NCBI GenBank assembly: GCA_009861545.1 | Contig: VXME01000040.1 | Coordinates: 162,140-226,139, forward strand | Source: Acidobacteriota bacterium | GTDB lineage: Bacteria > Acidobacteriota > Vicinamibacteria > Vicinamibacterales > UBA8438 | Length of the DNA stretch: 64,000 bases | Direction: 5' to 3' | Shown here: piece by piece, positions 1 to 64,000 of the stretch | Layout of the letters: each line of letters opens with the position of its first letter | Position numbering within the stretch: the first letter of the stretch is position 1 | Notes under the pieces: model-generated | The model's database searches: none | Seen by the model: the letters and a program-made list of their open reading frames with translations, nothing else | What the model was told of the DNA's origin: nothing | Made by a program: the position numbers and the translations under genes

Positions 1-224
1 ACCAGACTTCAAGCTCTTTTCGCTTTTTTCCGGGGGGTTTGTTTTTTTTTTACCCGCCGGCGCGCTCCGCGGGCGTTTGCCTGCGGGCCCGCCCCCCCCG
101 CGCCCGCGGCACTCCTCGAGTCGCTACGGAACATCCGCCCCGGCGGCCAGTGAAGCGAGCGGGACGCACACGCAAGAGTGCGGACGGCCCCCCGCCTGAC
201 CTCAGTGTCCGGTCTCGCCGCGAG
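1..224. other. No gene seen; T-tract-rich leader of the window
   Basis: I see no convincing coding sequence here. The first 60 bases contain several T runs, unusual in this GC-rich context, and the region lies just downstream of the Pal stop codon. It could carry the transcription end of the pal operon, but I do not see a clear GC stem before the T runs in the pal direction. Confidence 0.4.
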
Positions 225-725
225 CTACTTGACGATGACGACGAAGTGCCCACGCCGGTTGCGCGACCAGCAACCCTCGTGTTCCTCCATGCAGAAGGGC
301 GACTCCTCGCCACGGCTCACCGCCGTGATCCGACTCGCGTCGATTCCCAGTGAAACCAGGTAGTCGCGAACCGAGGCCGCCCGCGAATCGCCGAGCGCGA
401 GGTTGTACTCGTTGGTGCCCCGCTCGTCGCAGTGCCCCTCGACGCGCACGCGGGTCGAAGGCCAGCGCCGCATCCACTCGGCGTTCTGCTGCAGAGTGGT
501 CTGCCCGGCGGGCAGAATCTCCGACTCGTCGTAGTTGAAGAACACGGGCAGCAAAGGCGCCGTGGCGTTCAACTCGTCCAGCGTCATCCGCATGAAGAGC
601 TCCTCCTCCGTGGGCGGAGGCGGCGGAGGAGGCTCCGGCGGCGGATTGCCGCCGCAGGCCGCAACCCCGAACGCCATGACCACGGTCACGACAACAGCCA
701 GAACATATCGCCACGCTGATTTCAT
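225..725 (-). CDS. pal: Peptidoglycan-associated lipoprotein Pal (OmpA-like)
   Basis: A 166-residue outer-membrane lipoprotein. An N-terminal hydrophobic segment ends in a lipobox VAAC with the lipidated Cys near residue 24, followed by a Pro-rich linker. The C-terminal half is an OmpA/Pal peptidoglycan-binding domain: it shows 'FFNYDESEI', the 'VEGHCDERGT' stretch and the 'NLALGDSRA' helix typical of Pal. In the family, Pal tethers the outer membrane to peptidoglycan and partners with TolB. The ATG at 725 is chosen because it gives a standard signal peptide; upstream in-frame sequence has no family character. No tol genes are visible, but the operon may continue beyond the window start only if genes lie upstream on this strand, and none do here. 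Confidence 0.93.
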   Translation of the reverse strand: MKSAWRYVLAVVVTVVMAFGVAACGGNPPPEPPPPPPPTEEELFMRMTLDELNATAPLLPVFFNYDESEILPAGQTTLQQNAEWMRRWPSTRVRVEGHCDERGTNEYNLALGDSRAASVRDYLVSLGIDASRITAVSRGEESPFCMEEHEGCWSRNRRGHFVVIVK

Positions 726-813
726 AATGCGGATCTCCACATTCTGCCGGTTCTCAGCCCGGGCGGATCGTCGGGACAACCTCCTCGAACCCATCCATTG
801 CTAGTGGCCGAGC

Positions 814-1039
814 TTACATAGCCGGCCAAACCGTGTCAATGGAAAGGCTTAGCCTGCTCATCATCGTCCTGCGGCCGTTCATCGGCCGCGCCGCCCCCGC
901 CGCACGCTCAAGCGGGACCGGAACGACCGCCTTGACGACGAGATTGGACCCGCATTCCAGGCAACCGATCTCGTCGTCCCGGTCGAACGTCGAACTCGTC
1001 GACGTCGACATCCGCATCGCATGCGGGGCAGCAGGACAT
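814..1039 (-). pseudogene. LysW-like zinc-ribbon carrier protein, frameshifted
   Basis: Read from the ATG at 1039, the first 18 residues (MSCCPACDADVDVDEFDV) look like the start of a small LysW-type acidic zinc-binding carrier. The frame then goes wrong, while another frame continues 'DRDDEIGCLECGSNLVVKA', which supplies the second CxxC knuckle. Together they rebuild a normal protein. The change is consistent with one extra T in the run reading GTTCGAC on the minus strand, near position 985. The family carries lysine/arginine biosynthetic intermediates on its C-terminal Glu; the reconstructed protein here does not end in that typical tail. It could be a true pseudogene, a sequencing error, or programmed; nothing suggests a slippery site. 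Confidence 0.6.
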
Positions 1040-1145
1040 GAATGATATCGGGGCCGCATTATAGCGAGAAGCGGTTGAGCGCCGCAACGCGGCGATGCCG
1101 GCGCACACACTGTCCGCGGGCCGGCAGCGACCGATAGATCCACCA

Positions 1146-1862
1146 ATGGCTGCATCCGCCACGGCATCCAAGACCGTAGTGGTCGCCGACGAGACCCCCG
1201 ACGTCCGGAACCGGTTCGCGGCGGCGCTCGCGGACGCGGGGCATACGGCGATCGGGGTCGGAACCGCGCCGGAGCTACTCGCGTGCCTGCAGGCCCGGTC
1301 GGACGCCGTCGATCTGGTGGTGCTGAACCTGCGGCTCGTGCCGCCCCCGCCGGTGGACCTGATTCGCGCGGTCCGCGAGTGCGGCGCCTGCCGGTTTCCC
1401 ATCCTGATCTTCAGCGGCTCCATCACGAACGCGCAGGAAATCCGGCAACTCGCGGGACTGGGCGTGGCCGGCTACGTCAACGAGCACAGCGGCCCCGGCC
1501 ACATCGTGCCGTCTCTGGCGCCCCACCTGTTCCCGGACAGCTTCAACCGGCGGCTCGGCCGCCGTGTCGCGCTCGGCATTCCCGTCGCCTGCCGGTTCGA
1601 CGGCACCGTCACCGCGGCCCGCACCCTGGACCTCGGCAAGGGGGGGCTCGGCGTGTGGACCACGAATCCGCTTCCCTCCGGCTCGCCGGTCCACGTGCGG
1701 TTCCGGTTGCCGGCCACGGAACGCGCCGTCGAAGCGCACGCGCGCGTGGTCTGGAGCGACCGGCGCCGCGGCATGGGGCTGCGCTTCGAGCAGGTTCGGT
1801 CCGCGGATCAGGCGGCGATCGACGAGTTCGTGGACCGCCACGCCGTGGGCAACGAGCCGTGA
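1146..1862 (+). CDS. Receiver-like plus PilZ domain protein
   Basis: About 238 residues. The N-terminal ~115 residues resemble a response-regulator receiver ('VVVADETPDVRNRF', then 'DLVVLNLRLV'), but the usual phospho-acceptor Asp of the 'LLDLRLP' strand is Asn, so phosphorylation is unlikely. The C-terminal ~100 residues are a PilZ domain with 'RLGRR' providing RxxxR and 'DLGKGGLG' in place of the usual D/NxSxxG, so c-di-GMP binding is possible but not guaranteed. It is a cytoplasmic regulator with no visible output domain. The start is uncertain: ATG 1146 is at the receiver domain, while ATG 1095 would add 17 residues; neither has a good ribosome site. Confidence 0.8.
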   Translation: MAASATASKTVVVADETPDVRNRFAAALADAGHTAIGVGTAPELLACLQARSDAVDLVVLNLRLVPPPPVDLIRAVRECGACRFPILIFSGSITNAQEIRQLAGLGVAGYVNEHSGPGHIVPSLAPHLFPDSFNRRLGRRVALGIPVACRFDGTVTAARTLDLGKGGLGVWTTNPLPSGSPVHVRFRLPATERAVEAHARVVWSDRRRGMGLRFEQVRSADQAAIDEFVDRHAVGNEP

Positions 1863-1884
1863 CCGCGCCGGGTGCGCCGGGCGG

Positions 1885-1913
1885 TTGACACCCATTCCGC
1901 CTGCTGATTACCA
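1885..1913 (+). promoter_or_regulatory. Candidate sigma-70 promoter for the ABC/Gld-like operon
   Basis: A perfect TTGACA at 1885-1890 is followed after 17 bases by TTACCA at 1908-1913, a weak -10. It lies about 100 bases upstream of the ABC ATPase start. The -35 match and spacing are seen; use as a promoter is inferred. Confidence 0.3.
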
Positions 1914-2011
1914 TCTCCGTCTGGAGACTGGTCGAGATCCGTCCGGCCGCGTTCCGGCCACCAGAAGCGCCAGGAGCTCCTCCCGGCGAGTCCGATTTCA
2001 GGAGTTGCGTA

Positions 2012-3022
2012 GTGATTGAAGTGCAGCATGTCACGAAGCGCTACGGTCCGGTGGCTGCTGTCGACGACGTGAGCTTCCGGGTCGAAGCGGGGCAGATCCT
2101 CGGCTTCCTCGGCCCCAACGGCGCGGGGAAGACCACGACGATGCGCGTGCTGACCGGCTATCTGCCGCCGACCGAGGGCACCGCGACGATCGCCGGGTTC
2201 GACGTGCTCGAGGAGCCCATCGAGGTCAAGCGGCGTACCGGCTATCTGCCCGAGTCGCCGCCGCTCTACCCCGACATGACGGTGCGGGAGTACCTGACCT
2301 TCATCGCCCGGATCAACCGTCTGCCCGCAGCGGAACGCCCCTCGCGCATCGACCGGGTGATGGAGCGCACGAGCGTGGGCGACGTGGCCGACCGCCACTG
2401 CAGCAAGCTGTCGAAGGGCTACCGGCAGCGCGTGGGTCTGGCCCAGGCCATCCTGCACAACCCGGACGTGCTGATCCTGGACGAGCCGACAGCGGGTCTG
2501 GACCCGAAGCAGATCATCGAGACCCGCGAGCTGATCAAGGAGCTCGCCGGCGACCACACCATCATTCTGAGCACGCACATCCTGCCCGAGGTGGCGCAGA
2601 CGTGCGAGCGGGTGGTGATCATCAACAAGGGCCGCGTGGTCGCCGAGGACTCGCCGGACAACCTCACCGGGAGGCTGCACGGGGCGGTCACCATCCAGCT
2701 TCAGGTCGACACCCTCGGCGCGGATCCGACCGATACGCTGCAGGCCGTGCCGGGAGTTGCTTCCGTGAACGTGGGCGAACCCGGAAGCGACGGCCGGACC
2801 GTCGAGGTGCAGAGCGCCCAGGACGTGGACGTTCGCCGGGACATCGCCAACGCGGTCGTCTCGAGCGGATGGGGCCTGCTGGAGATGCGCCGGGCGCGCC
2901 TCAGCCTCGAAGAGATATTCCTGCAGTTGACGACCGCGGAAGACGAAGCCGGCGAGGAAGCAGGCACGCCGGACGAACAGGCCGACGAGCCCGGCCCGGC
3001 CACGGAGAGCGCCGATGAGTAA
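2012..3022 (+). CDS. ABC transporter ATP-binding protein (GldA/CcmA-like)
   Basis: A 336-residue ABC ATPase that energises the adjacent membrane permease. It has Walker A 'GPNGAGKTTT', the signature 'LSKGYRQRVG', Walker B 'VLILDEPTAGLDP' and the 'STHILPE' switch-His loop. An extra C-terminal ~100 residues and an acidic tail follow the nucleotide-binding domain. The start is GTG 2012 with an AGGAG eight bases upstream. The stop overlaps the permease start by 8 bases. This order (ATPase, single permease, GldG-like protein, DUF4340 protein) is the Gld-like arrangement. In Bacteroidetes GldAFG is linked to gliding; here the substrate is unknown and gliding should not be assumed. Confidence 0.88.
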   Translation: MIEVQHVTKRYGPVAAVDDVSFRVEAGQILGFLGPNGAGKTTTMRVLTGYLPPTEGTATIAGFDVLEEPIEVKRRTGYLPESPPLYPDMTVREYLTFIARINRLPAAERPSRIDRVMERTSVGDVADRHCSKLSKGYRQRVGLAQAILHNPDVLILDEPTAGLDPKQIIETRELIKELAGDHTIILSTHILPEVAQTCERVVIINKGRVVAEDSPDNLTGRLHGAVTIQLQVDTLGADPTDTLQAVPGVASVNVGEPGSDGRTVEVQSAQDVDVRRDIANAVVSSGWGLLEMRRARLSLEEIFLQLTTAEDEAGEEAGTPDEQADEPGPATESADE

Positions 3023-3785
3023 CATCCTCGCCATCGCCCACCGGGAGCTGCGCTCCTACTTCGTCTCGCCGATCGCCTATGTCGTGGTCGGCCTGTTCGC
3101 CCTGCTCTACGGCTACTTCTACGTCGCCAGCCTCGCCTTCATGGTGCAGTTCAGCTCGCAGGCCGGGATGTTCGGCGGCGGGCCGCAGACCGTCAACGTC
3201 AACGAGTTCATGATCCGGCCGCTCCTCTCGAACACCGCGATCATCCTGCTCTTCATCCTGCCGTTCCTGACCGCGCGCGCCTACGCCGAGGAGAAGCGCT
3301 CCGGCACCATCGAGCTGCTGCTGACGTCGCCGCTGAGCGACGTCGAGATCATCCTCGGCAAGTTCTTCGGGGCGTTCGCCCTGTTCCTTCTGATGCTGTC
3401 GGTCACCGCCGTGCACATGGGCATCCTGTTCTGGTACGGCGAGCCGGAGCTCGGCTCGATCCTGAGCGGCTACCTCGGGCTGGCGCTGATGGGCGGCTCG
3501 TTCATCGCCCTCGGACTGCTGGTGTCGAGCACGACGCGCAACCAGGTGGTGGCGGGCGTCGGCACGTTCTCGCTGCTGCTGCTGTTCTGGGTCCTGAGCT
3601 GGATGTCCGACTCCGCGGGACCGACGGCCGGCGCCATCCTTTCGTATCTGTCCATCCTGGAGCACTTCGACGACTTCTCGAAGGGAGTCATCGACACCGG
3701 GCACGTGACCTATTACCTCAGCTTCATCGTCTTCGGCCTGTTCCTGACGGCGAAGTCGGTCGACAGCGAAAGGTGGCGGGGATGA
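3015..3785 (+). CDS. ABC transporter permease (ABC-2 / GldF-like)
   Basis: A 256-residue integral membrane protein with about six hydrophobic segments, and a conserved cytoplasmic stretch 'RAYAEEKRSGTIELLLTSPLS' region (residues ~93-112) typical of ABC-2 permeases related to GldF and NosY. It would form the channel driven by the ATPase encoded immediately before it. Its start overlaps that gene by 8 bases and its stop overlaps the next start (ATGA), so translation is probably coupled. Substrate unknown. Confidence 0.87.
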   Translation: MSNILAIAHRELRSYFVSPIAYVVVGLFALLYGYFYVASLAFMVQFSSQAGMFGGGPQTVNVNEFMIRPLLSNTAIILLFILPFLTARAYAEEKRSGTIELLLTSPLSDVEIILGKFFGAFALFLLMLSVTAVHMGILFWYGEPELGSILSGYLGLALMGGSFIALGLLVSSTTRNQVVAGVGTFSLLLLFWVLSWMSDSAGPTAGAILSYLSILEHFDDFSKGVIDTGHVTYYLSFIVFGLFLTAKSVDSERWRG

Positions 3786-5419
3786 GCGCGATGGCGAACA
3801 GGATCCTGCAGGGACTCGGATGGACCGGCGTCGCGGTCGTGTTAGCGGCGCTGGTGGTCCGCTTCACGCTCCCGGATCGACAGGAGCTCTGGTGGTGGCT
3901 CGCGGTGGCGGGTCTGGTGATGGTCGCGGTGCATACGCTGAGCCAGTGGCGCGACATCCTCGCCTTCTTCAGCCGGCGGCAGGCGCGCGAGGGGGTGATG
4001 GCGACGTCCGGGGTGGCGCTGGCCCTCGGTATCCTCGTCGCCGCCAACTACATCCTCTCGCGGCAGAACGTCCGCTGGGATCTGACCGCGGCGCAGCAGT
4101 ACTCGCTGTCCGATCAGACGCGGCGGGTCCTGGAGGAGCTCGACGCGCCGATCTCCGTGCTCGTCTTCGCGCGGGAGGCGGAGTTCCCGGGGTTCCGCGA
4201 CCGGCTCGACGAGTACGCCTACGTCTCCTCGCAGGTGAACGTGGAGTACATCGACGTCGACCGGAGCCCGGTACGCGCACGCCAGTACGAGGTGCAGGCC
4301 TACGGCACCATCGTCTTCGATTACGAGGGCCGCATCGAGCGCACGACGTCCAACAGCGAGCAGGAGCTGACCAACGCGCTGATCAAGGCGGTGGAGGGCG
4401 AGGAGCGCACCGTCTATTTCGTGCAGGGCCACGGCGAGCGCGACCCCGAGGGCGACGATCGCGACGGCTACCGCGCGGTGCGCGACGCACTCGGACGCGA
4501 CAACTTCCGGGTCGAGTCCGTGGTCCTGGCGCAGACCGGCGAGGTGCCGGCCGACGCCACGGTGATGGTGGTCGCGGGCCCGTCGACGGACCTGCTGCCG
4601 GCCGAGGCCGACCTGCTGCGCGACTACCTGGAGGGCGGCGGCAAGCTGCTGCTCATGCTGGACCCCCCCGACACGGAAGACGATCCGCCGCAGCCCAACC
4701 TGACCGCGCTGGCCGGCGAGTGGGGCATCGAGCTCGGGACGGACGTCGTGGTCGACGCCAGCGGCGTCGGCCAGTTGCTCGGGACGGACGCCTCCGTGCC
4801 GGTCGCGGCGACCTACCCCCCGCACGCCATCACCGACGGCTTCAACCTGTTGACGGCCTTTCCGCTCGCCCGCTCCGTCCGGCCGGCGACCGGCGGCGTG
4901 TCGGGCCGGACCGGCGTGGTCGTCGTCGAGACCGGCGCCCGGAGCTGGGCGGAGGCCGACCTGAGCCAGCTCGCGACCGGCGAGGTCACCCTGGACGAGG
5001 ACGCGGGCGACGTGCCCGGTCCGGTGCCCATCGCCACGGTCGTATCGCAGACCATCGAAGAGCCCGAACCCGCGCCAGACGACGAGGACGCAGACGGGGC
5101 CGCCGACAGCAACGCCGGCGATACGGACGCGGACGACGACGAGCCCCCGCTGGAAGCGCGCCTCGCCGTCTTCGGCGACTCGGACTTCGCCTCGAACAGC
5201 GCGGTAGGGATTCAGGGCAACCGCGATCTGGCTCTCAATACCATCAACTGGCTGGCCCAGCAGGAGAACCTCATCGCCATCCGGCCGCGCGAGCCCGAGG
5301 ATCGCCGGATCACGCTGACGGCCGACCAGCAGGCGCGCGTCTACTGGCTGTCTCTGCTGCTTCTGCCGGGGTTCATCGCCGGCGCCGGAATCTACACCTG
5401 GTGGGGCCGGCGGGGGTAA
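3782..5419 (+). CDS. GldG-like ABC-associated membrane protein
   Basis: About 545 residues. Two transmembrane segments occur in the first ~90 residues and one near the C-terminus ('LSLLLLPGFIAGAGI'), flanking a large extracytoplasmic domain of the GldG / ABC_transp_aux family ('YSLSDQTRRVLEELDAPI', 'VYFVQGHGERDP'). An Asp/Glu-rich low-complexity loop at roughly residues 420-455 precedes 'VFGDSDFASN'. The family works with an ABC ATPase and permease, probably presenting a sensor or adaptor domain in the periplasm. ATG 3782 overlaps the permease stop; a GTG three codons upstream is also possible. Confidence 0.85.
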   Translation: MSAMANRILQGLGWTGVAVVLAALVVRFTLPDRQELWWWLAVAGLVMVAVHTLSQWRDILAFFSRRQAREGVMATSGVALALGILVAANYILSRQNVRWDLTAAQQYSLSDQTRRVLEELDAPISVLVFAREAEFPGFRDRLDEYAYVSSQVNVEYIDVDRSPVRARQYEVQAYGTIVFDYEGRIERTTSNSEQELTNALIKAVEGEERTVYFVQGHGERDPEGDDRDGYRAVRDALGRDNFRVESVVLAQTGEVPADATVMVVAGPSTDLLPAEADLLRDYLEGGGKLLLMLDPPDTEDDPPQPNLTALAGEWGIELGTDVVVDASGVGQLLGTDASVPVAATYPPHAITDGFNLLTAFPLARSVRPATGGVSGRTGVVVVETGARSWAEADLSQLATGEVTLDEDAGDVPGPVPIATVVSQTIEEPEPAPDDEDADGAADSNAGDTDADDDEPPLEARLAVFGDSDFASNSAVGIQGNRDLALNTINWLAQQENLIAIRPREPEDRRITLTADQQARVYWLSLLLLPGFIAGAGIYTWWGRRG

Positions 5420-5424
5420 CGGCC

Positions 5425-6807
5425 ATGAGACGCTTGCGCTCGACGCTCGTGCTGCTGGCGCTCTTCCTCGCGATCGGCGGCTACGCCTGGTTCGTCGAAC
5501 GCGAACGGCCGCCCGCGTCGGAGGCGGACGCCAACGAACAGGCGTTCGAAGTGGCGGCCGGCCGGATCACCGACCTCACGGTGCACGCGGCGAACGGCGA
5601 CGTCACGGTGCTGACCCGCACGGAGAACGAGATCGACTGGGAGGTCACCGCACCCGTCGAAACGGAAGCGGACGACAACGCGGCGACCGCCATCGCAACC
5701 ACCCTGGCCGCGCTCGAGATCCGGCGGGTGGTCGAGGACGCGGCCGCGGACCTGGCGCCGTTCGGACTGGCCGAGCCGCCCGTGCGCGTCACCTTCGCGA
5801 CCCCCGACGGCGACCCGACCACGCTGTCCGTCGGAGACGAATCGCCGACCGGCGGAGAGCACTACGCGGCCGTCGGCAGCCGGGTCATGCTCGTCGCCGG
5901 CTTCGTCGAGTCGACGCTCAACCGCACGACGTTGGAGTTGCGCGACCGATCCATCCTGGAGTTCACCGGTCCCGACGTGACGAGTCTCGCCGTCGAGCAG
6001 GGCGACGACACGCTGCGCTTCGCGAAGGCGGACGGCGACTGGCGCGTCGTGGAACCTCTCGACGCACGGGCGGACTTCGGGCTGGTCGAAGCGATGGTCG
6101 GCCGGCTCGGCTCGGGCGAGATGGTCGCCATCGAGTCGGAGTCGGCGGCCGAAGGCGCGCTCGAGCCCTTCGGGCTCACCGCACCCCGACTCACCGCGAC
6201 GGTCGAGGTGGGCGGCGAGAGCCACACCCTGCTGGTCGGCGACGAGAACCCGGAAACGACCGTCTACGCCCGTGACGCGGCGCGCGAGCTGGTCTTCACC
6301 ATCGACGCCGCTCTGGTCGACGACCTGGCGCGCGGCGCGGACACCTATCGCCAGAAGGACCTGTTCGACTTCCGCCCGTTCAACGCGAACACGCTCACCG
6401 TGGTGCGCGGCGGGCGGACGATTCGGTTCGAGAAGGGGCCGGCCGCCGAGGACGAGACCGCGGAAGGCGAGGCGGGCGCCGCCGAGGAAGTATGGCGTCG
6501 GATCGAGCCGGAGCCGGCAGACGTCGAGCGTCCGGAGATGGACACCCTGCTGCGGGCGCTGTCGGATCTGCGCGCGGATTCCTTCGTGGAGAGCCGACAG
6601 GGAACCGGGCTCGACGCGCCGCTGGCCACGATCGCCGCGACGTTCGGCGACGACGGTGAGGAAGAGCGCGTGCTCATCGGCCGGTCCGGAGACGCGACCT
6701 ACGGCGCGCACGGTGACGAGCCCGGCGCCGCCGTCGTCGACACCGCCGCCGTCGACGGCGCCCTCGAAGCGCTGGACGCGCTCGACCCCGGCGCCTCGAC
6801 GGACTGA
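5425..6807 (+). CDS. DUF4340 membrane-anchored protein
   Basis: A 460-residue protein with one N-terminal membrane anchor (residues ~5-22) and a long extracytoplasmic part made of repeated DUF4340-type beta modules, each including 'PFGLAEPPVRVTF'/'PFGLTAPRLTATV' and a 'VGDE' turn. This family regularly follows GldG-like genes, and here it begins 5 bases after that stop, completing the four-gene operon. Function is unknown; a periplasmic accessory role is inferred from the context. An acidic Ala/Glu-rich insert lies near residues 345-360. Confidence 0.82.
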   Translation: MRRLRSTLVLLALFLAIGGYAWFVERERPPASEADANEQAFEVAAGRITDLTVHAANGDVTVLTRTENEIDWEVTAPVETEADDNAATAIATTLAALEIRRVVEDAAADLAPFGLAEPPVRVTFATPDGDPTTLSVGDESPTGGEHYAAVGSRVMLVAGFVESTLNRTTLELRDRSILEFTGPDVTSLAVEQGDDTLRFAKADGDWRVVEPLDARADFGLVEAMVGRLGSGEMVAIESESAAEGALEPFGLTAPRLTATVEVGGESHTLLVGDENPETTVYARDAARELVFTIDAALVDDLARGADTYRQKDLFDFRPFNANTLTVVRGGRTIRFEKGPAAEDETAEGEAGAAEEVWRRIEPEPADVERPEMDTLLRALSDLRADSFVESRQGTGLDAPLATIAATFGDDGEEERVLIGRSGDATYGAHGDEPGAAVVDTAAVDGALEALDALDPGASTD

Positions 6808-6810
6808 CCC

Positions 6811-6915
6811 CCCTTCGCTGCGCACCGGGCGGCAATCGGAAACGGACTGCCCCTTCGCTGCGCACGGGCGGCAATCGGAGGTCGCAGCGCGACCCTGTGG
6901 TCGCGTTCGGCGACG
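6811..6915. repeat. Intergenic repeat with hairpin, related copy at 57336-57386
   Basis: Two imperfect direct copies of a ~30-base unit (CCTTCGCTGCGCAC..GGGCGGCAATCGGA) occupy about 6811-6840 and 6851-6880. They are followed by a hairpin GCGACC-CTGT-GGTCGC at 6889-6904, extendable by one pair. The 50 bases at 6866-6915 match 57336-57386 at most positions, and the stem is preserved although the loop differs. This suggests a dispersed, structured intergenic repeat. Confidence 0.6.
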
Positions 6916-7004
6916 ATCGTCGGCCGGGATCCCGCCAAGGAACCCGTCGGACCTCGGTGTACCCGCAGCTTCGGCCGATAGATCAGTGCGAGGCTTCCGT
7001 CGAC

Positions 7005-8690
7005 ATGAGAACACTCCGGATCGCACCGATTCTGCTGGCCGTGCTGGTGACCGGCTGCGTGGCGCGCGCCGGCGCACCGGTCTCCCTTCCGGGCGCCACC
7101 TCCCCTGCCGACGTCGAGGACCGCTCGGCGGAGGCTGGGCCGGCGATCACCGCAGCGGCACGCCCGGCCGATTCCTCCGCCGCGGGGGACGCCGACCGGC
7201 GAGTGCCGGCTCCTCCCTCGGCTGCGAATCGTTCGCACGCACCCGAGGAGCCGGCTCCGGCCCATGGCGTGCACCGTCGGGGTGATCCCCGCCTCACCCG
7301 GCATCTCGATCGGCTGCTCGACGCGAGCGGGGTCGGACCGGCGATCTGGGGCATGGATGTCCGGGCGCTCGACAGGAACGAGCGCCTCTATGCCCGCGGT
7401 CCCGACGTGCTGCTGACGCCCGCCTCGACGATGAAGCTCGTGACCCTCGCGGCCACCGCGGAGCGGCTCGGCTGGGACGACCGCTTCGAGACCACGCTGC
7501 TCACCGCCGCCCCGATCCGCGATGGAACGCTGCAGGGCGACCTCGTGGTGCGCGGCGCCGGCGATCCGACGATCAACGCCTCGCGCACGCAGAACGTCTT
7601 CGCCGGCTGGGCCGACGAGTTGCGGAGCCTCGGCGTGCGCCGCATCGCAGGGCGCATCATCGGCGACGACGACGTCCTCGACGACGGCGCCCTCGAGACC
7701 CCCGGCTTCGGGAGCGGGTGGGCCTGGGACGACTTCGCGCGCGGGTTCGCGGCCCCGGCGGGAGCGCTGCAGCACCGCGGGAACGTGGTCGACGTGGTCG
7801 TCGAACCGGGCAGCGCCGCGGGCCGACCCGCGCGCGCACGTTTCCGACACCCTGGATCCGACCTGATCCTGCGCAATGAGGTCATCACCGTGCGCGCCGA
7901 TCGGACGGCGGGCATCCGACTGCGGCGTTTGCCCGGGCGACCCTCGCTGGTGGTCGCCGGCCAGATCCCGGAGGGTTCCTCCCCGATCGTGCGAACCGCC
8001 GCGGTCGGCAACCCGACCCTCTTCTTCGTGCAGGCGTTCAAGAACACCCTGGAGCAGCACGGCATCGCCGTGGACGGCGAGGCGGTAGACGTCGACTCGC
8101 TCGCGGCGCGGGAGAGAGCGCCCGCCCTGCCGGGCCTGCGCGCACTCGTCCGTCACCGGTCGGAACCGCTCTCCGCGATCGGCGCCGACATGCTGAAGCA
8201 GAGCCGGAACCTCTACGCCGAGTCGCTGGTCCGCCACCTCGGTGTCGCCTCGGGCTCGACCGCCCGGGCGGGACGCTCGGTGGTCGGCGCGGTACTGAAC
8301 GACTGGGGGATCGACGCGCGAGGCGCGGTGGTCGCGGACGGGTCGGGGCTGTCGCGCTACACCTACCTGACGGCGGGCACGCTGGTGGAGGTCCTGGCCA
8401 GGCTCTACCAGGACCCGGATCACCGCGCGCCCATCATGGCGGCGCTGCCCGTGGCCGGCCGGAACGGGACGCTGCGAGAGCGGCTGGTCGGAACCGCGGC
8501 CGAAGGGATCGCCCGCGCCAAGACCGGCTCGATGAGCCGCGTGCGCGCGTTGGCGGGATACGTCGAGAGCGCCAGCGGCGAGCCGTTGGCCTTCGCGATC
8601 CTGGCCAACAACTTCAGCGCACCGGCCGCCGATGTGACGCGCGTCATCGACGAGGCGGTGGCGGTGCTCGCGTCGTTCTCGCGCCGGTAG
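7005..8690 (+). CDS. dacB: D-alanyl-D-alanine carboxypeptidase/endopeptidase PBP4 (S13)
   Basis: A 561-residue penicillin-binding protein that trims or cleaves peptidoglycan peptides in the periplasm. The three active-site motifs are present: STMK near residue 141, the SxN motif in 'KQSRNLYAE', and KTG in 'AKTGSM'. The N-terminus ends in a lipobox (VTGC, Cys ~18), so it may be a lipoprotein, followed by a ~70-residue Ala/Pro-rich linker. ATG 7005 is chosen because it starts the signal peptide; the upstream in-frame stretch lies in a repeat region. It stands alone and converges with queC. Confidence 0.9.
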   Translation: MRTLRIAPILLAVLVTGCVARAGAPVSLPGATSPADVEDRSAEAGPAITAAARPADSSAAGDADRRVPAPPSAANRSHAPEEPAPAHGVHRRGDPRLTRHLDRLLDASGVGPAIWGMDVRALDRNERLYARGPDVLLTPASTMKLVTLAATAERLGWDDRFETTLLTAAPIRDGTLQGDLVVRGAGDPTINASRTQNVFAGWADELRSLGVRRIAGRIIGDDDVLDDGALETPGFGSGWAWDDFARGFAAPAGALQHRGNVVDVVVEPGSAAGRPARARFRHPGSDLILRNEVITVRADRTAGIRLRRLPGRPSLVVAGQIPEGSSPIVRTAAVGNPTLFFVQAFKNTLEQHGIAVDGEAVDVDSLAARERAPALPGLRALVRHRSEPLSAIGADMLKQSRNLYAESLVRHLGVASGSTARAGRSVVGAVLNDWGIDARGAVVADGSGLSRYTYLTAGTLVEVLARLYQDPDHRAPIMAALPVAGRNGTLRERLVGTAAEGIARAKTGSMSRVRALAGYVESASGEPLAFAILANNFSAPAADVTRVIDEAVAVLASFSRR

Positions 8691-8722
8691 TATCCCGGCG
8701 ACCCGGCTTACCTGGTCGCGGA

Positions 8723-9418
8723 TCAGCGGAGGTCCAGCGGGTCGACGAGCCCCGCCTCGGCAAAGCCGCGGGCACGCAGTCGGCAACTGTCGCAGCGGCG
8801 GCACGGGGCGCCGGCCGGCATCGGGTCGTAGCAACTGTGGGTGATGCCGTAGTCGAGGCCCAGCGCCTGCCCCCGGCGGATGATGTCGGCCTTCGTCATG
8901 GCCAGCAGCGGAGCGTGGATTCGGAAGCGGCGGCCTTCGACCCCCGCCCTGGTCGCCAGCGCCGCGAGCCGCTCGAAGGCGGCGATGTACTCCGGCCGAC
9001 AGTCGGGGTAGCCCGAGTAGTCCACGGCGTTGACCCCGATGACGAGGGCGCCCGCGCCCAGCGCCTCGGCCCATGCGAGCGCGAGCGACAGCAGGACGGT
9101 ATTGCGGGCCGGCACGTAGGTCGGCGGAATTCCGTCGCCCTCCAGCTCCCGGTCCTTGGGCACGGCGCCCTCCCCGGTCAGGGCCGACCCCCCCAGCGCG
9201 GCGAGGTCCACCGACAGCTCCTGGTGGCGCTCGACACCGAGGGCGGCGGCGACCCGCCGCGCCGCGTCCATCTCCTCCGCGTGGACCTGCCCGTAGCGCA
9301 CGGTCAGCGCGAAGAGGGCATGCCCCTCGGCACGGACGAGGGCGGCGGCCGTGTAGGAGTCGAGCCCGCCGCTCAGCAGGACGACGGCGCGCCCGGCCGG
9401 GTGCGCGCCGTCAACCAT
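8723..9418 (-). CDS. queC: 7-cyano-7-deazaguanine synthase QueC
   Basis: A 231-residue ATP-dependent enzyme that turns 7-carboxy-7-deazaguanine into preQ0 in queuosine synthesis. It shows the PP-loop '[12 protein letters not shown]' near residues 14-25, '[18 protein letters not shown]', '[17 protein letters not shown]' and a C-terminal zinc site formed by '[17 protein letters not shown]'. Its start overlaps the end of the transporter gene upstream by 8 bases, so a salvage/synthesis pair is translated together. No queD, queE or queF is in the window. Confidence 0.95.
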
Positions 9419-10109
9419 CGGTCGGCGCGAGGGAGAACGGCGTGAAGGAGGTTTCGCGGTCGTACACGTCGACCTCCTCGGCCGCCTTCAGCCGATACAC
9501 CACCAGATAGGTCAGCGGCGTGGCGGCCACCTCGTAGAAGACCTTGAACAGGTAGCCGGACCAGATCGTGGTGACGAGCACGGAGGCGGGCAGGAGGCCG
9601 CCGAAGGCGGTGACGGTGAAGAGCACGGTGTCCACCCCCTGGCCCACCACCGTCGACCCGATGGTGCGCATCCACAGGCGCTTCCCGTTGGTGGCGACCT
9701 TGAGCTTGGCCAGGACGAAGGAGTTGGCGAACTCGCCGGCCCAGTAGCCGAGGATGGAGGCGACGACCACGCGGGGCACGAGGCCGAGCGCGGATGCGAA
9801 GGCGTCCTGCAGCTCCCACCCGGGAGCCGGCGGCAGGGCGACCACGAGGCCCAGGAACGCCGCCATCAGCGCGTTGGCGCCGAACCCCACCCAGATGATC
9901 TGCCGCGTCCGCGCGTAGCCGTAGACCTCGGTCAGCACGTCGCCGAAGACGTAGGTGACCGGGAACAGCAGAATGCCCCCGGCGAAGACGAACGGGCCCA
10001 GCAGGATCAGCTTCTGCGCGGCGATGTTCGAGATCAGCAGCGTCGCCACGAACGCCGAGCCGACTAACGCGAAGTACCGGTGCCCCGGAGGAGCGCCGCG
10101 CCCAGCCAT
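9411..10109 (-). CDS. yhhQ: Queuosine precursor transporter (VUT/YhhQ family)
   Basis: A 232-residue membrane protein with about six transmembrane segments and the family hallmarks 'NIAAQKL', '[17 protein letters not shown]' and '[13 protein letters not shown]'. Members import queuine-pathway bases such as preQ0/preQ1. Coupling to queC by an 8-base overlap supports that role. It begins only 36 bases after the last BMC-locus gene on the same strand, so read-through from that operon is possible. Confidence 0.9.
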
Positions 10110-10145
10110 CGTGCTCAGGACCTCCCAACGTGACCGCGGGTCGCG

Positions 10146-10385
10146 CTAGTGGCCGTGCGACTGGCAGTATCCACAGCCGGTGCATGCCACGGACGGCTCG
10201 ATCACGCAACGGCCGTCCGGCGGATCGTCCGGCAGCGCCGCACGAAGAAAACGAGCATGCGACGGATCGTCCGCCGGCGCCGCCGGGTCCGGCCGTGATT
10301 CGGCCGGCCGAGGCGGGGAACGGCGCTCGTCCAGATGCCGGCGGATAGCGGCCTCGACCGCGCCGCGCACGTCCGGCCGCGTCAT
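10146..10385 (-). CDS. Small Cys-rich protein with encapsulation-peptide-like N-terminus
   Basis: A 79-residue protein I do not recognise. Residues ~5-20 (VRGAVEAAIRRHLDE) form an amphipathic helix of the kind that targets cargo to bacterial microcompartments, followed by a Pro/Ala/Asp-rich linker of ~30 residues. The C-terminus holds C60, C68, C71 and C74 (CxxCxxC with an extra upstream Cys) and two His at 77 and 79, suitable for a metal or a [4Fe-4S] centre. Its ATG overlaps the stop of the third pentamer shell gene (ATGA), so it belongs to the shell operon. A redox or metal-carrying cargo is inferred; too short for most families. Confidence 0.7.
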   Translation of the reverse strand: MTRPDVRGAVEAAIRRHLDERRSPPRPAESRPDPAAPADDPSHARFLRAALPDDPPDGRCVIEPSVACTGCGYCQSHGH

Positions 10386-10705
10386 CGCGTCCCCCCGGAC
10401 GGCGCGGCATCCGCCCGCGCGGCCAACGGCTCGCCGTCGACGCGGTCCACCCGGTCGACGATCCCGACTATCGCCGTATCGGCGGGCGCTGCGGGGCGGC
10501 GAATGGCGGCCACGGCGGCACGCCCCTCCTGAACCACCAGCACATGCTCGCCGACGCCGGCCTGCGCCGCATCCACTGCCAGCAGCGGCACCCCGCTCGC
10601 TCTGCCCTCGGCATCGACCGGCTGGACGAGCAACAGCTTCGCCCCGAGCAGCTTCTCGTGCTTCTGGGTCGCCACGACGGTCCCGGTCACGCGCGCCAAC
10701 TGCAT
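10382..10705 (-). CDS. BMC pentamer-type shell protein (EutN/CcmL), third copy
   Basis: A 107-residue BMC-P vertex protein. It shares the EutN/CcmL pattern with its two neighbours: 'MQLARVTGTVVATQKHEKLLGAKLLLVQPV', then 'LLAVDAAQAGVGEHVLVVQEG' and 'AIVGIVD'. These proteins form pentamers that cap the vertices of the polyhedral shell. It has a longer C-terminal tail (~15 residues, Ala/Asp/Gly rich) than the other copies. It lies 14 bases after the second copy and overlaps the next gene by 4. Confidence 0.92.
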   Translation of the reverse strand: MQLARVTGTVVATQKHEKLLGAKLLLVQPVDAEGRASGVPLLAVDAAQAGVGEHVLVVQEGRAAVAAIRRPAAPADTAIVGIVDRVDRVDGEPLAARADAAPSGGTR

Positions 10706-10719
10706 GAATACGGCCGAGG

Positions 10720-11001
10720 TCAGGGTGACGCCTCGGGCTCCACCGTCCAGTGATCGACGATGCCGACCACGTTGGCGTCGGTCGCCACCAGGTCCGGCAG
10801 GAACGGAAACGACGCCTCGCGTCCGCGTACGAAGAACACCGTCTCCCCGGCGCCGGCGCCCGCCGAGTCGACCGCCACGAGCGGCCGGCCGGACGCCGCA
10901 CCCGCCGGCGTCATCGGCTGCAGGACGAGCAGCTTCTGGCCCTGCAGGCTGCGGTCCTTCATCGTCGAGACTACATCTCCGATGACACGGGCGAGTTGCA
11001 T
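10720..11001 (-). CDS. BMC pentamer-type shell protein (EutN/CcmL), second copy
   Basis: A 93-residue BMC-P protein: 'MQLARVIGDVVSTMKDRSL' at the start, 'KLLVLQPM', 'PLVAVDSAGAGAGETVFFVRG' and 'NVVGIVDHW' near the end. It would occupy shell vertices. Sequence differs clearly from the other two copies, especially around residues 65-75 ('ASFPFLPDL'), suggesting specialised rather than redundant pentamers. Confidence 0.92.
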   Translation of the reverse strand: MQLARVIGDVVSTMKDRSLQGQKLLVLQPMTPAGAASGRPLVAVDSAGAGAGETVFFVRGREASFPFLPDLVATDANVVGIVDHWTVEPEASP

Positions 11002-11043
11002 GGTCGACAGATTCCCCCGCCGTCGCCGGTGGCGTCGACGGAC

Positions 11044-11322
11044 TCAGCTCCCGTCCGCGCTCACCTCGACGGAATCGACTATACCGACGATGGCGGCGTC
11101 GACCGGCGTGTCCTTCAGGTCCCCGGCCATCCGGGCGGAGCTACCGCTGACGACGAGCACGGTCTCGCCCGCGCCGGCATCGACCGTGTCCACCGCCACG
11201 ATATGGTTTCCGCGCCGGCCACCATCGGGCTCTATCGGCTGCACGAGCAGCAGCTTGTTGCTGACGAGACGCTCGTCCTTGCGCGTCGCCACCACCGTCC
11301 CGACGACCTTGGCCAGGATCAA
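11044..11322 (-). CDS. BMC pentamer-type shell protein (EutN/CcmL), first copy
   Basis: A 92-residue BMC-P protein with 'MILAKVVGTVVATRKDERL', 'KLLLVQPI', 'HIVAVDTVDAGAGETVLVVSG' and 'AAIVGIVDSV'. It begins 3 bases after the hexamer shell gene stops, so the two are tightly coupled. Three BMC-P paralogues with a single BMC-H copy is a pattern known from the planctomycete/verrucomicrobial-type fucose/rhamnose microcompartments. Confidence 0.92.
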   Translation of the reverse strand: MILAKVVGTVVATRKDERLVSNKLLLVQPIEPDGGRRGNHIVAVDTVDAGAGETVLVVSGSSARMAGDLKDTPVDAAIVGIVDSVEVSADGS

Positions 11323-11325
11323 GAC

Positions 11326-11610
11326 TTACACGCCTGCCTTGCCGATCGGGAGAGCGTCCTCCAGATTGGCATGGGGTCTCGGGATCACGTGCACGGACAC
11401 GAGTTCACCGACCCGGCGCGCGGCCGCGGCGCCGGCGTCCGTCGCGGCCTTGACCGCCGCCACGTCGCCGCGCACGATCGCCGTCACGTAGCCGGCGCCG
11501 ATCTTCTCCCAGCCTACCAGCGTGACCTTGGCGGCCTTGACCATCGCATCGGCCGCCTCGATCATCGCCACGAGACCCTTGGTCTCGACCAGCCCCAACG
11601 CTTCACCCAT
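11326..11610 (-). CDS. BMC hexamer-type shell protein (BMC-H)
   Basis: A 94-residue single-domain BMC-H protein, the expected length for CcmK/PduA/EutM relatives. It has '[24 protein letters not shown]' (seen as residues 4-27), the '[23 protein letters not shown]' fold segment and '[15 protein letters not shown]' at the end. These hexamers tile the flat facets; their central pores pass metabolites. ATG 11610 is chosen because the domain starts there; the longer frame upstream has no family similarity. It follows the aldolase by 38 bases. Confidence 0.95.
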
Positions 11611-11648
11611 GTTGTCCTCCGCGCCTGACCGGGAGTCTGGCCCCGTCT

Positions 11649-12533
11649 CTACGGCGCAGGCTCCCGGTCGCGCAGACGGTTGACGGCGTCTTCGACGATG
11701 GCCGCCAGTTCGCGGTATGTTAAACGAATCTCCGTGTCCCCGTGCGCCGGCGGCGCCGCGCCGCCGGGCGCGGCCGGCACATCGTCCACGAGCTGGGCGC
11801 CCGGTGCGGACGGCGCCTCGAGCGTCTGGCACGCGGCGTCGCCGCCGGCCACGATGCCGTCGCTCCCTTCGGGGCAGATCGGGGCGGGGGCGGCGATACC
11901 GTACGTGCCCCGCAGCTCCTGCAGACGGTTGACCTCCTCGCGCGACAGCAGACGCTCGCGGCCCAGGACGCGGGCCACCACGCTGATGCGCGCGAAGTGC
12001 TCGATGGTCTCCATCTTGTAATAGGCAGGCAGCAACCCGCCGGCCACCGTGATGGCGCCGTGGTTGGCCAGCAGGAGACCGTCGTGCGCCGCGATGTGCC
12101 TGCCCACCGCGTCGGCCAGCTCCTGCGTCGACGGGGTCCCGTACTCGGCGATCGGGATGCTGCCCAGCGTAGTCACCACCTCGGCCAGCACGGCCCGATC
12201 GAGCGGGATGCCGGCCACCGCGAAGCCCGTGGCGACGGGGGGATGGGCGTGGACGACGGCCGTGACGTCGGCCCGGCGGCGGTACACGGCCAGGTGCATC
12301 GGCAGCTCGGAGGACGGATCCCGCTCGCCGGCCAGCTTGCGCCCTGCGTAGTCCGTGACCACCAGCATGTCGGGCGACATGAAGCCCTTCGACACGCTCT
12401 TCGGCGTGGTCAGCAGCCGCTCGGCGTCGAGACGCACGCTGATATTGCCGTCGTTCGAGGCGACGTAGGCGCGCTGGTGCAGGCGGCGGCCGATCTCGAC
12501 GATGTCCGCCCGCTTGGCTTCTTCGGTGGTCAT
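11649..12533 (-). CDS. Class II aldolase, L-fuculose/L-rhamnulose-phosphate type, with encapsulation tail
   Basis: A 294-residue zinc-dependent aldolase that would cleave a deoxy-ketose phosphate to dihydroxyacetone phosphate and lactaldehyde. Visible motifs are '[10 protein letters not shown]', the zinc-binding '[11 protein letters not shown]', and '[13 protein letters not shown]' with the third His. The catalytic domain ends near residue 215; a Pro/Ala/Gly-rich linker of ~55 residues then leads to a C-terminal amphipathic helix '[17 protein letters not shown]', matching the style of BMC encapsulation peptides. It is first in the shell operon, so it is the likely signature enzyme. No aldehyde dehydrogenase, PduL or sugar kinase is nearby; exact substrate is inferred. 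Confidence 0.87.
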
Positions 12534-12558
12534 GGAATCCGTTGAGCGTCGTCTCGCG

Positions 12559-12810
12559 TCAAGCCGTCTTCACGAACGACCGCCGGCATTCCTGCGAACA
12601 GAAATAGTGTGTCATCCCGCCCGCACGGATCCTGATGGCGCGCGACGGCTCGACGTAGGTGCCGCACACCGGATCCCGCACGAGTGCCACGCCGCGCTTT
12701 GCGCTGCGCGGCCGCGGACCAGCGGCTCCGGAGACCGCGCCCGCGACGAACTTCCAGATCAGACGGATGATCAGCGCCGCGAGCAGCAGACGGAGCAAGA
12801 TCCACCCCAT
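12559..12810 (-). CDS. Small membrane-anchored YHS/TRASH-domain protein
   Basis: An 83-residue protein. Residues 3-22 form one hydrophobic segment, and residues ~46-80 a YHS-type metal-binding module ('DPVCGTYVEPSRA' ... 'HYFCSQECRRSF') with four Cys positions. YHS domains often bind copper or other soft metals. It lies 40 bases after glmM and 25 bases before the BMC aldolase, bridging two otherwise distinct functional blocks. Similar small YHS proteins commonly follow glmM-type genes; its job here is unknown. Confidence 0.75.
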   Translation of the reverse strand: MGWILLRLLLAALIIRLIWKFVAGAVSGAAGPRPRSAKRGVALVRDPVCGTYVEPSRAIRIRAGGMTHYFCSQECRRSFVKTA

Positions 12811-12850
12811 GCATCGACCCCGATCCCGGCGATGATACCCCCGGGCCGGC

Positions 12851-14185
12851 TCACGCGAGCTCGCGCCGCGCGCAGGCGGCGACGCCCTCCGCAAGACTCT
12901 GCACGACACCCCGCTCCCGGCCTTCGATCATCACGCGCAGCACGGGCTCGGTCCCTGAATAGCGTACCAGCACGCGGCCGGCGCCGGCGAGGCTCGCCTC
13001 CGCGGATCGGATGGCCTCCCCGATCGCCGGCACCTCCTCGAGATTCGGCTTGCGCGCCACGCGCACGTTCAACAGCGCCTGGGGAAGGATGCGCAAGTCG
13101 CTCATCAGATCCGCGAGTTCGCACCCCGTCTCGGCAACGATCCGCAGCACGGACAGCGCCGTGCCGAGCCCGTCTCCGGTCGGCAGCAGATCCGAGAAGA
13201 TGACATGCCCCGACTGCTCGCCTCCGAGACAGACGCCGCGCCGCTCCATCTCCGCGCGTACCTGGGCGTCGCCCACCGGGCACCGGTGGAGCGCGATCCC
13301 GTACTTGCCCAGCGCCGTCTCCAGCCCGAAGTTGCTCATGACTGTCGCCACGACGCCGCCGGCCGCCAGGCGTCCCGCGCGATGCAGATGCCGGGCCGCC
13401 ACGAAGAGCACGCCGTCGCCGTCCACGATACGGCCGCGGCCGTCCACCAGGATGACCCGATCACCGTCGCCATCGAACGCGAAGCCGAGCCGGCACCGCT
13501 GCTCGAGCACCGCCGCACGCAGCCTCTCCGGATGCGTCGAACCACTGTTCTCGTTGATGTTCCGGCCATCCGGCGACGCGTGCAACTCGACGACGGGAAC
13601 GCCCAGCCGCTCCAGCACCCGGGACGCGACGCCGCTGGTCGCGCCGTGGGCGCAGTCGATGGCGATCGGCGGGCCCGCGACATCCGCACCCTCCACGATG
13701 CCGAGCAGGTGATCGACGTAGGCCTCCAGCAGATCCGCCGTGTCGAGAGGGAGCCCCGGATCGGCCGGCGCCTTGCCCCCCGCTCGGGTGCTTGCGACCC
13801 GTGCCTCGAGGCGGCGCTCCAGATCGACCGAGGCCTTCGCGCCGCTGGCCAGCAGGATCTTGATCCCGTTGTCCGGATGCCGATTGTGGGATGCGGACAC
13901 GGCGACGCCGGCATCGAACCCGTGACGCGCCGTGATGACGGCGACCCCCGGCGTGGGCACGACTCCGATGCCTACCGGCAGCCCGCCGCGCGCCCGCACC
14001 CCGGTCGCGAACCACCGCTCGACCCAGGCGCCCGAGTCCCTGGTGTCGCGCCCGCAGGCGATGCGCGGCGCTCCGCCCAGCTCCTCCGCCAAAGCCGCGC
14101 CGAGACAGGCGATCGTCACTGCGTCGAGTGGTGGCGTACCCGGTACCCCGCGCACGCCATCGGTACCGAAGAGGACGCTCGACAT
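12851..14185 (-). CDS. glmM: Phosphoglucosamine mutase GlmM
   Basis: A 444-residue enzyme converting glucosamine-6-phosphate to glucosamine-1-phosphate for UDP-GlcNAc and cell-wall synthesis. It has the N-terminal 'FGTDGVRG', the phosphoserine loop 'AVSASHN' (Ser near 99), the magnesium loop 'FDGDGDR', the sugar loop 'GGEQSGH' and the phosphate loop 'RYSGTEPVLRVM'. It sits downstream of cdaA and cdaR, the arrangement also known in Firmicutes, where CdaA interacts with and is regulated by GlmM and CdaR. Confidence 0.96.
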   Translation of the reverse strand: MSSVLFGTDGVRGVPGTPPLDAVTIACLGAALAEELGGAPRIACGRDTRDSGAWVERWFATGVRARGGLPVGIGVVPTPGVAVITARHGFDAGVAVSASHNRHPDNGIKILLASGAKASVDLERRLEARVASTRAGGKAPADPGLPLDTADLLEAYVDHLLGIVEGADVAGPPIAIDCAHGATSGVASRVLERLGVPVVELHASPDGRNINENSGSTHPERLRAAVLEQRCRLGFAFDGDGDRVILVDGRGRIVDGDGVLFVAARHLHRAGRLAAGGVVATVMSNFGLETALGKYGIALHRCPVGDAQVRAEMERRGVCLGGEQSGHVIFSDLLPTGDGLGTALSVLRIVAETGCELADLMSDLRILPQALLNVRVARKPNLEEVPAIGEAIRSAEASLAGAGRVLVRYSGTEPVLRVMIEGRERGVVQSLAEGVAACARRELA

Positions 14186-14233
14186 GAGATCCGCAGCGTT
14201 CGGGAAGGTCGCCCGCGGCCCGGCCGCGGGCAG

Positions 14234-15145
14234 TCAGGGCACGGTGACGGTCACGCGCGACGGGTCGATACGCGTCACGCCGACAGCGGGGATCGACTCC
14301 ACGGTGACGGGGAGATTGTAGCGGCCGGGCCGGAGCCCCGCAACGTCGACGAACGCTTCGACCGCCGCGCCATCGAGGGCCTGCACGCGGTCTCGCGGAC
14401 CCAGCACGTCGACGCGCACCACCGCGGGCTCGATCGAGACGGTCCGACGGCTCTCTCCCGCGCGAACCTGCACCGCGGGCAGCGTCCGCTCGAGCGGCGC
14501 GGGCACGATATCCACCGTCACCACGGCCGTCCCCGGCGTTCGGAGCCTGACCACCGGATCCGCTACGCCAACAGTGACCGTCGCCTGTACCCGGTCGGCG
14601 GCGCCTTCGATCGAAACGGGCTCGGTCAGCGCCTCGATCACGCCGGCGAGCCGGCCCGCCGGCCCCACCACCTCGAAGGTGGCCGGCAACGCGGTGACGG
14701 CGCCGATGGCGAACCCTTCCGCCGGCCGGCCCTCAATGTCCGGCACCACCCTGACCACGCGCGGTGCGCCGGCAGGCTCGAGCGACACCGCGATCGTGGC
14801 CGGCACGACCTGCACGACCTCGACGCCGAACGGAACGCGGACACGGCCCGCGAACATGTCGAACAGACGCCGGCCGGAACGCTCCCCGGCCAGGTCGATC
14901 GCGGCGACGACGTCGCCGCGCTGCAAACCGCTCACGATACTGGACGCGCCACGCACGCGCACACTGACCGTATCCGGCGGATCGCCTGCCACATGCAGGA
15001 GCGGGGGCACGTTCTCGAAACCGAGCGGCACGTCGATGCCGCGCTCGACGACCGGCTGCCCCGCCACCTGGAACCAGAACGCGACGGCAAGAGCGAACGC
15101 CAGCAGCTTGAGACCGAGATCTCGCGCGATTGCCTGTCGCAGCAT
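14234..15145 (-). CDS. cdaR: YbbR-domain protein, CdaA regulator CdaR-like
   Basis: A 303-residue protein with one N-terminal membrane anchor ('LLAFALAVAFWFQVAG') and an extracytoplasmic series of three to four YbbR repeats, each a ~75-residue beta module recognised by 'VSVRVRGASSIVSGL', 'EVVGPAGRL' and 'VDVLGPRDRV'. In Firmicutes CdaR modulates the diadenylate cyclase CdaA. Its start shares one base with the cdaA stop (TGATG), supporting co-translation. Confidence 0.88.
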   Translation of the reverse strand: MLRQAIARDLGLKLLAFALAVAFWFQVAGQPVVERGIDVPLGFENVPPLLHVAGDPPDTVSVRVRGASSIVSGLQRGDVVAAIDLAGERSGRRLFDMFAGRVRVPFGVEVVQVVPATIAVSLEPAGAPRVVRVVPDIEGRPAEGFAIGAVTALPATFEVVGPAGRLAGVIEALTEPVSIEGAADRVQATVTVGVADPVVRLRTPGTAVVTVDIVPAPLERTLPAVQVRAGESRRTVSIEPAVVRVDVLGPRDRVQALDGAAVEAFVDVAGLRPGRYNLPVTVESIPAVGVTRIDPSRVTVTVP

Positions 15146-15948
15146 CAGAATTCGCCCCCGGCCGGACGGCCCCGGCGAGCCGGCCGCACGAGCGCCTCGA
15201 GTCTGGCCGTCAGGCGGCCGGCGTCGAGGTCGCGCTCGATCTGCCCGTCGACCGCCAGAGACACGGCGCCGGTCTCCTCGGACACCACGAGCGCAACGGC
15301 GTCCGATTCCTCCGTCAACCCGATCGCGGCGCGGTGGCGGGTTCCGAGATCCGTGCTCTGGGGACTGACGGTCAGGGGCAGAAAGCAGGCGGCGGCCGCG
15401 ATTCGCTCGTCCTGAATGACTACGGCGCCGTCGTGCAGCGGCGATTCCGTCTGGAAAATGCTGACCAGCAGATCGTAGGTCACCCGCGAGTCCAGCGGAA
15501 TGCCGCTGTCGACGTAGTTCCGAAGCCCGATCGCCCGTTCGATGGCGATGAGCGCGCCGACCTTCCGGCTGGCCAGCAGTCCTGCCGCGGTGACGACCTC
15601 CTCGACCGTTTCGTCCGTGGTCGCGCGACGCGTCAGGTAGCGAAACGCGGGAGCGCGGCCGAGCCTCGACAACCCCCGGCGTATATCGGCCTGAAACAGC
15701 ACGATGGCCGCGAACACGATGTATCCGAACATGTCCCCGATGATCCAGTGCACCGTCCGGAGCATGGCGAGCTCGGACGCGTAGTAGAGCCCGACGAGGA
15801 GGACGCCGCCGAAGACCACCTGCGCCGCGCGAGTGTGCCGGATCAGCGTAAGGAGCTCATAGAAGAGGAACGTGACCACGGCGATGTCCAGCACGTCGCG
15901 CCAACCGACGCGAATGCCCAGCACGCCGCCGATGGCATCGAACACCAT
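15145..15948 (-). CDS. cdaA: Diadenylate cyclase CdaA
   Basis: A 267-residue enzyme making the second messenger c-di-AMP from two ATP. Three N-terminal transmembrane helices (residues ~15-80) precede a DAC domain with the catalytic 'HDGAVVI' (DGA) and 'GTRHRAAIG' (RHR) motifs. It forms a block with cdaR and glmM, so c-di-AMP level is probably tied to cell-wall precursor supply, as in Firmicutes. It starts 17 bases after folP. Confidence 0.95.
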   Translation of the reverse strand: MVFDAIGGVLGIRVGWRDVLDIAVVTFLFYELLTLIRHTRAAQVVFGGVLLVGLYYASELAMLRTVHWIIGDMFGYIVFAAIVLFQADIRRGLSRLGRAPAFRYLTRRATTDETVEEVVTAAGLLASRKVGALIAIERAIGLRNYVDSGIPLDSRVTYDLLVSIFQTESPLHDGAVVIQDERIAAAACFLPLTVSPQSTDLGTRHRAAIGLTEESDAVALVVSEETGAVSLAVDGQIERDLDAGRLTARLEALVRPARRGRPAGGEF

Positions 15949-15965
15949 CCTTCAGGTCTCCTGCC

Positions 15966-16874
15966 TCAGGGCGCATGCGGCGCGGCTCGCTCCGCGTGGT
16001 CGGTCCCCGCCGTGACCGCGGCCATCCGTATCGCGTCCGCCACCCGGATCACATCGCCCTGTGCGTCCACGCGGTGCGCGCGGACGATGTGCGCGCCGAA
16101 CCACACCGCGGCGGCGACGGCGGCCGCCGTCCCCCACTCCCGATCGCCCGGCGGGCGTTTCCCGAGTGCCGCCGTCAGGAACGACTTGCGGGACGGCCCG
16201 ACGAGGATCGGACGGTCCAGACGCCGCAGAGAAGGCAACGCCGCGAGCGCGGCCCACGTCGCGTCCGCCCGCTTCGCGAACCCGAGGCCCGGGTCGACCA
16301 CGATCTGCTCGCGCGGCAGCCCGGCCGCGATCGCCCGGTCGACGAGCGCGCCCAGCTCGGCGGCGACTTCGCGGCCGACGTCGCGATAAAGGGCGTGCCG
16401 GTACATGTCACGCGAGCCGCCGCGACTGTGCATGAGCACCAGCGGTGCGCCGGCGGCGGCCGCCACGCTCGCCAGCGCCGGCCCCGCAGCGAGTCCGGAG
16501 ACGTCGTTGATCATCGTCGCGCCATGATCCAGCGCGGCTTCGGCAACCTGGGCCTTGTACGTGTCGATGGAGACAGGCGCGCGCACCCGCCCGGCGAGCC
16601 GGTCGAGCACCGGCAGGACCCGCCGCATCTCCTCCTGGACGGGCACGGGCTCCGCGCCCGGCCGGGTCGATTCACCGCCGATATCGAGCAGGTCCGCCCC
16701 GGTTTCATCGAGCGCCATGGCCCGGTCCGCGGCACGCGCGGGGTCCAGAAACTCGCCGCCGTCCGCGAACGAGTCCGGCGTGATGTTGACGATGCCCATC
16801 ACCAGCGTGCGCGCCCCCAGCTCCAGCGTGCGCCCCCCCGGCAGCGAGAGCGTGTACGGCTTCCGTGGGGTCAT
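15966..16874 (-). CDS. folP: Dihydropteroate synthase FolP
   Basis: A 302-residue enzyme of folate synthesis that joins p-aminobenzoate to dihydropterin pyrophosphate. It has 'MGIVNITPDSFADGG' (pterin pyrophosphate binding), 'DIGGESTRPGA', 'SIDTYKAQVAEAALDHGA', 'INDVSG' and 'DPGLGFAKR'. It lies between ftsH and cdaA, a frequent order in several phyla. Length is slightly above the usual 270-285 because of N- and C-terminal extensions. Confidence 0.95.
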   Translation of the reverse strand: MTPRKPYTLSLPGGRTLELGARTLVMGIVNITPDSFADGGEFLDPARAADRAMALDETGADLLDIGGESTRPGAEPVPVQEEMRRVLPVLDRLAGRVRAPVSIDTYKAQVAEAALDHGATMINDVSGLAAGPALASVAAAAGAPLVLMHSRGGSRDMYRHALYRDVGREVAAELGALVDRAIAAGLPREQIVVDPGLGFAKRADATWAALAALPSLRRLDRPILVGPSRKSFLTAALGKRPPGDREWGTAAAVAAAVWFGAHIVRAHRVDAQGDVIRVADAIRMAAVTAGTDHAERAAPHAP

Positions 16875-16955
16875 GTTCGTTCCGAAACGACCGACAGTCT
16901 CCGGCCCGGCCCGCCGACGGCGCCGGGGCGGTGACGGCCGGTCGGGATCGAACCC

Positions 16956-18877
<1,922 letters not shown>

Positions 18878-18881
<4 letters not shown>

Positions 18882-20326
18882 ACGGAACCTCCCGTCTTCA
18901 CGATCTTCAAGACTATCACGCCTTCGTCCGAGCCGATCATTCTCGCTCCCTCCCCCAACCCGTGCCCCGCGACCCACACGATCCCGAGCCGGTCGTCCAC
19001 CACCAGTGGAACGGTCGCGCGCCGGTCGCGGGGGACCTTGCGATCCACGAAGAAGTCCTGCACCTTCTTCCTGCGCCCGCCGAGCCCGAGGGGCCGGAAC
19101 ACGTCGCCGGGACGCCAGCTCCGCACCGTCAGCGGCAAGGTGATCCGCGCCGCCGGCAGCGCGACGACGCCGCCGCGCGCGACGAGCCGGGCCGGCCGGC
19201 CGCCGTGCTCGGCGGTGATGCGGAGACCGGCCTCGGAGATCTCCACCGCGCCGGGCGCCGCCAGCGGATACTCGTAGCCCTCGGCGCCGGCAACGGGCGC
19301 CCGCCGCCCCCGCCGGCGCGTGAAGCCCAGCATCGTTCCCCGCCGCTCGACCCGGCAGCCGGGGAAATCCGCCGCAACCGGCGCCGTCCCCTCCGCTTCC
19401 GCCAACCGCCGCAGGCGCTCCACGTGATCGAAGCCGACCCGCCGGCCGCCGGCCCGCTCCAGGACCTGCAGGGCGACCCGCCGAGCCAGCGCCGGGTGGG
19501 CCGCCGCCAGTCGCGCCGCGTCGATCTCAAGGCGCCCCCCTGCGACGTCTCCCCCCGCGTCGAGGGGCCCCTCCTTGTATTGGACGATCTCTCGCGCCGC
19601 CGCGTTCGCCGCGTCGTCCAGCCAGTCGGCGTCGTCGCGGGCGATCGCCGCGCCGCGGGCGAGAGCGTCCGTAACGGCCGGCGAGAAGTGCTCGGCGAGG
19701 AACGGGATTAGCCGGTGCCGAACCCGGTTGCGCAAGATGCGCTCGTCGCGGTTGCTCGGATCCTCGCGATGCGGCAGGCCGCGCAGGCGCAGGTAGCCCC
19801 GGAGCTCGTCCCGGCGGATGTCGAGCAGGGGCCGCACGACGGCGCCGATGCGGGGTCGGATGCCCGCCAGTCCGGCCGGCCCGGCGCCGCGGATCAGCCG
19901 CAACAGCACCGTCTCGGCCTGATCGTCGCGGGTGTGTGCGGTCGCCACGCGGTCGGCCTGCCCGGCCCGCACCGCGCGCGCGAACAGCTCGTAGCGAACC
20001 CGGTGTCCCGCCGCCTCGATGGAGATCCGCTCCGCACCCGCGCGGGCGGCCACGTCGACGCGCTCGACGGTGATGGGGACCCCGAGCGTGGCGGCGAGGT
20101 CGCGGCAGAACGTCTCGTCCTCGTCGGATGCCCCCCCCCGCAACCGGTGGTTGACGTGCAGCAGCCCGGCAACCGACCAGCTCGCAGCGGGCGCCAGTTC
20201 GCACAGGAGGGCGCCGAGCGCCACCGAGTCGCCGCCGCCGGAGCAGGCCACGAGCACGCGCGCGCCCGATGGAATGAGCGCCTCGCGCTCGAGGGATTGC
20301 CGGACGCGCTGCACCAGCGGTGACAC
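18878..20326 (-). CDS. tilS: tRNA(Ile)-lysidine synthetase TilS
   Basis: A 482-residue enzyme that converts the wobble C of tRNA-Ile(CAU) to lysidine, changing its identity from Met to Ile. It has the PP-loop '[13 protein letters not shown]' near residue 25, '[16 protein letters not shown]', '[21 protein letters not shown]', '[12 protein letters not shown]'-like sequence and the C-terminal TilS domains ending near the zinc-free substrate-binding module. GTG 20326 is chosen because the preceding ~90 in-frame residues are antisense to the neighbouring gene. It overlaps ftsH by 4 bases. A tRNA with CAU anticodon lies 1.5 kb away. Confidence 0.92.
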
Positions 20327-20348
20327 GGTTCTTGGCCAAGCCGCCGGC

Positions 20349-21668
20349 TCAAATGCCGGCGCGACCCAGGTAACCGCTGTACCAGAGTGCGCCGAGCGGC
20401 AACCCTTCTTCAACCATCGCGCCGACGACCTTATCGTCACTCGCCCGAGAGACACTAGCGAAGCCGTCCGCCTGCTTCTCCAGAGTCCACGTCTCGTCCG
20501 GTCGCAGCGCGTCGACGAAATACGGCTGGTGTGTAGTGACGAATATCTGCGGCGCGCTCTTCCTTCCGGTGGCATGCTCGCGAAGTTCCTCGGCAAGAAT
20601 CTCCAGCAACTTGTGGTATAGGCCGTTCTCCGGCTCCTCGATGCAGATGAATGGCGGCGGCTCCGGATCCTCCAGCATGATCAGGTAGGCAAAGACCTTC
20701 AGCGTCCCGTCGGACATCTGTTGCGCGTAAAAGGGATCATCGAATCCCTTGTCGTTGAAACGGAGCAGCAGCCTTCCATCCGGACTCTGCTCCGTGTCGA
20801 TCCGGTCGATGCCCGGGATCTTCCCGGCGATACGATTCAGGATGCCCTTGAATCTCTCCCGGTGCTCACGCTCCATGAACTGCACGACGTTGCCGAGGTT
20901 GTCACCATGAATGTTCAGATGCTTCTGCGGCCCCGCCAACGGCAGACCTCGCGCGGCGTCCGGAGTGAAGTAGCTCAGGTACCACCCTTCGACAAACTGG
21001 CGAAAGGACGATATTCTCGGGTGCTGCTTCAGGGCTCCGAGAGTCGCAATGCCGAGCTTGCGTCTGTCCTGCAGCTCCACGAACTCCGTTTCCGCACGCT
21101 CTTCTCCGGTCAGTCTTCTTTCAATACGGTCGAGCAACATCTCCAGCACGGATTCTCTGTCAACAACTTCATCGATCTGCTGCCCTTCGGCCTGTCCTGT
21201 CCACGCTACCCCTCTGCCACCGTTCATCACGAGAAACGAGAACGGCCGTCCGTGGCTCTGCCCCTTGCGTCGCTGTCGAAGGCGTTCCCGTGAGGCGTAT
21301 GGCCTTCCTGAATCGTCCCTGTCAATCGCCAGTTCGTAAGTGATCGGCCGCGCCCGTCGTTCTTCTCTATAGTAGATCTCGAATTCAATCGGGCCGTCGC
21401 TACCTTGCGAGCGGATGCGCTCGAATCCTCCCCGTCCTCGAGCGTCGCAGGCCTCCTCGACGCCCAGCTTCAGGCAGTCTGCAAGAAATCCGAAAGCATC
21501 GAAGAGCGAGCTCTTTCCGACCCCGTTCTTCCCGATCACGACCGACAGCGGGGTCAGGGGCTGGACGCGCTGCGTGTTCCACAGCTTGCCGAGCGTCAGG
21601 TCCTTCAACACGCGGTAATTCGCGATCCGGATTCCCTCGATTTTCGCCACTGCGTCGAGTCCTCCCAT
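20349..21668 (-). CDS. AAA family ATPase (RecF/OLD-like, no TOPRIM)
   Basis: A 439-residue cytosolic ATPase of the AAA_15/AAA_21 group. Walker A 'GKNGVGKSS' is at residues ~46-54, a signature-like 'QMSDGTLKVFAYL' near 320 and Walker B 'FICIEEPENGLYH' near 345, then 'FVTTHQPYFVDAL'. It ends without a nuclease domain, so any effector must be elsewhere; the flanking genes are housekeeping (tilS, tRNA, queA). Relatives are frequent in defence islands, including as ATPase subunits. Position next to a tRNA gene fits acquisition by transfer, but no repeat of the tRNA end was found. Function unassigned. Confidence 0.8.
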   Translation of the reverse strand: MGGLDAVAKIEGIRIANYRVLKDLTLGKLWNTQRVQPLTPLSVVIGKNGVGKSSLFDAFGFLADCLKLGVEEACDARGRGGFERIRSQGSDGPIEFEIYYREERRARPITYELAIDRDDSGRPYASRERLRQRRKGQSHGRPFSFLVMNGGRGVAWTGQAEGQQIDEVVDRESVLEMLLDRIERRLTGEERAETEFVELQDRRKLGIATLGALKQHPRISSFRQFVEGWYLSYFTPDAARGLPLAGPQKHLNIHGDNLGNVVQFMEREHRERFKGILNRIAGKIPGIDRIDTEQSPDGRLLLRFNDKGFDDPFYAQQMSDGTLKVFAYLIMLEDPEPPPFICIEEPENGLYHKLLEILAEELREHATGRKSAPQIFVTTHQPYFVDALRPDETWTLEKQADGFASVSRASDDKVVGAMVEEGLPLGALWYSGYLGRAGI

Positions 21669-21864
21669 CGACCTACGCCATGGTGTCCGTCACGCACGGA
21701 CGCGAGACGCCACCATTTCGTCGTCGGGCGAAGAGTACAGTTCGCCGCAGGCGTTCGCAAGACACCGCGCCCGGACCGACGAAGCACGGAGGTGCGCACG
21801 ACCTCCTCGCGCATGTTGGGGCAAATGGTCAACGGCGCCGGCCGGGCCGGGGCGGGAGAAGAGG

Positions 21865-21941
21865 TGGTGCCGGTGCAGGGACTTGAACCCCGGACCTAGC
21901 GGATATGAGCCGCTTGCTCTAACCATCTGAGCTACACCGGC
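21865..21941 (-). tRNA. tRNA with CAU anticodon (Met, or Ile2 before lysidine)
   Basis: A 77-base tRNA with encoded CCA. The acceptor GCCGGTG pairs with CACCGGC, the D-arm starts GCTCAGATGG, the anticodon stem is AGCGG/CCGCT around the loop CTCATAT, and the T-arm carries TTCAAGT. Anticodon CAU is read by elongator tRNA-Met or by tRNA-Ile2 modified by TilS; the TTCAAGTCC T-loop recalls E. coli tRNA-Ile2, but the anticodon loop ending in T is unusual for both. Identity cannot be settled by eye. It is not an initiator type: the anticodon stem lacks the three G-C pairs. Confidence 0.93.
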
Positions 21942-22012
21942 ACGGGATCTCACCATTATACGCCAGCGTCGCGGACTTCGTCGGGGGCGTTGCGCGGGTC
22001 GCACCGGCGGAG

Positions 22013-23056
22013 CTACAGGATCAGCATCGCGTCGCCGTAGCTGTAGAACCGGTAGCGCCGCTCCACCGCGTCGCGGTACGCGTTCAGGATCGCGTCGCGG
22101 CCGGCGAACGCGCAGACCAGCAGCAGGAGCGACGACCGGGGCAGGTGGAAGTTGGTGAGCAGGCCGCCGACCACCTGGAAGTCGAAATCGCCATGGATGT
22201 AGAGGTCGGTCTCGCCGGCCACCGGTTCGAGCCGGCCGCCGTGGGCGCGGGCGACCGCCTCCAGCGTGCGGGTGGTGGTGGTGCCGACCGCGACGACCCG
22301 GCGTCCCTCGTCCAGGGCGTCGTTGACCGCCGCCGCCGTCGACGCCGGCACGGTGTAGCGCTCGGCCGCAACGCGATGCGCCTCGACCTCCTCGGTCCGC
22401 ACCGGCTCGAACGTGCCGTAGCCGACGTGCAGCGTGATGGCGTGCCGTTCCACACCGCGCGCGCGCAGCCGCTCGAGCAGGATCGGGGTGAAGTGCAGTC
22501 CGGCGGTCGGCGCCGCCACCGAGCCGCGCGCGGCCGCGTAGACGGTCTGGTAGCGTTCCGCGTCGAGCGGCCGGTCCGCCCGCCGGATGTAGGGCGGCAG
22601 CGGAACGTGCCCGATGGCGTCGACGGCGGCGTCGACGGCGCCGTCATCCGCAGTCAGGCGGACGGTGCGCCGCCCATGATGGTGACGGTCGAGCACCTCC
22701 AGCTCCAGGCGGCGCCCACCACCCTCGAACACCGCGCGGGAGCCGGGCTTCAACTTCTGTCCGGGGTGGACGAGGGCATCCCAGCGGTCGCCGTCGATCC
22801 TCCGCAGCAACAGACACTCGACGGCGCCGCCGCTCGGCTCGCGGCGGCCGAGCAACCGCGCCGGCACGACGCGCGAATCGTTGACCACGAGCACGTCGCC
22901 CGGTTCCAGCAGCACGTCCAGGTCCGCAACGCGATGGTGCGAGCGTGCCCCCGTGGTGCGGTCGAGCCGCAACAGGCGCGCCGAGTCCCTGACCTGCGCC
23001 GCTTCCTGGGCGATCAGTTCGGTGGGAAGTTCGTAGTCGAAGTCCGACAGGCGCAT
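22013..23056 (-). CDS. queA: S-adenosylmethionine:tRNA ribosyltransferase-isomerase QueA
   Basis: A 347-residue enzyme that transfers and isomerises the ribosyl group of AdoMet onto preQ1-modified tRNA, forming epoxyqueuosine. It opens with 'MRLSDFDYELPTELIAQ' and has 'VVNDSRVVPARLLG', 'APTAGLHFT', 'LHVGYGTFEPV' and 'NFHLPRSSLLLLVCAFAG', all diagnostic. It ends 72 bases downstream-strandwise from the tRNA gene. With queC and the precursor transporter, it supports a queuosine pathway in this genome. Confidence 0.96.
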   Translation of the reverse strand: MRLSDFDYELPTELIAQEAAQVRDSARLLRLDRTTGARSHHRVADLDVLLEPGDVLVVNDSRVVPARLLGRREPSGGAVECLLLRRIDGDRWDALVHPGQKLKPGSRAVFEGGGRRLELEVLDRHHHGRRTVRLTADDGAVDAAVDAIGHVPLPPYIRRADRPLDAERYQTVYAAARGSVAAPTAGLHFTPILLERLRARGVERHAITLHVGYGTFEPVRTEEVEAHRVAAERYTVPASTAAAVNDALDEGRRVVAVGTTTTRTLEAVARAHGGRLEPVAGETDLYIHGDFDFQVVGGLLTNFHLPRSSLLLLVCAFAGRDAILNAYRDAVERRYRFYSYGDAMLIL

Positions 23057-23074
23057 GGACGGACCGTGCGCTCC

Positions 23075-24106
23075 TCAGCCCGCCCAGCGCAGCAGCACGG
23101 CGCCCACGGTAAATCCGGCGCCGACCGAGGCCAACAGAACCTGCGCCCCCTTTTCGAGGCGGCCCTCGCGCCGCGCGTCGGCCAGCGCGAGCGGAATCGT
23201 GGCGGCCGTCGTGTTTCCGTACCGCTCGATGTTGACTATCACCTTGTCGCGGTCGACGCCGAGGTGCTCGGCGGCGCTCATGATGATCCGCCGGTTCGCC
23301 TGGTGCGAGACGAACAGATCGACGTCCCCCGCATCGAGCCCGTTCGCCTCCAGTACCCGCCGGCAGATCTCGGACATCTTGCGGACCGCGAACTTGAACA
23401 CCGCGGGACCGTCCTGATGCACGTAATGGAGCCGTGCATCGACCGTCTCGCGCGTGGCCGGCCGCAGGCTGCCGCCCGCCGGCATGCACAGGGCCGGACC
23501 GCCGCTGCCGTCGATCTCGTGCGCGAAGTCGATGATCCCCGGCTCGCCGTCGGCGGCGGGCGACACGACCACCGCTCCTGCGCCGTCACCGAACAGGACG
23601 CAAGTGGCGCGATCCTGGAAGTCGATGATCGACGACATCACGTCGGCGCCGATGACCAGGGCGTGGTCGTGGGCGCCGCTGGCCACCATCTGGGCGCCCG
23701 TCGTCAGGGCGAAGGTGAACCCGGAGCAGGCGGCCCCGAGGTCGAAGCCCCAGGCGTTCGTGGCGCCGATCTTGTGCTGCACGAGGCACGCGGTGCTGGG
23801 AAAGAACATGTCGGGCGTGGTCGTCGCCACGACGATGAAGCCGATCTGGTCGGGGCTCACACCCGCCTCCGCCAACGCGGCGATCGCCGCCTCCTTGCCG
23901 AGATCCGACGACGCGACGCCCTCGTCGACGACGTGCCGCTCGCGGATGCCGGTACGCTTCAGAATCCAGGCGTCGGTCGTATCCACCAGCTTCTCGAGGT
24001 CGGCGTTCGTGAGCACGCGCGGCGGCACGTACGTGCCGAGCGACGTGACCTTGACACGCCGCCGCGCGCCGCCCCCGTCGAATCGCCCACCGTTTCCGTT
24101 CGCCAC
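23075..24106 (-). CDS. fabH: 3-oxoacyl-ACP synthase III FabH
   Basis: A 343-residue condensing enzyme that starts fatty-acid elongation from acyl-CoA and malonyl-ACP. The catalytic Cys sits in '[11 protein letters not shown]' near residue 128, with 'VSHQANRRI' supplying His and '[18 protein letters not shown]' the Asn. '[15 protein letters not shown]' is the usual N-terminal signature. An N-terminal Gly/Arg-rich extension of ~18 residues is atypical, so translation might start at a later codon. It is followed on the strand by queA 18 bases on. Confidence 0.94.
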
Positions 24107-24158
24107 TCGCTTCGTCCTTGTCTCCGGCAGCCGCTGCCGGTGATGCCCGCCCGCGCCG

Positions 24159-25178
24159 TTAGAGCAGCCGGGGGTGCCGCTCCGGGCTCGCCAGCCCGAA
24201 GTAGTCGTAGGCGCGGGCCGTCGCCATCCGCCCGCGCGGCGTCCGGTCGAGGAAGCCGGCCTGAATCAGGTACGGCTCGTAGATGTCCTCTATCGCGTCC
24301 TTCTCTTCGCTGATGGCGGCGGCGAGGCTGTTGAGTCCGACCGGGCCGCCCCCGAACTTGTCGATGATGGCATGCAGCAACCGCCGGTCCGCCTCGTCGA
24401 AGCCCTGCTCGTCGACCTCCAGCAGGGCCAGGGCGTCGCGCGCGACCTCCACCGTGATGGCGCCGTCGGCCCGCACCTCGGCGTAGTCGCGCACGCGCCG
24501 CAGCAACCGGTTGGCGACGCGCGGCGTGCCGCGCGACCGGCGGGCGATCTCCGCCGTCGCCGCCGCGTCGATGGGCACCCCGAGTATGCGCCCCGAGCGC
24601 GTCACGATCTCCACCAGATCGCGTTCGGCATAGAAGTCGAGCCGGTGCACGATTCCGAACCGGGCCCGGAGCGGCGACGTCAGGAGCCCCGCGCGGGTGG
24701 TGGCGCCTATCAGCGTGAAGCGCTGGAGCGGAACCTTCACCGAGCGTGCGCTCGGCCCCTGCCCGATGACGATGTCGAGCTCGTAGTCCTCCATCGCGGG
24801 ATAGAGGATCTCCTCGATGGCGGGGCTCATGCGGTGGATCTCGTCGATGAACAGCACTTCCCGCGCCTTCAGGTTCGTCAGGATCGCCGCGAGATCGCCC
24901 GGCTTCTCCAGCACCGGTCCGGCCGTGCCCCGCACCGGCACGCCCAGCTCGTTGCCGATGACGTGGGCAAGCGTCGTCTTGCCGAGTCCGGGCGGCCCGT
25001 AGAGCAGCACGTGGTCGAGCGCCTCGCCGCGGTTGCGCGTCGCGGTGACGGCGACGGTGAGGTTCTCGCGCACGCGGTCCTGGCCGATGTAGTCGTCGAG
25101 GGAGCGCGGGCGGAGCCCGGCCTCGTACTGGGCGTCCTCCTCGGCCCGCACCGTGCTGAGAACGTGATCGGTAGTCAC
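24159..25178 (-). CDS. ruvB: Holliday junction DNA helicase RuvB
   Basis: A 339-residue AAA+ motor that drives branch migration with RuvA. It begins with '[19 protein letters not shown]', has Walker A '[15 protein letters not shown]', Walker B '[10 protein letters not shown]', '[12 protein letters not shown]' (sensor 1) and the winged-helix '[17 protein letters not shown]' near the end. It is downstream of ruvA by 61 bases, forming the block yebC-ruvC-ruvA-ruvB. Confidence 0.96.
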
Positions 25179-25239
25179 CGCCCGACCATTCTACGCGCCG
25201 GACGGACGCGGGGGCCGGCCGGACGGTCCGGAGATCGGG

Positions 25240-25845
25240 TCAACCGGCCAGCTCCCGGAGGGCCTGCCGCAGCGCCGCCTCGAAATCCCCGGGACTGCGC
25301 TTCAGGGCCGCCTCCACGGCGCGTTCCGCGGGCGGCCTCTGGTAGCCGAGGTTCAGGAGGGCCGAGATCACGTCGCCGCGCAAATCGCGCCCGTCGACCT
25401 CCGCCGCGCCGTCCGCCCCGCCCGCGTCGTCGGCCGGGGCGCCGGCCGGCAGCTTGTCCTTCAACTCCAGCGTGATGCGCTCGGCCGTCTTGCGCCCGAC
25501 CCCCGGAATGCCGGTCAGGCGCGCGACGTCCGCGGTGCGGATGGCCTGCACCAGCACCGGCGGCTCGATACCCGACAGCACGGCGAGGGCGAGGCGCGGC
25601 CCCACGCCGTTGATGCCGATGAGCCGCTCGAACAGATCGCGCTCCAGGCGGGTGGCGAACCCGAAGAGCGAGAGCGCCTCCTCGCGGACGTGGGTATGGA
25701 TGCGCAACGCCACCTCCGCCCCGCGGTCGCCCACCGCGTAGTAGGTGGAGAGTGGAATCTGCACGTCGTAGCCAACACCGCCCACGTCGACGACGATCCG
25801 GCCCGGCTGCTTCTCGGCCAGCTTGCCGTGGAGCCTGGCAATCAT
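25240..25845 (-). CDS. ruvA: Holliday junction DNA helicase subunit RuvA
   Basis: A 201-residue junction-binding tetramer subunit: 'MIARLHGKLAEK' start, OB fold, then two helix-hairpin-helix motifs seen as 'LIGINGVGPRLALAVLSG' and 'LTGIPGVGRKTAERITLEL'. A Gly/Ala/Asp-rich flexible linker precedes the RuvB-binding domain III ('VISALLNLGYQRPPAERAV'). Its ATG overlaps the ruvC stop by 4 bases. Confidence 0.96.
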   Translation of the reverse strand: MIARLHGKLAEKQPGRIVVDVGGVGYDVQIPLSTYYAVGDRGAEVALRIHTHVREEALSLFGFATRLERDLFERLIGINGVGPRLALAVLSGIEPPVLVQAIRTADVARLTGIPGVGRKTAERITLELKDKLPAGAPADDAGGADGAAEVDGRDLRGDVISALLNLGYQRPPAERAVEAALKRSPGDFEAALRQALRELAG

Positions 25846-26411
25846 GGCCGCCGCACCGTCACGGCGTCGCCCCGCGGCCGGTATTGCCGCCACGAACGGG
25901 GTGCCCCGCCCGGCGCGGCCGGCTGCTCGTCCACTGCCCCCGGCCGGATGGAGTGCGCGTGGCAGACGGCAACGGCCAACGCATCCGTAACGTCCAGACG
26001 GGAGGGCGGCGGATCCAGACCGAGAAGCAGACCCACCATCTGCTGCACCTGCTGCTTCTCCGCCCGCCCGTAGCCGACCACGGCCCGCTTCACCTCGGCC
26101 GGCGCGTACTCCACCACGGGCAGCCCCGCCTCCGAGGCGGCCAGCATGACGACGCCGCGCACGTGGCCCAGCTTCAGCGCGCTGCGCGCGTTCCGGGCAT
26201 GGAACAGGTCCTCGATGGCGACCGTCTCGGGGCGATGCTCGGCGATCAGCGCCGCCAGACCGTCGTGGATGGCGCGCAGCTTCTCGGGAAAGGCGCTCCG
26301 GACGGGCGGACTCAACGCCCCGCAGACGAGGATGCGGTGACGACCGCCCGAGGTGTCGATGCAACCGTACCCCGTGTGTGCGGAGCCGGGGTCGACCCCG
26401 AAGATTCTCAC
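25842..26411 (-). CDS. ruvC: Holliday junction endonuclease RuvC
   Basis: A 189-residue resolvase. Acidic catalytic residues are visible in 'MRIFGVDPGSAHTGYG' (Asp 7), 'VAIEDLFHARN' (Glu ~66) and 'SRLDVTDALAVAVCHAH' (two Asp near 140). Residues after ~150 form a Pro/Arg-rich extension beyond the usual ~160-175 length. It overlaps both yebC and ruvA by 4 bases, so the three are translationally coupled. Confidence 0.95.
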   Translation of the reverse strand: MRIFGVDPGSAHTGYGCIDTSGGRHRILVCGALSPPVRSAFPEKLRAIHDGLAALIAEHRPETVAIEDLFHARNARSALKLGHVRGVVMLAASEAGLPVVEYAPAEVKRAVVGYGRAEKQQVQQMVGLLLGLDPPPSRLDVTDALAVAVCHAHSIRPGAVDEQPAAPGGAPRSWRQYRPRGDAVTVRRP

Positions 26412-27157
26412 GCGAGAGAAGCCTCGATCTCCTTGGCGTCGATGTCGAAGTTCGACCAGAGGTGCTGGACGTCATCCTGCTCCTCGAGCACGTCCATCAG
26501 CTTGATCATCTGCTGGGCCGCCTTGCCCTCCACCTTGACGAGATTCTGCGGCAGCATCGCGATCTGCGCCGAGATCGGCGAGGCGCCGGCCGCGGCGACC
26601 GCCTCGCGGACGGCCTCGAAGGCATCCGGACTGCTGATGATCTCCCAGTTGTCGCCGTCCTCGCGGAAGTCGTCGGCGCCGGCGTCTATCGCCGCGGTCA
26701 TCAGCGTCTCCTCGTCGACGTTCCCCTGCTCCACGACGATGTGGCCGTGCTTCTCGAACATCCACGCCACCGAGTTGGTGGTGCCCAGGTTGCCGTTGTG
26801 CTTCGAGAGCAGGTGGCGGATCTCGCCGACGGCCCGGTTGGTGTTGTCGGTCAGGCACTGGATGAGGAGCGCCGCGCCGCCCGGCCCGTAGGCCTCGTAG
26901 GTGACCTCCTCGTACGTGACGCCCGGCTCCTCGCCGGTCCCGCGCCGGATGGCGCGCTTGATGTTGTCGGCCGGCATGTTGGCGGCCTTGGCGTCGGCAA
27001 TCACGGTGCGCAGGCGCGGGTTCATCGCCGCATCGCCGCCGCCGTCCCGCGCGGCGACCGTCAGTTCCTTGATGATGCGGGTGAAGAGCTTGCCGCGCCG
27101 CGCGTCCGCCACGCCTTTCTTGTGCTTGATCGAAGCCCACTTGGAATGTCCGGACAT
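26408..27157 (-). CDS. yebC: YebC/PmpR-family protein
   Basis: A 249-residue protein of the YebC family, linked to transcriptional control and, in recent work on the family, to translation through proline stretches. It has 'MSGHSKWASIKHKKGVADA', 'GEIRHLLSKHNGNLG' and 'NSVAWMFEKHG'. ATG 27157 matches the universal family start. Typically found with ruvC, as here. Confidence 0.95.
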   Translation of the reverse strand: MSGHSKWASIKHKKGVADARRGKLFTRIIKELTVAARDGGGDAAMNPRLRTVIADAKAANMPADNIKRAIRRGTGEEPGVTYEEVTYEAYGPGGAALLIQCLTDNTNRAVGEIRHLLSKHNGNLGTTNSVAWMFEKHGHIVVEQGNVDEETLMTAAIDAGADDFREDGDNWEIISSPDAFEAVREAVAAAGASPISAQIAMLPQNLVKVEGKAAQQMIKLMDVLEEQDDVQHLWSNFDIDAKEIEASLA

Positions 27158-27228
27158 GGCCCCATTATCGCAAAACCTTCGGTCGCGGAAAACCACCGGC
27201 GGGGTCCGCGCCCGCGCCCGCACGGGGG

Positions 27229-29730
27229 TCAGAAGTCGATGCGGGTGCTGACGCCGAAGCTGCGCGGCGGGTTGGTCAGGTAGCCGACCCGGGCCAGGGT
27301 GCCCCGCTCCTGGTCGAGGGCCAGGAGCGCCCGTTCGTCGGTCAGGTTATCGGCGAAGAAGGCGATGTCCCAGCGGCCGTCGAGGAAGCCGACCCGCGCG
27401 TTGAGGATGTTGTAGGCCGGCAGCTCCGGATTGAACGCGAACGCGCTCTGCGTCAGCGGGCCGCCGATGAACGCCCCCGGGCGCAGGGCCGGAGACAGCG
27501 CCGTCAGGTCGACCGCGCCGAAGCCCGCGGCCTGGTCTCCCACCTGCGTGAAACGCGAGCCGACGTGCTGGAAGGTACCGCTGACGTAGCCCACCCAGCC
27601 GCCGCCGGCGAGCCAGCGCCAGGTGGCCGCCGCCGCGGTCTGGAAACGGGGGGTCGTCGGCAGGCGTCGGCCCGCCTCGATGCCCGACACCGTGTCGACC
27701 CTGCCCGCGTCGTCGGTGGACGTGATCGTCGACTGCAGCCGCGCGTCGGCGACGCTGGCCGAGACCGCGAAGTCGAAGAAGGCGGTCGGCTGCGCGGCCA
27801 GCTCCAGCTCGACCCCGGCGCTGCGCGCGTCGGGCACGTTGAAGATGATGCGCGACGAGCAGGTTCCCGCCGTCACCGTCGCCTGCAGGTTGCGGACGTC
27901 CATGTAGAACCCCGACGCGTTGAACGTGCCGCGGCCGCCGAGGAACGTCGACTTGACGCCCGCCTCGTAGTTCCACAGCGCCTCGTCCTCCCAGGTGCCG
28001 CGGTCGCCGAAGGTGGCGAGATCCTCCGGCGAGCAGATCGGCGTGTTGAGCGGATCGTTGATGCCGCCGAGGCGGAAGCCTTGCGACACCTGCGCGTTCA
28101 CCTGCGTCTCCGCGCCCAGGTCGTAGCTGGCGATGATCCGCGGCGCGACTCCGGTCGCCGACGTGGTGCCCTCGCTGTCGAGCGGGTCCGCGAAGAGCCC
28201 GTCGAAGGTCTGCGTGCGCGCTTCGTCGAAGTCGTACCAGCGGAGGCCGCCGGTCAGGCTGAACCGGTCGGTGAGGGCCAGCGACGCCTCGCCGAACAGG
28301 GCGAGTTGATCGAAGTCGTAGCGCAGGTCCGAGTAGAACAGCTCCTCCGTGCCGGGCTGGCCGGCCAGCGGACGCGACCCCGACCAGACGAGGTCCGGGA
28401 CCCCGGTGACGACCCGCAGGAAGTCGGAGACCGCGGCGCCGTTGATCGCCACGTAGTTCGCGGCGTAGGCGCTCTGCCCGTAGCGGCGCTCGGCCGTGCT
28501 GAAGAACGTGCCGAGGACCCAGTCGACCCGCTCGCCTTCTCCCGCGACGCGCAGCTCCTGTGTCAGCCCGCGCGCCGTGGTGAGGTCGACGAGCGGGAAG
28601 TCCAGCGTGTAGCCCGCCTCCGGAGCGCCGAACGGGCTGAACGAGACGCTGCCGCCCAGCGCCGACGCATCGCGCACGACGTCGACGTCGCGGTCGGTGA
28701 GCGAGGTGACGGACGTGAGCGCCGCGCCGCCGAGATCCAGCTCGAGGGTGAAGTCGCCCAACAGGAACGTGTCCGCGTAGGGCTCTTCGATCTGCGTGAA
28801 CTGCTGCCGTTCGCCCAGGGTCACCGCGGGGCGCGTGGTCGTGAAGGGGTTGGCCAGGATGTTGTAGGCATCGATGCGGTTCCAGCCGTCCATCGCCGCG
28901 TGCTGGTAGACGAGCCGCGGCGTGAAGGAGAAGCGCTCGTTCGGCTGTACGCGCAGCGCCACGCGGGCGCCGGTCCGGCGGCCGCTGTCGACGTTCTCCT
29001 TGACGCCGAGGTCCGGCTGCACGGCGTCGATGAAGCCGCCGACGGTGGTGTTGTAGGCGGTGACGCGGGCAGCCGCGGCCGGCCCGAGAGGCACGTTGAC
29101 CGCGAACTTGGCGTTGTTGCCGAGCCCGCCGCCGGTGAGCGAGCTGAAGCCGAGCTCGCCCGTTCCCTCGGTGACGCCGAGGACCGGCTGGTTCGTGATG
29201 TAGCGCACCGTGCCCGACAGCGAGCCTGAGCCGAAGAGGGTCCCCTGCGGGCCGCGCAGCACCTCGATGCGCGACATGTCGAACAGGTCGAGGTCCGGGG
29301 TGAAAAGGGACAGCGAGATGACCGACTCGTCGAGGTAGACGCCGACCTGCTCCTTGACCCCCGGCTGGTCGCGCACGATCTGGCCGGCCGAAACGCCGCG
29401 CATCGCGATCTGGCTCTGGCCGGGGCCGAGGTTCTGGACGGAGAAGCCCGCGACGTTGGCCGAGACGTCCTCGATGCTCTCCGCGCCCCGGTTGCGCAGC
29501 GCCTGTTGCGTCGGCGCGACCACCGAGAAGGGCACCGACTGCAGGTCCTCCTCGCGCTTGCGGGCGGTGACGGTAACCGTCACCTCCTCGGCGAAGTGCG
29601 GCGGCTCTCCGGCCTCCGGCTCGGCCGACGCCGCCTGCTCCGCCGGCCCGGCTCGTCCGGCGTCCTGCGCGCTCACGGTCAACGGGATGGCCAACAGCAG
29701 GGCGCCGAGCGTCCGGAATCCTCCATGCAT
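27229..29730 (-). CDS. TonB-dependent outer-membrane receptor
   Basis: An 833-residue outer-membrane receptor. A signal peptide ends near residue 21 (VSAQ), followed by an Ala/Glu-rich linker, a TonB-box-like 'EEVTVTVTARKREEDLQSVP', a plug domain ('IEVLRGPQGTLFGSGSLSGTVRY') and a C-terminal beta barrel ending in Phe ('RSFGVSTRIDF'), which suits BamA assembly. The plug sequence resembles receptors of the iron-complex/other-nutrient class with 'RKREEDLQ'. Substrate cannot be read from sequence. It stands alone; GGAGG lies 7 bases before the ATG. Confidence 0.9.
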   Translation of the reverse strand: MHGGFRTLGALLLAIPLTVSAQDAGRAGPAEQAASAEPEAGEPPHFAEEVTVTVTARKREEDLQSVPFSVVAPTQQALRNRGAESIEDVSANVAGFSVQNLGPGQSQIAMRGVSAGQIVRDQPGVKEQVGVYLDESVISLSLFTPDLDLFDMSRIEVLRGPQGTLFGSGSLSGTVRYITNQPVLGVTEGTGELGFSSLTGGGLGNNAKFAVNVPLGPAAAARVTAYNTTVGGFIDAVQPDLGVKENVDSGRRTGARVALRVQPNERFSFTPRLVYQHAAMDGWNRIDAYNILANPFTTTRPAVTLGERQQFTQIEEPYADTFLLGDFTLELDLGGAALTSVTSLTDRDVDVVRDASALGGSVSFSPFGAPEAGYTLDFPLVDLTTARGLTQELRVAGEGERVDWVLGTFFSTAERRYGQSAYAANYVAINGAAVSDFLRVVTGVPDLVWSGSRPLAGQPGTEELFYSDLRYDFDQLALFGEASLALTDRFSLTGGLRWYDFDEARTQTFDGLFADPLDSEGTTSATGVAPRIIASYDLGAETQVNAQVSQGFRLGGINDPLNTPICSPEDLATFGDRGTWEDEALWNYEAGVKSTFLGGRGTFNASGFYMDVRNLQATVTAGTCSSRIIFNVPDARSAGVELELAAQPTAFFDFAVSASVADARLQSTITSTDDAGRVDTVSGIEAGRRLPTTPRFQTAAAATWRWLAGGGWVGYVSGTFQHVGSRFTQVGDQAAGFGAVDLTALSPALRPGAFIGGPLTQSAFAFNPELPAYNILNARVGFLDGRWDIAFFADNLTDERALLALDQERGTLARVGYLTNPPRSFGVSTRIDF

Positions 29731-29731
29731 C

Positions 29732-29763
29732 GCAGCCTCCGCGATCCGTTGCAGCCTCCGCGA
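29732..29763. repeat. 13-base direct repeat duplicating the TonB receptor ribosome site
   Basis: GCAGCCTCCGCGA occurs at 29732-29744 and again at 29751-29763. On the minus strand each copy supplies a GGAGG. The inner one is placed correctly for the receptor start at 29730; the outer is 26 bases upstream. Probably a chance tandem duplication. Confidence 0.6.
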
Positions 29764-29831
29764 GTATTCGTGCCCACTCTATATGAAGGCGGGCTGCGGC
29801 GAGCGGCGAGCGGCGGGCGGCGGGCCCGGCG

Positions 29832-30617
29832 TCAGCGGCGGCGGGCCACGATCACCCACACGCTCGCGTCCGGCGACCACTCCTCGCCCGCGTAGTCGCC
29901 CAGGACCGCGTCGACGCGGAAGCCCGCCTGCTCGAGCCGCTCGGCAACCTGCGGCACCGTCAACGTGCGGAAGGCGAGCGAGAAGCGGTGCACGGTGCGC
30001 CGACTACCGTGCCACTCGACGAACTCCTGGTCGAAGACGGTCAGTGCGTGCTCGCGCACCTGGCGCACCGACTCGATCAACGTGACGCGACGACCGCCGC
30101 TCAGCGGCCCGCGCAACCCCACCCGGCGGTGATACTCCTGCCAGCGCGGCAGCTCCGGAACGAGATCGATGCCGAGGGTGCCGCCGCGCGGCAGCACGCC
30201 GGCCGCCGACTCCAGCGTCGCGGTCAGGTCCTCGTCCGAGAGCAGCGTCTGCAACATGCCGTAGGGCGCCATCACCAGCCGGCAGCGCCAGCGGCGGCGG
30301 AACGGCAGGGCGCGAATGTCGCCGCGCACGATCGCCGTTCTCGCGGTCAGGCGGGCCCGGCGGAGACGCGACCGCAGCCGGCGCAGCATCGGGGCGGAGC
30401 GGTCGATCCCGACGAAGCGGGGCGCCACGCGCGCCACCGGCACCGACAGGCGGCCGGTGCCGCAACCGAGCTCCAGCACCGGACCCTCCGCCCGGCGCGC
30501 CAGGTCCGTCCAGAACCGGACGTCGCGGCGGCCGATCGTGCGCCGGTTCTCCCAGTCGTAGAACGGGGCGTAGGCGTCCCAGCCGTCCCAGCCGGCGGCG
30601 CTGCTGTCGGAGGTCAT
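29832..30617 (-). CDS. Class I SAM-dependent methyltransferase
   Basis: A 261-residue cytosolic methyltransferase. The start 'YAPFYDWENR' and motif I 'VLELGCGTGRLSVPVA' (residues ~46-61), an acidic 'VGIDRSAPML' for motif II and 'VMAPYGMLQTLLSDEDL' belong to the methyltransferase 25 group. The substrate is not evident. ATG 30617 is chosen as it precedes the conserved helix; a longer upstream frame is Arg/Ala-rich and unlike the family. It diverges from the DUF2231 gene. Confidence 0.85.
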   Translation of the reverse strand: MTSDSSAAGWDGWDAYAPFYDWENRRTIGRRDVRFWTDLARRAEGPVLELGCGTGRLSVPVARVAPRFVGIDRSAPMLRRLRSRLRRARLTARTAIVRGDIRALPFRRRWRCRLVMAPYGMLQTLLSDEDLTATLESAAGVLPRGGTLGIDLVPELPRWQEYHRRVGLRGPLSGGRRVTLIESVRQVREHALTVFDQEFVEWHGSRRTVHRFSLAFRTLTVPQVAERLEQAGFRVDAVLGDYAGEEWSPDASVWVIVARRR

Positions 30618-30792
30618 CGCGGGCGACCCGTAGTATAGGAAGAGCGCTCGGAGCTTGCGCCGCAGGAGCCGCGCCGGCGAACTCCCGCCGCGACCGCAAG
30701 GCCGCGCTCGCTGCCAGAGGAGATGACGGTGGTGCCGCTGGCTCGCAATCGAGTGGAGGACGTCGAGCGATCCCGCCATAATAGGGGACCGC

Positions 30793-31323
30793 ATGCCGCT
30801 CATCCCCGCGTGGGCGCCGAACCTGCACCCGCTGGTCGTGCACTTCCCGATCGCGTTGCTGTTCGCGGCAGGCGCCGTCGATGCGGCCGGCCTCGTGGCG
30901 CCAGGTCGGAGACTGCGGGACACCGCGACATGGCTCTACGTCGGGGGCGCGGCAACCGCCGTGTTCACGTATTTCACGGGGTACACCGCGGCGCAGGCGG
31001 GAGCGTTCTCTCCCGAGGTCGGGTTGCTCGTGGACGCGCACGCCGGCCGGGCGTTCGCGGCAACGTGGCTCTTCGCGTTCTTCGCGTCGCTGCGGCTCGC
31101 CATGTCGTACATTCTCCAGCCGCGGCGGGCGTTGCGGATCGGCGCCTTCGCGGTCGCGCTGGTCGGGCTCGGCGCGCTCGTTCAGACCGCGCTGCTCGGG
31201 GCGCGGCTGGTCTTCGAGCACGGAATCGGGGTGCAGACGGTAGCCGTCGCGGAGTCGACGGGACGAACGGAAAGAGCGCCGGCGCAGCCGGTGGAAAGAG
31301 CGGAAAGAGAGGATCCGGAATGA
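30793..31323 (+). CDS. DUF2231 integral membrane protein
   Basis: A 176-residue inner-membrane protein with four hydrophobic helices and the family start 'NLHPLVVHFPIALLFAAG', His-containing, followed by 'YTAAQAG' and 'DAHAGRAFAATWLF'. DUF2231 proteins are frequently next to c-type cytochromes or quinoproteins; here the stop overlaps the PQQ dehydrogenase start (ATGA), so the two are co-translated. A heme- or quinone-linked membrane partner is a plausible but unproven role. Confidence 0.83.
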   Translation: MPLIPAWAPNLHPLVVHFPIALLFAAGAVDAAGLVAPGRRLRDTATWLYVGGAATAVFTYFTGYTAAQAGAFSPEVGLLVDAHAGRAFAATWLFAFFASLRLAMSYILQPRRALRIGAFAVALVGLGALVQTALLGARLVFEHGIGVQTVAVAESTGRTERAPAQPVERAEREDPE

Positions 31324-33452
31324 GGTCGCTGCTGATTACGTCGCTCGCCGCGCTGGTTACGTCGTTCGTCACGGCGATTGGAACCGGCGACGCCTTCGCA
31401 CAGGAGCAGACGTCGGAGGGGCCGTGGCAGACCTACGGCACCGAGAACGGCGAATGGCGCAGCTACGCCGGCGACATCGCCGGCACCAAGTACTCGCCGC
31501 TCGACCAGATCGACGCCGGCAACTTCAGCGACCTGGAGATCGCCTGGGAGTGGACGTCGATCGACAACTTCGTCAGCCGCAGCACCCCCGGCGGCGGCGA
31601 GTGGTCGGCGCCGCTCGACGTCATCGTCGACTCGCTGGTCGAGGAGACCCCGAACCTCTACCGCAGCAGCCAGCCGCCGAACCCCTCGCGCCTCCAGGTG
31701 ACCCCGCTGATGATCGACGGCGTGCTGTACTTCAACACGCCGCTGTCGCAGGGAGTCGCCGTGGACGCGACGACCGGCGAGACGCTCTGGATCTTCAACC
31801 CGAAGGGCTACGAGGAAGGGACCCCGTCGATGAGCGGGCCCTGGACGCAGCGCGGGGTCGCCTACTGGACCGACGGCGAAGGGGACGAGCGGATCTTCTG
31901 GGGCACCGGCAACGGCTACGTCGTCTGCGTCAAGGCGAAGACCGGGCAGCCCTGCCCCGACTTCGGCCCCAACGGCGGCGGCATGGTCGACGCGATGGTC
32001 GGCATCCCGCGCGTGGAGCGCGAGGCGCGCGACTACCTCAACGCGCTGCTCTACTCCATCAACTCGCCGCCCATCGTCGTGCGCGACAAGGTGATCCACG
32101 GCTCGCAGATCGCCGACCGGCGCATCACGCGGGAAGCACCCCCGGGGTGGGTGCGGGCCTGGGACGTCCGCACCGGCGAGCACGCCTGGGACTTCCACAC
32201 CGTGCCGAACAGCGCCGACGAGTTCGGCGTGGACACCTGGCTCAACGACTCGTGGCGCTATTCCGGCAACGCCAACGTCTGGTCGATGCTCGCCGGCGAC
32301 AACGAGCTGGGCTACGTCTACCTGCCGACCGGCACCACCACGAACGACTACTACGGCGCCGACCGGCCGGGCGACAACCTCTTCTCGGAAACGATCATCG
32401 CCGTCGACGTCGAGACGGGCCAGCGGATGTGGCACTTCCAGGCGGTCCACCACGGCCTGTGGGACTACGACTTCCCCACCCACCCGAACCTGGTCGACGT
32501 GGTGGTCGACGGCCGCCCGATCCAGGCGCTGGTGCAGGTGAGCAAGCAGGCGTTCGTCTACGCCTTCGACCGGGTGACCGGGGAGCCGATCTGGCCCATC
32601 GAGGAGCGTCCGGTGCCGCAGGCGACCAACATGCCGGGCGAGGTCCCGTCGCCCACGCAGCCGTTCCCGACGAAGCCGGCCCCGTTCGACTACCAGGGGG
32701 TCACCATCGACGACCTCGTGGACTTCACGCCGGAGCTGCGCGAGATGGCGATAGAGGTGGTGAGCAACTACCAGATCGGGCCGCTGTTCACGCCGCCCGG
32801 ACGGCCCATCAACGGCGGCACGCAGGGCACGCTGATGCGCCCGCCCGACTTCGGCGCGGCCGGCTGGGCCGGCGCCGCGGTCGACCCCGAAACGGGGATG
32901 CTCTACATCCCGTCGCGCAACATCGCGGTCGCCATCCCGCTCTACACGCCCGACCCGGACCTCGGCGCCACGATGCTCTACACGCACGGCGCCCCGGAAG
33001 AACGGCGGCTGCGCCAGATCCGCGAAGGACAGTCGTACCAGGCGCGGATGCCGCAGGGCCTGCCGCTGCTCAAGCCGCCCTACTCGCGCATTACGGCCAT
33101 CGACATGAACACCGGCGAGCACGCCTGGATGGTGCCCCTCGGCAACGGCGACCGCATCCGCAACCATCCCCGCCTGCGCCACCTGAACCTGCCGCCGCTC
33201 GGCGACGGCACCATCGGCGGGCCGCTGCTGACGAAGACCCTGCTCATCAGCACCGTCCCGACCGCCGGCAGCCAGGGAGGACCGGGCCTCGTGGCCTGGG
33301 ACAAGCAGACCGGCGAGGTCCGCGGCGCGGTCGACCTGCCCGCCGGCACCATCGGCACGCCGATGACGTATATGGTGGACGGCCGGCAGTACATCGCCGT
33401 CAGCATCGGCGGCGGGCCACGGGTCGTGGCGTTCGCGCTGCCGGCGGACTGA
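31320..33452 (+). CDS. PQQ-dependent dehydrogenase (quinoprotein, GDH/ADH-like)
   Basis: A 710-residue exported protein. A signal peptide (residues ~1-28, ending 'DAFAQ') precedes an eight-bladed PQQ propeller: 'WRSYAGDIAGTKYSPLDQIDAGNFSDL' region, 'LQVTPLMIDGVLYFNTP', several 'GxxLWxF' blade motifs ('ATTGETLWIFN', 'DVETGQRMWHFQAVHHGLWDYD', 'NTGEHAWMVPLG') and 'QYIAVSIGGG'. The 'HHGLWDYD' stretch is common to the quinoprotein glucose/alcohol class. No cytochrome domain is fused, so electrons would leave through quinone or a separate partner, perhaps the coupled DUF2231 protein. Substrate not readable. Confidence 0.9.
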   Translation: MRSLLITSLAALVTSFVTAIGTGDAFAQEQTSEGPWQTYGTENGEWRSYAGDIAGTKYSPLDQIDAGNFSDLEIAWEWTSIDNFVSRSTPGGGEWSAPLDVIVDSLVEETPNLYRSSQPPNPSRLQVTPLMIDGVLYFNTPLSQGVAVDATTGETLWIFNPKGYEEGTPSMSGPWTQRGVAYWTDGEGDERIFWGTGNGYVVCVKAKTGQPCPDFGPNGGGMVDAMVGIPRVEREARDYLNALLYSINSPPIVVRDKVIHGSQIADRRITREAPPGWVRAWDVRTGEHAWDFHTVPNSADEFGVDTWLNDSWRYSGNANVWSMLAGDNELGYVYLPTGTTTNDYYGADRPGDNLFSETIIAVDVETGQRMWHFQAVHHGLWDYDFPTHPNLVDVVVDGRPIQALVQVSKQAFVYAFDRVTGEPIWPIEERPVPQATNMPGEVPSPTQPFPTKPAPFDYQGVTIDDLVDFTPELREMAIEVVSNYQIGPLFTPPGRPINGGTQGTLMRPPDFGAAGWAGAAVDPETGMLYIPSRNIAVAIPLYTPDPDLGATMLYTHGAPEERRLRQIREGQSYQARMPQGLPLLKPPYSRITAIDMNTGEHAWMVPLGNGDRIRNHPRLRHLNLPPLGDGTIGGPLLTKTLLISTVPTAGSQGGPGLVAWDKQTGEVRGAVDLPAGTIGTPMTYMVDGRQYIAVSIGGGPRVVAFALPAD

Positions 33453-33471
33453 AGCGGCAGACCGAGATTCG

Positions 33472-35136
33472 ATGAACGTCACCAGGCTGCGCCTCGAGAA
33501 CTTCAAGCGCTTCACCGACCTGACCATCGACCTGTCGCCGTTTGCCGGCGCGCCGAAGCTGGTGCTGCTGATCGGGGCGAACGGCAGCGGCAAGTCGTCG
33601 GTGTTCGACGCGTTCGAGTACCTGTCCGCGGGGCACAAGGAGTCGTCTTCCGGACTCGACCTTGGAGAATTGCTGGGCAGGAAACGGAAGAGCGGCCTGG
33701 AGTACTCGCGCTACCTCAAGAAGGACCCCAGCACCGATGTGTCCGTCTCGTGCTCTTTCGGCGGCAACTTCGAGGTCCGTCGATCCAACGATACGCCGGC
33801 GACCACCTCGCCGCCGGATTGGGACCTGAAGTCTGCATTCTACGGTCGAAGCTCGTTACGAACGATTCCCGAACTGCGCGGCGGGCGCAGGACCGCCGGC
33901 CCCATCGGCGCCGACCGGGACCGCCCGCGACGCTACATCGATCAGGACACGCGGTTCGAGACCGACGTCTCGGAAATGACGAGACGCATCCATGACGAGG
34001 TCTGGGGATCGCAGTTCGATTCGGACCGGCTCAAGGCGCAGTTCGTCGACCCGCTCAACGACGCGCTCACGCGGATCTTCGCCAGTGCCTCTCCGACACG
34101 GTTGCAACTGACGCGGATAAGCCCGGCGCTGGAAGATCGCCCGCCGGACATCCGTTTCAGAAAGGGAACGTCCGAGATCCACTACGACCTGCTCAGCAGC
34201 GGCGAGAAGGAGGTGTTCAACATTCTTCTCAACCTGTTCACCCGCCGCGAGCACTTCACAAGCACGATCTACTTCATCGACGAGCTCGACGTGCATCTGC
34301 ACACGCGGCTCCAGCACGCGCTGATCCGGGAGGTCGTCGAGCACTGGATTCCGGACTATTCGCAGCTCTGGACGGCCAGCCATTCGCTCGGCTTCATCGA
34401 GTACGCCGGCGATGCCGCGGACGCCGCCATCATCGACTTCGACGACCTCGACTTCGACCGCCCGCGGGTGCTGACGCCGGCCCCGAAATCTGCGGCGATC
34501 TTCGACATCGCGGTGCCCAGGGATTCCGCGCTGAAGGTCTTTCCGAACAAGACGCTGATCGTCTGCGAGAACCAGGACGCGCTGTTCTACAACGCGATCG
34601 AGCTTCCCGGCCTGCTGTTCGTCGGAGCACGCGACAAGAACGCGGTCGGGCTGCAGACTCGAGCGCATGCCGAGTTCCGCGGGCTGATCGACCGCGACTT
34701 CCTCGGTGCGAACGAAATCGCGGAGTTGCGCCGCGAACAACCGGACCTCTTCGTGCTCGGCTACTACTCGATTGAAAGCTATCTGTTCCACCCGCGGAAC
34801 CTGGTGGAGGCGTCGCCCCCGGAATTCGACGAAACCGAGTATCGGCGGTTGCTCCGGGAGCGCATGGCCGGCATCCGCGACCACCTGCTGATGACGTTGG
34901 AACGAAGCCAGAACAGCTACGAGGTCATCAAGACGCTGCCCCAGGAAACGAAGACGCGCGCCATGCAGGAGATCGCGGCCGCGACGGCGTCCGACGACTT
35001 CGAGACGTTCTACCCATTTCTCGACATGAAGAACCAGCGCCCCGGCGACTATCTGGCGCCTTTCAACCTGCAGCGCCTCGATCTCGCCCGCACGGACTGG
35101 ATGCGGAACGCCATCGCCGCCGTCCTCGCGGCGTAG
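33472..35136 (+). CDS. AAA ATPase fused to DUF4435/TOPRIM-like domain (PARIS-like AriA-AriB fusion candidate)
   Basis: A 554-residue protein. Residues 1-~345 are a RecF/SMC-like ATPase: 'LRLENFKRF', Walker A 'GANGSGKSS' (35-43), signature 'LSSGEKE' (~241-247), Walker B 'IYFIDELDVHLH' (266-277). Residues ~355-554 match DUF4435: 'LIVCENQDALFY' with Glu ~366, 'LIDRDF' with Asp 407/409, and 'YYSIESYLF' (~431-439), the acidic pattern of a TOPRIM-like nuclease. This pairing, ATPase plus DUF4435, is that of PARIS (AriA and AriB, sometimes fused), which senses phage anti-restriction proteins. It lies right before a decayed type I restriction system. It could also be another OLD-like family. Confidence 0.75.
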   Translation: MNVTRLRLENFKRFTDLTIDLSPFAGAPKLVLLIGANGSGKSSVFDAFEYLSAGHKESSSGLDLGELLGRKRKSGLEYSRYLKKDPSTDVSVSCSFGGNFEVRRSNDTPATTSPPDWDLKSAFYGRSSLRTIPELRGGRRTAGPIGADRDRPRRYIDQDTRFETDVSEMTRRIHDEVWGSQFDSDRLKAQFVDPLNDALTRIFASASPTRLQLTRISPALEDRPPDIRFRKGTSEIHYDLLSSGEKEVFNILLNLFTRREHFTSTIYFIDELDVHLHTRLQHALIREVVEHWIPDYSQLWTASHSLGFIEYAGDAADAAIIDFDDLDFDRPRVLTPAPKSAAIFDIAVPRDSALKVFPNKTLIVCENQDALFYNAIELPGLLFVGARDKNAVGLQTRAHAEFRGLIDRDFLGANEIAELRREQPDLFVLGYYSIESYLFHPRNLVEASPPEFDETEYRRLLRERMAGIRDHLLMTLERSQNSYEVIKTLPQETKTRAMQEIAAATASDDFETFYPFLDMKNQRPGDYLAPFNLQRLDLARTDWMRNAIAAVLAA

Positions 35137-35193
35137 CGAGCAGCCGCCGGTTTCCGTCTCCGACCTGCGCGGCGATACGATCCCACATCCCCG

Positions 35194-35950
35194 ATGCCCG
35201 CGAGTCCGCTGACGCTACAGGAGCTGAAGTCCAACCTCTGGAACTGCGCCCAGATCCTGCGCGGCAGCGCCATCGACCGGACGGACTGGAAAGGCTACAC
35301 CCGCCCGCTGCTGTCCTTCAAGCGGATCAGCGCCGTCTGGGACGAAGAGACAGCCGAGGCCCGAAAGACGTACGGCGACGTCGATCTGGAGCGCTCTCCC
35401 GAGCTGCACCGCTTCACGCTGCCGGACGGCTGCCACTGGCGCGACGTCCGCGAGACGCCAGCCAGCGTCCGCGCCGCGTGGCGCGTGCCGGGTCGTAGAT
35501 CCTGTCGGCGAGGAGAAAGAACGTCACCACGTCCTCCATCGCGCGCATGAGCCTCGTGCTGCACGGCGTCGAGGACTTCCGGATCGCAGAACGACACGCT
35601 CCGGAACCCGGCGTTCACCGACCCGTCCGGCGCGCTGGCGACGTTCGACTGCGTCATCGCCAATCCGCCGCTCTCGCTCAAGGCGTGGGGCCGCGAGGTG
35701 GGAAGCCGAACCGTGGGGCCGCCCGGCGTTCGGCCTCCCGCCGACCACCTACGGCGACTACGCCTGGGTTCAGCATATGGTGGCGTCGATGCCGGCGGAC
35801 TCGGGTCGGATGGCGGTGGTGCTGCCGCAGGGCGCGTTGTTCCGCAAGGGCGCGGAGCGCCGCATCCGCCCGGCGCTGCTGGAGCAGGATCTCGTCGAGG
35901 CAGTGATCGGGCTCGCACCCAGTATCTTCTACGGCCAGGAAGAGAACTAA
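35194..35950 (+). pseudogene. hsdM: Type I restriction methylase hsdM, multiply frameshifted and deleted
   Basis: The N-terminal piece (from ATG 35194) has 'LKSNLWNCAQILRGSAIDR' and 'GYTRPLLSFKRIS', typical of HsdM. After about residue 90 an internal deletion joins directly to a later part. The remainder is spread over three frames: 'IARMSLVLHGVEDFRIA', then 'FDCVIANPPLSLKAW' (motif IV NPPL), then 'GDYAWVQHMVASMPADSGRMAVVLPQG' (~35755-35850), ending 'SIFYGQEEN' with a stop at 35948. At least three frameshifts in ~500 bases rule out a functional methylase. The matching hsdR relic is at 40622. Confidence 0.85.
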
Positions 35951-35982
35951 CCAGCAGCACCAGCAGCACGCATCTCCTCGAG

Positions 35983-36257
35983 TTACATGAAGAACCGGAA
36001 CTGATAAGGCGTAGTGCCCAAACTGGACATCCGCTTGACAACCCGCGCAAGGACCTTTGCGTAAGCCATGGTAACGGGCAACGGATCGTATAGCGAATCG
36101 TTGTTCCAGTTCATCTTGGAAAGGCCAAGCACGGAGCGGACCGTTTCGTCCCACGGCCCATGTCCGGCATGCCGCACCAAGCGTACCGGCCTGGGGGTAC
36201 TTCGAGAGCCTTGGAAATAGGAACGATCTGTGATTCCCTGCACATCACCATGCGTGT
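35983..36257 (-). pseudogene. Prokaryotic Argonaute (PIWI) remnant, C-terminal part
   Basis: About 90 codons to a TAA at 35983. The reading 'GSRSTPRPVRLVRHAGHG', 'VLGLSKMNWNND', 'PLPVTMAYAKVLARVVKRM' and 'YQFRFFM' follows the pattern of pAgo C-termini, where a 'LTKLNYN...PVTLRFA' block ends the PIWI domain. It stops at the inverted repeat of the IS element. The other side of that element carries the preceding part of the same gene, in the same strand and order. Family call is by pattern only. Confidence 0.6.
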
Positions 36258-36269
36258 GTGGACGCCTCC

Positions 36270-36813
36270 GAAAATGCAAGCCTTTCCTGAAGTCTCTCCT
36301 CCTGGCTCAGTCTGCTCCTGTGGCTCTCCGCGACAACGGAGCGGCCCTGCGGCGCCGCGATTGTTCCCGTGGAACGAGGGCCAGCCTCCTGGCTGGCCCG
36401 CAAGGGCTTCCTGCACGGTCGGCCGCGGCTGTCACCCGTAGGGCCGCAGCAGAGCGGAGGAGTCGCGCAGCGGCTTGACAGTCGCGACCGACCGTGCGCG
36501 AGGTAAACGCCTCCGAGCGCAGCGAGGGCCGAAGCCCGTTCTCCCTCGTCTCGGGAAGTTGCATTCCGTCAGATCCGTCAGATGGTCCGCAGCATGCGGT
36601 CAGGTGCTGTCGTGTGTCCGGCCTCATTGCTTGCGGCATATCACGCGCCGCGGGCCCGTATGGAGATACGCGGGTCGAGTCCAAAATCGTCCAAGTGTGC
36701 TCGAAGGCACTGCCGCAAACACTGGTTTTCCCGACCCCGTCTCGTTGACCGTTTGCCCTTACCATCTTCCGACCTACTCGCATTCCCGACGTCGCCGGAC
36801 CGGCTCTTGCCTC
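36270..36813 (-). ncRNA. Candidate bridge-RNA-encoding end of the IS1111-type element
   Basis: A 544-base stretch without a believable gene between the transposase stop and the right inverted repeat. IS110-family elements encode a structured bridge RNA in their long non-coding end, and IS1111-group members have it on this side. I did not fold it. A repeated CCGTCAGAT motif occurs near 36568-36586, but I cannot map the target and donor loops by eye. Confidence 0.35.
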
Positions 36814-37836
36814 TCAAGCGGTCGGCAGCGGCGCGCGGTAGTACTCGTTCTTCGTCATCAGCGCCCAGGCGATGCGCGCCCTTCGGTTCGCCAACGCCAC
36901 GGCGACCAGCATGCGCGGCTTGCGAGCCAGCATCCGGGCCAGCCACGGGTCCTTCGTGCCGCGCCGCGCCGCCCAGCCGACTGTCGCCATCGCGCCGACG
37001 ACCAACAGCCGCCGGAGATCGCGCTGACCCATCTTCGATATCCTCCCCAGCTTCGGCTTCCCGCCGGTCGAGCTCTGCCGGGGAACCAAGCCCAGCCAGG
37101 CTGCGAAGTCCCGGCCGCGCCGGAAGCTCTCCAGCGGCGGTGCGAAGGCCTGGATCGCCATCGCGCATAGCGGCCCGATTCCCGGGACACTCATCAGCCG
37201 CACCGTCCGTTCGTCTTCGCGCGCCCGCTCACGCAGGTCCCTCTCCAGCTCCGCGATCTTCTCGTTGAGCTCGGCGATCTGAACGAACAACAGCGCGCCC
37301 AGCTCCCGAACTGGGCCCGGGAGTGGCGAATCGGCATCTTCAATCGCCTCCACCAGCCGCTTCACGTGCGCAGGCCCCTGCGGCGCGACGACGCCGAACT
37401 CCGCGAAGTGTCCCCGAAACGCGTTGATCGTCTGCGTGCGCTGGCGAACCAGCAGATCGCGCGTGCGGAACAGCATGCCTTGGGACTGCTGCTCCCGCGT
37501 CTTTACCGCCACGAAGCGCATCGTCGGCCGCGAGGCCGCCTCGCAGATCGCCTCGGCGTCGGTCGCGTCATTCTTCTGCCGTTTGACGAACGGCTTCACG
37601 TAGATCGGCGGGACCAGCTTCACCTCATGACCGAGCTTCCCGAACTCTCGGCCCCAGTGGTGCGAGCTCGCACAGGCCTCCATCGCTACGATGCATCGCG
37701 GCTGCGACGCCACGAAGCCCAGCACGTTGTCGCGGTTCAGCTTCTTGCGGAACGCAACCGACCCATCCGCACGTGCGCCGTGCAACTGAAAACTCCGCTT
37801 CGCCAGATCGATGCCGATGATGGTAGCGTGCTCCAT
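36814..37836 (-). CDS. IS110-family (IS1111 group) transposase
   Basis: A 340-residue transposase with an N-terminal RuvC-like DEDD domain ('IIGIDLAKRSFQLHG', 'VAMEACASSHHWGR', 'DATDAEAICEAA') and a C-terminal transposase_20 domain ('LMSVPGIGPLCAMAI', 'FAAWLGLVPRQSSTGGK', 'LRRLLVVGAMA') with the conserved Ser. All domains look intact and full length. It works with a bridge RNA to recombine element ends into a target. It is the only transposase in the window. Confidence 0.94.
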   Translation of the reverse strand: MEHATIIGIDLAKRSFQLHGARADGSVAFRKKLNRDNVLGFVASQPRCIVAMEACASSHHWGREFGKLGHEVKLVPPIYVKPFVKRQKNDATDAEAICEAASRPTMRFVAVKTREQQSQGMLFRTRDLLVRQRTQTINAFRGHFAEFGVVAPQGPAHVKRLVEAIEDADSPLPGPVRELGALLFVQIAELNEKIAELERDLRERAREDERTVRLMSVPGIGPLCAMAIQAFAPPLESFRRGRDFAAWLGLVPRQSSTGGKPKLGRISKMGQRDLRRLLVVGAMATVGWAARRGTKDPWLARMLARKPRMLVAVALANRRARIAWALMTKNEYYRAPLPTA

Positions 37837-37916
37837 AGGATGCCTCCTCTTCCAGGTGGTGTGTCACAACAGCTCCACCTTGGCACATTCCGATGCCGTT
37901 GAGAGGAGGCGTCCAC

Positions 37917-38085
37917 CCCATCATCCAAAGCAATGCTTCGCGCGGTCCAAGTCCGATAACTGTACCGCGTGCTACCGGAAACGCCGCGGCCGTTCCTTTT
38001 GCCTTCTGATTTCGGTTCCTGTCCACGCGAACGCCACGCCAACCCACGTCTTCAACAACCTGAACAAGATCGACCGCTCTCGCGG
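37917..38085 (-). pseudogene. Prokaryotic Argonaute (PIWI) remnant, part upstream of the IS element
   Basis: The minus strand reads 'AVDLVQVVEDVGWRGVRV', 'AAFPVARGTVIGLGPREA' and 'LLWMMG', ending at the left inverted repeat. It resembles the pAgo segment before the final PIWI block ('RGT...LLWTRGY'). Skipping the element joins it in frame to the fragment at 36257-35983. At its other edge it runs into the 3' end of the next gene, so the N-terminal and MID parts have been lost. Confidence 0.5.
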
Positions 38086-38669
38086 AGAGTTCGGAGAGCA
38101 CGTCCCTCATCGCTCTCCGCATCGTGTTTGGCAGAGATCCGGCGCGTGAGTTCGGAGATCAACCGGACGAAGTCGTCCGGGAACGCTGCGCGGGCACGGT
38201 TGCGGGTCAGCGCGAACTGGAACCGTCGCGCGTCACTCTCATTCTGCACCCCCTCAACACGGGTCCAGCCAGCTATGACCGCTTTCTCTACGGTCATCAC
38301 TCGATCGAGATCGGCGACGAGATTATCGCCCGCAAAGGCAGGAACGAAACCGTATCGCGGTCGGCGACCACGTTCGATCTGACGGAGCGTTACGGCATCG
38401 ACCTCCACCAGAGGACTGACCTGCACGAATGGCCGTTCGCGACAGCCACGGACGATGTCGCACGTCTGCGTGACGACCGCGAAACCGCGAACGTCTTCTT
38501 CGGCAGTGTCCGCGTGGTCGGCAGCTGCTACGGCGGCGGGTTCGGTCAGCGGTGCTTCGGGGTCCAGGCGGAAAAGGAACCGGTGGTCCCCAATGGCACA
38601 GTCTGCCTGCCGCCACGTTCCGAGCGCCTCGTCAATGCGCACCTGGCGGGCTTCATCCAACCAGTCCAC
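38052..38669 (-). CDS. Unknown protein with 'VVTQTCDIV' motif, 3' end altered
   Basis: A 205-residue soluble protein I cannot name. A central hydrophobic strand-turn 'GFAVVTQTCDIV' (~60-72) is followed by 'PFVQVSPLVEVD', then 'RYGFVPAFAGDNLVADLDRVMTVEK' and an Arg/Phe-rich region to 'SDEGRALRTLRE'. The last ~9 residues look foreign: the DNA there already reads as Argonaute-like coding in another frame, so the true C-terminus was probably lost in a rearrangement. GTG start; it overlaps the upstream gene by 17 bases, indicating a two-gene unit. Confidence 0.6.
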   Translation of the reverse strand: MDWLDEARQVRIDEALGTWRQADCAIGDHRFLFRLDPEAPLTEPAAVAAADHADTAEEDVRGFAVVTQTCDIVRGCRERPFVQVSPLVEVDAVTLRQIERGRRPRYGFVPAFAGDNLVADLDRVMTVEKAVIAGWTRVEGVQNESDARRFQFALTRNRARAAFPDDFVRLISELTRRISAKHDAESDEGRALRTLRESGRSCSGC

Positions 38670-39852
38670 GCCGACGGTTCCTCACGGTGCATGCGGCACG
38701 ACCGCGTCCAAGATCCTGGTGGACGCTGTCGTTCAACGCGTCGATGAGCTCCTCGGGAGGAGGCGGTCTGCGTTCCGCCTTGGTCGCGTCATCGAGTGCG
38801 GTCAGTTTCGGGAGCCGACGGCCGGGGCCGGGCCCCAGGATCGCTCGTGCCTCCTCGAATTTCTGGGAGACCAGGAGCTCGAAAGGCGTCTCACCATCAG
38901 CAATCGCGAAAAGGGCCATCCGGTTGCTACGTGCGTCACCTCGATCCGCAAGGCGCACGACGTCGAGAACCCGGAGCAGGTGCTGTTCCGTGACGGCATC
39001 CGGAGTTCCGCCGCTGGCCCAGGAGTGCATGCGCTGTGGCGATACCCCGAAGAGCTGCCCAAGCTCGGCCCATGTCAATCCACCGATGCGACGCAATTCG
39101 GAGATCGCACGTCGCGTAGTCTCGCTTGCGTCTTCGACACTGGTCTCGGTGCCCGTCTCCGGGACCGCTGAGGCCGGAGGAAGAGGAGGAGTCGGAACCG
39201 TGGCTTCCGCTGCCGTCACCAACAGAATGACGAGGAGTTTCGCAACTGCATCGCGCAAGGCCTCCTTCGCGGGGTCCAGAGCCAACGCGTCGAACACGAA
39301 GAACAGCACGAGTACGAGCCACCTGCTGACGTTCTCCTGCCCTTCAGCCGGCGTAACCGCGGCCACCGCTTCGATATCGCCGGCCAGTGATTCCACGTCT
39401 TCCGGCTCACCGGCATCGGGCGCACTGGCAAGGCGTTCGGCCCGTTCCCGCAGATGAGCCGCTACGGCGGCGAGCCGCTCATCCCACGCGCCGCCGAGCA
39501 TTTCCGGAGCGAGGGTGGGAACGGTTCGCATCGACTGCCGCACCGCTGCCGCAACTTCCTCCAGACGGGCGAGCTCCGCCGGGGGAAACCTTGCGACGTC
39601 ACGACTGAGGGCGGTGCGCCACGCGGCGAGGGATTCCTCGAGTCCTGCGACACGCCAAGCATCGGCCACCGTCTGTCTGTGCGCCGCGATCTGCCTGAAG
39701 CTCTCTTCGTGCTGACGAACCAGGTCGACGGCAGGCTGCACCTGTTGCCGGAGTTGGCGAGCCGTTTCGAGAGCAGGCTGGAGCTGCCGTAGGAATCGCT
39801 CCTGCTCCGCCAACAGCCGGCCCAGCTCCTGGATGTTCATCGCCACGCTCAC
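38653..39852 (-). CDS. Coiled-coil, membrane and helix-turn-helix protein of unknown role
   Basis: Up to 399 residues. Residues ~5-130 are strongly helical and Gln/Glu/Arg-rich (coiled coil). Two hydrophobic segments follow ('RWLVLVLFFVFDALALD' and 'AVAKLLVILLVTAAEA', ~175-215), then a Pro/Thr linker and an XRE-like helix-turn-helix 'LTWAELGQLFGVSPQRMHSWASG' near 265-290. A membrane-bound DNA-binding or sensor protein is plausible. It overlaps the TQTCDI gene. The start may be GTG 39852 or ATG 39840; neither has a good ribosome site. No known system recognised. Confidence 0.65.
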   Translation of the reverse strand: MSVAMNIQELGRLLAEQERFLRQLQPALETARQLRQQVQPAVDLVRQHEESFRQIAAHRQTVADAWRVAGLEESLAAWRTALSRDVARFPPAELARLEEVAAAVRQSMRTVPTLAPEMLGGAWDERLAAVAAHLRERAERLASAPDAGEPEDVESLAGDIEAVAAVTPAEGQENVSRWLVLVLFFVFDALALDPAKEALRDAVAKLLVILLVTAAEATVPTPPLPPASAVPETGTETSVEDASETTRRAISELRRIGGLTWAELGQLFGVSPQRMHSWASGGTPDAVTEQHLLRVLDVVRLADRGDARSNRMALFAIADGETPFELLVSQKFEEARAILGPGPGRRLPKLTALDDATKAERRPPPPEELIDALNDSVHQDLGRGRAACTVRNRRRGLVG

Positions 39853-39877
39853 TATCTACGATAGCAGACGGTCATGG

Positions 39878-40159
39878 CTACGAGGCGGCGCGCTCCGCCG
39901 CCCGATGGAGATCCCAATCGGCTTGCAGCCGCATCCAGAACTGCGGGGACGTCTTCAGGAAGCGCGACAGGCGCAAGGCCGTGTCCGGTGTGATTCGGCG
40001 CTTGCCGAGCACGACTTCGTTGAGCCGGTTCGCAGAGATTCCGAGCTGGGCAGCCTCGACCTGCCAGAGGCCGAGCGGTTTGAGGAACTCCTCAAGCAGC
40101 ACTTCGCCGGGCGGGATGGCTGGCCCCCGCCAAGCCCGACGCCTGACGATAGTCTTCAA
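39878..40159 (-). CDS. higA: HigA-family antitoxin
   Basis: A 93-residue helix-turn-helix antitoxin: 'AIPPGEVLLEEFLKPLGL' at the start, then 'QLGISANRLNEVVLGKRRITPDTALRLSRFL' region and 'WMRLQADWDLHRA', standard for HigA/VapI. I choose a TTG start at 40159 because GGGAGG sits five bases upstream and the family begins there. A toxin gene normally precedes it; only a possible fragment is left upstream, so this may be an orphan antitoxin. Confidence 0.85.
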   Translation of the reverse strand: MKTIVRRRAWRGPAIPPGEVLLEEFLKPLGLWQVEAAQLGISANRLNEVVLGKRRITPDTALRLSRFLKTSPQFWMRLQADWDLHRAAERAAS

Positions 40160-40362
40160 TACAGCCTCCCAACGTCGATGACCATTATCCCACCGAAGGG
40201 TCGCCCGGAGCCATGCGCGGAGACCGAACGGGCAACGTGCGGTACGGGTACCCCGCTGGGGCTGGCGACGCATGCCGGCCCGGCGGCTGGCGGTCATCGT
40301 CTACCGGTCCGACTGCTGCTTGAGCGATGGTTCAGTCGTCACGTAGGCTGAATGATGGCGGC
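40160..40362 (-). other. No intact gene; possible HigB toxin relic near 40165-40230
   Basis: In frame with higA, the minus strand reads 'LRATLRWDNGH' just before the start, which resembles the end of HigB toxins ('WRVTFRWENGH'), but the rest of a HigB cannot be traced in any frame. The remaining bases to 40362 show nothing I recognise. Confidence 0.3.
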
Positions 40363-40608
40363 TCACTTCCGGTCGCGTTCCGCCTGCCGGCCCGCCAGGA
40401 ACGACAGGTCGCGTGCGATGGCCTCCAGCGCCGTCCGGTGCGCTTCGGCCCGCCACTCGGCGCGTTCGTCGACGCCCTTGACGTTCTCGGTGATGGCCGC
40501 GTGCGCTTCTCGGTTTTCTTTCCGTTGCGCTTCGACCATCCGCCACACGCCGAACAGGAGCGCAGCCGCCAGCCTGGCCCCGGCAAGCACACCTTGAAGC
40601 ACCGTCAC
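40363..40608 (-). CDS. Small membrane/coiled-coil protein
   Basis: An 81-residue protein with one N-terminal hydrophobic helix (~3-22) and an amphipathic, charged coiled-coil region ending 'LSFLAGRQAERDRK'. The layout is like small holin/spanin-like or phage-tail-accessory proteins. No phage genes are near. GTG start. Its start lies just beside the hsdR relic on the other strand. Function unknown. Confidence 0.5.
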   Translation of the reverse strand: MTVLQGVLAGARLAAALLFGVWRMVEAQRKENREAHAAITENVKGVDERAEWRAEAHRTALEAIARDLSFLAGRQAERDRK

Positions 40609-40621
40609 GTTCCCGGTCCAG

Positions 40622-40759
40622 ATCGCTCAGGCCGCCGGTCAGCGCCCGGTACTCGGCGAGGAACGCGGCAAGGCTGCCCTGACCGAGCTGTTCGAGGAGG
40701 CCCGCAACGACCGCACGCCCATCCTGGTGGAGCGGGTCGTCAACGACATCGACGAGGTC
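40622..40759 (+). pseudogene. hsdR: hsdR (type I restriction subunit) C-terminal relic
   Basis: Forty-six codons in one frame read 'LGEERGKAALTELFEEARN' and 'TPILVERVVNDIDEV', the conserved tail of HsdR near its C-terminus. Similarity stops at ~40759, and the frame runs to a TAG at 40814 without the usual 'FPGWQ' ending. No start. It shows that a type I restriction system once spanned from the hsdM relic (35.2 kb) to here. Confidence 0.7.
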
Positions 40760-40809
40760 CCGCACGGGCGCGAACGCCCGCGGCGCCACCTTGCGGGGAC
40801 GACCGATGA

Positions 40810-40837
40810 GGGTTAGGTTAGGGTGGGTCGGTTTGGG
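40810..40837 (+). other. G-rich tract with four GGG runs (possible G-quadruplex)
   Basis: GGG occurs at 40810, 40821, 40825 and 40835 with loops of 8, 1 and 7 bases, the first just over the usual limit. It lies 40 bases upstream of the next gene, where folding could affect its expression. Fold is not tested. Confidence 0.3.
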
Positions 40838-40877
40838 TAGCCCTTTCAGCGGCAACCGGGGAACAGCGGAGGACGAA

Positions 40878-41537
40878 ATGCGCCTGATCCCAGTCGTTGC
40901 GGCGGCGTCGCTCCTGTCGATTTCGGCGCCCGCGGCGGCGCAGGAATGGACCGAGTTCGCGAGTCTCGAAGATCGCTTCACGTGCAATTTTCCGGGTCAG
41001 CCTACCGTGACGGAGACGACCTGGCTGTCGGAGTTCGGGGCGGAGCTGCCGGCGCGCGTCTATGCCGCCGAGGTCGGCCCGAGCCGCTACACGGTCACGG
41101 TGGCCGACTACAACCACGCCGAGAGAATACTCGTGGAGAAGGCCGGCAACTGCCCTCCGGGCGCCGAGAGATGCAGCGGCGGGGGACTCACCGGCGAGGG
41201 ATACTGGCGGCACGACGTGCGAGGCGCCCTCATCTATGCGACCTGGACGTTTCTGCAGCGAGACGCCCGGGTCACGCACCTGGGCTACAACTTCACGGAC
41301 CTCGTCGAAGGACACCAGTTGCATCTCACCAACCGTGCCGACCGATCCCGTACGTTCGTGTCGATCTACATGCACGAGAACAAGCTCTACGTCCTGGAGG
41401 GCACCGTACCTGCGGGCTATCCGGAGCCGGCGCTCTTTCAGCAGTCCCTGGGATGGCTCGACGAGAACGGCGGCCGGCTTCGCTATCAGACGATCTACTC
41501 CAACGGATTCCCGGCCCCGCCCCGCGTCGAGTACTGA
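40878..41537 (+). CDS. Secreted protein of unknown function
   Basis: A 219-residue protein with a signal peptide (residues ~1-21, ending 'APAAAQ') and a compact mature domain: 'WTEFASLEDRFTCNFPGQP', 'YTVTVADYNHAERI', two Cys at ~95 and ~101 that could pair, and 'TFVSIYMHENKLYVLEGTVP'. I do not recognise the family. ATG 40878 has GGAGGA upstream. Its 3' end overlaps the end of the minus-strand zinc-ribbon gene by ~43 bases. Confidence 0.7.
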   Translation: MRLIPVVAAASLLSISAPAAAQEWTEFASLEDRFTCNFPGQPTVTETTWLSEFGAELPARVYAAEVGPSRYTVTVADYNHAERILVEKAGNCPPGAERCSGGGLTGEGYWRHDVRGALIYATWTFLQRDARVTHLGYNFTDLVEGHQLHLTNRADRSRTFVSIYMHENKLYVLEGTVPAGYPEPALFQQSLGWLDENGGRLRYQTIYSNGFPAPPRVEY

Positions 41538-41842
41538 CGCCCGATCGGGCCGGACCCTGCTCGAATCTCCCGCCACAACCGCAGCGCCGCCGGGAAGTCG
41601 CCGGCCGCCAGGGCGGTCACCGCGAGCGCGGTCAGGGATTCGGGAGACCGGTGGAGGGCGCACGCGCGGCCGGCGTGGGCGCGGGCCGCCTCCCGGTCGC
41701 CGTGCTCGAGCGCGGCGCGGGCCTGCCGCCGGTGGCGGGCCGCAGCCCGTTCTATCGCCAGCACCTGGCCGAGGTCGGTCCGGCAGCGGTGGCAGGACGG
41801 CCCGCCGGCATGCCGGGCCCCGCAGGTCGGGCAGCGTTCCAC
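41495..41842 (-). CDS. Zinc-ribbon small helical-repeat protein
   Basis: A 115-residue protein. The N-terminus has CPTC and CHRC (residues ~4-20), a zinc ribbon, followed by Ala/Arg-rich helices like one or two TPR-type repeats ('ALEHGDREAARAHAGRA', 'ALAAGDFPAALRLWREI'). It follows the DnaK-like gene after 57 bases and may be the last member of the Hsp70 operon. Role unknown; a client or adaptor function is an inference. Confidence 0.65.
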   Translation of the reverse strand: MERCPTCGARHAGGPSCHRCRTDLGQVLAIERAAARHRRQARAALEHGDREAARAHAGRACALHRSPESLTALAVTALAAGDFPAALRLWREIRAGSGPIGRQYSTRGGAGNPLE

Positions 41843-41853
41843 GTCCGCTATCT

Positions 41854-41910
41854 CCAGGTCGTCCGCTGTTCCAGGTCGTCCGCTGTTCCAGGTCGTCCGC
41901 TATTCCAGGT
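41854..41910. repeat. 17-base tandem repeat, three full copies plus a fraction
   Basis: CCAGGTCGTCCGCTGTT repeats at 41854-41870, 41871-41887 and 41888-41904 (third copy with one change), followed by six bases of a fourth. A degraded copy may precede it. The DnaK-like stop codon lies inside the last copy. Such a repeat can change the gene end by slippage. Confidence 0.8.
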
Positions 41911-43726
41911 AGAAGAGAATCTCGTCGAGCTCGCTCCGGAGCTCGGCCGCCCGCTCGGCCGCGCCCTCCCGGAGGGCGTCGCGGAGATCCTCCATCAGGT
42001 TGACCATCTCTTCCCGGTCCTCGGCCGGCGCGGCCTCGAGCGCCTGCTCGGCCCGCGCCAGGGTCGCCTCGACTTCCCCGGCCACGTCGGGGGGCAGGCC
42101 AACCGGCGGGGACGGTGCCGCGCCGCCCCCGGCCGTAGCGGCGCCGGCATCCTGTGCGCCCGCCTCCGCCCCGTCGTCCGCCTCGCCCCAGAGCGCCGAG
42201 ACCCGTTCCCGCGCCGTGCCGAGCACCTCGTCGCTTGAACGCCCGATGGCGTTCTCGACGACGCCGCGCAGTTCCCGACCGGTCGCCCGTTCCCGCGCGT
42301 GGACGTGCAGCAGCCCGTCGAGGTCGAGGCGGTAGGTGACGAGCAGGCCCTGCTCGTGCGCGTCCTCGTGCTCGTTCAGACCGCCGAACATGAAGGTGCC
42401 GATCTCCACGTTCTTCAGGGCGTCCGGATCCTCTCCCTGAAAGACCTTGATCTCGACCTCTTCCTGGTCCTCGAACAGGGTGAAGAACACCTCCGTGCGG
42501 GTGGCCGGCAGCTTGCTGTTGCGCCGGATGAGGGGTATGAACTGGTGGGCGTACGGCCGGCCGTAGAGCTCCCCCTCCGCCCGGGTGCCGAAGGTGTAGG
42601 GGGTGATGTCGACCAGCACGGCCTGCGTGTCCTGGCCCATCTCGATCCCCGCCTGCACGCCGGCCCCGAGCGCGACGCACAGGTCCGGATCGACCTCGCC
42701 GTGCGGTTCCTGCCCCAGCCGCTCCGTGAGGACGGCGGCGATCCGCGGAATGCGGGTGGAACCACCCACCAGCAGCACGCGGTCGAGCCGGCTCGGCCGC
42801 ACGTCGGCGTCCTGCAGCGCCGTGGTCACGGCCCGGAGGGAACGGTCGATGAACGGCTCCAGATCGCGTTCGAAATCGGCGCGGGCCAGCTCGCACTCCA
42901 GATGCCGCGCCTCGCCGTTCACCGTGGCGACGTGGTCCTCCTCGACGCGCACGTAGGGTTGATCCGACAGCTCGATCTTGGCCCGTTCGGCAGCCCGCCG
43001 CAGCCGCGCCTGCAGCAGGCGGTCCTCACGCGCATCCTCGACCCCCAGGGACGTCTCGACGTGCGCGTTCAGGCGTTCGAGGACGAGCGCGTCGAAGTCG
43101 TCGCCGCCGAGCTGGTTGTCACCGGCGGTGGCCAGGACCTCGACGACGCCCTGCTCGATGCGCACCACCGAGACATCGAAGGTCCCGCCACCCAGGTCGT
43201 AGACGAGGAGGGTGCGGCTCCCCTCCGCGCCGCTCTCGTAGCTGAGCGCGGCGGCCGTCGGCTCGTTGATGATCCGCGCCACCGTCAGGCCCGCAATCTC
43301 CCCGGCTTCGCGCGTCGCCTGCCGCTGCGCGTCGGTGAAGTAGGCGGGGACGGTGATGACCGCCTTGCGCACGTCCCGGCCGAGCGCGCGGTCCGCCCGC
43401 TCCTTGAGCGCCTTGAGAATAAAGGCCGAAATCTCCTGCGGGGTGTAGGCGTCCCTGCCCATCCGCACCTGCGTCCCGGAACCCATCAGGCGCTTGACCG
43501 AGAGCACGGTCCGCTCGGGGGCGGCGGCGGCCTGGTTGCGGGCCTGCCGACCGACGATGACGGCACCGGCGTCGTCGAGCCCCACGCACGAGGGCAGGAT
43601 GGCTTCGCCCTCCTCCTCCACGATCGTGGGCTTCCCGCCGGAGACGATCGCGACCTCCGAGTTCGTGGTGCCCAGATCGATGCCGATGATGGTGTCGTCG
43701 TCCGCAGCCCTGGTTTCCGCCGGCAT
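41900..43726 (-). CDS. DnaK/Hsp70-like chaperone of a dedicated operon
   Basis: A 608-residue Hsp70. The ATPase domain has 'IIGIDLGTTNSEVAIV', 'VITVPAYFTDAQRQATREAGEIAGL', 'YDLGGGTFDVSVV' and 'LLVGGSTRIPRI'. The substrate-binding domain (from ~385) is recognisable but diverged: 'ITPYTFGTRAEGELY' replaces the usual 'TPLSLGIETLGG'. The C-terminal ~110 residues are a Pro/Ala-rich linker plus a helical lid ending 'DEILFYLE' without an EEVD-like tail. Its start shares one base with the GrpE-like stop. It is smaller than the usual ~640 and paired with its own co-factors, so it is likely a specialist Hsp70. Confidence 0.9.
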   Translation of the reverse strand: MPAETRAADDDTIIGIDLGTTNSEVAIVSGGKPTIVEEEGEAILPSCVGLDDAGAVIVGRQARNQAAAAPERTVLSVKRLMGSGTQVRMGRDAYTPQEISAFILKALKERADRALGRDVRKAVITVPAYFTDAQRQATREAGEIAGLTVARIINEPTAAALSYESGAEGSRTLLVYDLGGGTFDVSVVRIEQGVVEVLATAGDNQLGGDDFDALVLERLNAHVETSLGVEDAREDRLLQARLRRAAERAKIELSDQPYVRVEEDHVATVNGEARHLECELARADFERDLEPFIDRSLRAVTTALQDADVRPSRLDRVLLVGGSTRIPRIAAVLTERLGQEPHGEVDPDLCVALGAGVQAGIEMGQDTQAVLVDITPYTFGTRAEGELYGRPYAHQFIPLIRRNSKLPATRTEVFFTLFEDQEEVEIKVFQGEDPDALKNVEIGTFMFGGLNEHEDAHEQGLLVTYRLDLDGLLHVHARERATGRELRGVVENAIGRSSDEVLGTARERVSALWGEADDGAEAGAQDAGAATAGGGAAPSPPVGLPPDVAGEVEATLARAEQALEAAPAEDREEMVNLMEDLRDALREGAAERAAELRSELDEILFYLE

Positions 43727-44394
43727 CAATCCTCCTCGGGACGTCGGTTCACCGCGACGTCGGCCAGGCGCAGCACGTCTTCGCGCCGCACGAACCCGCT
43801 CCGCAACTCCTCGACCACCACGCCGTCGCCGATCCGGTCGACGCGGCGCGCCTCCACCGCGTGCATGACCCGGCTGTCGAAGGGTCGCCCCACGGTCTGC
43901 ACGGACCGCACGTCGAACCGGGACAGCATCCTGTCGAAACGGCCGATCGCCAGCTCGTAGCCCTCGACGACGCCCGCGGCGCCCCGCGGCGGTCGCCCGA
44001 ACAGACGCCGCCGATCCCGCAGCCGGACCGCGGCGTCCCGGCCCCGCACCAGGGCGTCGCGCACCTCGAGGGTCTCCAGCAGGCAACGGTCCTCGGCCGT
44101 TCGGGAAATGCGCTGCTCGAACGCGGCCAGCGTCTCGTCGCCGCGCTGCTCCCGGCGCACGGCGGCGTCGTACCGCGCCGCGGCCGCCGCCAGCTCGCGG
44201 CCCGCCCGGGCCTGCTCCCGGTTCTGGAGGCGGACCTCCTGGCGCAGGGCGGCGAACTCGGCGAACAGATCGCGCAGGTCGCAGTCGGCCGCGTCCGGTT
44301 CGCCGTGCTCCGGCGGTTCCTCGCCCGCCGTGTCGAGCCACTGCCGGAAGTCGTCGAGCGCGCGTTGCTTCCAGTCGCCGCCCGGTTCACGCAT
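43726..44394 (-). CDS. GrpE-like nucleotide exchange factor
   Basis: A 222-residue protein. N-terminal acidic and coiled-coil part ('FAEFAALRQEVRLQNREQARAG'), then a GrpE-like beta domain: 'FDSRVMHAVEARRVDRIGDG', 'VVVEELRSGFVRREDVLRLADVAVN' match GrpE's 'FDPxxHEA...GTVVEELQKGY...LRPAxVxV'. The middle (residues ~95-150) has a long Arg-rich insertion unlike standard GrpE. It overlaps the J-protein gene by 8 bases and the DnaK-like gene by 1, so all three are coupled. Likely the exchange factor for that Hsp70. Confidence 0.82.
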   Translation of the reverse strand: MREPGGDWKQRALDDFRQWLDTAGEEPPEHGEPDAADCDLRDLFAEFAALRQEVRLQNREQARAGRELAAAAARYDAAVRREQRGDETLAAFEQRISRTAEDRCLLETLEVRDALVRGRDAAVRLRDRRRLFGRPPRGAAGVVEGYELAIGRFDRMLSRFDVRSVQTVGRPFDSRVMHAVEARRVDRIGDGVVVEELRSGFVRREDVLRLADVAVNRRPEED

Positions 44395-44692
44395 GCAGCT
44401 TCCCTTCCGCCGCCAGGAGGGTCTGCAGGCCGGGCATCTCGCGGCGCGCAGGACGCGCCTGCACCAGCGCATCGAGGGCCAGCTCGAAGTCGCCGTAGGC
44501 GGCCATTCCGAAGAGGGCGGTCCTCACACGCGCGCGATCGTCCTTCAGAGCTTCGTACGCCGCGGTGATCTGCTGGAAACGCTCCGGTTCCTCGCCGGGC
44601 CGGTGCGCGCGCACCAGCTCCAGGTAGCGCCGCCGGATCTCCTCCCCCGTCGCCGACGGGGGCAGTCCCAGCACGAGATAGTGAACAAGCAT
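44387..44692 (-). CDS. J-domain protein lacking the HPD motif
   Basis: A 101-residue protein whose first ~60 residues follow a J domain: 'YLVLGLPPSATGEEIRRRYLEL', then 'QITAAYEALKDDRAR'. The loop that should hold His-Pro-Asp reads 'AHRPGEEPERF', so HPD is missing. HPD is needed to stimulate Hsp70 ATPase in known J proteins, so this one may bind its partner differently or be regulatory. The second part has hydrophobic helical sequence ('LALDALVQA'). It begins 9 bases after the large repeat protein. Confidence 0.8.
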   Translation of the reverse strand: MLVHYLVLGLPPSATGEEIRRRYLELVRAHRPGEEPERFQQITAAYEALKDDRARVRTALFGMAAYGDFELALDALVQARPARREMPGLQTLLAAEGKLHA

Positions 44693-44701
44693 GAGTCTCT
44701 C

Positions 44702-47482
44702 CTAGCGGCGCCGCTTCTTTTCCTTGCCCTTGCGGGGGAACAGCAGGGCGTGCAGCTCCGGCGTCAACCGGTCGCGCAGGCCGGCCGTCAGGCAGCCGCG
44801 CGCCACCCGATCGAGCTCCTGCCGCGTTTCCTCGTCGGCCCGCAGGTTCCCGGCGAGCTCCCGCAACAGGGGCCGGGGCTCGCCGCGCAGTCGGGTGTCG
44901 TCGATCAGTTCGTCCAGGCGATCCAGCTCGTCGTATATTCGCCGGTCGAACAACATCCCTTGTTGCGCGGCGTGCGGCGGTGCCTCCGTCAACGCCAGCC
45001 GGAACCGTTCGACCAGCGCGGGATCGCCGGGGTCCGGCGGGACCGGCCGCATCAGGGCGGCCGGTGCGCGCGGCACACCCGCGGCCTTGAACTGCTCCTC
45101 GAGCGCCGCCAGAAAGGCCTCCAGCCCCGGAGGCGGTCCCGGGCCGAACGGACCCGGCCCCACATCCAGCGGTTCGAAGTCGAACGTCTGCAGAGCGTTC
45201 CGCAACGGTTCCTCGGTGTGCCGGGCGAGCCTCGCGGCGGCTGCCCGCAGCCGTTCCCGCGTCGCGGCGTCCGCCTTCTTCAGGACGTCGCGGAAGCGCC
45301 GGGCGTCGTGGTCGCTGCCCTCCTCGTAGCGGGTCACGGCCAGATAGAAGAGCAGCAGCGGATCGCGCCGGGCCTTCCTGACGCCGCGCAGCCGGCGTTC
45401 GATCGCGGCCCGAACCTCATCCTGTCTGTCGCAGTCCATCAGAATGTCGAGGACGACGGGCAGGCGTTCTCCGTCCACGCGTTCGAGGAGCGCGGGCCAC
45501 CAGCGGGTAAACGTCGCCGCCACGTGCCGATCGCCGTAGAGGAGGTCGAGCTCGGTGGGCAGCGGTTCGAGCACCTGGACGATCTCGTCCGGCGTGCACT
45601 CGCCGGTGCGAGAGACTCCGTCGGCCAGCAGGCGCCACACGGCATCGGCCATTTCCGGTGTGGTGTTCCTCACGTCGTTGTTGTCGTACAGGTCTCGGAG
45701 GAGCAACGCGAGCATCCGAAGCTGCGCGCCCGGCGGCAGGCCTTCCAACTGGCGGGCAACCGTGGCGGACGTGTCCGCATCGCCCGACACGACTTCCAGC
45801 AGCAGCCATTTCGCCGGCAGGACGGATTCGATCACCCGGCGCCCCAGGTCCTGGGCCCGCTCCAGGTCCCGGACCGCAAGCGCGAACCGACCCTTCCTTC
45901 GGCTCTGATCGGCGGACTTGAGGAAGCCGACGGCCTGCAGATCCAGGAGCCGGTCGTCGTGGGGCGCGCGCCGGCGGGCCTCCTCCAGCGCGCCCTCGGC
46001 CTGGCGGTACGCGTTCCTCGAATAGTGGAGGGTGGCCAGCTCCAGCCAGGGGGTCGAGTCGTCGGGGAACCGGCCCGCCATATCCTGCAGGACACGCTGC
46101 AGTCTCGGTTTGCCGCCGGTCCGTCCCCGCAGGAGATCGAGCAGAAAGAGGTAGCCGTCGCGGTTGTCGGGATCGGCCTCGAGACTCGCGAACATCAGCT
46201 CGACCAAGACCAGGCCCGGATCCTCCACGGGTCGGCCGAGCAGCGTGCGCAGATCCTCCGCCATCTCGGGGGGCAGGAGCTCCGGATCCACGGCCTTGCG
46301 TCCCGTGCGCGCCAGCGCCTCCAGCAGGCACGCCCGTGCGAGTGCCCGATCCTGCGCCCGCGGAAACTCCACCGGCAGCGCGTCGACGAGCGCGACGGTC
46401 GGCACGGGATTCCACGCCGCAGGCACGATCTGCTGTCTCGCGAGGAGGATGCGGGCCGCGACCCCGATCACCCGATCGGCAGGCAACAGGAGCCGCGACA
46501 GGTGCTGGATCGCGCTGCCGGGAAGCAGGTCCCGAAGCGTGGCCAGCCCCGCGATCTCCACCAGGTCGATCCGGGCCCGCGCCGGGTCCTCGGGGTAGAG
46601 GGCGTCGGCCAGACGCTCGATCGCCGTCCCCGCCGCGCGCACGCTGCCGTTGTGGAGCGCCCGCTTCAATTCACCGGCGAGGGCCGCCACGCGCCGGTTC
46701 CCGCCCTCCGACTCCTTCGGCGCCCCCGGGCGGCCGTTGCCGGCGGCGTCGCGGCCCACGAAGCGCCGCCATTCGGCGACCGTGCGGGCCAGGGCGAAGT
46801 CGTCCGGGAGGCGGTCGAGGATGCGGCGCAACCCGTCGTCGTCGCCCGCGCCGAAACAGACCATGGCCCTGCAGAACAGACGCCAGGCCGCGAAGGGCGA
46901 GCGCCGGGGCACCCCCTGCAACCGGTTCGCGGCCTGCACCCAGTCGCCGGCATCCATCGCGTGGAGACCCGACCTGACCGCCGCGGCGTCCCGGCGTAGC
47001 GGATGGGTCTCGTCGAAGACGTCGAGAGCGGCCCAGAACCGCTGGACGACCAGGCGGTCCGCCAGCACCCGCTCCACGCGAGGCAGGGACGTCCCGCGGT
47101 CCAGGTGGTCCGCGTAGGCCGCCAGCGCGTCCCCGCCGTCCAGGTACCGGACGTACTGGACCCACTCGTCCTCGGACAGCGCCGGCAGGGACATGGACGC
47201 CCGATAGCCGTCGGCCCGGGCGCGCATGGTGGCCGCTTCCTTGAGCATCCCCTTCGCCGCGAGTTGGCGGGCGCGCTGCATGGAGGCGCAGAAGGAGACC
47301 AGCGGCAGCCCCGCCAGACTGTCGTCCCGATCCCGCACCTGTCGGATCAGATCGAGCGCCTTGCGCCCGTCTCCCGCGGCGAGCAGTTCTCGCGCCTGAT
47401 CCAGCAGGCGCCGGGGGGATGCACGCGGGGCGCGGCCCGGCGCCGACCGTTTGCGATTGCCGCGTTTGCGCCTGCCGGGCAC
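44702..47482 (-). CDS. Large alpha-helical repeat protein, likely TPR-like scaffold
   Basis: A 926-residue cytosolic protein of mostly Ala/Leu/Arg-rich helices. Repeats resembling TPRs are visible near the start ('LLDQARELLAAGDGRKALDLIRQ'-type at ~25-47), at ~145-185 and around 480-560 ('LATLHYSRNAYRQAEGALEEARRRAP' region). A Pro/Gly stretch occurs near ~790 ('GPGPFGPGPPPG'), and the C-terminus is Lys/Arg rich. No enzyme motif found. GTG start at 47482. As first gene of the Hsp70 operon it may organise or present clients to the chaperone. Confidence 0.78.
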   Translation of the reverse strand: MPGRRKRGNRKRSAPGRAPRASPRRLLDQARELLAAGDGRKALDLIRQVRDRDDSLAGLPLVSFCASMQRARQLAAKGMLKEAATMRARADGYRASMSLPALSEDEWVQYVRYLDGGDALAAYADHLDRGTSLPRVERVLADRLVVQRFWAALDVFDETHPLRRDAAAVRSGLHAMDAGDWVQAANRLQGVPRRSPFAAWRLFCRAMVCFGAGDDDGLRRILDRLPDDFALARTVAEWRRFVGRDAAGNGRPGAPKESEGGNRRVAALAGELKRALHNGSVRAAGTAIERLADALYPEDPARARIDLVEIAGLATLRDLLPGSAIQHLSRLLLPADRVIGVAARILLARQQIVPAAWNPVPTVALVDALPVEFPRAQDRALARACLLEALARTGRKAVDPELLPPEMAEDLRTLLGRPVEDPGLVLVELMFASLEADPDNRDGYLFLLDLLRGRTGGKPRLQRVLQDMAGRFPDDSTPWLELATLHYSRNAYRQAEGALEEARRRAPHDDRLLDLQAVGFLKSADQSRRKGRFALAVRDLERAQDLGRRVIESVLPAKWLLLEVVSGDADTSATVARQLEGLPPGAQLRMLALLLRDLYDNNDVRNTTPEMADAVWRLLADGVSRTGECTPDEIVQVLEPLPTELDLLYGDRHVAATFTRWWPALLERVDGERLPVVLDILMDCDRQDEVRAAIERRLRGVRKARRDPLLLFYLAVTRYEEGSDHDARRFRDVLKKADAATRERLRAAAARLARHTEEPLRNALQTFDFEPLDVGPGPFGPGPPPGLEAFLAALEEQFKAAGVPRAPAALMRPVPPDPGDPALVERFRLALTEAPPHAAQQGMLFDRRIYDELDRLDELIDDTRLRGEPRPLLRELAGNLRADEETRQELDRVARGCLTAGLRDRLTPELHALLFPRKGKEKKRRR

Positions 47483-47620
47483 GTGTCGTTCGTTCGCAGG
47501 AATTCGAAAAGCGCTTCAACGGCGGCAAGCCGAGGGACGTGGACCGTCGAGGGCCAGCTTCGGTGGCGATATCTTATTTCTCGCGGAACATCTCGTTCAA
47601 CTTTCGAAACACGTCCGCGG

Positions 47621-47761
47621 TCACCGGCGGCGATAGACGTCGCGGCGATGTGCTACCCGCACGACGAGAACGACGAGCACCTCGTCGAGGACTTCGTAGA
47701 CGATGCGGCAGTCGCCGACACGGGTCCGGCGCAGGCCGCGAAGCTCACCCTTCAGGTGACA
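47621..47761 (-). pseudogene. RelE/ParE toxin C-terminal relic
   Basis: Forty-six codons ending at TGA 47621-47623 read 'HLKGELRGLRRTRVGD', 'CRIVYEVLDEVLVV' and 'VVRVAHRRDVYRR', the core and C-terminus of a RelE-superfamily toxin. Two stop codons lie directly upstream in frame, and no N-terminal helices or antitoxin remain. Confidence 0.75.
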
Positions 47762-47782
47762 TCACTATAACTCCCGCCAGCA

Positions 47783-49030
47783 TCACCGGACCATCGATTC
47801 CATGTCCGAAGCCGGGCTTCCGCTATAGAACGCCGCGGTCTCCTCGATCACACGGTCCTGCATCGCCGGAGTGAGTTCCGGGTAGATCGGCAGCGCGAGC
47901 GACCGGGCCGCAGCGTCCTCACTGCAAGGGAACGCGCCGGCCGCGTGACCAAGGTGATGGAAGCACGGTTGCCGATGGAGCGGCACCGGGTAGTAGATCA
48001 TCGTGTCGATCTGCCGCGCCGCGAGGCGAGCGCGCAGGGCGTCTCGTCGCTCGGGTACCCGGATCACGTACTGGTGATACGTGTGGCGCTCACGGCCCCA
48101 GGCGGCCACGGGCAGCTCGATGCCCGGAACCGCCAGGTGCTCGTCGTAGTACGCGGCGCGCTCGCGGCGCCGGGCGTGCCATCCGTCGAGATGCGGCAGC
48201 TTCGCAGCGAGGATTGCTGCCTGCAGCGTGTCGAGGCGGAAGTTGCCACCCACCTCGGGATGCCGGTACTCGGTGTGCGCGCCGTGGTTGCGCAGCCGGC
48301 GCACCCGTTCCGCCAGAACGGCGTCCGAGGTGGCCACGAGGCCGGCGTCACCCATGGCCCCCAGGTTCTTGGTGGGATAGAAGGAGAAACACGCAAGCGT
48401 GCCCTTGCTGCCGGCCGGCCCGTCGCCGCAACCTCCGCCTTCGACATCCCGACCGCCGCCCCCGGCGCCGCGGCTGCCGCCGGCGTGGCCGACCCCATTC
48501 CCGCCGCCGCCGGGATAGCGCGCGCCCAGCGCCTGCGCCGCGTCCTCGACGACCGGAATCCCATGCTCGGCGGCCAGTTCGAGGATGGGCGCCATGTCGG
48601 CGCACTGCCCGAACAGGTGCACCGGAACGATCGCCCTCACCCGTGACCGCCGCTCCGGCTCGCGCTCGAACCAGTCGACCAGACGCGCGGGGTCCATGTT
48701 GAACGTGGGGCGATCGATGTCGACGAACACCGGGGTGGCGCCCAGCCGGGCCACCACGCCGGCTGTGGCGAAGAACGAGTACGGCGTCGTGACGACGAGG
48801 TCGCCGGGGCCCACGTCGAGGGCCATCAGCGAGACGAGCAAAGCGTCCGTGCCGGAGGAAACGCCTATCGCGTGGTCGACGCCGATGTAGTCGGCCATCG
48901 CCCGCTCGAACGCTTCGAGCACCGGTCCGCCCACGTAGCGGCCGGAAGCGACGACGTCCAGCACGGCCCGCTCGATGGCCGGCCGCGTGGTCTCGAGCTG
49001 GGCGGCCAGGTCGAGAAACGGGACGCGCAC
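47783..49030 (-). CDS. DegT/DnrJ/EryC1 PLP-dependent aminotransferase
   Basis: A 415-residue enzyme of the sugar aminotransferase family, which places amino groups on nucleotide-linked keto-sugars for surface glycans. It begins 'MRVPFLDLAAQ', has 'GVSSGTDALLVSLMAL', 'VPVHLFGQCADM', 'VVEDAAQALGARYPGG', PLP Lys in 'FSFYPTKNLGAMGD' and 'RNHGAHTEYRHPEVGGNFRLDTLQAA'. A Gly-rich insertion of ~30 residues (after 'ARYPGG') interrupts the usual loop before the PLP Lys strand. No sugar biosynthesis genes adjoin it. Confidence 0.9.
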   Translation of the reverse strand: MRVPFLDLAAQLETTRPAIERAVLDVVASGRYVGGPVLEAFERAMADYIGVDHAIGVSSGTDALLVSLMALDVGPGDLVVTTPYSFFATAGVVARLGATPVFVDIDRPTFNMDPARLVDWFEREPERRSRVRAIVPVHLFGQCADMAPILELAAEHGIPVVEDAAQALGARYPGGGGNGVGHAGGSRGAGGGGRDVEGGGCGDGPAGSKGTLACFSFYPTKNLGAMGDAGLVATSDAVLAERVRRLRNHGAHTEYRHPEVGGNFRLDTLQAAILAAKLPHLDGWHARRRERAAYYDEHLAVPGIELPVAAWGRERHTYHQYVIRVPERRDALRARLAARQIDTMIYYPVPLHRQPCFHHLGHAAGAFPCSEDAAARSLALPIYPELTPAMQDRVIEETAAFYSGSPASDMESMVR

Positions 49031-49032
49031 GT

Positions 49033-49515
49033 TCAGAGATCCGCGTCGAGGCGCATCGCCATCGGGATGAAAGCGATGCCGTTGACCGCGCGCTCGGGTC
49101 CGGTCTGGCGAAAGCCGAGCTTCTCGTAGGCCGGCACGCCGTAGCGCGACGAGTTGACCGTCACGCGCTCGAGGTCCGGGTCCGCGGCGCGGGCGTCCGC
49201 TAGCGCCGCATGCAGCAGGCCCTTCGCGATGCCGTGCTGCTGGTGCGCCTTGTCGACGAAAAGGAGTGCGACGTGGTTGTTCTCCCGAATCTCGATCATG
49301 CCGGCCAGAACGCCGTCGACGGTCGCCACGCGGACGAAGTGGTCCTCGGCGGTACGCGCCTCGATCGTCTCGGGCGCGACGAACCGGCGGAACTCGGCGT
49401 TTCCTTCGGAGGTCAGCTCCGGGCCGATGAACTCGTCGAACGACGAGAGAATCAGCGCCGAGACGGCGGCTGCTTCGCCGGGTTGCATGGCGCGATAGCT
49501 CACACCGTCGCTCAC
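49033..49515 (-). CDS. GNAT-family acetyltransferase
   Basis: A 160-residue N-acetyltransferase with 'VAGMIEIRENNHVALLFVDKAHQQHGIAKGLL' spread over strand 4 and the acetyl-CoA loop 'QQHGIAKGLLHA', and 'VNSSRYGVPAYEKLGFRQTG' at the end. Its stop lies 3 bases upstream of the DegT start, so the pair is probably one transcript. GTG 49515 was chosen as it gives a complete N-terminal strand. Substrate unknown. Confidence 0.85.
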   Translation of the reverse strand: MSDGVSYRAMQPGEAAAVSALILSSFDEFIGPELTSEGNAEFRRFVAPETIEARTAEDHFVRVATVDGVLAGMIEIRENNHVALLFVDKAHQQHGIAKGLLHAALADARAADPDLERVTVNSSRYGVPAYEKLGFRQTGPERAVNGIAFIPMAMRLDADL

Positions 49516-49562
49516 GTCCGACCTCGCGGCTGCCGGTGCCGGCGGGTTACCACCACGGGCTC

Positions 49563-50003
49563 CTAGCGCGACAGGCTCTTGATGTAGTTGACGAGGTTCC
49601 AGATGTCCTCGTCGCGGAGCTGGTTGCCGTAGCCCTGCATGTCGGCGGTCACGCCCTCCTTGATCACCGTGAATATCTCGCCGTCGCTCGCGCCGTGCGT
49701 CCACACGTCGTCGGTGAAGTCGGACGGGATGCCACCCGCATGCGACATGTCGCCGTCTCCCGCGCCGCGGTTGCCGTGACACTGCCGGCACAGGAAGACG
49801 TAGCGCTGCCGGCCGGCGACCAGCGACTCGCGGGTCGGCTCGACCGGGTTCTCCAACGCCTGCGCGTCCGCGCGCTCGTGAGGCTCCGCGGGAGGTTCCT
49901 GCGCGGCGGCCGCGGCGGCGGTGACGAGGAACGCAAACGCGGCGGCGATGACCAGCAACGCAGCGGCCGGCGCGAACTTCACATTCTCATTCCTGCGGCG
50001 CAT
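49563..50003 (-). CDS. Exported c-type cytochrome, single heme
   Basis: A 146-residue protein with a signal peptide (residues ~9-35) and one CxxCH ('FLCRQCHG', ~76-81). The distal Met is probably in 'ADMQGYGNQLRDEDIWNLVNYIKSL', a motif of class I cytochromes. It sits last in an operon behind the exported ThDP enzyme, overlapping the previous gene by 17 bases, so it may receive electrons from that enzyme or from another periplasmic donor. Confidence 0.9.
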   Translation of the reverse strand: MRRRNENVKFAPAAALLVIAAAFAFLVTAAAAAAQEPPAEPHERADAQALENPVEPTRESLVAGRQRYVFLCRQCHGNRGAGDGDMSHAGGIPSDFTDDVWTHGASDGEIFTVIKEGVTADMQGYGNQLRDEDIWNLVNYIKSLSR

Positions 50004-50499
50004 CGAAGTTCTCCCACATGTACTCGGGAAAGTAGGTGTGCAGATGCATGAAGATCTCGTGGACCAGGTTCACCGCCCGGTTCACGCCGTAACCGTGATG
50101 ATGCTCGCGGGCCACCACCTCGAGAGAGAGTGCGGACCGCCGGACGAAGCAGCGCACGTCCGCGCGCTCGGGATCGACCCGGCGGTGCGGCGGCAACTCG
50201 ACCGCGGTGCGTCCCCGAACGAACCGCCGCAATGCGCCCGCAAGAGGCGATCGCGCCGGCACGTTCGGCAGCAGATCGCGGAACGCAAGGGTGCCGGACG
50301 CGGAATCGTAGCTCAGCGTGAACGGCGACGGCGCCAGCCAGCGGAACGTGAACTCGTGCCGTCCCCGGCGGGCCGGCCGCTCGGCCAGCCCTCGAAACAC
50401 GCCCCGCTCGGCGTACTCCTGCAACCGCGCCCGCACCTCGGCCAGGCCGTCGTGCAGCGGCCCGCGCCCCTCCATCCGCACGCGCCGACGTCCCTCCAC
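49987..50499 (-). CDS. Unknown protein of the exported ThDP enzyme operon
   Basis: About 170 residues, unrecognised. N-terminal half is charged and Arg/Glu rich ('LHDGLAEVRARLQEYAERG'), then a beta-rich core ('EFTFRWLAPSPFTLSYDSASG'), and 'ALRRFVRG', 'SLEVVAREHHHGYGVNRAVNLVHEIFMHLHTY' near the end. The His-rich 'REHHHGYGVNRAVNLVHEIF' segment may be a metal or cofactor site. A GTG at 50499 overlaps the stop of the ThDP enzyme (TAGTG). No signal peptide seen, so its place relative to the exported partners is unclear. Confidence 0.7.
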   Translation of the reverse strand: MEGRRRVRMEGRGPLHDGLAEVRARLQEYAERGVFRGLAERPARRGRHEFTFRWLAPSPFTLSYDSASGTLAFRDLLPNVPARSPLAGALRRFVRGRTAVELPPHRRVDPERADVRCFVRRSALSLEVVAREHHHGYGVNRAVNLVHEIFMHLHTYFPEYMWENFDAPQE

Positions 50500-52454
50500 T
50501 AGTGGTAGTAGGACATCACGCCCGGCTCGATCTTGCCGAGGAACCCGGGCGGATACTGGTCGCGCACCCAGAACTCCTTCTTGGCCTGCACGTTGACGAC
50601 GCTCGGACGGCTCTCGTCGAGCGCCACCTGGTAGGCCCGCTCGAGGGCCGGCCGCATCTCGTCGGGCCGCGTGACGTACTCGCCGTGCGCCCCGAGCGCT
50701 TCGCCGAGCTTGTCGTACCGCAGGTTCTCCTGGAACAGGTGCACGGGGAGCCCGATGGTGTTGTTGCGCTGGCCGGTCCACGTGCCCCACGCGTTGTTGT
50801 TGTAGACGACGATGACGGCAGGGAAGCGGTACTTGGACAGCGTCTCGACCTCCATCGCGGTGTAGCCGAACCCGCCGTCGCCGGTGATGCCGATCACCGG
50901 GTGGCCCTCGAAGCCCGCCTGCGCCCCGACGCCGTGGCGGACGGCCGCCGCGACGCCGACGGTGTAGCCGATGTCCGGGCCGATCGCCCCGTACTGGTAC
51001 GCGCCGTTGATGATCTGCGCCGGCCGGTGCGCGCGCAGGTAGCGCCGCGTGTAGCGCGCGATGCCGTAGCCGCCCTGCAGGATCGTGGTGCGGTCCGCCG
51101 GCAGGTCGCCGTGGTGCAGGAAGTCGGCCAGCTCCTTGCCGATGACCGCCGGATGCACCGCGTCGGTGTACCCCAGCCCGGTCCGGTAGTACTCCTCGTT
51201 CTCCGCCTCGAACGCCTCGCGGGCCGCGGCCACCTCGGCCACCCACGCTTCCCGCCGCTGGCGCGGCATCGCGGCGGCCAGGGCCTCGAGGGCGGCGCGC
51301 TCGTCGCTGACGATGCCGACGTCGATGGGAAGATTGCGCCCGATGTCCTCCGCGCCCGGATCGATGCGGATGTAGCGCGCATCGGGCCCGAAGGCGAACT
51401 CCCCGAGCGTCGGCATGCAGTACTGGCCGACGAGCAGGACGACGTCCGCGCTCATCAACGCCATCGGCGCCGCGTCGGCCGACAGTTCGTGTTCGGCCGG
51501 GAACTGGCCCTTCATGGCGCCCGATTCGACCACCGGGATGTGCGCGCGCTCGGCCAGCTTCCGGAGCGCGTCCCACGCCTTGCTGTAGAGGACGCCGTTG
51601 CTCGACACGATGACCGGCCGCTCGGCGCTCCGCAGCAGCTCGACCGCCCGGTCGATCGCCTGCGGGTCGGGATGCGGCCTGGCGTCGGTGCGGTACTTGG
51701 TCTTGTCGTAGAAGTACTCGACGTCGATCGGATCGGTGAACCGGGCGCGGGCGATCTCGGCCGGGAAGTCGAGGTGCACCGGCTTGGGCACGCCGCTCTT
51801 GAGCTGCCGGAACGCGTAGCCGGCGTACTCCCAGGTGCGGGCGGGCGTGATGAGCCGCTTGCCGTACTTCTTGATGCCCTCGGTCAGCGGCTGCTGGTTC
51901 TGGTCCTGGATGCCCTGCTCGGTGTCCTCGGCGAAGATGGTCTTGTTGCTGGCGAGCACGAGAATCGGGGAGCGGGCCGAGTTGGCGGCCGAGATGGCGC
52001 AGATCATGTCGGTGAAGCCCGGTCCCTCGGTCCCGGACGTCGCCGCCACCTCGCCGGTGGCGCGGCAGAAGGCGTCGGCCGCGTGGCACAGCGAGCCCTC
52101 GTGGCGGCCCGAGTAGGTCGGGATGCCCATGTCGCCGATGGCGTGCACCACGTCGTAGTTGCCCGGGCAGCAGAACAGCGCCTTGACCCCCTCTTCCTTG
52201 CAGGCCCGCGCGAACACCTGCGCGCCCGACATCGGGAAGTCGATCTCCGGCAGCGGGGCCGCCTTCGCCTTCTCGAACTCGCTCGGAATGGTGATCGGCT
52301 TGACGTCCTCCTCGGCCGCGCTCGCAGCACGGCCCGTGCCGAGAGCGGCCGCCGTCGCGCCTGCACCGCCCAGAACCGCCTGGCGCATGAACGCCCGCCG
52401 TGACTCCGTCGCCGTGCCGCCGGACCGCTTCGCGTTCCGCGTCTTCGCTTTCAT
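50499..52454 (-). CDS. Tat-exported ThDP-dependent enzyme (acetolactate-synthase-like fold)
   Basis: A 651-residue protein. Residues ~17-45 form a twin-arginine signal ('[21 protein letters not shown]'-like, RR at 19-20, cleavage near 'ASAA'). The mature part is a three-domain ThDP enzyme: catalytic-Glu region '[19 protein letters not shown]', central domain '[11 protein letters not shown]', and ThDP/Mg site '[15 protein letters not shown]' plus 'VYNNNAWG'. All needed residues appear present. Relatives are cytosolic acetolactate synthases or oxalyl-CoA decarboxylases; Tat export of a folded, cofactor-loaded member would be unusual. GGAGG is 6 bases before ATG 52454. Reaction unknown. Confidence 0.85.
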
Positions 52455-52623
52455 GAGATCCTCCACACGCGCCTTGGGCGCCGCCGTACTCGTGCCGTAC
52501 TCTCGGTGACTGGGCGATGCGTCGTGGTGGCGACGCCCGCGCGAACGCATGCTAATCGTGCGCCCGCAAGGGTGTCAACGCGCGCGGCAAACCGGTCGTC
52601 AGCGCAACACGGCAGGCGGCGCG

Positions 52624-53484
52624 TCACTCGGCGGAGACGAACAGCATCCGCGTGTCCCGGGCACAGCGTGCGCCGACGTTGCTGGTGTGCCCGTCCGCCG
52701 AGAACGGCAGGCGGACCGACACCCGAAGCACGTTGGGAAAGTTGAGCCACGACGCGCCGCGCATCACGCGCAGATAGCCCGTCTCGGTCGGCTGCGGATC
52801 GCTCAGCGGCCCGTCCGGATAGCGGACGGTGATCCAACCGTTCACCCACTCCCAGACGTTGCCGATCATGTCGTGGAGTCCGAAGTCGTTGGAGGGAAAC
52901 GACCCCACCGGCGCCGTGTTCAGCCAGGCGTCGGCGCCGCCGGTAGCGCCGCTGCAGCACTGCACGGTACCGAAATTGGCGTAGTCGCGCGTCAGTTCGT
53001 CACCCCACCAGTAGAGGCGCCCGTCATGCCCGGCCCGCGCCGCGTACTCCCACTCCCACTCGGTGGGCAGGCGCCCGCCGGCCCAACCGCAGAACGCTTC
53101 GGCGTCGTGCCAGGTCATGTGGACTGCCGGGTGATCGGGGGCCTGCGGATAGTCGGGGACGGCCGGCAGCTCGTAGCCGGTCGCCGCCACGAACGTCGCG
53201 TACTGGCCGACGGTCACCTCCGTCGCCATCAGGTCGAACGTCGACAGCGTCACCTCGTGGCGCGGACGCTCGCTGTCGAGGCACGCGGCGTCGCCCGGCA
53301 CGCACCCCATCCGGAAGGTGCCGGCCGGAATCGTCACCCACGGCAACTCGATCGTCTGCGCGGCGCCCGGCACGGCGGTCAGGCCGACCCCCAGCGCTAC
53401 CAGCGCGGCGGCACGCATGCAGGACGGCAGCATGCCCGCCTGCCCGAGCATCGATCGGACGGACATCTGTATCGACTCCTGCAC
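52624..53484 (-). CDS. Formylglycine-generating-enzyme-fold protein (SUMF1), exported
   Basis: About 286 residues with an N-terminal hydrophobic signal (up to 'GAAQ') and a SUMF1 domain: 'IPAGTFRMGCVPGD', 'EVTVGQYATFVAATGYE', 'MTWHDAEAFCGWAGGRLPTEWEWEYAARAG', 'DMIGNVWEWVNGW', 'YLRVMRGASWLN'. The active-site Cys pair normally found after 'RGGSW' is absent, so it is probably not a sulfatase activator. GTG 53484 is used because AGGGGAG lies close upstream; ATG 53466 is possible. No sulfatase nearby. Confidence 0.82.
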   Translation of the reverse strand: MQESIQMSVRSMLGQAGMLPSCMRAAALVALGVGLTAVPGAAQTIELPWVTIPAGTFRMGCVPGDAACLDSERPRHEVTLSTFDLMATEVTVGQYATFVAATGYELPAVPDYPQAPDHPAVHMTWHDAEAFCGWAGGRLPTEWEWEYAARAGHDGRLYWWGDELTRDYANFGTVQCCSGATGGADAWLNTAPVGSFPSNDFGLHDMIGNVWEWVNGWITVRYPDGPLSDPQPTETGYLRVMRGASWLNFPNVLRVSVRLPFSADGHTSNVGARCARDTRMLFVSAE

Positions 53485-53572
53485 GGCATCTCCCCTGATC
53501 TTGGACAACGACACGGATCACGTCGGCGACATTCGGGTGACTTATGTCACACGCCGCTGATACGATCAAGGC

Positions 53573-53872
53573 GTGAAGACCGTAACCATTCGAGACCTGC
53601 GCACCCGTCCGAGGCAGATACGCGAGTCTCTTGCCCGCGAGCGCGAGGCCCTCCTGACCGCCAACGGGCGACCGGTTGCGGTATTGCTCCCTGTGAACGC
53701 CGGCACGGTCGACGAAACGATCGAGACGGTGCGCCGCGCACGGGGACTCGAAGCTCTGCGAGCGATCCGGGACGAGAGCCGGTCGCGTGGAACGGCAAGC
53801 ATGTCCGCGAAGGAAATCGACGCCCTGATCGCACGTGTTCGTCGAGCCCGTCCGCGTCGAGCGCGCGGATGA
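53573..53872 (+). CDS. Phd/YefM-type antitoxin of the PIN pair
   Basis: A 99-residue antitoxin: 'MKTVTIRDLRTRPRQIRESL' and 'GRPVAVLLPVNAGTVDET' form the Phd/YefM DNA-binding start, followed by a helical, Arg-rich tail that would wrap the toxin. It overlaps the PIN toxin by 4 bases (ATGA). Confidence 0.85.
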   Translation: MKTVTIRDLRTRPRQIRESLAREREALLTANGRPVAVLLPVNAGTVDETIETVRRARGLEALRAIRDESRSRGTASMSAKEIDALIARVRRARPRRARG

Positions 53873-54291
53873 AGGTCGTCGTCGACACCAATGTTCTCGT
53901 CGCCGGTCTGCTCTCCGCGACCGGGCCACCCGGATGGATCGTCGAGGCTGCACTCTGCGGATACATCGAGCCGGTCTTCGACATGGCGATCCGGCAGGAG
54001 TACGAGGAAGTGCTCCGCCGCAGCGAACTCGGGCTGACGCCGTCCCGCGTGGACGACCTGCTCGCGGCGGTCGACACGTTCGGGATGCAGGTGGTCGGCG
54101 CCGCACCGTGGTCGGCTGGACTGCCCGATCCTGACGACGCACCGTTCCTCGCGGTCGCCGCGGCAACCGGCAGCGTAGTGGTCACGGGCAATCTCCGACA
54201 CTACCCGCCGCGCGGCCGCCGGGATGTAGTCGTGCTGACGCCGCGGCAGTTCGTCGATCTTGTCGGCGAACCGAATCCTCCGCCGGCCTGA
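53869..54291 (+). CDS. PIN-domain toxin (VapC/COG1569-like)
   Basis: A 140-residue endoribonuclease-type toxin with the acidic PIN residues: 'VVVDTNVLVAGLLS' (Asp 5), 'IRQEYEEVLRRS' (Glu ~44), and 'DPDDAPFLAVAAAT' (Asp pair near ~90). A Pro-rich tail ends it. Immediately downstream of its antitoxin, so a complete toxin-antitoxin pair. Confidence 0.88.
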   Translation: MKVVVDTNVLVAGLLSATGPPGWIVEAALCGYIEPVFDMAIRQEYEEVLRRSELGLTPSRVDDLLAAVDTFGMQVVGAAPWSAGLPDPDDAPFLAVAAATGSVVVTGNLRHYPPRGRRDVVVLTPRQFVDLVGEPNPPPA

Positions 54292-54316
54292 GCGTCGCGG
54301 CCCGGCCGTCTCGACG

Positions 54317-54790
54317 TCACCCCTTGACCGCGATCCCCGCCACCTCGAAGCGCGCGCCGAACAGCAGCGTGCCCGATCCGAGGAAGGCGCGGGCGGGCGG
54401 AGCCTCGTTGAAGTACTCGCGGTACACGCTGTTGAAGGCGCCGTAAAGCGAGACGTCCGAGCAGAAGACCTTGACGCTGACCAGGTCGTCCATCGTCATG
54501 TCGGCCTCGGCGAGCACGGCCTGGATGCCGTCCATGACGTTGCGCGCCTCCTGCTGTGCGGTCGCCGGCGGCCGGCCGGTCTCCGGGTCCATGCCGAGGC
54601 GGCCCGCGACGTAAAGCGTGTCGCCGGCCAGCACCGCGTCGCTGAACGGCGCGGTCGTGGTGCGGCCGGGCAGGTTGATGGCGCGGGGCGAGGAATCCTG
54701 CGTGGCGTTCAACGCGGCCACCACGCCCGAGAGCAGTGTGCCGATCACGATGCCGGCGACGAAGACGAATCCGTTTCCGCGAGTCCTCAT
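54317..54790 (-). CDS. RidA/YjgF-family protein with N-terminal anchor
   Basis: A 157-residue protein. Residues ~7-27 ('GFVFVAGIVIGTLLSGVVAAL') are hydrophobic, unusual for the family, and place the RidA domain outside the cytosol. The domain has 'PFSDAVLAGDTLYVAGRLGMDPETG', 'QEARNVMDGIQAVLAEADMTMDDLV' and 'YREYFNEAPPARAFLGSG', but the catalytic Arg context 'R..V' differs slightly ('ARAFLGSGTL'). Cytosolic RidA hydrolyses enamine/imine intermediates; an exported member would have another role. Confidence 0.8.
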   Translation of the reverse strand: MRTRGNGFVFVAGIVIGTLLSGVVAALNATQDSSPRAINLPGRTTTAPFSDAVLAGDTLYVAGRLGMDPETGRPPATAQQEARNVMDGIQAVLAEADMTMDDLVSVKVFCSDVSLYGAFNSVYREYFNEAPPARAFLGSGTLLFGARFEVAGIAVKG

Positions 54791-54820
54791 GGTCTCCTCC
54801 TGATGCTCTGGCGCTGTCGT

Positions 54821-55801
54821 CTAGGCGCCGGTCAGCAGTACCGTCGATCCGGTGGTCCTCCGCGCCTCCAGGTCGCGATGGGCCTGCGCGGCGTCCTCGA
54901 GCGCGTACGTCTGGTTGACCTCGATCCGCACGGCTCCACTGCCGACGACGTCGAACAGCTCGGCCGTCGTTTCCTCGAGCTCCTGCCGCGTCGCCGTGTA
55001 GTTCGCCAGGGTCGGACGCGTCAGGAACAGGGATCCCTTCTGGGCCAGAATCGCCGGCCTGAACGGCTCGACGGCGCCCGACGCGTTGCCGAAGCTCACC
55101 ATCAGCCCGCGCGGCTGCAGGCAGCGCAGCGAGTCGTCGAACGTGTCCTTGCCCACCGAATCGTAGACCACCGGAACGCCCTTGCCGCCGGTCAGTTCCT
55201 TGACGCGGTCGACGAAGCTCTCCTCCGTGTACACGATCGGATGATCGCAGCCATGGGCCTTCGCCAGCTCCGCCTTCTCGCGGGTGCCGACGGTGCCGAT
55301 GACCGTGGCGCCGAGGTGCTTGAGCCACTGGCAGGCGATGAGGCCGGTGCCGCCAGCGGCCGCGTGAAAGAGGACCGTCTCGCCCGGCTGCACGGCATGC
55401 GTGCGCCGGACGAGGTACTGCACGGTGCAGCCCTTCAGCATGACCGCCGCCGCCTGCTCGTCGGTGATCCCGTCCGGGATCTTCACGAGGAACCGCGACC
55501 CGATGATCCGGCGCTGGGCATAGCTGCCGAGGCTCATGCAGTAGGTGACCCGATCGCCGACGACGACTTCGGTTACCCCATCGCCGACGGCTTCGACCAC
55601 GCCGACCCCTTCGTTGCCTATGGTCAACGGGAACGACGGCGCCGGGTACAGGCCGATCCGGAAGTAGACGTCGATGAAGTTGAGACCCGACGCGGTCTGG
55701 CGGATCACCGCTTCGCCCGGCCCCGGATCGGGGACGTCGACGGCCTCCCAGCGCAGGGCTTCAGGGCCGCCGTTTTCGTGAATGCGAATCGCGTGAGTCA
55801 T
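54821..55801 (-). CDS. Quinone oxidoreductase-like MDR protein
   Basis: A 326-residue NADPH-dependent member of the zinc-independent medium-chain dehydrogenase family (QorA group). 'LNFIDVYFRIGLYPAPSFPLTIGNEGVGVVEAVG' gives the N-terminal fold, and 'FHAAAGGTGLIACQWLKHLGATVIGTVG' the nucleotide-binding loop. No catalytic zinc ligands. Substrate unknown, typically reactive quinones or enones. It diverges from glcF with 167 bases between. Confidence 0.9.
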   Translation of the reverse strand: MTHAIRIHENGGPEALRWEAVDVPDPGPGEAVIRQTASGLNFIDVYFRIGLYPAPSFPLTIGNEGVGVVEAVGDGVTEVVVGDRVTYCMSLGSYAQRRIIGSRFLVKIPDGITDEQAAAVMLKGCTVQYLVRRTHAVQPGETVLFHAAAGGTGLIACQWLKHLGATVIGTVGTREKAELAKAHGCDHPIVYTEESFVDRVKELTGGKGVPVVYDSVGKDTFDDSLRCLQPRGLMVSFGNASGAVEPFRPAILAQKGSLFLTRPTLANYTATRQELEETTAELFDVVGSGAVRIEVNQTYALEDAAQAHRDLEARRTTGSTVLLTGA

Positions 55802-55968
55802 CGATGGCTCCGAGCTGGACGGATGGGTTCGACGGGTTGCTGGCCGATCTTAGCAGCCGGAGGGCATCGAGGCCGTTCGGGCAACGACCGACGAACGGTC
55901 ACGGAGGCGGTCTCCGCCATCGCCCGACGCAGAGCCCACGACCTCATTGCGCTACCATAGCCGCACAC

Positions 55969-57285
55969 ATGGCCACCAGCACCGGCGCGTTCGACGCGCA
56001 CCACCCGCCGTCGTCCGACCTGCTCGCCGACTGCGTGCACTGCGGCTTCTGCCTGCCCCCGTGCCCGACCTACGCGCTGTGGAGCCGGGAGACCGACTCG
56101 CCGCGCGGGCGGATTCACCTGCTGAAGGTGGCGACCGAAGGCAAGGCGGCCATCACGGCCGAGTTCGCGCGACATTTCGACACCTGCCTCGGCTGCATGG
56201 CGTGCGTGACCGCGTGCCCCTCCGGCGTGCAGTACGACAAGCTCGTGGAAGCCGCGCGGCCGCAGATCGAGCGGGCCGTGGAGCGTCCGGCAGGCGACCG
56301 GCTGTTCCGCCGGCTGATCTTCTCGCTGTTCCCCTACCCCGGCCGCCTGCGCTGGGTGGCGCTGAAGCTGTGGGCCTACCAGCGGCTGGGGATTCAACGG
56401 CTGGTGCGCGCCAGCGGGTTGCTGAATCTGCTCCCTGCGCGGTTGCGCGCCATGGAGGCGGTGGCGCCAGCCATCACGTTCGGCGGCATCTGGTCGTCGC
56501 TGCCGGGAGTGATCCCGGCGCAGGGCTGGCGCCGACGACGGGTGGCCCTGCTGCTCGGTTGCGTGCAGCGGGTCTTCTTCAGCGAGGTCAACGCCGCCAC
56601 GGCGCGCGTGCTCGCGGCCGAGGGCTGCGACGTGGTCATCCCGCAGGCGCAGGGCTGCTGCGGCGCGTTGATGATGCACTCCGGCCTCGAGAGCGAAGCC
56701 GAGACGATGGCGCGGCGCTTCATCGACGCGTTCGAGCCGGCCCTGGCCGGCGTGGACGCGATCGTGATCAACGCGGCCGGCTGCGGTTCGACGCTGAAGG
56801 AGTACGGGCATCTCCTGCGGGACGATCCGCGGTACGCGGCGCGCGCCGCGGCGCTAGCCGACAAGTGCCGCGACGTCTCGGAGGTGCTGGCCGAGCTCGA
56901 GCCGCGCGCCCCGCGACACCCCATCAGGATGCGCGTGGCCTACCACGATGCCTGTCACCTCCAGCACGCTCAGGGAGTGAGCGCCGAGCCGCGCCGGGTG
57001 CTGGCCGCGGTGCCCGAGCTGGAGGTGTGCGACGTCCCGGAGGGCGGGCTCTGCTGCGGCTCGGCCGGCATCTACAACCTGGTGGAGCCGGAAGCGGCGG
57101 GCGAGCTGGGACAGCGGAAAGCCAGGAACGTCCTGTCGACCGGAGCCGATGCCATCGTGTCGTCGAACCCGGGCTGTCTGCTGCAGCTCGGCAGCGCGCT
57201 CGAGCGCGAGGGCCGGCCGTTGCGAACGATGCACCTGGTCGAAGTCATCGACGCGTCGATCCAGGGGCGTCAGGTTTCCGTGTAG
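55969..57285 (+). CDS. glcF: Glycolate oxidase iron-sulfur subunit GlcF
   Basis: A 438-residue Fe-S protein. Two ferredoxin-type sites occur near the start, 'CVHCGFCLPPCP' and 'CLGCMACVTACPSG', and two CCG domains later ('GCCGALMMHSG', 'CCGSAGIYNLVEP'). It passes electrons from the flavin subunits of glycolate oxidase to the respiratory chain. ATG 55969 is chosen because the earlier in-frame part lacks family features. It is tail-to-tail with glcE and glcD rather than in one operon with them. Confidence 0.93.
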   Translation: MATSTGAFDAHHPPSSDLLADCVHCGFCLPPCPTYALWSRETDSPRGRIHLLKVATEGKAAITAEFARHFDTCLGCMACVTACPSGVQYDKLVEAARPQIERAVERPAGDRLFRRLIFSLFPYPGRLRWVALKLWAYQRLGIQRLVRASGLLNLLPARLRAMEAVAPAITFGGIWSSLPGVIPAQGWRRRRVALLLGCVQRVFFSEVNAATARVLAAEGCDVVIPQAQGCCGALMMHSGLESEAETMARRFIDAFEPALAGVDAIVINAAGCGSTLKEYGHLLRDDPRYAARAAALADKCRDVSEVLAELEPRAPRHPIRMRVAYHDACHLQHAQGVSAEPRRVLAAVPELEVCDVPEGGLCCGSAGIYNLVEPEAAGELGQRKARNVLSTGADAIVSSNPGCLLQLGSALEREGRPLRTMHLVEVIDASIQGRQVSV

Positions 57286-57335
57286 CTACCCGGCCAAGCG
57301 TCTGCGCCGAACGTGCCGACTCCTGGAGGGTTGGT

Positions 57336-57386
57336 GGGCGGCAGGCGGAGGCCACAGCGCGACCGCAGCGGTCGCGTTCGGCGACG
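57336..57386. repeat. Second copy of the intergenic hairpin repeat; possible terminator
   Basis: Matches 6866-6915. It contains GCGACCGC-A-GCGGTCGC at 57359-57375, a near-perfect 17-base palindrome that can fold with a small loop. It lies between the converging glcF and glcE stops, where it could end transcription from both sides. No T run follows, so it would not be a classic intrinsic terminator. Confidence 0.55.
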
Positions 57387-57395
57387 CTCTCCGGG

Positions 57396-58670
57396 CTACA
57401 GACCGCCGGGGCCACGGCCGGGGTTCAGCAGGCCGGCCGGATCGAACTGGCGCTTGATCGCCATCATCACCCGCATCCCGTCGCCGATCGCCCCCCAGGC
57501 ATCGATGCGTTGCCGCAGCGCCGCGTCGCCCCTGCGGATTACCGCCGAACCGCGGCCGATCGGCAGTCGCTCGCGGAGAGCGGCGATCAGACCCGCCTGC
57601 GCTTCGAGGGGCCCGTCGAGGCGCAAGTCGACCACCCCGAGTCCGGCGCGCCCCCCCGCCGCCATCTCGATTCCATCCTTCGCCGCGCGGTCACGCAGCC
57701 AGACGAGCGTCGGGAACAGCTCCGCGGGCGCCGTGCTCAGCTTGACGAGGGTCCCGCCCGGCGACCAGTGCGCCGCGTGCCGGCCCCAGGCCGCCCGCTC
57801 CTCCTCCCCGCCGAGCACGGCAGCGGAACCGCGCTCGCCGACGATGGCGCAGGCCGCCTCCGCCTGCTGGGCGACGGAGGCCTCGACCGACTCGAAGCGC
57901 GCCAGCAGACGCGCCGGCGCCCAGGCGACCTCGATCGCCGTCGGCGTCAGCGACGAGGCGGCGAGATCGGCGGCGACAGGCGTCGCATCCTCCAGGGAAT
58001 CGACCGTCACCTCCACGGTACGCGAGGCCGGCGGCGCGGGCGCGAGCTTGAAGGTCGCGGTGAGGATGACCCCCAGGCAACCGAAGGAGCCCGTCAGCAG
58101 GCGCGCGAGATCGTAGCCGGCGACGTTCTTGACGACGATGCCGCCGGCCTTCGCCGTTCGGCCGTCCATGCGGGCTATCGTCACGCCGATGATGGAGTCG
58201 CGCGGGGCGCCGTGGCCGTGGCGATGGGGACCGCTGTCGTTGGTGGCCACGATGCCGCCGATGGTCGCCCGCTCCGGCCACGGCGGATCCCAGGGAAGGC
58301 GCTGGCCGTGCGTTCCCAGCGCCGCATTGACCGACCCCAGGGGCGCTCCGGCCTCCACCGTCGCGGTCAGGTCGCCGTGCCGATGCTCCAGAACCCTCGA
58401 GAGCCTGGCAGTGGAGAGCGACAGGTCCACGGTCCCCCCGGGCGCCCCCCACTGCTGCTTGGTTCCACCCCCGGAGACCCGCACCGAGAGCCCTTCGGAC
58501 GACGCCCAGGCGAGCGTCGCAGCCACGCCCTCGCCCGTCCCCAGCGCGGCCACCAGGCGCGGCTGTACGCCGTCGACAGCGTCGTCATCGCCCCCTGCGC
58601 GCACGGCGGCGCCTGGCCCCGCCCGCCCGGCAAGCCGAGCGAGCAGCGCGGCGGTCGTCGCACCCGGCAT
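57396..58670 (-). CDS. glcE: Glycolate oxidase FAD-binding subunit GlcE
   Basis: A 424-residue subunit with an FAD_binding_4 domain: 'LSVRVSGGGTKQQWGAP', 'GQRLPWDPPW', 'ATIGGIVATNDSGPHRHGHG' and 'GIVVKNVAGYDLARLLTGSFGCLGVILTATFKL'. It completes the flavin unit with GlcD. Its ATG overlaps the glcD stop by one base. The long upstream in-frame stretch is antisense-like, so ATG 58670 is used. Confidence 0.93.
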   Translation of the reverse strand: MPGATTAALLARLAGRAGPGAAVRAGGDDDAVDGVQPRLVAALGTGEGVAATLAWASSEGLSVRVSGGGTKQQWGAPGGTVDLSLSTARLSRVLEHRHGDLTATVEAGAPLGSVNAALGTHGQRLPWDPPWPERATIGGIVATNDSGPHRHGHGAPRDSIIGVTIARMDGRTAKAGGIVVKNVAGYDLARLLTGSFGCLGVILTATFKLAPAPPASRTVEVTVDSLEDATPVAADLAASSLTPTAIEVAWAPARLLARFESVEASVAQQAEAACAIVGERGSAAVLGGEEERAAWGRHAAHWSPGGTLVKLSTAPAELFPTLVWLRDRAAKDGIEMAAGGRAGLGVVDLRLDGPLEAQAGLIAALRERLPIGRGSAVIRRGDAALRQRIDAWGAIGDGMRVMMAIKRQFDPAGLLNPGRGPGGL

Positions 58671-60118
58671 CAAACGCGCTCCGCCAGACCCGCTGCCTCG
58701 GCCGGATGCCTCCTGTACGGCCCGGGCACCTCGCCGCACAGTCGCGGCGTCGGAAACACCTTGCCCGGGTTGCAGATGTAGCCGGGATCGAAGGCGCACC
58801 GCACGAGCTGCATCGTGTCGAGGTCGCTCTCGCTGAACATCTTCGGCAGGTGCTCGGCCTTGTCGGCGCCCACGCCGTGCTCGCCGGTGATCGAACCGTC
58901 GGCGTCGAGGCAGTAGGTCAGGATCTCGGATGCGACCTCCTGCGCGAGATCGGCCTGCCCCGGAATCCGCTCGTCGTAGCAGACCAGGGGGTGGAGATTG
59001 CCGTCGCCGGCGTGGAACACGTTGCCGATCTTGAGACCGGATCGCTCCGACAGATCGCGGATGCGGCTGAGCACCTCAGGGAGCCGGGTGCGCGGGATGA
59101 CGCCGTCCTGGACGTAGTAGCTCGGCGAGACCCGCCCCATCGCCGCGAAGGCGGCCTTGCGGCCCTGCCAGAAGCGCGCCCGCTGCTCGGCCGTGCGCGC
59201 GATCTGGATCTCGCTCGCGCGGGCCTCGTTGCAGACCTCCTCGACGCGGGTGAAGAGCGCCGACACGTCCGCCTCGGCGCCGTCGAGCTCGACGATCAGG
59301 ATCGCCTCGGTCTTGGGGAAGTTCGGGTGGACCGCCGCCTCGGCCGCCTCGATCGTCACCCGGTCCATCATCTCCACCGCGGCGGGAATGATCCCGGCCC
59401 CGATGATGCCGGACACCGCGTTCCCCGCCGCCTCCGTGGAGTCGAACGCGGCCAGCAGCGTCTCGACCGCGGCCGGCTTGCGCAGCAGATTGAGGACGAC
59501 CTTCGTGACCACGGCCAGCGTGCCCTCCGACCCGACCAGCACCCCGAGCAGGTCGAGCCCGGGAGCATCGAGGGCCGGACCGCCCAGGCGCACCAGCTCG
59601 CCGTCCGGCAGGACCGCTTCCACCCCGAGCACGTGGTGCACGGTGAAGCCGTACTTCAGGCAGTGCGCGCCGCCGGAGTTCTCGGCGAGGTTGCCGCCGA
59701 TGGAGCAGATCACCTGGCTCGACGGATCGGGCGCGTAGTAATAGCCGGCGCCCGCCACCGCCTTGCTGACGTCGAGGTTCATCACGCCCGGCTCGACCGT
59801 GATGCGGCGGTTCGGAATGTCGACGTCCAGGATGCGGTTCATCCGCGTCATCACGATCAGCACGCCGTCGGGATGCGGCATCGCTCCGCCGGACAGGCCG
59901 GTCCCCTGACCGCGCGCCACGAACGGGACCTTGTGCTCGTGGCAGAGCCGTACGACGCGCTGCACCTGTTCGGCCGAGGTGGGCAGCACCGCTACGCCCG
60001 GCTTGGAGCGCAGCTTGACGAGGCCGTCGGTCTCGTAGGTGAGCAGCTCGGCGTCGTCGCGCACGATGCCGTCCGGCCCGACGATGCGCTCGAGCCCGGT
60101 GATGACGTGGCTTTCCAT
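58670..60118 (-). CDS. glcD: Glycolate oxidase catalytic subunit GlcD
   Basis: A 482-residue FAD enzyme oxidising glycolate (or D-lactate). It has 'TSAEQVQRVVRLCHEHKVPFVARGQGTGLSGGA', 'GGNLAENSGGAHCLKYGFT', 'GSEGTLAVVTKV' and 'GDGNLHPL' plus 'GEHGVGADKAEHL' near the end, the FAD-oxidase C pattern. It is the first gene of the glcD-glcE pair. Confidence 0.94.
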   Translation of the reverse strand: MESHVITGLERIVGPDGIVRDDAELLTYETDGLVKLRSKPGVAVLPTSAEQVQRVVRLCHEHKVPFVARGQGTGLSGGAMPHPDGVLIVMTRMNRILDVDIPNRRITVEPGVMNLDVSKAVAGAGYYYAPDPSSQVICSIGGNLAENSGGAHCLKYGFTVHHVLGVEAVLPDGELVRLGGPALDAPGLDLLGVLVGSEGTLAVVTKVVLNLLRKPAAVETLLAAFDSTEAAGNAVSGIIGAGIIPAAVEMMDRVTIEAAEAAVHPNFPKTEAILIVELDGAEADVSALFTRVEEVCNEARASEIQIARTAEQRARFWQGRKAAFAAMGRVSPSYYVQDGVIPRTRLPEVLSRIRDLSERSGLKIGNVFHAGDGNLHPLVCYDERIPGQADLAQEVASEILTYCLDADGSITGEHGVGADKAEHLPKMFSESDLDTMQLVRCAFDPGYICNPGKVFPTPRLCGEVPGPYRRHPAEAAGLAERV

Positions 60119-60225
60119 GTCGTTCGATCCCTTCCGCGCGCCGGGTTCCGGCCCGCTGCAACTCGTCGGGTCCGCCGGCGCCGGCCGGTGAGGCGGCGCC
60201 TGCCGTCCGTTCGGCGTCCCTTCCG

Positions 60226-61740
60226 TTACGGCCGCGAGTACTGGTCGATCACGCGCGAGATCGCGCGCTGGCAGACCCGGCAGAAACCGACCGGGTTGCG
60301 CGTGAACATGATGCAGTCGATCTCGGACCGGTAGAGCCCCGTCGGTTCGTACGAGGCGCCTTCGAACGCGCCGACCTTCCCGGCGTGCGGCATCGCGGAC
60401 AGCGCGGCCGTCTCCCGCTCCATCTGCTCGGTGAAGAGGCGGTCCATCTCGCTCTCGGGGGCGCCGGTTTCGCGCAGGTCGCGGCGCACGCGCTGGGCCG
60501 CCGTGCTCCCCGCCTCGAAGGCCTCCTTGTCCCACGGTGTCGGCAACGGCGTGTCCGCGTCGACGAGGTCGCCCCACTTGAGATTGTCGGGGTCGTGCAA
60601 CGCGGTGACGTTCGGCTCCCACGGCTCCGGGTGATAGGCGGCGCCGGTTTCGTAGGCCACGTCCGACGTGTAGTACTCGTCCGCCAGCCCGGCGAAGTGA
60701 TGGCCGAACTCGTGGATGAAGACGTACTCCGCGAAACCGGTGTCGGCCGCCACAGTGGCCTGGAAGTTGAATATCCCGCCTCCGCCGTACTGCTCCTCGT
60801 TCACGAGGATCTCGATGAACTCGTACGGCGCGGCGGACGCGGCGTCCCGTAGCGCCCGATTGTCGTAGGTCAGCAGATAGCGTTCCGAGTCGAAGATGTT
60901 GTACTCGACCGAGAGCGGTGTGCGCCGGAATTGGCCGGCGCGCGGACGGCTGACCCCCGACTCCGCCGACGGAAGATCGATCCCCCACACGTTGAAGTCG
61001 TTCTTCCGGCTCAGGAACGGCTCCTCCTCGAAGAGCGCGTCGGTCAGCCGGGTCGCGCCCGACCGGAACTTGTCGAGCTCGTCCTCCGTGTATCCGTCGC
61101 CCAGGATCAGCAGATCGACCTTCTCCTGCGGAGGTCCGCTCGTGAACAGCGGCCAGACCTCGCCGGCCGGCGCGCGGGCGGTCGGATTGACGAAGCGCGA
61201 GCCCGGATCCACGACGGTCGACCAGATCTCGTGAAAGCTGTTCTCGGCGTCGCGCACCTTCAGCACCACCTGCACCGGCCGCCGCGGCCAGGGGAACCGC
61301 AGCGACTCGTGGAACGTGCGATGGATCTCCCGCGATTCCGGCGTCGTTTCCCACTCGCCGTAGATCGAGGCGAAGCCGCGCGAATAGATCACCCGGTTCG
61401 TCCGGCGGTCGATCACCTCGAACAGGTACTTGCCGAGATTGAGATCGTCGACCAGCCGGGTGCGGCTGCCCGCCCACGGCCCATCCGAAACCACCCGGTC
61501 GAGCGCGAAGATCTCCGTGCCGCGCCCGCCCGAGTGGAAGTAATCCACGCGCATCGTCCTGTCGATGAAGTGCGTGTCGAAGCCTGCGGCGCCGGACGCG
61601 GCCTGGCCGACCGCTTCTCGGCGTCCGGGCGCACCGCTCCCGGATGCCAATCCGATAGCCGCCGCGCAGGCGGCCAGCGCGACCGCCGCCGACGCCTTGA
61701 ACCACGGCCGCCGCCCTTGCTTGACGTGCATGCCGCACAT
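60226..61740 (-). CDS. M64-family metallopeptidase (IgA-peptidase type), exported
   Basis: About 504 residues with an N-terminal hydrophobic signal (~15-33). The M64 catalytic region is 'FIHEFGHHFAGLADEYY' (HExxH plus downstream acidic), preceded by 'DLLILGDGYTEDELDKF' and 'YNIFDSERYLLTYDNRALRDAA', and followed by 'CIMFTRNPVGFCRVCQRAI' with clustered Cys. Named after clostridial IgA protease, but environmental members have unknown targets. ATG 61740 is assumed; ATG 61731 is also possible. Confidence 0.87.
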   Translation of the reverse strand: MCGMHVKQGRRPWFKASAAVALAACAAAIGLASGSGAPGRREAVGQAASGAAGFDTHFIDRTMRVDYFHSGGRGTEIFALDRVVSDGPWAGSRTRLVDDLNLGKYLFEVIDRRTNRVIYSRGFASIYGEWETTPESREIHRTFHESLRFPWPRRPVQVVLKVRDAENSFHEIWSTVVDPGSRFVNPTARAPAGEVWPLFTSGPPQEKVDLLILGDGYTEDELDKFRSGATRLTDALFEEEPFLSRKNDFNVWGIDLPSAESGVSRPRAGQFRRTPLSVEYNIFDSERYLLTYDNRALRDAASAAPYEFIEILVNEEQYGGGGIFNFQATVAADTGFAEYVFIHEFGHHFAGLADEYYTSDVAYETGAAYHPEPWEPNVTALHDPDNLKWGDLVDADTPLPTPWDKEAFEAGSTAAQRVRRDLRETGAPESEMDRLFTEQMERETAALSAMPHAGKVGAFEGASYEPTGLYRSEIDCIMFTRNPVGFCRVCQRAISRVIDQYSRP

Positions 61741-61750
61741 TCTACCGCCG

Positions 61751-61779
61751 TTGACACGTACCCACCGCGGGTGTAGAAC
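61751..61779 (+). promoter_or_regulatory. Candidate sigma-70 promoter for the polyamine-synthase-like gene
   Basis: TTGACA at 61751-61756, a 17-base spacer and TAGAAC at 61774-61779 (four of six -10 matches). The next start codon is 53 bases on at 61832. It overlaps the leader of the opposite-strand peptidase gene. Confidence 0.45.
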
Positions 61780-61831
61780 GGGTATCGACACCGGCCGCAG
61801 CAGCCCGTTCGCCACCATACTCAGAGAGCAC

Positions 61832-64000
61832 ATGCGCGACCACCGGACGTCACGCGCGCTCTTCGTTCTCGTCTACCTGCTCTCCGGCGCGGCGGCTCTC
61901 ATCTACGAGGTGGTCTGGGCCCGGCTGCTGACGCTGCACATGGGCAGCACGGTGACCGCCGTGGGCACCGTCCTCGCCGCCTTCATGGGCGGGATGGCCG
62001 GTGGCGCGATGCTCGCCGGACGCGTGACCCCCGGGCTCGACCGACGACAGGCGCTGCGGCTCTATGCGGCGCTCGAGGCGGCGATAGCCGCGGGCGCGGT
62101 GCTCGTGCCGCTCGCCTTCGCCGCTTTCCGGCCTCTCCTGGCTCTCGCGTACGCGGACGGCGGCAGCGTGTGGTTCGGGCCGATCCGGGTTCTCACGAGC
62201 CTGACGGTACTCGCCGCTCCGGCGGCGGCGATGGGAGCCACGCTGCCGTTCGCGGTCCGTTGGTTCGTCGGTCCCACGGCGAACCGGGGCAGAGAAACGG
62301 GGGCGCTCTACGCGGCCAACACGCTGGGTGCGGCGCTGGGAGCGGCGGGCGCCGGGTTCGTGCTTCTCCCGTGGCTCGGCCTGACCGGTGCGGCCCTCTT
62401 CGCGGTGATCCTGAACGCCGCCTCCGCGGCCGGGGCGCTGGGGTTGGCGGCGTTCGGGAGCGACGCGGCCATCCCTGCCGGAGCCGCCATGACCGCGCCC
62501 CGGCAACGGCAGAAGCCGCCTCACCGGACTCGCGGCCGGCGTGCAGCCGCCGCTGCCGCCAACGGCGAGGGCGAAGCAGCAGACGGGCCCGTCGCGGTCG
62601 CCCCCGGCCGCGCCTGGCGCGTTCCCGCGGCGCTGGCGCTCTCCGGTTTCGTCGCCCTCACGTACGAGGTCGCCTGGACGCGCGTCCTCGCGCTCATCCT
62701 GGGTCCGACCACCTACGCGTTCAGCGCCATGCTCGCGACGTTCATCGGAGGGCTCGCCGCGGGCTCGGCAATCGGCGCGTGGCTGGCGCGGTGGCGGGGA
62801 CAGCAGGTCTTCTTCCTCGGCTTGACGCTGATCCTCGGCGCCCTGGGCGGCTTCGGCGCACTGCGCTTCATCGGACCGGCGACGCTCGCCATGGCGCGCG
62901 CCGTCGATCAGCCCGACGTGGCATTCGCGGCGGTGCTGGCACTCCAGGTGACGTTGGCGGCAGGACTGCTGCTCCCGATGACCCTCGCGCTGGGAGCGGC
63001 CTTCCCGTTGGCGGTCGGCGCCACCGCGCAACGGCCCGACGCGCTGTCGAGCCAGGTCGCCGTCGTCTACACGGCCAACACCTGCGGCGCGATCGCCGGC
63101 GCGCTGCTGGCGAGCTTCGCGCTCGTGCCCCTCCTCGGTCTCCAGCAGACGGTGCTCCTGGCCGGCGCCCTCTCCGTCGCCGGCGGGTGCCTGCTGCTGC
63201 TGGCCGCCCGGGTGACCGGCATCCCGCGGGTGGCCGCCGCCGCCGCCGCGCTGGCCGCGGTCGGCGTCGGGTGGACCGCGCCCGACTGGAATCCCAAGCT
63301 GATCTCGGGTGGGGCCTACAAGTACGCGCCCTTCCTTGAAGTGCCCGACCTGCAGACCGGCCTCGAGGAGGGCGACGTTCTCTTCTACGCGGAGGGCGCC
63401 GCGGGAACCGTATCGGTCCGGAGGTCCGCCGGCAGGGTGGCGCTGGCGATAGACGGCAAGGTCGACGCCTCGAACGGGGCCGACATGCTGACCCAGAGCC
63501 TGCTGGCGCACCTGCCGCTACTGTTGCATCCCGACCCGACCGACGTCGCCATCATCGGGTTGGGCAGCGGCGTCACGCTCGGCGCCGCGCTGCGGCATCC
63601 TATCGAGCACGCGGACGTGCTCGAGATCTCGGCCGAGGTGGTCGAGGCATCGGCGTTCTTCCGGACCGAGAACCACGGGGCTCTCGATGACCCGCGGACC
63701 CGGCTGATTCTCGGGGACGGCCGCTCCCACATGCTGCTCTCGTCGCGAAGCTACGACGTCATCGTCTCCGAACCGTCGAATCCGTGGATGGCCGGCGTAT
63801 CGACCCTGTTCACGAGGGAGTTCTTCCAGGCGGCCCGCGATCGCCTGCGTCCCGGGGGCATTCTGTGCCAATGGGCGCACACCTACGACATGAGCGATGC
63901 CGACCTGCGCTCCATCGTCGCCACCTTCCTGGCCGTTTTTCCGGATGGCGCGATGTGGCACGTAGGCCAGGGTGACCTGCTGTTGATCGGTAGTCTCGAC
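61832..64000 (+). CDS. Membrane-fused spermidine-synthase-like protein (partial, cut by window end)
   Basis: At least 723 residues, still open at the window end. Residues 1-~460 are a multi-pass MFS/'fused spermidine synthase' membrane part ('GAAALIYEVVWARLLTLHMGSTVTAVGTVLAAFMGG', repeated later as 'ALTYEVAWTRVLALILG') with an internal Lys/Arg/Ala-rich loop at ~220-260. The last ~240 residues are a spermidine-synthase-type domain ('VAIIGLGSGVTLGAAL', 'DVLEISAEVVEAS', 'LGDGRSHMLLSSRSYDVIVSEPSNPWMAGV'). Members of this fused family are not proven to make polyamines. Confidence 0.85.
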   Translation, partial: MRDHRTSRALFVLVYLLSGAAALIYEVVWARLLTLHMGSTVTAVGTVLAAFMGGMAGGAMLAGRVTPGLDRRQALRLYAALEAAIAAGAVLVPLAFAAFRPLLALAYADGGSVWFGPIRVLTSLTVLAAPAAAMGATLPFAVRWFVGPTANRGRETGALYAANTLGAALGAAGAGFVLLPWLGLTGAALFAVILNAASAAGALGLAAFGSDAAIPAGAAMTAPRQRQKPPHRTRGRRAAAAAANGEGEAADGPVAVAPGRAWRVPAALALSGFVALTYEVAWTRVLALILGPTTYAFSAMLATFIGGLAAGSAIGAWLARWRGQQVFFLGLTLILGALGGFGALRFIGPATLAMARAVDQPDVAFAAVLALQVTLAAGLLLPMTLALGAAFPLAVGATAQRPDALSSQVAVVYTANTCGAIAGALLASFALVPLLGLQQTVLLAGALSVAGGCLLLLAARVTGIPRVAAAAAALAAVGVGWTAPDWNPKLISGGAYKYAPFLEVPDLQTGLEEGDVLFYAEGAAGTVSVRRSAGRVALAIDGKVDASNGADMLTQSLLAHLPLLLHPDPTDVAIIGLGSGVTLGAALRHPIEHADVLEISAEVVEASAFFRTENHGALDDPRTRLILGDGRSHMLLSSRSYDVIVSEPSNPWMAGVSTLFTREFFQAARDRLRPGGILCQWAHTYDMSDADLRSIVATFLAVFPDGAMWHVGQGDLLLIGSLD

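What the first reader, a model, noticed from the sequence alone, without database searches (positions are those of the whole stretch)
10146..10385. A 79-residue candidate BMC cargo with a targeting helix and a Cys cluster
Seen: an N-terminal VRGAVEAAIRRHLDE helix, a disordered linker, then C60, CxxCxxC (68-74) and two His, with its start overlapping the last shell gene. Inference: a shell-targeted metal or Fe-S protein, perhaps moving electrons through or inside the compartment. I know no named family with this layout.
Basis: partly seen in the sequence, partly recalled or inferred. Interest (0 to 1): 0.75.

Follow-up and report, generated by a model that had tools for sequence, protein, structure and literature searches.

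The report
Conserved Cys-tailed bacterial-microcompartment companion protein
A tiny, previously unnamed protein, encoded right behind the shell genes of a protein-walled bacterial organelle in Acidobacteriota, carries a helix that probably sends it inside the organelle and a nearly unchanging cysteine-rich tail that probably holds a metal; it is a real gene family found across the phylum, but what the tail does is not yet known.

Summary
The 79-residue ORF is a real gene. It overlaps the third BMC-P gene by 4 nt, has dN/dS 0.23, and has homologues in 33 of 60 related genomes and 89 of 396 sampled Acidobacteriota genomes. 86 of those 89 also encode BMC-P. Of 79 homologue loci inspected, 75 lie directly behind BMC-P genes; two sit at contig edges and two have moved about 28 kb. 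The locus fits the published "ACI" microcompartment type (class II aldolase with C-terminal encapsulation peptide, BMC-H, BMC-P triplet, satellite acylating aldehyde dehydrogenase). The N-terminal helix aligns in register with the aldolase's encapsulation peptide. The linker is disordered and variable. The last 20 residues are hyperconserved: C60, E63, C68, C74 and G78 are invariant, and the protein ends at G-H/F/Y. C71 of the CxxCxxC is Ser/Thr in about 12% of tails, so a strict four-Cys ferredoxin-like cluster is unlikely. No Pfam or NCBIfam family matches. Deeper lineages carry the same tail on longer proteins, one related to TIGR02536 (eut operons). Best reading: a lumen-targeted accessory cargo with a metal-thiolate tail serving the aldehyde-processing core. 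Metal identity and electron transfer are inference.

The parts
10146..10385 (-). 79-aa accessory protein gene (start 10385, stop 10148-10146)
   Evidence: dN/dS 0.23; homologues
10320..10379 (-). encapsulation-peptide-like helix, residues 3-22 (family consensus MTDDELRALVRDAIARHLG)
   Evidence: AlphaFold2 helix 3-22, pLDDT about 94; alignments A1, A4; in-register similarity to the aldolase C-terminal EP
10209..10319 (-). variable, disordered Pro/Ala-rich linker, residues 23-59, with a weakly conserved 'H-P/A-S-H' patch (DPSH, residues 40-43, in the window)
   Evidence: pLDDT 51-64; alignments
10149..10208 (-). hyperconserved C-terminal Cys tail, residues 60-79: C60-x2-E63-x4-C68-x2-C71-x2-C74-x3-G78-H79-COOH
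   Evidence: C60, E63, C68, C74, G78 invariant in A1 (30 seqs) and A2 (29 phylum-wide seqs); 101 distinct tails
10382..10705 (-). third BMC-P (EutN/CcmL) shell gene; overlaps the small gene by 4 nt
   Evidence: PF03319 1.4e-27
10720..11001 (-). second BMC-P shell gene
   Evidence: PF03319 1.2e-25
11044..11322 (-). first BMC-P shell gene
   Evidence: PF03319 1.1e-31
11326..11610 (-). BMC-H (EutM-like) shell gene; carries AMVKAA and [10 protein letters not shown], the EP-groove residues described for PduA
   Evidence: PF00936 1.3e-29; groove motifs in 28 and 25 of 28 loci; PduA groove from PMC11157265
11649..12533 (-). class II aldolase with a C-terminal encapsulation peptide ([22 protein letters not shown], about 11652-11732) and Cys in the preceding linker (C220, C235; about 11829-11876)
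   Evidence: PF00596 1.7e-44; C-terminal extensions

Best explanation
The gene encodes an accessory cargo protein of the ACI-type bacterial microcompartment. Step 1 (well supported by gene order and the 4-nt overlap): it is made together with the last pentamer protein. Step 2 (strongly suggested by sequence, not shown by experiment): its N-terminal amphipathic helix is an encapsulation peptide that binds the luminal groove between BMC-H hexamers and/or bundles with the aldolase's own C-terminal peptide, placing the protein in the lumen on a flexible linker. Step 3 (inferred): the 20-residue C-terminal tail folds around a metal held by the three invariant cysteines, with Glu63 or residue 71 as a possible fourth ligand. 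Step 4 (inferred, least certain): the tail, whose exact C-terminus is conserved, docks on a core partner (the class II aldolase, whose own linker has conserved Cys, or the acylating aldehyde dehydrogenase) and organises the core or supplies it with a metal or redox centre. I put about 0.85 on lumen targeting, 0.6 on metal binding, 0.35 on a docking/structural role for the tail and 0.25 on electron transfer.
For: Real, constrained gene. It lies directly behind the BMC-P genes in 75 of 79 inspected loci, and in 86 of 89 family-positive genomes the genome encodes BMC-P (Fisher p about 1e-36, not corrected for relatedness). The locus content matches the ACI type of PMC8217296, and the satellite acylating AldDh plus a second BMC-H was found in the same genome. 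The N-terminal helix has pLDDT about 94 and the linker about 51-64. The helix aligns in register with the aldolase EP: summed score 456 against a maximum of 293 in 400 shuffles. BMC-H carries the PduA-type EP groove. C60, E63, C68, C74, G78 and the C-terminal end position are conserved across the phylum, although the upstream part varies from a short linker to a longer domain.
Against: No metal assay or localisation can be done here. The window's own helix scores only modestly against its aldolase EP (10.7% of shuffles as good), and its hydrophobic moment is not exceptional. C71 varies. The tail has no detectable homology to any known metal-binding family; the best Fe-S hit is Fer4_2 at E 0.96. 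17 genomes of the same family keep BMC-P genes without a detectable small gene, so it is dispensable for the compartment. A few diverged members lack an obvious EP.
Confidence: 0.6

Rival explanations
1. Lumenal Fe-S electron carrier: the tail ligates an Fe-S cluster and passes electrons between lumen dehydrogenases and the shell or cytosol, as proposed for PduS/PduT/GrpU.
For: Four Cys in 89 of 101 distinct tails. No alcohol dehydrogenase gene was recognised near the aldolase in the loci compared, so NAD+ regeneration inside is open. GRM/PDU compartments have accessory Fe-S proteins (PMC6325248).
Against: C71 is Ser/Thr in several lineages. No significant Fe-S family hit. The best PDB profile resemblance is to the structural-zinc lobe of medium-chain alcohol dehydrogenases, and it is weak (E 0.12).
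Confidence: 0.25
2. Zn-knuckle or thiol-bridge assembly adaptor: the tail and the aldolase's Cys linker form a zinc or disulfide joint that cross-links the enzyme core before the shell closes.
For: The ACI aldolases carry conserved Cys between catalytic domain and EP ('RCQACGYL...C', 'CxxCP', 'PAPICP...CQ'). CxxCGY-type knuckles and the weak similarity to the MDR structural-zinc lobe.
Against: Aldolase Cys persist in genera that lack the small protein. Direct contact between the two is untested.
Confidence: 0.3
3. Degenerate remnant of a larger accessory protein (TIGR02536-like) kept mainly as an EP-bearing filler, with a tail of no catalytic use.
For: A longer homologue matches TIGR02536 over its N-terminal ~155 residues (L169, 2.3e-9), and short forms lack that domain. 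The gene is absent in 17 genomes of the same family.
Against: The tail is the most conserved part of the protein across the phylum and dN/dS is 0.23; a remnant would lose it first.
Confidence: 0.1
4. Not a protein-coding gene (chance ORF in a GC-rich genome).
For: Several overlapping ORFs exist in other frames.
Against: Homologues, dN/dS, conserved position and C-terminus.
Confidence: 0.01

Closest known systems
ACI bacterial microcompartment type (Sutter et al. 2021, PMC8217296)
   Same: Class II aldolase with C-terminal EP, BMC-P triplet, BMC-H, hydroxyacid dehydrogenase in many loci, AldDh on a satellite locus; Acidobacteria only. The paper mentions 'several proteins of unknown function' in the locus; this is probably one of them.
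   Different: The main text does not describe this protein, its EP or its Cys tail. Supplementary locus diagrams and HMMs could not be read here, so an unnamed HMM for it may exist there. The window's own locus lacks the adjacent hydroxyacid dehydrogenase.
TIGR02536 family (eut-operon protein of unknown function)
   Same: Long-form relatives carrying the same tail match its N-terminal part (L169 E 2.3e-9 over ~155 positions; L191-type E 0.03).
   Different: The window protein has no match. The Cys tail lies outside the matched region.
PduS / PduT / GrpU accessory Fe-S proteins
   Same: Microcompartment accessory proteins with Cys-bound redox centres (PMC6325248).
   Different: PduT and GrpU are shell (BMC-domain) proteins and PduS is a multidomain flavoenzyme; this is 79 aa with none of those domains.
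EP-bearing adaptor CcmN of beta-carboxysomes
   Same: Non-enzymatic accessory protein with a terminal EP on a flexible linker (PMC12339742).
   Different: CcmN's EP is C-terminal and CcmN has no such Cys tail (own knowledge).
Structural-zinc lobe of medium-chain alcohol dehydrogenases (5vm2, 1e3j)
   Same: IEPxVxCxxCxYC stretch found by profile search (E 0.12-0.75).
   Different: Not significant. The fourth Cys is on the other side and there is no dehydrogenase fold; most likely analogy.

Membership tests
EP-bearing cargo of a bacterial microcompartment | Terminal amphipathic helix of about 15-20 residues joined by a disordered linker | tested here: met
   Helix 3-22 at pLDDT 94, linker 51-64; in-register match to the aldolase EP at group level. 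Hydrophobic moment of the window helix alone unremarkable.
EP-bearing cargo of a bacterial microcompartment | Encoded with shell genes | tested here: met
EP-bearing cargo of a bacterial microcompartment | Found inside the compartment | not testable with these tools
   Needs localisation or shell co-purification.
ACI microcompartment locus | pfam00596 aldolase with C-terminal EP, BMC-P triplet, BMC-H, satellite AldDh | tested here: met
   definition from PMC8217296.
ACI microcompartment locus | Hydroxyacid dehydrogenase in the locus | tested here: not met
   In the window, Vut_1 and QueC follow instead; the gene is present in 18 of the 32 loci first compared. Elsewhere in the genome not searched.
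Four-Cys [4Fe-4S] ferredoxin-like protein | Four invariant Cys ligands | tested here: not met
   C71 is Ser/Thr in 12 of 101 distinct tails; A2 invariant Cys are C60, C68, C74 only.
Four-Cys [4Fe-4S] ferredoxin-like protein | Significant match to an Fe-S family | tested here: not met
   Fer4_2 E 0.96, below cut-off; none in NCBIfam.
TIGR02536 | Match over the family cut-off | tested here: not met
   Window protein no match; long-form relative 37 bits against cut-off 152.6.
Metal-binding protein | Bound metal | not testable with these tools
   Inferred from C60, E63, C68, C74 only.

The most novel reading that the evidence does not exclude
A phylum-wide, previously unnamed family of lumen-targeted metal-thiolate (possibly three-Cys Fe-S or Zn) cofactor carriers that serve Acidobacteriota microcompartments, with one conserved 20-residue C-terminal module attached to different upstream parts, working where PduS/PduT-type redox proteins work in other compartments.
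Probability: 0.25. Interest if true: 0.8.

Novelty: new variant of a known kind. Interest (0 to 1): 0.55.

Why it matters
How microcompartments handle electrons and metals across their shell is an open question, and the ACI compartment has no assigned substrate. This family gives a small, expressible handle found in about half of the sampled Acidobacteriota genomes that encode BMC-P (86 of 164). Its three invariant cysteines make metal binding and function directly testable, and its encapsulation peptide predicts where it sits. The shared tail on short and long forms also suggests a reusable C-terminal module.

Tried and rejected
Close-relative search with the single protein in genome contigs found nothing; an alignment was needed. 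Pfam, NCBIfam and PDB searches gave no family. Two profile hits (L176, L177) were medium-chain alcohol dehydrogenases and were discarded as false. G294 and G402 looked like family members without a microcompartment, but both genomes have the BMC-P triplet about 28 kb away. TIGR02536 search in the phylum mostly hit profile positions 150-206 in much longer frames, not the tail proteins. Long-form relative against plasmid records: none. The hydrophobic moment did not separate the helix from shuffles. Loss of aldolase Cys together with loss of the small protein was looked for and not seen.

Full report
What is there. The stretch 10146-10385 encodes the described 79-residue protein, on the minus strand. 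Its ATG (10385) overlaps the stop codon of the third BMC-P gene by four bases (10382-10385), with a GGGGGGA stretch a few bases upstream (sequence), as in translationally coupled genes. Upstream on the same strand are a class II aldolase (12533-11649), one BMC-H and three BMC-P genes (Pfam E 1e-25 to 2e-44). Downstream are a Vut_1 transporter and QueC. The gene is single-copy in its 6.35-Mb genome. Between the window gene and its 89%-identical homologue in the same genus, dN/dS is 0.23 in this frame; the other five frames show no such excess of synonymous over replacement change, except a weak one in one antisense frame.

The family. With the window protein as query, 32 of 60 genomes (own and related) have a clear homologue and one more (G011) is cut by an assembly gap. 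A pattern scan of 84,980 genomes for the tail plus tblastn confirmation gave 49 loci, nearly all named as Acidobacteria or Vicinamibacterales. The two named Acidimicrobiia were not checked further and may be misnamed MAGs. A profile of 30 members (A1) then found diverged members in other families and classes of the phylum. A wider profile (A2) finds 89 of 396 evenly drawn Acidobacteriota genomes. In the same 396 genomes BMC-P (PF03319) is found in 164. 86 of the 89 have both; the exceptions are G185 (67% complete, gene at a contig edge) and two hits at E about 0.005. The Fisher test gives p about 1e-36, without correction for shared ancestry.

Position. Of 79 loci read (32, 28, 19), the gene lies directly behind BMC-P genes in 75. 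Two are at contig edges (G034, where the gene is split between two contigs and its first half follows BMC-P on the other contig; and G185), and two (G294, G402) sit behind PdxJ with the BMC-P triplet about 28 kb away on the same contig. The reverse does not hold. In 17 genomes of the window's own family BMC-P genes are kept but the last BMC-P is followed directly by a 2-hydroxyacid dehydrogenase or, where a contig ends early, no small gene is detected; six genomes of two other families have loci of a different make-up, in several of which an aldehyde dehydrogenase follows BMC-P. So the protein is dispensable in some lineages.

Which microcompartment. Sutter et al. (PMC8217296) describe the ACI type: pfam00596 aldolase with a C-terminal encapsulation peptide, hydroxyacid dehydrogenase, BMC-P triplet, at least one BMC-H, several proteins of unknown function, and an AldDh consistently on a satellite locus. 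The window fits except that the hydroxyacid dehydrogenase is not adjacent. The satellite is in the same genome: an acylating aldehyde dehydrogenase (TIGR02518, 574 bits against a cut-off of 620) next to a second BMC-H. The authors clustered unannotated locus proteins into HMMs, so this protein may already have an unnamed HMM in their supplement, which could not be opened.

N-terminal helix. AlphaFold2 on an alignment of 33 window and the search for related loci sequences gives a helix 3-22 at pLDDT about 94 and a linker at 51-64. The family consensus MTDDELRALVRDAIARHLG lines up in register with the C-terminal peptide of the ACI aldolases, [21 protein letters not shown]: over 21 genomes the summed BLOSUM62 score is 456, against at most 293 in 400 composition-preserving shuffles; the window pair alone is weak (10.7% of shuffles as good; genomes are not independent). 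The BMC-H proteins carry AMVK[AS]A (28 of 28) and [10 protein letters not shown] (25 of 28), the two stretches that form the EP groove between tessellating PduA hexamers (PMC11157265). Lumen targeting is thus well supported by sequence and unproved by experiment.

C-terminal tail. C60, E63, C68, C74 and G78 are invariant in A1 and in the phylum-wide A2; the protein ends exactly at G-H/F/Y in all 101 distinct tails collected, though the collecting pattern required this and the C, E and G positions. C71, the middle of the CxxCxxC, is Cys in 89 and Ser or Thr in 12 tails from several families. A conventional four-Cys [4Fe-4S] or Zn-C4 site would not be expected to tolerate this repeatedly, so a site with three Cys plus Glu63, Ser/Cys71 or an open position is more likely. 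No Fe-S family matches (Fer4_2 E 0.96). The best PDB resemblance is the structural-zinc lobe of medium-chain alcohol dehydrogenases at E 0.12, which I treat as analogy. AlphaFold2 gives the tail only moderate confidence (65-77), and coordinates could not be measured.

Long forms. In families f19, f44, f77 and f84 the same tail ends a protein of about 126-240 residues. One of them (L169) matches TIGR02536, a protein of ethanolamine-utilisation operons, at 2.3e-9 over its N-terminal 155 residues, and another at 0.03. The window protein has no such match. The short form may therefore be a reduced version of an EP-domain-tail protein, or the tail a module that was joined to different partners; the direction was not tested with a tree.

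Mechanism. I commit to a lumen-targeted accessory cargo whose tail forms a metal-thiolate module that docks on the aldehyde-processing core. Two observations bear on the partner without settling it: ACI aldolases have conserved Cys in the linker before their EP (for example RCQACGYL...C), but these persist where the small protein is absent; and no alcohol dehydrogenase was recognised in the loci compared, so how NAD+ is regenerated in the lumen is open, which keeps an electron-transfer role alive. Shown: gene reality, family, linkage, conserved residues. Strongly suggested: encapsulation. Inferred: metal binding, docking, redox.

Verdict. The Fe-S electron-carrier claim is possible but not favoured by the variable fourth cysteine.

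Noticed in passing
window 11829-11876 (aldolase C220, C235) and aldolases in L156-L202: The ACI class II aldolase has conserved Cys in the linker between catalytic domain and encapsulation peptide (CQACGYL..C, CxxCP, or PAPICP..CQ by lineage), also where the small protein is missing.
   Followed up: partly
window 12559-12909 (-): A short protein with a likely membrane stretch and a YHS-like domain (PF04945, just below cut-off) lies next to the aldolase gene; its relatives are found in 18 of 32 loci compared.
   Followed up: no
window 12851-18977 (-): The compartment operon sits in a conserved neighbourhood that looks like FtsH-FolP-DisA-YbbR-GlmM upstream and QueC/endonuclease III downstream across the order (names by sequence recognition, only partly profile-checked).
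   Followed up: partly
L119 5998-7767 (-), satellite locus in the same genome: The satellite acylating aldehyde dehydrogenase has a C-terminal extension with a possible internal EP and a 'EDVRAAIRESRPIVIGERTIVTPAARDLA' segment; many TIGR02536 hits cover only profile positions 150-206 inside frames of 500-680 aa, possibly the same segment.
   Followed up: no
L089, L101: Two homologous loci come from MAGs titled Acidimicrobiia bacterium; their sequences look like the Vicinamibacterales ones, so the titles may be wrong.
   Followed up: no
L138, L139, L140, L141: In two other families of the order a BMC-P gene is followed directly by an aldehyde dehydrogenase, a different compartment type without the Cys-tail protein.
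   Followed up: partly
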